Virus record (IMG/VR): IMGVR_UViG_3300010157_000258
Span: 1-23,415 of that record
Direction: 5' to 3' (one strand)
DNA from: a virus
DNA: 23,415 nucleotides
The notes beneath the pieces are model-generated. The model did no database searches. It saw nothing but the letters and a program-made list of their open reading frames with translations, and was not told the DNA's origin. Made by a program: the position numbers and the translations under genes. Positions 1 to 23,415 of the stretch are shown piece by piece; positions within the stretch are counted from its first letter, which is position 1; each line of letters opens with the position of its first letter.

Positions 1-1499
1 CGCATATAGGCGGCTTCAAGATCCTGCCAGTAGTTCATCGCCCACGGGTTAGCCCTGCGCCAACCGTCTACCATGCGCCGCGCATCGCTCTCAGGCAGCA
101 CAATACCATAGGCGCGGCCCATCGCCGCGAAGGCACCGATACCGCCGGAGAAACCAAGGGCAAGCTCTTGCACCTTGCCGATCTGGCGTTGCTCGTCGGT
201 CACCTGATCGTAGGGGACATGGAATGTCGCCGCCGCGTTGACCTTGTAAACATCCTTGCCGGTGACGAACAGTTCGAGTTTGGCGTTGCCCGCAAGGCTG
301 TTGGATAGCCAAGGCGTGACACGCGCTTCAATCGACGCGTAGTCGGCGACGACAAACGACTTACCCTCGGCGGGCAACAACGCCGGGCGAAGCATACCCT
401 TCAGTACGTCAGTGACGCGCTTGCCGTGCTTTGGAACGATAGCATGACCGCGCACCATCGCTTGGCGCACTGCTTCTGGTTCTTTGGCGCATTTGCGGGT
501 GAAGTTGTGAACCTGAGCGCCATAAGACGACGCGCGCCCCGTGGCTGCTCCACCGGCAAACACGAACGCGCCGCGAACGCGGTGGTCGTCCTCGTCAGCC
601 AGAGCAGCCAACCGGCTAAACTTGGCAACCGACGAAGCCCACAGATCATCGGCGCACTGGATGACTTCCTCGACATCCGGCGGCACTTGCTCAGGGTCGT
701 TCATGGAGAGAAGGTTAGCGCGGACGGACTTGTCGATGGATTGCTTTTCTTCGCCGTCTTTGTGCAGGATCATTAGCTTGCGGGCTTCAGGCCCGACACG
801 ATCCCAAACCCATTGGCGCATCTTAGGGCTGCGGACGGATGTAATAGCACCCTCCGTAACCTCGGCGACAATGTTCTGGATCTCTTCCAACTCGGTGCTT
901 GCGTAACGCACTGCGGCTTCGCAGAGCTGCGTGTCCACTCGAACACCTTTGTCATTAATGCGTTCGTTGATGTGGTAATCGCGTAGCTCGTCGTCGTCCA
1001 GATCGCGCATAGCCTTGCTAACCGCCCGCATAGCGCGGACATCTTGTTCGCAATAGGCTATCATCTCAGCCATCAGCGTTGGGTCGTCGTTAAAGCTGCC
1101 ATCAGCGCGGGGGATCGACAACAGGCGGATCAGTTGGTTGCCGCGATGGTCTTTCTTCATTGTGCTGCTGATGGCGCGTCCAATATCTTCGAGTGACCCC
1201 GGCAAGCAATTAGCCCGCGCTTGTGTTGCGGTGCAATAGAACTGCTCTAACTTAAACGGAATTGCTAAGATATGCCAAAAGACAAGACGCTCGAAAGCGG
1301 CGTTGTGCGCGCGGATTTGTCCCTTGTAATTGCGAACGTCTTGAGGGAATGGTTGATCAGGTGTCCATGTGCGGACTTCCTCGTCATCGAACGCATAGGA
1401 CATACACAGCACATCTGTCGAAGCGTCGCGAGAATAATTATAAACACCGCGCGATTTTAAATCGCACCGGCTCCTTGTTTCAAAATCAATCCAGAGCAT
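1..1499 (-). CDS. Family A (Pol I-like) phage DNA polymerase, C-terminal part beyond window
   Basis: This is a replicative DNA polymerase of family A; it lacks its 3' end because the window stops at position 1 (499 residues are visible). Reading the minus strand from ATG 1499 gives a 3'-5' exonuclease domain: WIDFETRS near residue 3 (D5, E7), AHNAAFER (exo II-like), YCEQDV (exo III-like). The polymerase domain follows, with motif A DYASIEAR at D386-R393 and an O-helix containing R438 and K442, then ELALGFSGG. Motif C (HDE) must lie outside. An in-frame TAA lies just upstream of ATG 1499 and an AAAGGT Shine-Dalgarno-like site precedes it, so the start is firm. It lies downstream of the DUF2800 and ssDNA-binding-type genes, a usual phage replication order. 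The O-helix has Leu at the E. coli F762-equivalent position. Confidence 0.95.
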   Translation of the reverse strand, partial: MLWIDFETRSRCDLKSRGVYNYSRDASTDVLCMSYAFDDEEVRTWTPDQPFPQDVRNYKGQIRAHNAAFERLVFWHILAIPFKLEQFYCTATQARANCLPGSLEDIGRAISSTMKKDHRGNQLIRLLSIPRADGSFNDDPTLMAEMIAYCEQDVRAMRAVSKAMRDLDDDELRDYHINERINDKGVRVDTQLCEAAVRYASTELEEIQNIVAEVTEGAITSVRSPKMRQWVWDRVGPEARKLMILHKDGEEKQSIDKSVRANLLSMNDPEQVPPDVEEVIQCADDLWASSVAKFSRLAALADEDDHRVRGAFVFAGGAATGRASSYGAQVHNFTRKCAKEPEAVRQAMVRGHAIVPKHGKRVTDVLKGMLRPALLPAEGKSFVVADYASIEARVTPWLSNSLAGNAKLELFVTGKDVYKVNAAATFHVPYDQVTDEQRQIGKVQELALGFSGGIGAFAAMGRAYGIVLPESDARRMVDGWRRANPWAMNYWQDLEAAYM

Positions 1500-1560
1500 T
1501 GTACTTTACCTTTATGATCAGTTGGGGCATCAATTTGGTTGCTGGACTAGACACGGGAGA

Positions 1561-1603
1561 AAGCCAGAAAATACCGTGTTGCAACATCCTTGAACGCTGG
1601 CTT
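1561..1603. repeat. Nested inverted repeat in the gap before the DNA polymerase gene
   Basis: The 120-bp gap 1500-1619 has no convincing gene. It holds 7-bp arms AAGCCAG (1561-1567) and CTGGCTT (1597-1603). Almost exactly centred between them is a perfect 10-bp palindrome, TGTTGCAACA (1577-1586). It has no U-tract, so it does not look like a simple terminator. It could be an operator or an mRNA structure ahead of the polymerase gene, or chance. Confidence 0.35.
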
Positions 1604-1619
1604 AACTGCCCCGTCTGGA

Positions 1620-2261
1620 TTACACTACCGAGCGACGACGACGAGCAGAAGTAGCGGGTGCCACTTCTTCCTCGACTGGAGCCGCCTCAGCCGCGCCGTC
1701 CATACCAATCCACTTCTTAATGTCGAAGATCGGGGTGTAGATACGACCATAGCTCTTGTGCTGATAGTGTTCTTTCTTCAGCTCAACCACAGCCACCGGC
1801 TTGTTCTGGTCGAGATCAACCTGTTCAGCAATCTTGAGAACCAACTCTTGAACACTGCGCTTACCGCCGACCGAAGTCGTTGCGAAGCGAACTTCCAAGC
1901 CTTCGTCCTCACCATTGATGCACTTCAAGCTCATGCCGATCTGGATCTCCCACCCACGCTTGGCGTTGGCAGGGGCTACATCCATTTCAGGAAGCGGTGA
2001 CGATACCGGCACCATCTTTTCACCAAGCACTTCGCCGTCACCCCAAGCAATAAAGCCGTGGATGAACGAGAAGGGATTGATCGCCCACAAAGAGCCATCT
2101 TCAATCTCGGTCTGGTCTGCGCCGTACACCCAATGACCGGTCTTATCCATTTTAAGGATGACCGAACCACTTGACGGATCAGAAACCTTTACAGCGCGGA
2201 GAGCGGCGGAAAGGCTTGCAACAGGAAGGTTCGAAGAACCAAAGCTAACTACATTAGACAT
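1620..2261 (-). CDS. Putative phage ssDNA-binding-type replication protein (unconfirmed)
   Basis: A 213-aa protein that I do not recognise firmly by motif. It is a mixed beta-rich protein (WVYGADQTEIEDGSLWAINP, GWEIQIGMSLKC, VAVVELKKEHYQHKSYGRIYTPIFDIKKW) followed by an acidic/alanine-rich linker and an Arg-rich tail (ARRRRSVV). It sits directly between a DUF2800 nuclease and a family A polymerase, the place where many phages encode a gp2.5/DUF2815-like ssDNA-binding protein. That role is inferred from context only. ATG 2261 follows a GGAG site by seven bases and begins 2 bp after the DUF2800 stop codon, implying cotranscription and coupled translation. The basic C-terminus is unlike the acidic tail typical of T7 gp2.5-type proteins, which weakens the analogy. 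Confidence 0.8.
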   Translation of the reverse strand: MSNVVSFGSSNLPVASLSAALRAVKVSDPSSGSVILKMDKTGHWVYGADQTEIEDGSLWAINPFSFIHGFIAWGDGEVLGEKMVPVSSPLPEMDVAPANAKRGWEIQIGMSLKCINGEDEGLEVRFATTSVGGKRSVQELVLKIAEQVDLDQNKPVAVVELKKEHYQHKSYGRIYTPIFDIKKWIGMDGAAEAAPVEEEVAPATSARRRRSVV

Positions 2262-2263
2262 TA

Positions 2264-3397
2264 TTACACTCCAATTTTATTAAGGGCAGCAACCATTTGC
2301 TGACCGATTTGCATCACGGCTGGGCGAGGGTCATCCTCGGTTGCCAGTGTGTTGCCCGACGAGACAGAAACAACTAAACCTTCAGGCATTGACAACTTCG
2401 CCTTTTTAAGAAGCGGGTCAGTCTTTGCCGGTGAGATTACAGATGTCACCGTCACTTCAGCTTCAGGGAAATTCTGCGCGAGCCATTCGTAGGCTGTTGC
2501 TTCGTTAACCCATTGTCTCGTTGCGCGTTTCGGCACCAGTTTATACCCCGGCACGGGAACGCTTTTCTCAAGCATTGAAAACGCCAACGCCCTAAGGTCT
2601 TTAATCCAACCTTCTAGCAAATCAGCATTTGCAAGGTACTTGCCGATCATCTCCGCGTCTAGCCCCTCAATCTGCGTTTGCAAGGCTCTGTCCACAGCTC
2701 CGGTCATTAGAGGGCATACCGGACGGGCGGCGCACCATTTGCAATGGTCGCCATGTGCCAGTGGCGCATCTGGCTTCTGCGCTTTCTTCACCGCGCGGAT
2801 CAATTCTTTCTCGAAGTCGGCGATGCGAGCAGGCGTTGTCACCCAACGGGTTACACCTTTGGTAGGTTGAATGATAACACATTCGATTTCAGTTGCTCCA
2901 TCAAACACCCACTTGACTGAGGGTGTTCGCATGGCGGCTGCGGCGTAGAACATAAGCTGAGGGTTTTCTTCAGCGTATACCGCAACTCCGTCTCCGAACT
3001 TCCAATCGATGACATAGGCACGGTCACCAATTCGCCCAAGCAAATCAGTTGAACCGAACACTCCCGGCAATATATCTTCACCGAAACCAACTCTTGTTTC
3101 GACCGCGAGGGCCATCTCAAAGGTAGGATCGATCTGATTAAGCGCATCAAGCGCGGGTAAAAGTTTCTCATCCATCAGTTCCTGAGTTAGAACAATGCCT
3201 TCATATGTATGCCCCAGAAAAGACGACGGCGTTGCGTCTTTACCGACAATCTCAGCGATAACTTCGTGGAGCAAGGTGCCTTCGTCAGCATAACTGCTAG
3301 ACGGCTTGGCGGGCATTGTAGCGCATAACGCTACAGAGCCGGGACACGCGATGACGCGCTTGGCGGTGGAACCACCTACAATGTTACTGTGTTGCAT
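2264..3397 (-). CDS. DUF2800 family, Cas4/RecB-like PD-(D/E)XK nuclease
   Basis: A 377-aa nuclease of the DUF2800 type, related to Cas4/RecB exonucleases; in phages it is a likely DNA end-processing or recombination enzyme. Visible signatures are the N-terminal cysteine C18 (ACPGS), H44-E45 (GTLLHE), D118 (GSTDLLG), D131-W-K133 (VIDWKFGDG) and the QLMFY helix at 147-151. A CxxCx5C cluster follows (C219, C222, C228; CKWCAARPVCP). With C18 this makes the four cysteines expected for an Fe-S cluster of the Cas4/AddB kind, so all key residues look intact. Start ATG 3397 has an AAAGGA site that lies inside the upstream small gene, with which it overlaps by 14 bp. It is followed 2 bp later by the ssDNA-binding-type gene. 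Confidence 0.9.
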   Translation of the reverse strand: MQHSNIVGGSTAKRVIACPGSVALCATMPAKPSSSYADEGTLLHEVIAEIVGKDATPSSFLGHTYEGIVLTQELMDEKLLPALDALNQIDPTFEMALAVETRVGFGEDILPGVFGSTDLLGRIGDRAYVIDWKFGDGVAVYAEENPQLMFYAAAAMRTPSVKWVFDGATEIECVIIQPTKGVTRWVTTPARIADFEKELIRAVKKAQKPDAPLAHGDHCKWCAARPVCPLMTGAVDRALQTQIEGLDAEMIGKYLANADLLEGWIKDLRALAFSMLEKSVPVPGYKLVPKRATRQWVNEATAYEWLAQNFPEAEVTVTSVISPAKTDPLLKKAKLSMPEGLVVSVSSGNTLATEDDPRPAVMQIGQQMVAALNKIGV

Positions 3398-3572
3398 AGT
3401 TGGTTTCCTTTAAAAATTTTACCATATCGTCGATTATTTGATCAGGATTTTTTACAACTTCCAAACTAAGCCCAAGAAGCGTAACTAATACGTTGATAAC
3501 GTCATTATGAGTATGTCCACCTAAAATTTCGCTAATTTCTAACACTAATTCTTGTATTTCATCCGAAACCAT
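3384..3572 (-). CDS. Small conserved-looking phage protein of unknown function (62 aa)
   Basis: A small helical protein, EIQELVLEISEILGG...NVLVTLLGLSLEVV...IIDDMVKFLKE, with no recognised domain. A longer 82-aa reading from 3632 is open. I prefer ATG 3572 because it has a good AGGAAAGGAT ribosome site just upstream, and because a promoter-like sequence (TTGACA, 16 bp, TATGGT at 3628-3601) lies downstream of the 3632 start, so the extra 20 codons would not be on that transcript. It overlaps the DUF2800 start by 14 bp and is the first gene of the leftward early cluster. The function is unknown; a small regulatory or accessory protein is possible. Confidence 0.7.
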   Translation of the reverse strand: MVSDEIQELVLEISEILGGHTHNDVINVLVTLLGLSLEVVKNPDQIIDDMVKFLKETNYATQ

Positions 3573-3600
3573 TTCACTATCCTTTCCTGTTGAGGTGCCA

Positions 3601-3628
3601 ACCATACCGCAATAAAAAATGCTGTCAA
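3601..3628 (-). promoter_or_regulatory. Candidate leftward sigma70-type promoter for the early gene cluster
   Basis: On the minus strand TTGACA (3628-3623) is followed after 16 bp by TATGGT (3606-3601). The start at 3572, with its Shine-Dalgarno, then lies about 30 bp downstream. The -35 box is part of the 19-bp dyad at 3623-3641, so a protein bound there would block this promoter. The -10 matches the consensus only partly. Confidence 0.55.
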
Positions 3629-3641
3629 ACATTTTTTTACA
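3623..3641. promoter_or_regulatory. Operator-like dyad, copy 1 (TGTnAAA-N5-TTTnACA)
   Basis: The plus strand reads TGTCAAACATTTTTTTACA. It has the symmetric form TGTnAAA-N5-TTTnACA, and over 20 bp it matches the copy at 5030-5049 at 18 positions. It lies between the divergent starts at 3572 and 3706 and overlaps the leftward -35 box. It is probably a binding site for a phage regulator that is not encoded in the window; this is an inference from symmetry, placement and duplication. Confidence 0.55.
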
Positions 3642-3650
3642 AAGATGAAA

Positions 3651-3679
3651 TTAAACTGACATTATAAAGGTGGTATAAG
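3651..3679 (+). promoter_or_regulatory. Candidate rightward promoter for the phosphoesterase gene
   Basis: TTAAAC (3651-3656), 17 bp, TATAAG (3674-3679). The -10 is near consensus and the -35 is poor. The expected transcript would begin about 20 bp before ATG 3706 and include its AGAGGAT ribosome site. Confidence 0.4.
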
Positions 3680-3705
3680 GGCTTACCAAATCAGAGGATG
3701 ACCCA

Positions 3706-4638
3706 ATGGCTACTCCCCCTCTTAGTGCAGAAATTTTAATTGATACATTGCGTTTGTGGGAAGAAAATAAATGCGTTGATGCCGCCGCCGCGCGGTCGAT
3801 TGGCGTAAACGTCAAGACCTTTACCCACCGACGTTCGCAGGCACAACTGCGGTTTCCTAACGGAATACCTGATCAAACAATCAATGGGCGCTGGGCATAC
3901 CCGCGCATGATTGCAAAGAATGTTCCCGGAACGACATGGTTAATTGTTTCTGATTTACATATCTGGGATGGCGACCCGCCATTAATTTACAAAGCTGTTG
4001 TCAAGCTCGCCAAGACTCTAAAAGTAGACGGCATTGTTCTGAATGGCGACATTATCGATGGTGCTAGGATCTCGCGCCACCCGCAAATGCGTGGGTCAAA
4101 AGCACCTAAAATTGAAAAAGAAATTGAAACCGCCAAGCGGTGGATTAAGATGCTTCCAAAAGTCAAGCATCAACTCTGGACAATAGGCAACCACGACATT
4201 CGCATCGACAACTACATTGCCGCCAACGCCAATGAACTTGATGGATACATCCTGTCGCTTCACGAACATTTCCCAGATTGGGAATTTGCGTGGGCGTTTG
4301 AGTTTAACGAGACTGTTGAAATTCGGCATCGCTTTCGGTCGGGCATTCACTCAGGCTATAACAGTTCCATGCACTCCGGCCTTAGCATGGTGACAGGTCA
4401 TACGCATCAGCTACAGATCACGGCTATCAGGGATCGTAAGGGAACGCGCTGGGGCGTGGAAACTGGCACATTGGCTGACCCGCATGGGCCGCAGTTTCAG
4501 TATACCGAGGGCGCATCGTCGAGAGCGCAACAAGGCTTCGCCGTGCTTACATTTGACGATGACGGGGTAATGATGCCCCCTGAACTCTGCGAACTGCTAA
4601 ACGGCAGGCCAGTGTTCAGGGGGCAGTACGTATTTTAG
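3706..4638 (+). CDS. Calcineurin-like metallophosphoesterase with N-terminal helix-turn-helix-like domain
   Basis: A 310-aa protein. Residues 7-50 look like a DNA-binding helix-turn-helix (AAAARSIGVNVKTFTHRRSQ). The catalytic domain has all the blocks of the calcineurin-like metallophosphoesterase superfamily: D83-x-H85 (SDLHIWDG), GD at 114-115 (LNGDIIDG), GNHD at 161-164, H215 (SGIHSG) and GHTH at 231-234. Members bind two metal ions and cleave phosphomono- or diesters, including nucleic acids; the substrate here is unknown. ATG 3706 follows AGAGGAT and is the first gene of the rightward block. It ends tail-to-tail with the leftward gene at 4635, sharing 4 bp. Joined to a DNA-binding region, a role in nucleic-acid processing is more likely than small-molecule hydrolysis, but this is inference. 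Confidence 0.9.
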   Translation: MATPPLSAEILIDTLRLWEENKCVDAAAARSIGVNVKTFTHRRSQAQLRFPNGIPDQTINGRWAYPRMIAKNVPGTTWLIVSDLHIWDGDPPLIYKAVVKLAKTLKVDGIVLNGDIIDGARISRHPQMRGSKAPKIEKEIETAKRWIKMLPKVKHQLWTIGNHDIRIDNYIAANANELDGYILSLHEHFPDWEFAWAFEFNETVEIRHRFRSGIHSGYNSSMHSGLSMVTGHTHQLQITAIRDRKGTRWGVETGTLADPHGPQFQYTEGASSRAQQGFAVLTFDDDGVMMPPELCELLNGRPVFRGQYVF

Positions 4639-4967
4639 TCTTCGTCGCTAAGTTCGATCAGACCGTCAATGCCGTCATCTGTCGTGATCGTCATTAAAAT
4701 AGGGCGCTCAAAGGCTTCTGCCATCAAATCAAAATCGGCTGCAAGCTCTTCAAACGTAGCGCCGAAAGGCTCTGCGTTTTCGTCAGACCAATATTCGATG
4801 TCGCCATCGTCATTATAAAACACTTCGCGAATGGAAAACGTGTCCGTATCCCACGCAAGGTCTTCGTTCTTTGGGCTGTATATCACTCGATAATTCCATG
4901 CCATGTCTTCAATATCCTTACTTGGGGATGTTGCAAAATCCCATTCAAAAGCAAAAGTAGTTTGCAT
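4635..4967 (-). CDS. Small, very acidic protein of unknown function (110 aa)
   Basis: A 110-aa protein beginning MQTTFAFEWDF. It contains about 30 Asp/Glu against about 5 Lys/Arg, so it is strongly negative, with the pattern AWNYRV...DTFSIREVFYNDDGDIEYWSDENAEPFGATFEELAADFDLM. It resembles small uncharacterised proteins I have seen from phages and Alphaproteobacteria, without a known function. The open frame extends to 5039, but ATG 4967 has a clear CGGAGAA site seven bases upstream. The upstream part is intergenic-like and related to the other divergent gap, so I chose 4967. It is the only leftward gene inside the rightward block and ends tail-to-tail with the phosphoesterase. High acidity would fit a DNA-mimic role, but that is speculation. 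Confidence 0.75.
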   Translation of the reverse strand: MQTTFAFEWDFATSPSKDIEDMAWNYRVIYSPKNEDLAWDTDTFSIREVFYNDDGDIEYWSDENAEPFGATFEELAADFDLMAEAFERPILMTITTDDGIDGLIELSDED

Positions 4968-5028
4968 AATTAGTTCTCCGTTTCGCAAGGCTAAATACAC
5001 CATACGTGGATTGCAAAAAAATGACGAC

Positions 5029-5057
5029 TTGTCAAACAATCTTTTACAAGTTATGAA
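5029..5057 (+). promoter_or_regulatory. Candidate rightward promoter for the VRR-NUC/helicase genes
   Basis: TTGTCA (5029-5034), 17 bp, TATGAA (5052-5057). The -10 ends only 5 bp before ATG 5063, so a transcript from it would be leaderless or nearly so; no Shine-Dalgarno is visible before that ATG, which fits. The boxes straddle the operator-like dyad at 5030-5048. Confidence 0.4.
5030..5048. promoter_or_regulatory. Operator-like dyad, copy 2 (TGTnAAA-N5-TTTnACA)
   Basis: The plus strand reads TGTCAAACAATCTTTTACA, the same dyad as at 3623-3641, again between divergent genes (starts 4967 and 5063). A longer flanking symmetry, ACTTGT (5027-5032) and ACAAGT (5046-5051), is present only in this copy. 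It occupies the whole spacer of the candidate rightward promoter. Confidence 0.55.
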
Positions 5058-5062
5058 AACGT

Positions 5063-5332
5063 ATGGAAAAACACATTGAACAGCATCTGGTGCGCGAAGT
5101 TAAGAAGCGCGGCGGCGTAGCTTACAAGTTTACGTCGCCGTCGCATCGCGGCGTGTCAGATCGAATTGTGTGTTTGCCGGGGCAAACATGGTTTGTCGAA
5201 TTGAAACAGCCAAAAGGCAAACTATCGGCGCTTCAAGCGCAATTTGCCAACGACATGGAAAAGTTAAATCAACGATATATTTGTCTGTGGTCAAAAGAAG
5301 ATGTGGATAAATGGTTAAATGAAATTACGTGA
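5063..5332 (+). CDS. VRR-NUC domain nuclease (89 aa)
   Basis: A stand-alone VRR-NUC protein of the PD-(D/E)XK superfamily, of the usual phage length. The N-terminal helix has E2 and E6 (MEKHIEQHLV). Then come GGVAYKFTSPSHRGVSDRIV with D33, the FVELK strand with E46 and K48, and GKLSALQ at 52-58. All expected catalytic positions are present. Small phage VRR-NUC proteins are nickases or structure-specific nucleases and are commonly encoded beside a Snf2-like helicase, as here: the next gene starts within the last 14 bp. No clear ribosome site precedes ATG 5063, but the family pattern begins right at this Met. Confidence 0.92.
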   Translation: MEKHIEQHLVREVKKRGGVAYKFTSPSHRGVSDRIVCLPGQTWFVELKQPKGKLSALQAQFANDMEKLNQRYICLWSKEDVDKWLNEIT

Positions 5333-6596
5333 TTATCAGGAACAAGGCGCGGATTTTCTGTTTGCAAACGACCGCGCGATGATCTTAGCGCCGGTCGGCG
5401 CAGGCAAGACCGCGATGACCTTAGCCGCTATGCAAGACCTAGGCGGGCGGTTTCTGGTGTTAGCACCGCTGCGCGTCTGTAAAGACGTTTGGCCTGTCGA
5501 GCAACCCAAATGGGCACCTAAGTTGAAGTTAGCCGTTGCTGTAGGCACACCGGCGCAACGAGCGAAAGCCCTAGCATCTGACGCTGATGTGGTCGTAACC
5601 AATTATGACAATCTGCAATGGTTGGCGACGCAGCCGCTAAAATTTGACGCTATTGTGTTCGACGAGCTGACGCGGCTGAAGAACCCGTCAGGGACGCGGT
5701 TCAAGGCGTTGCATAAAGTAATTGACAAAATCCACATCCGGTGGGGGTTGACCGGTTCGTTTACATCAAACGGTCTTGAGGATGTCTTTGGGCAATGCAA
5801 GATTGTTGATCAATCGTTGCTCGGTCGGTCGAAAGGCGCGTTTCTTCAGCAATACTTCATGTTGACCAATCCAGACTACGGCGAATGGGTCGCCCGCGCC
5901 GGTTCGCTCGAAGCCGTGATGCAACGCATTAAGCCCGCTACCTTTGTGCTTGAACCCGGCGAATACGCCGACAAGCTGCCGCCCTGCCATATGGTCGAGA
6001 TGCGTTGCGACATGGAAGACCGCAAACCGTACGAGCAAATGAAGAAGGACTCGATTGCAAAGCTAGAAGATAAGGATGTAACCGCGTTGACTGCTGCGGT
6101 CGCCGTCAACAAACTCCAACAGATCTCGTCAGGGTTTGTCTATGACGAGACTGGCACCGCGCACTGGACGGGTTCGCACAAGTTTGATCTGTTGGATGAC
6201 ATTTTAGAAGAAAACCAACGATCTAACACAATCGTCGTTTATAACTACAAAGAAGAACTTGCTATGCTCCAACGGCTCTACCCTTATGCCAAAACCATTG
6301 ACGGCAACGTCGAGGCGTGGAACGAGGGCAAGATCCCGTTGCTGTTGATCCACCCCAAGTCTGCCGGTCACGGGCTGAATTTACAATATGGCGGGAATAA
6401 GATTATCTTCGTGTCGCTGCCGTGGTCGCTTGAGTTGTTTGAGCAGACTGTGGGACGGTTGCACCGAAGCGGTCAGAAGGAAGCAGTATGGTGCTACATC
6501 ATAATGACCAACAAAACAGTGGACGAACGGATATGGGCGAGCCTACACGACAAAAAAGCAATATCGGACATCGCGCTAGACGAGTTGAGGCTGTAA
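5319..6596 (+). CDS. Snf2/SSL2-type superfamily 2 DNA helicase/translocase
   Basis: A 425-aa complete SF2 ATPase of the phage Snf2-like type. It has a Q-motif-like start (LRDYQEQGADFL), Walker A VGAGKT (26-31), motif Ia LAPLRV (48-53), motif II DELT (115-118) followed by RLKNPSG, and motif III GLTGS (143-147). The second RecA lobe has motif V SAGHGLNLQY (348-357) and motif VI QTVGRLHRSGQ (376-386). It probably moves on double-stranded DNA to remodel or open it during replication or recombination, working with the overlapping VRR-NUC nuclease. The 14-bp overlap with the nuclease frame implies translational coupling. The final 64 bp overlap the next small gene. Confidence 0.93.
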   Translation: MKLRDYQEQGADFLFANDRAMILAPVGAGKTAMTLAAMQDLGGRFLVLAPLRVCKDVWPVEQPKWAPKLKLAVAVGTPAQRAKALASDADVVVTNYDNLQWLATQPLKFDAIVFDELTRLKNPSGTRFKALHKVIDKIHIRWGLTGSFTSNGLEDVFGQCKIVDQSLLGRSKGAFLQQYFMLTNPDYGEWVARAGSLEAVMQRIKPATFVLEPGEYADKLPPCHMVEMRCDMEDRKPYEQMKKDSIAKLEDKDVTALTAAVAVNKLQQISSGFVYDETGTAHWTGSHKFDLLDDILEENQRSNTIVVYNYKEELAMLQRLYPYAKTIDGNVEAWNEGKIPLLLIHPKSAGHGLNLQYGGNKIIFVSLPWSLELFEQTVGRLHRSGQKEAVWCYIIMTNKTVDERIWASLHDKKAISDIALDELRL

Positions 6597-6853
6597 AGGT
6601 CAAACTAGAACTTGCAAAAGATTTATTGTACAATAGAGAGCGTTTCTGGCTATCAGTTCAAAAATCTGTAGCCCGCGCTCAACGCGAAGTTAAAAATCTG
6701 GAGAGAAAACTTGCATACGAGCAATCTAAACTGGCGGACTTTGAACGACAAACTCTGCACACTCAACGAAAGCGAGCTGCTAGTGATGCTCGAAAACGAG
6801 AAGCAAACAACGCGTCGTCTGTCAATCCTAAAGCGTCTTCATCAAAGATATAG
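6533..6853 (+). CDS. Small coiled-coil protein of unknown function (106 aa)
   Basis: Residues about 18-75 form a charged heptad-like helix (VEAVKVKLELAKDLL...SVARAQREVKNLERKLAYEQSKLADFERQ), so a coiled coil is likely. The tail is basic and Ser/Asn/Ala-rich. No family is recognised. The frame is open from 6488, but that start lies deep within the helicase gene; ATG 6533 has only a weak ACGGAT site. The last 143 bp overlap the next small gene in another frame, and the low-complexity tail may be a by-product of that overlap. Confidence is moderate: the helical part reads as real protein. Confidence 0.55.
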   Translation: MGEPTRQKSNIGHRARRVEAVKVKLELAKDLLYNRERFWLSVQKSVARAQREVKNLERKLAYEQSKLADFERQTLHTQRKRAASDARKREANNASSVNPKASSSKI

Positions 6854-6911
6854 CATTCTGCGGTCAACGCGGGAGCGCGCTGAGTTGCTCAAAGACGCTG
6901 CGCGGCTATAA
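6711..6911 (+). CDS. Small basic helical phage protein of unknown function (66 aa, TTG start)
   Basis: A 66-aa reading frame starting at TTG 6711 with a good GGAG site seven bases upstream. The body, ESELLVMLENEKQTTRRLSILKRLHQRYSILRSTRERAELLKDA, looks like a helical small protein of the kind found at the end of phage replication operons. The N-terminal part before residue about 20 is less convincing, so an internal start (TTG 6741 or ATG 6786) is possible. It shares 143 bp with the preceding coiled-coil gene in a different frame. Its stop overlaps the stop of the convergent endolysin gene by 6 bp. No domain is recognised. Confidence 0.6.
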   Translation: MHTSNLNWRTLNDKLCTLNESELLVMLENEKQTTRRLSILKRLHQRYSILRSTRERAELLKDAARL

Positions 6912-7439
6912 GGGCAACTCCATCTGCGTAATGACCATCTTGTCAGCCACCGCCTGCACTTCATTAACGCGCCGTGTCCATCCATTGCCAAACGTACCAA
7001 ACGTCGATAGTCCCTGAAGGAACGCAAGCCGCGCAGCGCAGATGTCTTTGATCAATTCGATTGGGTCACACGCCTGCATTGCGGTCAACGTAGCAGGGCC
7101 AATAGCGCCATCAACGGTAATGCCTAGGCTTGTCTGAAGCAGTTTAGCGGCGCGGGCTGTACCACTGTTAACGGCGGTATCAAAGACAACATAGTCAACG
7201 CCGGATAGCAGATAGTCACCTTTGACCGCATCCCAATACTTAGCTTTGTACATGGGCGCTACATCGTCGGGTGTTAGCGCCCGCATATCGGCTTCGGTGA
7301 CCGGATGCCCAACCCAGTTCTCCCAGACCTTCTGCGTAACGCCGAGGTTAGTACGTCCGCCGGGATCGGCAGGATGATTGACGTAACCGCCTTCGGATTT
7401 AAGGACGAGGGCAAGGCAAGCGTTAAAATTACTTTGCAT
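6906..7439 (-). CDS. Endolysin, glycoside hydrolase family 108 with peptidoglycan-binding domain
   Basis: A 177-aa muramidase-type endolysin that degrades host peptidoglycan at the end of infection. The GH108 signature is near the N-terminus: LKSEGGYVNHPADPGGRTNLGVTQ, with catalytic Glu at residue 16 of the chosen start. The C-terminal half carries a PG_binding_3-type segment (LGITVDGAIGPATLTAM). The frame is open to 7484, but ATG 7439 has an AAGG site just upstream and leaves the EGGY motif at the usual distance from the start, so I chose it. No signal peptide is visible, so release should depend on the holin encoded just upstream, whose 3' end overlaps this start by 11 bp. Confidence 0.93.
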   Translation of the reverse strand: MQSNFNACLALVLKSEGGYVNHPADPGGRTNLGVTQKVWENWVGHPVTEADMRALTPDDVAPMYKAKYWDAVKGDYLLSGVDYVVFDTAVNSGTARAAKLLQTSLGITVDGAIGPATLTAMQACDPIELIKDICAARLAFLQGLSTFGTFGNGWTRRVNEVQAVADKMVITQMELPL

Positions 7440-7803
7440 GGATACCTTGTGTCTTTTCAAAGGTACGCAAGCCAGCCATGCCAAGCATGGCGGTCACCAA
7501 TTCCATAAGCGACTGATCCAAAGTAGGCAGATCGTGCCACCCTGCGCCGACGGCAATTGGACGCAATAGATACTGGTAGAGGAGGCCAAGTGCACCAACC
7601 CAACCAATAGCAGGCCGCCAACCAGATACAAAAAGGTTAGTGTTTGTAGCTTCGGCAGCGTTGACATCAGCCTGTTGCTGATCCCAACCTTTAAGGCTTT
7701 CACGAAGATCTGCTTCATACTTTGCCTTTGCCTCTGGGTCTGGGACAAACTTATCAAGTACCTTTAGCCCTGCGGCGACCGCGTCATCAATACCAAAAGC
7801 CAT
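7429..7803 (-). CDS. Holin, GTA-type 3TM family
   Basis: A 124-aa protein matching the 3TM holin family first known from gene-transfer agents. It has a charged N-terminal region (FVPDPEAKAKYEADLRESL...QADVNAAEA), then the hallmark VSGWRPAIGWVGALGLLYQYLLRP, a hydrophobic stretch with LPTLDQSLMELVTAMLGMAG, and the end GLRTFEKTQG. It should form membrane lesions that free the endolysin encoded by the next gene, which it overlaps by 11 bp. ATG 7803 is preceded by GGTGA and lies 1 bp after the stop of the upstream gene. The match to the family pattern is strong. Confidence 0.92.
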   Translation of the reverse strand: MAFGIDDAVAAGLKVLDKFVPDPEAKAKYEADLRESLKGWDQQQADVNAAEATNTNLFVSGWRPAIGWVGALGLLYQYLLRPIAVGAGWHDLPTLDQSLMELVTAMLGMAGLRTFEKTQGIHAK

Positions 7804-7804
7804 G

Positions 7805-8272
7805 TCATTTCACCGTTAATATGAGGATTACGCCGATAACGCCGATACCAAGTACCAGAAACCCGATAATGCTGCTTATCATAATTAAATCATCTCTGGT
7901 AGCTTCTTGTTGCTTTAACACCGCTGCGGCTTCCCGCGCGGCTTCTTTACGCATCTCAATAATCTCGCGTTGGATGTTGTCCCACGCTTGCTTGCCGTAG
8001 GTTGATACGAAAATGTTCTTGGTTTCAAGCTGAAGTTCATACGCCTTGGCTTTGACCGCGTAGAGCTTGACCGCGTGAGCCTCATAGTTAGCTTGAGACT
8101 GAAACAGTTTCTTCTTGCTCGGCGTTGACGTAAGCTGAACGATTTGCGCTATCTTAGCCGACAGATTGCCGACGCGCTCCGCCGTCTTGAGCGCATCTTC
8201 ACCCGCGCTAACTGCCGACTTGATACCGTTGTAGATCGCGGTCGCGCCAGCAATCAGCGTAAATGGATCCAT
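7805..8272 (-). CDS. Lysis-region membrane protein of unknown function (155 aa)
   Basis: A 155-aa protein. It has an N-terminal mildly hydrophobic segment (PFTLIAGATAIYNGIKSAVSAG), a long charged helical middle (VKLYAVKAKAYELQLETK...IIEMRKEAAREAAAVLKQQEATRDD) and one strong C-terminal transmembrane helix (LIMISSIIGFLVLGIGVIGVILIL). It would be tail-anchored with a coiled-coil-like body. It lies between the TM+coil protein and the holin, joined to the upstream gene by TAATG, so it is probably part of the lysis cassette. It has no lipobox or spanin signature. The function is unknown; a lysis-timing or membrane-remodelling role is only inferred from its place. Confidence 0.82.
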   Translation of the reverse strand: MDPFTLIAGATAIYNGIKSAVSAGEDALKTAERVGNLSAKIAQIVQLTSTPSKKKLFQSQANYEAHAVKLYAVKAKAYELQLETKNIFVSTYGKQAWDNIQREIIEMRKEAAREAAAVLKQQEATRDDLIMISSIIGFLVLGIGVIGVILILTVK

Positions 8273-8505
8273 TATTTGTCCGCCTTGCCATCCAGTTTGT
8301 CGTATATGCGTTGAAACATATCCTCGATGTGTGCCATCCGCTTGTCGAGGTCGATCTTCTGCACATACTCTTTCGGCAGCTCAATTTCAATCTGATGCAG
8401 ATCGCGCCGCAGTTCGTTGACCGCGCCCCATATTTCACGAGCAAACCAACCAAGGGCGGATAGAGCCGCCCCACCGGCTAAGTTAATGAGGGATTGCGTA
8501 TCCAT
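8272..8505 (-). CDS. Small N-anchored membrane protein with coiled-coil domain (77 aa)
   Basis: Residues about 5-27 (SLINLAGGAALSALGWFAREIWGAV) form a single hydrophobic helix, followed by a charged helical domain (ELRRDLHQIEIELPKEYVQKIDLDKRMAHIEDMFQRIYDKLDGKADK). Small proteins of this layout, often with the LPKEYV pattern, are common near phage lysis genes; the layout also recalls XhlA-like and Rz-like proteins. The sequence alone does not settle whether it is a spanin subunit. Its ATG overlaps the stop of the 580-aa gene upstream (TAATG), and its own stop overlaps the start of the next gene in the same way. Confidence 0.8.
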   Translation of the reverse strand: MDTQSLINLAGGAALSALGWFAREIWGAVNELRRDLHQIEIELPKEYVQKIDLDKRMAHIEDMFQRIYDKLDGKADK

Positions 8506-10247
8506 TACCGACGTTGCTCTGCTAATGCGTTAATCGTAGCGCCTGCGGGAGCAAGCTGGTTAATTACCTTTGTGTTAGCCGCAGCGCCTGTTGTAGTTGC
8601 AGTTTTGCGGGCGGCTTGCGCGGCTTCATTTGCTAAGGCTTTTTCCATAGCATTAGCCGCCGTGGCGGGGTCTAGCATTTCTGTAGCAATTTCAATTGCG
8701 GTTTTTCTGTCAATTTTACCCGCTAATTTTTTTATCACCTCATTTGCGATAGATGCAATCCGGTTCATAAAATTAGGCAATTTAGCTTCAGTTACTGGAA
8801 GACCCAATGTTCCCGCATTAGCTTTTGTTTCATATTCAGCAGTACGCGCCAAATCAGCACGAATGCCTTCTAATTTTGCCATGTCTTCAGGCGCAAGAAT
8901 TTGTGCTAAACTATCAAATCTAGGTGTACCGGTAGCGCGTTTAATTGTAGTTGGGGCGCTTCTAAGAGCTTCGGCAAATGGCCCTGCGCGTTGACCAACT
9001 GTTTCACCTAATGCCGGAGTTAATTTACCTTCTAAATATTGCCCAATTTCCATAGTGTTTACGGGTTTGCTCATTTCACGAAATGTAGCTTGCGCTTTTT
9101 CCATGCCGGGCAACACTTCAACAAGTTTGTCTTTTACGTTAGTTAAAGCGCCGGTAATAAATTTGTTATCTTCGCTTTTAAGCGCGGCTTTCACATCATC
9201 TAAAACAGAAGCCAAATCACCAGAGTTTGCCATATCACCCATGTTGGACTTAATGCGTGACATTTCGCGTACGAGCGCAGTGTTTCCCGGATTTTCAGTT
9301 ATTGCTTTATTAATTACATCCAATACTGGCTGAGTATTTACCGGCCCCGGTTGCGCGCGCGCTTCGGTGTATAACGGTTCGGCAGCATTTGCTCTTGCGG
9401 TTTCTGCGGCTCTTAACTCTTCTGGTGTTCCACCAACTTCACGAAGTTGAGCCAACCGAGCAGCTTTTTGAGCATCTGCGCGTTCAAGATATTGCGTAGG
9501 CAACACTTTTTCGGCGGCTTTTTGTAATGAAGGAAATTGAGTACCGCTTACATCAACCGCAGCCTGCCCCGCCGTAGGTAAACTACCGGGAACAATTGTA
9601 TTGTCTGCTGAACGAAGCGCGTTAATAATTTCTGGCCCACGACCTTCGGCAGCGTTAACATAAGTCGCGTTTTTTACATTGCGAAGATTGTTAAGAAATT
9701 CAACGCCTGCTCGACCACCGCGCGCAGCTAAACCTAAACCCTGAGAAATAATGCCGGGGCCAAGAAGACCGCCTAAAAATTCATACTGACCATACCCTTC
9801 AGGAGTTTTTTGTAATCCTGCGGCTTGCTCAACTTCTTGACTGGTTGCAGGAAATCCTGCGCCTTCAGGAGGCGCTCCGGGTGTTGCAGATGGTTTGTTT
9901 ACTATGTCACCAAGGCCGCCAAGTGTACCCCAATTTTTAAGCAGACCGCGCCCCGCCGCCGCCGCAGCCTGCGATAAATAGTCAGGTGCAAATTGATTAT
10001 TTACCGCCATGTACGCGGGCGATGTATGCCTTAAAATTGCTTCAAACGCTGAACGCGGCGCGGGCATACCTTCTGAAGTTGTAACTGGAGGCATACCTTC
10101 ACTAGAGGAAACCGTTGTTTCAGCCGCAGCGGGAGCTGCGCCTGATCTAGCGGCTTGATATGCTTTGGTAACTGTTTCAAATTCAGGAGTGCCTTTTTTA
10201 TCGGCGTTCTTGACGATCCAGTTTGCGTAATCTTGCGCCGAAGCCAT
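8505..10247 (-). CDS. Putative internal virion / DNA-ejection protein (580 aa)
   Basis: A large virion-type protein in the usual place of P22-like ejection proteins. The first 33 residues (DYANWIVKNADKKGTPEFETV) match a short module common at the N-terminus of phage internal virion proteins. A Pro/Ala/Ser linker with a repeated SEGMP follows, then a long Ala-rich helical body. ATG 10247 has a strong GGAGG site and overlaps the stop of the preceding gene (TAATG). I infer that it is packaged in the capsid and ejected with the DNA. No lytic transglycosylase motif is evident. The exact P22 counterpart (gp16 or gp20) cannot be assigned by eye. Confidence 0.82.
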   Translation of the reverse strand: MASAQDYANWIVKNADKKGTPEFETVTKAYQAARSGAAPAAAETTVSSSEGMPPVTTSEGMPAPRSAFEAILRHTSPAYMAVNNQFAPDYLSQAAAAAGRGLLKNWGTLGGLGDIVNKPSATPGAPPEGAGFPATSQEVEQAAGLQKTPEGYGQYEFLGGLLGPGIISQGLGLAARGGRAGVEFLNNLRNVKNATYVNAAEGRGPEIINALRSADNTIVPGSLPTAGQAAVDVSGTQFPSLQKAAEKVLPTQYLERADAQKAARLAQLREVGGTPEELRAAETARANAAEPLYTEARAQPGPVNTQPVLDVINKAITENPGNTALVREMSRIKSNMGDMANSGDLASVLDDVKAALKSEDNKFITGALTNVKDKLVEVLPGMEKAQATFREMSKPVNTMEIGQYLEGKLTPALGETVGQRAGPFAEALRSAPTTIKRATGTPRFDSLAQILAPEDMAKLEGIRADLARTAEYETKANAGTLGLPVTEAKLPNFMNRIASIANEVIKKLAGKIDRKTAIEIATEMLDPATAANAMEKALANEAAQAARKTATTTGAAANTKVINQLAPAGATINALAEQRR

Positions 10248-11692
10248 TATTTACCTCCGATAATAGCATCCGCCGCGTTAAAAATATTTGTCGTTGAGTT
10301 TTTGGTTAACTCAGGTTTGTAATACTGTGATGCACCCCATTGATTATCATAGCTATCATGAGTGATGTTACGCATCATATTAAGTCGATTTTTAATATCT
10401 GCTAAAGTTTGGCGAGCGGCTTCAGGCGACATATTATCCTTAAGAGACGCAATACGATCCTGAACGATAGGCCATTCTTTTTCGGTCATAGCGCCGATTG
10501 AGCCATTTACGCGGAAATCTTCCAAGCCAAGGCTCTTCAGCGCGGATTTAATGTTATCTATTTTTGCTGCTACATCGCGAGCGCCGGGAAGTTTAGCTGA
10601 AATAGAAGATCCATACCCAAAGTTAGCATTAAAATCACTTGCTTTTTTAGGGTCAAGAATTTGGTCGATATTCGACAACGTGCTGTCAGTTGCCACATTA
10701 ACCGTCTCGATTTTTTTGGCATCGTTAGCGTGCGCTTTTCTTTGTTGCGCGTCTATTTTGCTATTCGGCATATTATAGATATTGCCATTTTCATCTAATT
10801 TTTGACCGGGTTCAAGTTTAACATTTGCCGCTGCTAATTGTTTAGCATCCGCTGGACCGCCGGGGATAACTTCCATTGAAGTACCGTTAGCCGCCATACG
10901 ATATCCAGCAGGCATCGTAGCCTCTTTAGGAGCTGAAGGCGTTGTCATCAACGAAGTAGCTGCCGTGCCAGACGGAGAAACCGCAACCACATTTTGACCC
11001 GCACCAACGGTTTCAATCTTAGGTTTAACGGCGTTAATAAATTGTTCGCCGGTTAATTTAGCTACGCCTGTATGCCATGCTACTGGATCTTGGGTATACA
11101 ACGCCGCGTTTCTTGCCGCAGCTTCTTCAGGGTCGCCTGCAAGATGCGCGTAATCCGCCAACGCGGGGTCAGATGACATAGCTTTGGAAAACGCAGCGGC
11201 TTTTTCAGGCGAGTCTACAAATTGCGACATGGTTTGATACCGCGCAATGTGCGTATCAATAAGTTTTTCGTTTTCGCCTTTTGCTTTTGCAGCATTTTCA
11301 TCTGCAAGACCTTCTTGAACTCGTTGTTTAGCTTGCTGTTCAAGAAAATCAGATACTGTTTTGGCTGGGCCTAATTTTCCGCCTAACGCAAGCGAGTTAA
11401 CGGCGCGGTTAACATCTGGCAGATACGGCCCTGCGGCTTCGCCGGGCAATCCAACAACACTGTTAGATATAGCATTCGTAATATCTTTTTTAGCTGCGGC
11501 GGTGTTTTCTTGAGAAAGCGCGGCTTTTGCTAATTGATTGTTTATTTGCTGTTCTTTAAGCGCAAGCAATTGCTCTTTATAGGCTAAGTTGCCTTCGCCC
11601 AACTGACCGCGTTGTTGCAGGGCCATTAGCGCCAAAGGGTGCAAAGCGTTTGAACCGCCGCCGCCGGGGATTGCTATGTTGTAATCAACCAT
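10247..11692 (-). CDS. Putative internal virion / DNA-ejection protein (481 aa)
   Basis: A 481-aa, Ala/Gln-rich protein. Its Gly-rich start (IAIPGGGGSNALHPLALMALQQRGQ) is followed by a long helical segment (LAYKEQLLALKEQQINNQLAKAALSQE), a Pro/Ala-rich middle and a C-terminal region with KSALKSLGLEDFRVNGSIGAMTEKEWPIVQDRI. That C-terminal pattern is typical of phage internal virion proteins. It lies between two other ejection-type genes, AGAGG precedes ATG 11692, and its stop overlaps the next ATG. The likely role is as part of the protein set ejected into the host envelope during DNA entry. No enzymatic motif is seen. Confidence 0.82.
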   Translation of the reverse strand: MVDYNIAIPGGGGSNALHPLALMALQQRGQLGEGNLAYKEQLLALKEQQINNQLAKAALSQENTAAAKKDITNAISNSVVGLPGEAAGPYLPDVNRAVNSLALGGKLGPAKTVSDFLEQQAKQRVQEGLADENAAKAKGENEKLIDTHIARYQTMSQFVDSPEKAAAFSKAMSSDPALADYAHLAGDPEEAAARNAALYTQDPVAWHTGVAKLTGEQFINAVKPKIETVGAGQNVVAVSPSGTAATSLMTTPSAPKEATMPAGYRMAANGTSMEVIPGGPADAKQLAAANVKLEPGQKLDENGNIYNMPNSKIDAQQRKAHANDAKKIETVNVATDSTLSNIDQILDPKKASDFNANFGYGSSISAKLPGARDVAAKIDNIKSALKSLGLEDFRVNGSIGAMTEKEWPIVQDRIASLKDNMSPEAARQTLADIKNRLNMMRNITHDSYDNQWGASQYYKPELTKNSTTNIFNAADAIIGGK

Positions 11693-11704
11693 AATAACCT
11701 CTTA

Positions 11705-12538
11705 TCATTGCGGCCCAGTAAAACCATACCCAGAAGTAGGCGACCCATACCAATTTTGTGATCCCGGCCCGTAACCGCCATTTCCAAACAGCTTATTCAT
11801 CATTGCGTAATTTTGATAACCACCCGCCGCATTGTTAAGGGCTTGGTTCCAACTGTTAGCCTGCCCAAGATAGCCAGACGCTTGAGCGTTGCCCGCGTTA
11901 ACCATCATGTTGCCTGCGTTGGTGCCGTAATTTTGAAGTGTGTTTGAACCAGCAGTTGCGTTAGCCCCTGCCGCCGCGCCCATTGTGTTCGATGAACTTT
12001 GACCTTGACCCGCCAACGATTGCAACGGATTTAAGATGTTAGCACGGTTGGTGTTGTACCGGTTAAAAGCATTCTGGTATTCTTGGCTACCGGCAGCTTG
12101 ACCGTAATCAACCAAAGCGCGGCCTGCATTGCCCGACAACAAGCCGCCACGCGAAGCGGCAGATGCGTCCAAGGCTTTAAGACCTTCGCTCAAACGAAAT
12201 TGATAGCCGGGATCAGAAGTAAGATCAGACGGGGTAAAATTCTGCGCGGCGGTGCCGTAACCCGCTGCTTTGGTATTGCCGCTCAAACCAAGCAGATCCA
12301 AAAGACGATTTTGACCGCTTAACCCTGCTTGGCGAAAAGGTTCTTGCAGAGTGTTCTGTGTGTTGAACATCTTCTCTTGAAGAGCCAACTGCTTATCAGC
12401 CGTTGTTTTTTGCAATGCTGCCGCATTGTTAGCCGCGTCTGCTTGTGTCCGCGCCGCCTGACCTTGAGCGTTAGACGCTAATGCGCCGCCCAGAAGCGCC
12501 GCTCCGCCGCTGATTAAGGCTGCTGTGATAAAAGCCAT
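11705..12538 (-). CDS. Putative DNA-ejection protein, P22 gp7-like in position (277 aa)
   Basis: A 277-aa protein with a hydrophobic Gly/Ala N-terminus (FITAALISGGAALLGGALAS), then a Gln/Ala helical region (QTQADAANNAAALQKTTADKQ-like). A conserved-looking core has LTSDPGYQFRLSEGLKALDASAASRGGLLSG, and the tail is Asn/Gly/Ser-rich. The core pattern (PGYxFRLxEG...L..SAAARGG) is widespread in phage and prophage structural proteins often called DNA transfer or injection proteins. ATG 12538 follows AGAGGGA and overlaps the end of the cupin gene by 25 bp. The assignment rests on the pattern plus its place before two other ejection-type genes. Confidence 0.8.
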   Translation of the reverse strand: MAFITAALISGGAALLGGALASNAQGQAARTQADAANNAAALQKTTADKQLALQEKMFNTQNTLQEPFRQAGLSGQNRLLDLLGLSGNTKAAGYGTAAQNFTPSDLTSDPGYQFRLSEGLKALDASAASRGGLLSGNAGRALVDYGQAAGSQEYQNAFNRYNTNRANILNPLQSLAGQGQSSSNTMGAAAGANATAGSNTLQNYGTNAGNMMVNAGNAQASGYLGQANSWNQALNNAAGGYQNYAMMNKLFGNGGYGPGSQNWYGSPTSGYGFTGPQ

Positions 12539-12957
12539 GTCAATTCCCTCTCAGCGTGAGCGAGCTGCTGTTTGTTGGCAGCTCCGCCCTGCAATTCGGC
12601 GGCGGTGGACTCAGTCAATTCCTCGACGAGTTTGTCTAAATCGGTTTCAGTGGTCGCGTGGATGTTTGTCCACACGGAGTCTTCCAAGGCGTAGATGGCG
12701 CGCTTTGCGCCGGGGTAGGCTATTAGAGTGGCTGGTGCCACCAATTCGACTGGCCCATCGTCGGTAGCAACGCGAACACGGCCTTGCGACAGTATACACA
12801 TATGTTTTGTTTTGTGAACCGCCCCTGTTATCAGTGCGCCCGCAGGAAGGAACATCTCGCGGGCGTAGATACCGTCAGCAAAGTGGTGTTTGAGGGGTAA
12901 GATGACAGGATCAAGTTCCTGCATCATTTCCTCAAGCTCTTCGACTTTTTCTCTCAT
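12514..12957 (-). CDS. Phage cupin-fold protein (147 aa)
   Basis: A short N-terminal helix (MREKVEELEEMMQEL) precedes a single cupin-like beta-barrel: HHFADGIYAREMFLPAGALITGAVHKTKHMCILSQGRVRVAT, PVELVAPATLIAYPGAKRAIYALEDSVWTNIHAT. This matches a cupin family frequently encoded among podovirus tail genes. The function in the virion is unknown, and the metal-ligand His set is only partly visible (H on the KHM strand, H in NIHAT). ATG 12957 begins 4 bp after the stop of the upstream gene without a strong Shine-Dalgarno. The end overlaps the ejection protein gene by 25 bp. Confidence 0.85.
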   Translation of the reverse strand: MREKVEELEEMMQELDPVILPLKHHFADGIYAREMFLPAGALITGAVHKTKHMCILSQGRVRVATDDGPVELVAPATLIAYPGAKRAIYALEDSVWTNIHATTETDLDKLVEELTESTAAELQGGAANKQQLAHAERELTWLLSQQP

Positions 12958-12960
12958 TTT

Positions 12961-13488
12961 TTATTCATAAAGAATGTTAACGGAACCGGCATCAAATGTA
13001 TCGGGGGTAACAGAAGTTATTCTAACCCTATCCAAAACACCCGAAAGAGTAATTGAACCGCCACTAACAGTTTGGCGAATATTGCTTGATAATGTTCCTT
13101 GTTGTACCCATAAATTGCTGCCCATAGTTGCTAAGACTACAATTCCAAACTGCGTATTGGTATCGGCGTTAATTGAAGTTGCAACTGTAAAACCCGTGCT
13201 ATTTGTATTAGTACCACCAGACGTAGCCGCGCTTTGAACGGCGATTGCATATCCTGAATAGCCTGTATTCGTGACTGAACCGCTACCAATTTGAACTAAA
13301 AAGTTAGACGTACCATTGGTAGACACGCCATTGTACATTATCGTAATGCGTTTTACCCATGATGGGATAGACGTAAAATCAACAGTTGTGCCAGATGTGG
13401 TAGGTTGCGTAGAAAACGATTGAATACCGTTATACACCGCGCCCGCAGGAGCGGTCATACCGGCAGTGCCGTCAAGCGTTATGGTCAT
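12961..13488 (-). CDS. Tail-associated beta-rich structural protein (175 aa)
   Basis: A 175-aa beta-strand, Ser/Thr-rich protein beginning MTITLDGTAGMTAPAG. That opening is widespread in short phage tail/fibre proteins. The body continues with WVKRITIMYNGVSTNGTSNFLVQIG, a pattern common in fibre-associated phage proteins. A start at 13494 is also possible, but the ATG at 13488 overlaps the previous stop as ATGA and has GGAG at the right distance, so it is preferred. It is probably part of the receptor-binding or tail-tip region, judging from composition and neighbours; no catalytic motif is visible. Confidence 0.78.
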   Translation of the reverse strand: MTITLDGTAGMTAPAGAVYNGIQSFSTQPTTSGTTVDFTSIPSWVKRITIMYNGVSTNGTSNFLVQIGSGSVTNTGYSGYAIAVQSAATSGGTNTNSTGFTVATSINADTNTQFGIVVLATMGSNLWVQQGTLSSNIRQTVSGGSITLSGVLDRVRITSVTPDTFDAGSVNILYE

Positions 13489-14111
13489 GCCCATGCTCCG
13501 ACTGAAGTGTTAGCGCCGGAAGCGCCAATCGGGTAAATATTAATATAGCTACCTGCAACGGTCGAGTACGCGCCGCCGGGAGCTGCTGACAGAGTGTATT
13601 GCGGGATAAACGTACCGCCGCCGTTGATGCTGACGGTGCCTTTGATCATAGCACCCCAATAAACGGTAGCAGATGCGCCCGCAGCAGTTACGGTGGTATT
13701 GGTAGCCACAGCAGAATAGCCAGCGATGTAGTTTGTTAAACCAATCAATACGGCACTAGTGCTGATGCCGTAGCCTTCAACCATCCAGTTTATGTTGTTT
13801 AATGTAGCAGAACCGCCAAAGCTAATACCCGCAGTATGGGATGTAGCGCCTGCGGTTTTGGCAAAGTTAATTACCATTTCAAATGCATATACCGTTGCCG
13901 TAGACAACGTAACGCCAACGCCGAAGATATTCTGAGCTGTAGTGACGTTTGCGCCTGCAAGGTCAGCGTTTAACCGGTAAAACTGAGCGCCGGGAATAAC
14001 CCCGCGTTGTGTGCCTTGTGGCGTGTTGTAAAACACTTTGCCATCAAACTCAGTCGAGCCAATGGTTGGAGTTCCAAGAAGCGTGTCAGCGGTAAGAACA
14101 AGCGATGACAT
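13485..14111 (-). CDS. Tail/fibre-type structural protein, paralogue of the next gene upstream (208 aa)
   Basis: A 208-aa Ala/Thr/Gly-rich beta protein. The N-terminus LTADTLLGTPTIGSTEFDGKVFYNTPQGTQRGVIPGAQ and the C-terminus YINIYPIGASGANTSVGAWA align with the ends of the neighbouring 200-aa protein, while the middles diverge. The FDGKVFYNTP...QRG element is common in phage tail-fibre proteins. ATG 14111 has a GGAG site eight bases upstream. Paired with its paralogue it probably contributes to the fibre or adsorption apparatus. The precise role is unknown. Confidence 0.78.
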   Translation of the reverse strand: MSSLVLTADTLLGTPTIGSTEFDGKVFYNTPQGTQRGVIPGAQFYRLNADLAGANVTTAQNIFGVGVTLSTATVYAFEMVINFAKTAGATSHTAGISFGGSATLNNINWMVEGYGISTSAVLIGLTNYIAGYSAVATNTTVTAAGASATVYWGAMIKGTVSINGGGTFIPQYTLSAAPGGAYSTVAGSYINIYPIGASGANTSVGAWA

Positions 14112-14114
14112 GGT

Positions 14115-14717
14115 TTAGCTCCAGTTTCCAACGGAAGTGACTGTGGTAGACCCGATAGGACGGATGCGGAAATAAGATCCAATACCAACAACCGCCGCCG
14201 CTGCGATACCAAGCGACACTTGCGGTATGACAGTGCCTGCCACAGACACGTTGATAATGCCTGAAATTTGAGCGTAACCAACCGTGTTAACCGAAGCCGT
14301 AGCAAGCGTAGTGTTAGCGGCAGTATTATACGTGGATTGCGTAGCCGTAGCCGTAGCAACCGCAGCCGCGCCTTTTTGGGCGGTGGCGTAAAAAAACTGG
14401 GTTAGCGTAGCTGTGCCGCCTAAAGCAAAACCAAACGATCCAGAAGTCGCGCTCATGGAACTTAAAGAATAAAAACAATCAAATCCGTAAGTACCAGTAG
14501 TTAGAGTAACCTGACCGTTGGTAGACGTATTAAACAATTTTTGCGCCGCAGTCTGCGAGGTCAGCGTGTAAGCTGCTTGCAAAAGGATAAGTTGTTCGCT
14601 GTTGATGACACCGCGTTGCGCGGATGTAGGTGTGGAATAATGAGCCACACCATCATACTCAAACGCCCCGGCGGTCGTTGTAGCAAGCGCATCAGATGTA
14701 AGAATAATTTGGGACAT
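14115..14717 (-). CDS. Tail/fibre-type structural protein, tandem paralogue (200 aa)
   Basis: A 200-aa Ala/Thr-rich beta protein. It shares LTSDALATTTAGAFEYDGVAHYSTP...QRGVI at the start and YFRIRPIGSTTVTSVGNWS at the end with the 208-aa protein downstream, so the two arose by duplication or are modular variants. The frame is open from a TTG at 14732, but ATG 14717 overlaps the preceding stop (TAATG) and has GGGTGG upstream, so I chose it. It is probably a tail-fibre component or a fibre-bound cap. No enzymatic motif is seen. Confidence 0.78.
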   Translation of the reverse strand: MSQIILTSDALATTTAGAFEYDGVAHYSTPTSAQRGVINSEQLILLQAAYTLTSQTAAQKLFNTSTNGQVTLTTGTYGFDCFYSLSSMSATSGSFGFALGGTATLTQFFYATAQKGAAAVATATATQSTYNTAANTTLATASVNTVGYAQISGIINVSVAGTVIPQVSLGIAAAAVVGIGSYFRIRPIGSTTVTSVGNWS

Positions 14718-15781
14718 TATAACACCACCCAACGCGAGCCAGACGGGATCGTAATCACAACGCCTGAGTTAATGGTCAATGGGCCAACCGAGTTGGCGTT
14801 TTTAGTAGACGGCATCGTATAGGATGTCGTGACGGTTTTGTCGTTCAAGTTGAACACCGCGTCAGAGCCGCCGCCGGTTGCACCGCCGCCGATAGAACCC
14901 CAAGACGTGCCGCTGTAGCCTTCAAAAGTCGTAAGCGTCGAGTTGAAGCGGATCATGCCTGCGATGGCTTGGTCATAGATTGTCGTGGATGTTACTGACT
15001 GCGATGCACTAACCGTGTACGTCCCCGCGCCACCTGTGCCGGTAACAAACGCCGTAACGCGGGTGCCTGCGGTAACGCCTGAACCCGTAATCGTTGCGCC
15101 GACATAAAGCGAGCCGTTAGATACGGACGACAACGACAACGTAGTGCCGCTGATAGATCCAATACCAACAAAACCGTTTGTGCCTGTAGAACCACCTGCG
15201 CGTTGCGCCGTGGTGCCTACAGGAATTTTATATTGACCAGTGCCGCTGCCGTACAAATAGTTACCGACCGACATAGAACCGGATGCGGTAATGTTACGAC
15301 CTGAAATGTCGTAAGTTGCGGTGATATACTCAAAGGTAGATGTACCGGTAAATGCCGTGTCAGGGTTCAACAATACCGTGCCGGTAGCCGCAGGGAACGT
15401 GATTGTGTTTGCGCCTGCAACGGCAACAGTCGTTAGATCTACATACCCGGACGTTGCACCGTTAATGCGAAGCGAAGTTTGGCTCGATGCAGGGACACCG
15501 GCGATGTTGTCATACGTCCAAACCGTAACGCCTGCCGAGGTCTTCAATACAAACTTGTAATTGCTACCGTTTGTTAGCCATACTTCGCCTGATACACGCC
15601 CCGCAGAGTCAAGGACAATCGGGTTAGCATTAGGTGTAGCGCCGGTATTGTCGCTATATGTAGCTAACGGCGTTGTGGTTCCCGCCGCATAAGTGTACAG
15701 CAATCCGCCAGCCAACGGTAAACCGTTGTTGTCAAAAAACTGCCAGCCTGCACCGGCGAGAGGGGATAAAATGACTGCCAT
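14717..15781 (-). CDS. Tail fibre / tailspike-type protein (354 aa)
   Basis: A 354-aa fibre protein. Residues 6-100 ([33 protein letters not shown]..., [28 protein letters not shown]) are the common N-terminal virion-binding module of podovirus fibres and spikes. Residues 186-195 ([10 protein letters not shown]) and 274-302 ([25 protein letters not shown]) are two parts of a widespread fibre motif, here separated by a Gly/Thr/Ser-rich module of about 75 residues. The C-terminus ends with [21 protein letters not shown], typical of short fibre proteins. It should mediate host contact. No depolymerase or endosialidase catalytic signature is visible. Confidence 0.88.
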
Positions 15782-15808
15782 AGCCGCACCCTACATTGAT
15801 TTTCGCCG

Positions 15809-16264
15809 TTACACAACTTGGTATGTAACGGTGAACGCATAAACTGTTGATGTTGTGTTAGCCGCGTTAAACCTAAACTCAAAAATGTCGTTAACGATGT
15901 CTGCCAAAATAGCACCAGTCGTCGTGCCGCCTGCCGTAAGCGTGGCAAAAGTACCCGCCGCTTGACCAGTAGAAGAAAAACTGCTCGCCACTGGAAGCGA
16001 CATTTTTAATACCGCCGCGCCGGTTGCAGTAGCAGCTATAGTAACCTGACCGCTAACTGTCGCCGTGCTGTAAACTTGAAGGTACTGGCATACTGATGCC
16101 GTGCTAGACGCAATGTTAGTCGTATTTGTCAGCGTGGGTGTGTAGACGCTACTGACAATCGTATTAAGGTTGGCAAAAAACCGAAACCATTCCCGCGACA
16201 CTAACCCAGTAGTTTTGTCCGCGATTGGTGCTTGGTTAATTGGAACGCGGTTTGCACTAAGCAT
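15809..16264 (-). CDS. Tail-associated structural protein (151 aa)
   Basis: A 151-aa protein. The N-terminus (LSANRVPINQAPIADKTTGLVSREWFRFFANL) resembles a short segment seen at the start of many podovirus tail-tip proteins (the R-x-W-F/Y-R-F/Y-F-x-N-L pattern). The rest is Thr/Ala/Ser-rich beta sequence ending DIFEFRFNAANTTSTVYAFTVTYQVV. ATG 16264 is preceded by GAGTGG; a GTG at 16273 is an alternative start. It overlaps the gp10-like gene and precedes the fibre gene, so it is probably an adaptor between the tail hub and the fibres, by inference. Confidence 0.78.
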   Translation of the reverse strand: MLSANRVPINQAPIADKTTGLVSREWFRFFANLNTIVSSVYTPTLTNTTNIASSTASVCQYLQVYSTATVSGQVTIAATATGAAVLKMSLPVASSFSSTGQAAGTFATLTAGGTTTGAILADIVNDIFEFRFNAANTTSTVYAFTVTYQVV

Positions 16265-17696
16265 TTGAGCCACTCAGCAATAGCTCTGCCCCTACAATGA
16301 CGAGCTTAACAGGGTCGGTGCCTGATATTTCGTACACGCGGTCGCGGAGCTTGACGGTCATGCCCAACCGCCGCCAGAATGTACGGGTAGCGTACACACC
16401 TATCGCGCCCATTGAAGCCCAATGTTCGTTAGACCACGTATGCCCGCCGTCATCAGACCAACGAAGCATAACTTGCGGGTCACTACCTTGCCCACTGTTT
16501 AACCCCACGCCGGTTTCGCAATCTAACTGAAGACTGTGTTGCGCGGTGCGGGTTAAATTGTTTTGATTTTGTGGGAGCGCCCGCCACGACCGAAGCCAGC
16601 GTTGCGTCTGAGTATCGTCGGCGTAAACATTAAGGTCAAACGCATATATGCGCCCATCGTTGTAATCGCCAACGATAACTTCGTGGTTAAACGCCATCTG
16701 ACAGTTTGAACGGTGGCGGGTAAAGGAACCGTTTACCCATGCAGCGCGTTCATGCCAATTGTTGGTCGCGACATCATACACCCATGTTTTACCGGCTGAC
16801 GGAAACGTCAGAACATAGAACGCATGACCGTCTTGTTGGTATGTGTAACCGATAGCGTCTGAAATGTTAGCGTAAGTTTGGATCTGCCACTCAACAGCGT
16901 GAGTTGAAACACGAACGCCGGTGTAACCATTAGTGCGGTAAACAATACCTTCACCGCGAGCATCGCCGCCTAACCAGAAGATGCCGTTGTCGAGCTTGGC
17001 GGGGGAGTATGGCGCAACGCAACCAATTTCATTGTACGCACCCTGAATACGCGCCAACGGAAAGTTAGGTGTCCCCGCATCATACCAAACTTCGATTGAG
17101 TTTGACCCAAACAGCCACGCTTCGCGAGAATTGACCATGACCGACACCAAAGCGTCCGGCGAACCTTCAGCACTGGCGAACGCAAGAGGGTCTACAGAAG
17201 TTCCATCATAAAGTGAAGTTGTCCACACCTTTTGTGAATTTGGTTGGTTAAACACAAAATAACCATCCAAAAATCCAACCGTAACCGCGCCGGGATAGTC
17301 AGGATCGGTAATCGGAGCATAGATCAACGTGTTCATGTTGAATATGAACCCGTCAGGGTTCGCGGCGATAAAGATTTGAGTTCCGTTGTCGGACATGGAC
17401 ACTTGCCCAGTGCCACTCACATAACCAAAGTTAATTGCGTTGTAGCTTGTGTCGATACGGTAGAACCCGTTGCCTGATACGACATAGGCATAACTGCCGT
17501 TGGGATCAGGACACCAAAGCCCACGAATAGGTTCAGTGCCAAGCGTAGCCAATAACCGAAGCCCCGGCGCGCGGTTTAGAAACCCAAGGGTTTTGCCTGC
17601 AATTGGGGTAGCTTCTGGAAACAAATTGACAAGCCTGTTGTCGGCGGCATTTACCGACCGAGCAACGTAGGATTGTCCAAGGATCGGCGTTTGCAT
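16257..17696 (-). CDS. P22 gp10-like packaged DNA stabilization / tail hub protein
   Basis: A 479-aa protein, about the length of P22 gp10 (472 aa). The N-terminus PILGQSYVARSVNAADNRLVNLFPEATP matches the phage stabilisation family, followed by beta-propeller-like repeats (LWCPDPNGSYAYVVSGNGFYRID, WLFGSNSIEVWYDAG, HAFYVLTFPSAGKTWVYDVATNNW). In P22, gp10 forms the tail hub below gp4 and stops DNA leaking from the filled head. The preceding gene is the gp4-type adapter, as in P22. Its ATG overlaps that gene's stop (TAATG). Confidence 0.92.
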   Translation of the reverse strand: MQTPILGQSYVARSVNAADNRLVNLFPEATPIAGKTLGFLNRAPGLRLLATLGTEPIRGLWCPDPNGSYAYVVSGNGFYRIDTSYNAINFGYVSGTGQVSMSDNGTQIFIAANPDGFIFNMNTLIYAPITDPDYPGAVTVGFLDGYFVFNQPNSQKVWTTSLYDGTSVDPLAFASAEGSPDALVSVMVNSREAWLFGSNSIEVWYDAGTPNFPLARIQGAYNEIGCVAPYSPAKLDNGIFWLGGDARGEGIVYRTNGYTGVRVSTHAVEWQIQTYANISDAIGYTYQQDGHAFYVLTFPSAGKTWVYDVATNNWHERAAWVNGSFTRHRSNCQMAFNHEVIVGDYNDGRIYAFDLNVYADDTQTQRWLRSWRALPQNQNNLTRTAQHSLQLDCETGVGLNSGQGSDPQVMLRWSDDGGHTWSNEHWASMGAIGVYATRTFWRRLGMTVKLRDRVYEISGTDPVKLVIVGAELLLSGSNA

Positions 17697-18406
17697 TAGA
17701 AGTTACCGGCGTAGACGTTGAAACGCTGACGAGTGCCAACAATCGAGTATGGGATTGACATGATGTCATCAGGGTTGTTGATACGCTTCAGGTTGCGCTT
17801 TGATGTCATGGCAATACGAGCCACGGTAGGCGGTGGTTCAACACCAAACTCAGCCGCGATTTCACAAGCAAGGTTGTATCTGAAGCACCGCATATAGCCC
17901 GGTGGGAAGATCAAAGACGTAGCAAGCGAAGCCGGTTGAGCCAGCTCTTGCACCGAAATGAAATGCCATTCTAGGGGTTTTGTAGGCACCGGATAAAGAT
18001 GCATTTCGATGTTTGGGTAACTTGTGTTGACCCACATTATCTGTGGATAAGTACTAGTTACCGTTTTAACCGCAATGCCGTCGTATTGCTGTTGATTGAT
18101 CAACATGATGCCAAACGAGATGCCGTTGGACAGATCGATAAAATAAGTAGCGTCATCCATTGTAATAGGACGATTGCCAATAAAATCACCGGTAGGGCCA
18201 AGCGATTTAGTTAGAGCGCCAGCAGGCCATGTAAAAATCTGTTCTTGAGTGGTAAAAATAGATAGCTTTTCGGTGCTCCAAGAGTCGAGCATTTGGTTAA
18301 AAGCTGTCAAAGCATCTTGAGATGCCGCTGCGGTCGGAACTTCGCTTTCCGCAAGTTGACCAATGAGACGAAGAGCGCCGTTAATTTGATCGCCAGCAGT
18401 GGTCAT
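17696..18406 (-). CDS. P22 gp4-like head-tail adapter / tail accessory factor
   Basis: A 236-aa protein with the family pattern MTTAGDQINGALRLIGQL...ALTAFNQMLDSWSTEKLSIF, followed by IMWVNTSYPNIEMHLYPVPTKPLEWHF and LIFPPGYMRCFRYNLACEIAAEFG. Such proteins are P22 gp4-type adapters that bind under the portal ring and start tail assembly. It lies directly before the gp10-like gene, as expected. ATG 18406 follows AAGGAG at good spacing. It is longer than P22 gp4 (166 aa), as is common for the broader family. No lytic domain is evident. Confidence 0.9.
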   Translation of the reverse strand: MTTAGDQINGALRLIGQLAESEVPTAAASQDALTAFNQMLDSWSTEKLSIFTTQEQIFTWPAGALTKSLGPTGDFIGNRPITMDDATYFIDLSNGISFGIMLINQQQYDGIAVKTVTSTYPQIMWVNTSYPNIEMHLYPVPTKPLEWHFISVQELAQPASLATSLIFPPGYMRCFRYNLACEIAAEFGVEPPPTVARIAMTSKRNLKRINNPDDIMSIPYSIVGTRQRFNVYAGNF

Positions 18407-18415
18407 GTAAACTCC

Positions 18416-18589
18416 TTATGCAGCGTCTTGCCGCCTTCTACGACGAAGCTCATTGTTTGGAGCTTCTTCTTCTTTATCGCGGTTAGCAGGGTCAAACACT
18501 ACCCAACCTTTTTCCTTGTCGGCTTCAACTTCAGCTTCAAGGGTGGCAACTTTTGTACCATGAACCGGATGTTTTAGATAGGTAATCAA
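18416..18589 (-). CDS. Small conserved-type phage protein (57 aa, TTG start)
   Basis: A 57-aa protein: MITYLKHPVHGTKVATLEAE, then an acidic helix, GWVVFDPANRDKEEE and an Arg-rich end (NELRRRRRQDAA). The pattern YLKHPVHGTKVA...GW...DP followed by an Arg-rich tail is common for tiny proteins beside phage head genes. There is no ATG; TTG 18589 has a GGGAGAG site at suitable distance and in-frame GTG use is blocked by a stop. It ends 9 bp before the gp4-like start. The function is unknown; it could bind nucleic acid or a head component. Confidence 0.72.
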   Translation of the reverse strand: MITYLKHPVHGTKVATLEAEVEADKEKGWVVFDPANRDKEEEAPNNELRRRRRQDAA

Positions 18590-18608
18590 ATCACTCTCCC
18601 ATGATGAA

Positions 18609-18630
18609 GGGCGGGGCCAAAGCCCCGCCC
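18609..18630. repeat. Perfect 9-bp GC-rich stem-loop after the head-associated gene
   Basis: GGGCGGGGC (18609-18617), loop CAAA, GCCCCGCCC (18622-18630). On the plus strand it is followed by GTTTTTATTA, the form of an intrinsic terminator, although no plus-strand gene is present here. On the leftward mRNA it has no U-tract after it. It probably acts as an RNA 3'-end or processing structure in the late transcript, or as an antisense terminator. Confidence 0.6.
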
Positions 18631-18637
18631 GTTTTTA

Positions 18638-19051
18638 TTACGAGATCGCGTAGAGCGCCCATGTGCCGTCGCCCGTCTTACGAGCGCGAAATGCACGAAC
18701 CGTCCCGGCAGTTGCCGCAACAGTCATAAGACCCTGCGTACCAGATGAACCAATTGTCCAGCCTGTGTTGGTGGCAATTGTGATGCCGTATGCTGCCGCT
18801 GTAATAACGCGGAAGTCAAAAATCGTACCAACTTTTCCGTTGCTCAACGTACTATCAATGGCCGTCGCAAGCGGAAGCGTATAGATTGCTGTCGCTGTTG
18901 GTGTGCCAATAATAATGCCGTTAAGCACCTGATCTGCGGTTAAAGTTGCGGTGTCTGCGGCGGTGGCCGGAGCCGCTGCAACAGACATTTTTACTTCGTT
19001 AAGGTTGCCATCATTAAACTGATAGCCGCCGCCTACGGTAGGAAGTGCCAT
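18638..19051 (-). CDS. Head-associated small structural protein, possible capsid decoration (137 aa)
   Basis: A 137-aa beta-rich protein: MALPTVGGGYQFNDGNLNEV, then Ala/Thr-rich strands (TATLTADQVLNGIIIGTPTATAIYTLPLATAI, GTIFDFRVITAAAYGITIATNTGWTIG) and the end FRARKTGDGTWALYAIS. Proteins of this pattern often directly follow the coat gene in phage genomes and are thought to be capsid-associated. Placement after the coat gene supports that here. ATG 19051 has a TAGGAG site. The gene is bracketed by two strong stem-loops (19082-19103 and 18609-18630), which may give its mRNA its own stability. Confidence 0.82.
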   Translation of the reverse strand: MALPTVGGGYQFNDGNLNEVKMSVAAAPATAADTATLTADQVLNGIIIGTPTATAIYTLPLATAIDSTLSNGKVGTIFDFRVITAAAYGITIATNTGWTIGSSGTQGLMTVAATAGTVRAFRARKTGDGTWALYAIS

Positions 19052-19081
19052 GATAATTACTCCTAGAGAAAAAGGGTTAGA

Positions 19082-19103
19082 ACCCCCGCATTGCTGCGGG
19101 GGT
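19082..19103 (-). terminator. Stem-loop downstream of the coat gene, possible weak terminator/attenuator
   Basis: The plus strand reads ACCCCCGCA (19082-19090), loop TTGC, TGCGGGGGT (19095-19103), a perfect 9-bp stem. It begins 8 bp after the coat gene stop. On the leftward strand a T5 run follows only after about nine bases, so it may slow or partly stop polymerase, or protect the coat mRNA 3' end. Confidence 0.5.
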
Positions 19104-19110
19104 CAAGCTA

Positions 19111-20325
19111 TTAGCCCCAGATACGAGCAGCCATTGGTGCGCGGATCGTGGAATAACCATACAGCACGTCAATACGGCAAGGCATACGGTCGTTATTGAT
19201 GTCATACTGCCGGACAATACGAAGCGAGATGCCGTTGTGAACCTGACGGGAAGCCATATCAACGCCCTGTGGCAGAAGAAGATCTGCTGTAGCAAACGTG
19301 ATGGCGTCCTTTTGGTACACAAGGTTTTGTGGGTATACGGTTGAAGCCGCACCGAGAACCGTAACTGCCGCGTTGTCTGCTGGGAACGAGTCCACAGTAG
19401 CAAGCGCATTAGTAGGCGTGTAAATAGCAGGTGAGATAGCAACGCTTGTCCATGCGCCCGAAGATGCCGTGTTAGCGGCGGTTACAACAAACTGTTGCAA
19501 GCTGCCGGTTGACTGACGGGTCTGTGGGTTGACTGCGTAGACGTTAGCAATCGTGAACACGTCGCCAACAGCAAACGTAGCTGAACCTGTACCGCCATCA
19601 AGGTTAATGGTTGTAGCACCCTGCGTTGTTACTGCACCGTTAACAAGGATCGTGTCCGAAGCCGAACGCGAACCAGTGGTGTGCTGAACAATCGACTGCG
19701 ACATGCTGATTTCGTCGTAGCCAAGAACACCCGCGCCCATAAGGCCGTTCTTGAACTGACGGGAAATCGTGTCGCCGGGATTGAACAAGCCCTTCATGCC
19801 TTCGACAAGGCCAGCGTTAGCTGCTGGGTTGACGGTAGCATAACGGTTGCCCATTGGGGCGGCGTATTCGTTCAACTTCTGCTGGGCCTGAAGAAGGACC
19901 AACGAAGTAGCAGGCGTGGTGCCGGGAGTGCCGACCGACGAGTAAATGCCTTTGTAAGCATTTGCGACGTCGTTATCGACCGAAGCAGCAAGCTGCGAAA
20001 TACGAGGCTTGAGAACACGTTCAGCGAAGTCGTCCAACTGCATCGTCAATTCTGCCGACGTGAAGTTGACGCCAATGTGCTTCTGGCTTGACACGGTGAG
20101 CGTGGTGTACTGTTCGTTGTCGTCCTGAACCTGAAGCGCCGCGCCGTCGGTGACAAGTGCACGATCAGGCAAACGGATACGGAGGGTTGAACCGATCTTA
20201 GCACCTTCAACAGCAAAGCTGTCGTCGTACTGACGGTTTACGTTGCGGGTGATCACCAGATTGTTCTCAAGAATTTCGAGAGCTTTGCGGGTGATCATGT
20301 CAATTGTTAAAATTGAGTTCGACAT
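19111..20325 (-). CDS. P22-like major capsid (coat) protein
   Basis: A 404-aa coat protein of the P22 type (HK97 fold). Recognisable stretches are ITRKALEILENNLVITRNVNRQYDDSF, KIGSTLRIRLPDRALVTDG, VSSQKHIGVNFTSAELTMQLDDFAERVLKPRISQLA, GNRYATVNPAANAGLVEG and the C-terminal GISLRIVRQYDINNDRMPCRIDVLYG. It is a little shorter than P22 gp5 (430 aa). ATG 20325 is preceded by AAAGGA. The scaffold gene lies just upstream and a strong stem-loop just downstream. It should form the icosahedral head shell. Confidence 0.94.
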   Translation of the reverse strand: MSNSILTIDMITRKALEILENNLVITRNVNRQYDDSFAVEGAKIGSTLRIRLPDRALVTDGAALQVQDDNEQYTTLTVSSQKHIGVNFTSAELTMQLDDFAERVLKPRISQLAASVDNDVANAYKGIYSSVGTPGTTPATSLVLLQAQQKLNEYAAPMGNRYATVNPAANAGLVEGMKGLFNPGDTISRQFKNGLMGAGVLGYDEISMSQSIVQHTTGSRSASDTILVNGAVTTQGATTINLDGGTGSATFAVGDVFTIANVYAVNPQTRQSTGSLQQFVVTAANTASSGAWTSVAISPAIYTPTNALATVDSFPADNAAVTVLGAASTVYPQNLVYQKDAITFATADLLLPQGVDMASRQVHNGISLRIVRQYDINNDRMPCRIDVLYGYSTIRAPMAARIWG

Positions 20326-20343
20326 GATGTTGTCCTTTGGATG

Positions 20344-21096
20344 TTAGCGGTACTTGTTGGACGCTTCCATCTTCTTGATCTGTCTGGCTCGGTCAGCAGC
20401 AATCCACTCAGCGGTCGTAAGGCTTTTTACAGCCCTTGGATCTGTAGTGTCATAAGCGGGAGCACCGCTGCTTTTGCCCGATCCCGGAGAAATAGGAGAT
20501 GGTGCGGTAGAAGAGCGTTTAACTGGTGGATTATCCGCCAATTTGGCTTCAATTCGACCAATTTCTTTTGCCTGCAAAAATGGAGCGAGCTTGGAAATCC
20601 GTTCAGCTTCTTTAGGGTTTGCACCCAAATAGTAAGCCATTTCTGGCCCAATATCCGAAGCCTGAATGGTTTGCGCCATGACAGTCGTGATCGGGAGGCT
20701 TGGGTTGTACGCGACTTGTTCAAAGTCATCGTACTTGGTCCGAGCATCTTCCTCACGCTCATGGTACGCATCAAGAGTATCCCGTTGCTGACGTTCCATT
20801 TCACGACGTTGAAGCAGTTCTTCGGCTTTCCGCAATGCCAAAGCGTCGGCATATGCTTCTGTGTCGTTAAACTGTTCAGGGCGTGGTGGGTCAACTAAAG
20901 GTGCCGGTGCTGTGCGCGCCGACATTTCTCGATCCCATTTACGCTGTTCTCTTGCGAGACGTTTAGAAATAGCCGCATCTAAATCTTCTTGTGAAAAAGT
21001 TTTAGGCGCTGCTTCCGGCTGGGTAGTTTCAAGTTCCGGTGCCGCCGTGGCAACTGGTTCCGACGCGGGTAGTTCCGCTAACACTTCATCAGTCAT
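20344..21096 (-). CDS. Capsid scaffolding protein
   Basis: A 250-aa, highly charged, helical protein with an acidic/Ala N-terminus and a central region EDLDAAISKRLAREQRKWDR...YADALALRKAEELLQRREMERQQRDTLDAYHEREEDARTKYDD. After FLQAKEIGRIEAKL comes a basic Pro/Ser linker and the end WIAADRARQIKKMEASNKYR. Composition and place immediately before the coat gene are typical of a P22-type scaffold that directs procapsid assembly and is then lost; the basic C-terminus would bind coat protein. Its start has AAAGGATC upstream. Confidence 0.88.
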   Translation of the reverse strand: MTDEVLAELPASEPVATAAPELETTQPEAAPKTFSQEDLDAAISKRLAREQRKWDREMSARTAPAPLVDPPRPEQFNDTEAYADALALRKAEELLQRREMERQQRDTLDAYHEREEDARTKYDDFEQVAYNPSLPITTVMAQTIQASDIGPEMAYYLGANPKEAERISKLAPFLQAKEIGRIEAKLADNPPVKRSSTAPSPISPGSGKSSGAPAYDTTDPRAVKSLTTAEWIAADRARQIKKMEASNKYR

Positions 21097-21115
21097 TTTT
21101 GATCCTTTAAGATCC

Positions 21116-21132
21116 CTAGCGAGCCGCGCTAG
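21116..21132. repeat. Short inverted repeat between the 101-aa gene and the scaffold gene
   Basis: CTAGCG (21116-21121), 5 bp, CGCTAG (21127-21132). No U-tract follows on either side. It may be a minor RNA processing hairpin or chance. Confidence 0.3.
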
Positions 21133-21138
21133 TACGGT

Positions 21139-21444
21139 TTAGGAATAGTAGCTGATGTTAAGTTTTGCACCAGATACTTGTTCGATAAACTGGATATCCT
21201 GAATGTTGCCGTCATATTGCAATGGAACACCCACCGCAAGAGGCATACCGACAGAAGCTGTAGGGGCCGTTTTGTCGTCGCGCCAACGAACAGCTTGGCC
21301 TTCAGGCACAATAAGAGCAAACACCGGACGAGTATTGCCACCGTTTGGAGTAGTTTGCGGAACGGTCAATTTGGTCGCGGAAGATAGTGATGTGATTTGC
21401 TGATAGCCAAAACAAATCGTTACTGCTTTAAGATTGATAGACAT
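21139..21444 (-). CDS. Small head-region protein of unknown function (101 aa)
   Basis: A 101-aa beta-rich protein: MSINLKAVTICFGYQQITSL, PNGGNTRPVFALIVPEGQAVRWRDDKTAPTASVGMPLAVGVPLQYDG, IQDIQFIEQVSGAKLNISYYS. The middle pattern (ALI.PEGQ.VRWRDDG..PTAS.GMPL) is familiar from small phage and prophage structural proteins encoded near the head genes. Its exact role is not known to me. ATG 21444 directly abuts the stop of the 524-aa gene and has an AGAG site inside it. Confidence 0.8.
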   Translation of the reverse strand: MSINLKAVTICFGYQQITSLSSATKLTVPQTTPNGGNTRPVFALIVPEGQAVRWRDDKTAPTASVGMPLAVGVPLQYDGNIQDIQFIEQVSGAKLNISYYS

Positions 21445-23019
21445 TTAATCTCTTCCTCTTTCTGTAAACGACCGAAGCCGTACACCGTTTCCATAGCCGC
21501 CGCCCGAAAAAGGAACGTCGAAAAACCACCCGGTATTATTTCCTGCATCCACCGCGCCGTTAGCCGCCAAACCTTGCCATGTAGCGCCGCCGGTTGCAAT
21601 CGAGTCGCTGATAGTTGCGTAACTGGCCGACACAGTACCAGATGTTTGCGATAAGGTAAATTGGCTACCTGCAATAGAACTTCCAAGAATGATTTGGCTA
21701 GATAGGCTGCCAGCAATCACAAATGTACCCGCAGTGTTGGTAGTGTTAGGTTTGAATTGTATCGTTCCACTGGTCAAAGTCAGAGAACGAGTTGCTGCTA
21801 ATGTCAAAGCATCTGCAAACCTATGCGTTCCCCCAATTCCGTCTACAACGACAGGAAAATCAAGTGTTTTTCCGTTTGTTGTAATAGTTTGAGTTCCTGA
21901 TGTAGCTTTAAAATTCATAGAACTAGCAGAAGCTGAAATTGACATTCCAGTTGAAAAAGTTACGTCTCCATAAGTATTTACGCTTGTAAGTGAAAACGCC
22001 CCTGCGAACCCGGTAAAATTAATATTTGCACAAATTGCGTTAAGCGTAAGCGTATCTGTACCAGCGGAAATATTATAAGATGGATACGGTCCGACAAGGC
22101 CAGTTGCGGCCTGAGATATGTTGCGAGTTCCGGTCGCGCCGCTATAGGTAGCATTTAAAATAGGTGTTCCAGTTATTGTCAAATTGGTTGCAGTGCCGCA
22201 AGCAAATACTGTTGCTGCGTTACCGACCGCATAAATTTGACCGCCGTTGAACGCCAACGTGCGAATGCCGGACCCACTATATGAGAATGTGCCTGTGGTA
22301 AGATTTTTACTGTTCATATCAAGCGTACCGTTTGTAAGTGTTACGGTACGAGTTGACCCGACAGTCATGGCATCTTGTAATTGGAATGTGCCACCAACTC
22401 CGTTGAATGTGATTGGAAAATCTAGTGTTTTATTGTTTGTAATAATTAATTGTGTGCCTGACGTTCCCGCAAAAAATCTAGTATTTGTTCCAGCAGTTAC
22501 CGTCATACCTGTTGAAATTATTAAATTTCCAAATATGTTACCACTGTTATTCGACCAAGAACCTGAAAATCCAGTAAAATCCAAATTTTTAATACCAGCA
22601 ATGTTAGTATGGGCAAAAGCACCAGTACCAGCAGTAATATTGAAGCTAACAGCATTTGCTTCAGTAACTGACGTTACACTTATGGTTGTAGCGGTGGTTC
22701 CTGAATAAGTCAGCTTAATAAGAGGAGTTCCCGTTACACTCATCGTTGTCGATTGCGTGAAAACTGTACCTGAACCAGCAAGTGAAATGTTAAACGTGCT
22801 GAACGCCAATGTGCCAGTAAAACCCGTCATGGTTAAAGTTGAGCAATCAGCATTGGCCCCAAGAGTAACGGTATTAGCGCCAGAATTAGCGTCAAAAAAC
22901 ACTGTATCGGAGGACGTAGGCACGGGAAGACCACCGACACCGCCGGAAGTCAAAGCCCATTTAAGGCCGGCCGTTGCATCCCATGTAGCTGTTCCGCCGA
23001 CCCAATACCTTGCAGCCAT
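21445..23019 (-). CDS. Repetitive beta-solenoid-like virion or adhesin protein (524 aa)
   Basis: A 524-aa Thr/Gly/Ser-rich protein. The N-terminal motif YWVGGTATWDATAGLKWALTSGG..GLPVPTSSDTVFFDANSG and the C-terminal motif ATWQGLAANGAVDAGNNTGWFF are known from repetitive phage surface proteins. Between them are two related units of about 140 residues (97-240 and 284-424), each running TGTP-(L/I)-...-TYSG, NI(T/S)AGT, FTGF(S/A)G, G..(I/T)FSTGM, SGTQ, KTLDFP, G(V/I)GGT, TLT(N/S)GT. The repeat of short beta strands suggests a solenoid. No signal peptide is visible. It is probably a head-attached or tail adhesin encoded before the scaffold genes. A GAGG site precedes ATG 23019. Confidence 0.85.
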   Translation of the reverse strand: MAARYWVGGTATWDATAGLKWALTSGGVGGLPVPTSSDTVFFDANSGANTVTLGANADCSTLTMTGFTGTLAFSTFNISLAGSGTVFTQSTTMSVTGTPLIKLTYSGTTATTISVTSVTEANAVSFNITAGTGAFAHTNIAGIKNLDFTGFSGSWSNNSGNIFGNLIISTGMTVTAGTNTRFFAGTSGTQLIITNNKTLDFPITFNGVGGTFQLQDAMTVGSTRTVTLTNGTLDMNSKNLTTGTFSYSGSGIRTLAFNGGQIYAVGNAATVFACGTATNLTITGTPILNATYSGATGTRNISQAATGLVGPYPSYNISAGTDTLTLNAICANINFTGFAGAFSLTSVNTYGDVTFSTGMSISASASSMNFKATSGTQTITTNGKTLDFPVVVDGIGGTHRFADALTLAATRSLTLTSGTIQFKPNTTNTAGTFVIAGSLSSQIILGSSIAGSQFTLSQTSGTVSASYATISDSIATGGATWQGLAANGAVDAGNNTGWFFDVPFSGGGYGNGVRLRSFTERGRD

Positions 23020-23022
23020 AAC

Positions 23023-23181
23023 TTATGCCTCGACCGGTGTAGTGATGATAGCGTACCAATTATCAAACCGAGCTTGCTTCATGGCTTCGATCTCGGCGTC
23101 GGTCAAAGCATGGTTATCGGGCAATACCAAAGCATCGCGCAAAGTGTAACCATTTTGAGTGATTTCAAAGTCAATAGTCAT
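23023..23181 (-). CDS. Small conserved-type phage protein (52 aa)
   Basis: A 52-aa protein: MTIDFEITQNGYTLRDALVL, then PDNHALTDAEIEAMKQARFDNWYAIITTPVEA. The DA(L/I)VLPD.H.LTDAEIEAMKQAR(F/Y)DNW pattern is one I associate with tiny proteins beside phage structural genes; the function is unknown. Its ATG overlaps the upstream stop as ATGA, and its stop lies 3 bp before the ATG of the solenoid-like gene, so it is surely in the same transcript. No good Shine-Dalgarno is visible, which fits coupled translation. Confidence 0.78.
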   Translation of the reverse strand: MTIDFEITQNGYTLRDALVLPDNHALTDAEIEAMKQARFDNWYAIITTPVEA

Positions 23182-23415
23182 GCTAAGAACCGCAATTTAT
23201 AAAGGGTTGTCAGATAAAGCTCGACGATATTGTCAATTAGCTGCTGAAGCGACGTATCTTTGCGATCCACGACATCATAGCGCACTGTTTCGATTTCGTC
23301 CAATTGGTTTTGGAGGAAATCAGTTACATTGGCCGTTTTGTTGTGCGATTGAAGCGAAATGCCACCAATCAACCCATGACGGCCTTGATATGCTTCGGCA
23401 AACGCATCCGCAGCA
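23178..23415 (-). CDS. Unrecognised phage protein, C-terminal 78 residues only
   Basis: The reading frame is open to the window edge, so this is the 3' end of a longer gene. The visible part is AADAFAEAYQGRHGLIGGIS, then LQSHNKTANVTDFLQNQLDEIETVRYDVVDRKDTSLQQLIDNIVELYLTTLYKLRFLA. It is a helical, mixed-charge C-terminus with no domain I recognise. A TTG at 23372 could serve as an internal start, but the protein-like sequence clearly continues upstream of it. Its stop overlaps the next ATG as ATGA. By position it may belong to the head or packaging region, whose portal and terminase genes are expected beyond the edge. Confidence 0.7.
   Translation of the reverse strand, partial: AADAFAEAYQGRHGLIGGISLQSHNKTANVTDFLQNQLDEIETVRYDVVDRKDTSLQQLIDNIVELYLTTLYKLRFLA

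Follow-up and report, generated by a model that had tools for sequence, protein, structure and literature searches.

A phage gene cassette bordered by two copies of what is probably one divided back-to-back promoter

Results

A two-gene cassette lies between divergent operons

The window, a 23,415-nt stretch of viral DNA (IMG/VR record IMGVR_UViG_3300010157_000258), belongs to a large phage family of about 37-39 kb that is known mostly from metagenome contigs. The family's one annotated relative, Podoviridae sp. ctNMl277 (MW202483.1), carries a P22-like structural module and has the same operon pair as the window, DUF2800-like leftward and VRR/SNF2 rightward. In the window, the leftward operon continues with further replication-type genes beyond those listed in Table 1. 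Between the two operons sit a metallophosphoesterase gene (PE) and a gene for a small acidic protein (L110), which are convergent and overlap at their 3' ends. By eye, the N-terminal part of the phosphoesterase resembles a helix-turn-helix. Near the far end of the window, a small leftward ORF at 23178-23372 weakly matches phrog_858, a starvation-inducible transcriptional regulator (9e-5).

Table 1. Features of the locus, in window coordinates.
Feature	Position	Strand	Remarks
Leftward operon, start	2264..3572	-	62-aa ORF 3384-3572; DUF2800/PD-(D/E)XK nuclease 2264-3397
P_L, TTGACA-N16-TATGGT, putative	3601..3628	-	promoter of 62-aa ORF/DUF2800/replication operon
Copy 1 of duplicated core, CTGTCAAACATTTTTTTACAA	3622..3642		retains leftward -35
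Two-gene cassette	3643..5028 (approximate limits)		between core copies; absent here in rest of family
PE (cassette gene 1), metallophosphoesterase	3706..4638	+	Pfam PF00149 3e-7; phrog_221 3e-31
L110 (cassette gene 2), small acidic protein	4635..4967	-	phrog_21321 2e-9
Cassette's own leftward promoter for gene 2, TCGTCA-N17-TATGGT, putative	4999..5027	-	rank 185 in window
Copy 2 of duplicated core, TTGTCAAACAATCTTTTACAAG	5029..5050		retains rightward -35
P_R, TTGTCA-N17-TATGAA, putative	5029..5057	+	promoter of VRR-NUC/helicase operon
Rightward operon, start	5063..6596	+	VRR-NUC-like nuclease 5063-5332; SNF2 helicase 5319-6596

The gaps on either side of the cassette genes share a short core

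An earlier note on this DNA had proposed that the gaps at 3573-3705 and 4968-5062 contain a shared, duplicated promoter or operator module. The shared stretch is real: the best 20-mer match between the gaps is 18/20, as claimed, while the best match in any of 300 Markov-resampled gap pairs was 16 or less. The dyad TGTnAAA-N5-TTTnACA that the note described in both gaps is likewise there, at 3623-3641 and 5030-5048, and these are the sole exact matches in the window, against 0.01 expected from dinucleotide shuffles; two dyads occurred in none of 100 shuffles. The similarity does not, however, continue outward as had been suggested, since the two copies are 84% identical in a 19-bp core and only 27% and 33% identical in the 30-bp flanks. 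Chance likeness of two AT-rich promoter regions can be set aside almost entirely. Both gaps are indeed about 35% GC, but 17/20 was reached in 0/300 simulated pairs, and both copies match the single core of relatives that lack the cassette (see below), which already refutes it.

Each copy overlaps promoter boxes that the earlier note had picked, leftward ones at site 1 and rightward ones at site 2; both sets are present (P_L, 3628-3601, and P_R, 5029-5057) and the same ones are conserved in relatives. P_L and P_R have hexamers and spacing of the sigma70 type: against TTGACA/TATAAT they match at 10/12 and 9/12 positions, their spacers fall within 16-18 bp, and both are conserved in orthologues, as in L085 and L088, which have an orthologous leftward TTGACA-N16-TATGTT. 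P_L, with an A-tract immediately upstream of its -35, scores 7th among about 234,000 site/spacing combinations in the window. P_R ranks only 25th, and the -10 boxes TATGGT and TATGAA are both mediocre. Scoring of the window found no acceptable -10 at 16-18 bp from the rightward TTGTCA of site 1, nor from the leftward TTGACA of site 2. Each copy therefore appears to keep one old promoter.

TATGGT also precedes both leftward genes at the distances reported previously, 28 bp from 3572 and 31 bp from 4967. The second of these boxes has another likely origin. Several other phage contexts have a leftward YGTCAT...TATGGT upstream of L110 too; the TATGGT near 5000 is thus most likely derived from the cassette and is no repeat of site 1. 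The leftward TTGACA at 5035-5030 was ruled out as the -35 of L110, as it lies 25 bp from TATGGT; TCGTCA at 5027-5022, 17 bp from TATGGT, is plausible. For PE there were several promoter candidates, including TTTACA-N18-CATTAT (at 3636) and CTGACA 12 bp from TATAAG, but not one was convincing. A YYGACAT...GGTATA motif recurs upstream of PE (window 3655-3680; L004, L028, L037), its boxes about 12 bp apart, too short for a usual sigma70 promoter.

Relatives without the cassette have a single core

Scans with PE, the helicase and DUF2800 gave about 240 loci. In all 119 locus records without the cassette (some contigs counted twice) the operons diverge and the two gene starts are separated by less than 1500 bp. 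The cassette is found at this place only in the window's near kin, L001 (whose PE is identical to that of the window), L002, L004, L005 and L007, and in the MAG contigs L243/L250, where the same split arrangement extends across two contigs overlapping by 99 nt. Unlike the window, MW202483.1 has one divergent gap of about 60 bp, with the core TTGTGCAACAAGTTTTTAATGG and no cassette.

Among these relatives, L085 and L088 have a VRR and a helicase 84-92% identical to those of the window. In both, as in L089-L092, a single core and no cassette separates the two operons. In the 19-bp core, copy 1 is 84-95% identical to the single core of cassette-free relatives, and copy 2 matches that core too. The flanks place the two copies. 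In L085 the order is left flank, TTGTCAAACATTTTTTTAC, AAGGTACAAAAGAATTATGG. Over 30 bp the left flank matches the left flank of copy 1 in L004 at 83% identity, and the right flank, AAGGTACAAAAGAATTATGG, equals the right flank of copy 2 in L007. The sequence to the right of copy 1 and to the left of copy 2 belongs to the cassette and is unrelated to the L085 flanks. The two copies are thus the relatives' single core, now at both edges of the cassette; judged by these alignments, the left half of the ancestral gap survives to the left of copy 1 and its right half to the right of copy 2. The earlier proposal of a shared, duplicated promoter module holds to this extent, but it missed that both gaps derive from a single gap of the ancestor, into which a cassette was inserted.

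The family core is a pair of overlapping -35 boxes

Across the family, the core consists of two -35 boxes that overlap on opposite strands, TTGTCA or TTGTGC rightward and TTGACA or TTGCAC leftward; TTGTCAA, for example, reads as TTGTCA rightward and as TTGACA leftward, and a T-tract adjoins it. In most of 38 distinct variants the rightward promoter follows the pattern TTGT(CA|GC)-N16-18-TA-type hexamer, then 5-7 nt and ATG. The leftward promoter has its -35, 15-18 bp, a -10 (often extended, TGTG) and then a Shine-Dalgarno sequence. These boxes may well be used by the host sigma70 polymerase.

The T-tract is present in 79 of 83 distinct family cores and lies at about -39 to -44 relative to the leftward promoter. 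The proximal UP element occupies about -39 to -44 of a promoter, and the A-tract that the tract forms upstream of the leftward -35 is UP-element-like and may act as one. A different reading is that the whole core, TGTSnAAACTTTTTTAC, is a non-palindromic site that, in addition to containing the -35 boxes, is recognized by an activator or silencer of phage or host. The T-tract and the AC that follows are near invariant in 33 diverse representatives, and the conservation of AAACTTTTTTAC is tighter than a sigma70 spacer calls for, so contact with another protein is possible. A promoter with an UP-like tract accounts for the same columns, though, and no candidate binding protein turned up, outside any systematic search; we regard such a site as possible but unlikely.

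In the window the P_R -10 is followed by 5 nt and then by the ATG at 5063. At sigma70-type promoters the RNA 5' end falls 5-9 nt past the -10. An ATG 5-7 nt past the -10 predicts a leaderless VRR-NUC mRNA, which we would expect from these distances in the window and in much of the family. The VRR-NUC gene in much of the family has this spacing and no Shine-Dalgarno sequence (5052-5063; L085, L100, L105, L145, L189, L222); in a few members, L095 and L192, a leader with a Shine-Dalgarno sequence is present. A subgroup (L102 at 4100-4170, L111, L194) carries a near-perfect dyad, TAGCACAG-N9-CTGTGCTA, with the ATG directly after TAAACTTTTTGAC; here either arm could double as the -35 in one direction and the extended -10 in the other.

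The dyad does not behave as a conserved operator

The earlier note had suggested that one regulator controls the leftward and rightward genes together. On this reading the dyad would be an operator, with a dimeric phage or host protein binding both copies. Two exact dyads where 0.01 are expected, arms that overlap promoter boxes, and intact dyads in the site-2 copies of L002, L004, L005, L007 and L243 all speak for this. Its conservation does not: the sister contigs L004, L005, L007 and L243 have a broken right arm at site 1, as do most cassette-free relatives in their single core, L088-L092 among them, and the dyad is present in only 6 of the 83 distinct family cores, each from the window's close clade. 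Among 18 core copies of that clade (not all independent), the left arm TGTnAAA (TGTCAAA) is intact in every one and the right arm broken in nine. Loss of the right arm beside a constant left arm is not what a selected palindrome should show, and it fits the overlapping -35 boxes, which explain the left arm.

Nor did further copies turn up, whether of an operator or of the phage-specific promoter motif, used at several places, that had been offered as the alternative. There is no third dyad in the window, itself part of a genome; two pattern searches, covering 16 records each, found no repeated sites in viral records besides the split core; and the long relatives G014, G017, G018 and G019 (32-39 kb) have a single core per record. 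The core occurs once per genome unless split by the cassette. One isolated dyad in G014, at 36994, was taken to be a chance match. The matching stretches probably do not form a pair of repressor operators, and co-regulation through the dyad by a single regulator seems improbable.

The cassette is moron-like and probably not a mobile element

The PE and L110 pair, also convergent, occurs in about 45 loci, most of which have no DUF2800, VRR or helicase within 5 kb; in L023, L026, L031 and L037 the genes to the right of the cassette are terminase-like, judged from sequence. The gene pair is widespread in metagenomic phages. At this locus, close relatives lack both genes.

Direct repeats of about 20 bp around a cassette that is present in some near relatives and absent from others could also be a target-site duplication, or the recombination site of a mobile element, with any promoter function incidental. 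The cassette has neither mark of a self-mobile element: gene annotation and profile searches found no transposase or integrase, just the phosphoesterase and the small acidic ORF, and inspection of its ends by eye found no terminal inverted repeats. Moreover, many relatives that lack the cassette have a conserved core, and in other phages the regions upstream of the cassette genes showed no repeat of this kind. We therefore consider a mobile-element origin of the repeats quite unlikely.

Discussion

We think it likely that the two matching stretches are copies of one back-to-back phage promoter, split when a cassette was captured and the shared -35 core duplicated, so that site 1 retains P_L and site 2 retains P_R. 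The ancestor would have had a single compact pair of back-to-back promoters between two divergent replication operons, with -35 boxes overlapping on opposite strands and a T-tract serving both as rightward spacer and as leftward upstream A-tract. In the window's lineage, a moron-like cassette of a metallophosphoesterase and a small acidic protein, bringing promoter-like signals of its own, would then have inserted and left about 20 bp of shared core on both its sides; since then the leftward operon would have been served by copy 1, the rightward one by copy 2. Because the -35 is shared, insertion without its duplication would have disarmed one operon; as the core comprises the overlapping divergent -35 pair and the T-tract, duplication gives each old operon its own -35.

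The course of the recombination we infer only in outline. The DUF2800 tree places the cassette-free L088 and L085 (as L164, L166) among carriers, and in the helicase tree L085 is the window's neighbour, at modest support. Cassette-free phages among carriers imply loss or exchange as well, and each single event could have gone either way; one gain followed by precise loss between the 20-bp repeats would explain the trees, as would exchange between phages. A broader and rather doubtful suggestion is that the conserved core is a recombination point at which accessory cassettes enter and leave between the family's two divergent replication operons, gain and precise loss being neutral for the flanking operons as both copies carry the shared -35.

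Lambdoid and other phages carry extra gene cassettes known as morons. The cassette is like them in that its genes are extra, have promoter-like signals of their own, are absent from sister phages and occur in unrelated phage contexts. It differs in having two convergent genes, in that no terminator was found at its edges, and in that a piece of the recipient phage's own promoter is duplicated at both its ends. A literature search on insertion-linked promoter duplication in phages found nothing close.

Published bidirectional promoters have pseudo-symmetric -10 elements, with starts mostly 18 bp apart and 10 and 23 also common (Warman et al., 2026; PMC12825309). The family core is like these in that one DNA segment would take polymerase in two orientations, so that one binding event should exclude the other; here, in contrast, it is the -35 boxes that overlap, and the predicted starts are about 60-65 bp apart.

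The locus offers natural before and after states of gene uptake inside the promoter region of two replication operons by way of a duplicated -35 core. It also carries a caution: promoter repeats flanking a cassette can mimic regulator operators if one genome alone is read. For a large and mostly uncultured phage family, it defines a testable promoter pair with predicted leaderless transcripts.

As to hosts, the helicase scan of genomes matched only MAG contigs, labelled Beijerinckiaceae, beta proteobacterium, Rhodoferax, Armatimonadetes and Burkholderiales. L243/L250 are contigs C175 and C6 of a MAG labelled Beijerinckiaceae, and they break at the copy-1 core, with the 99-nt overlap. This may hint at a host, at mixed populations with and without the cassette, or at mis-binning.
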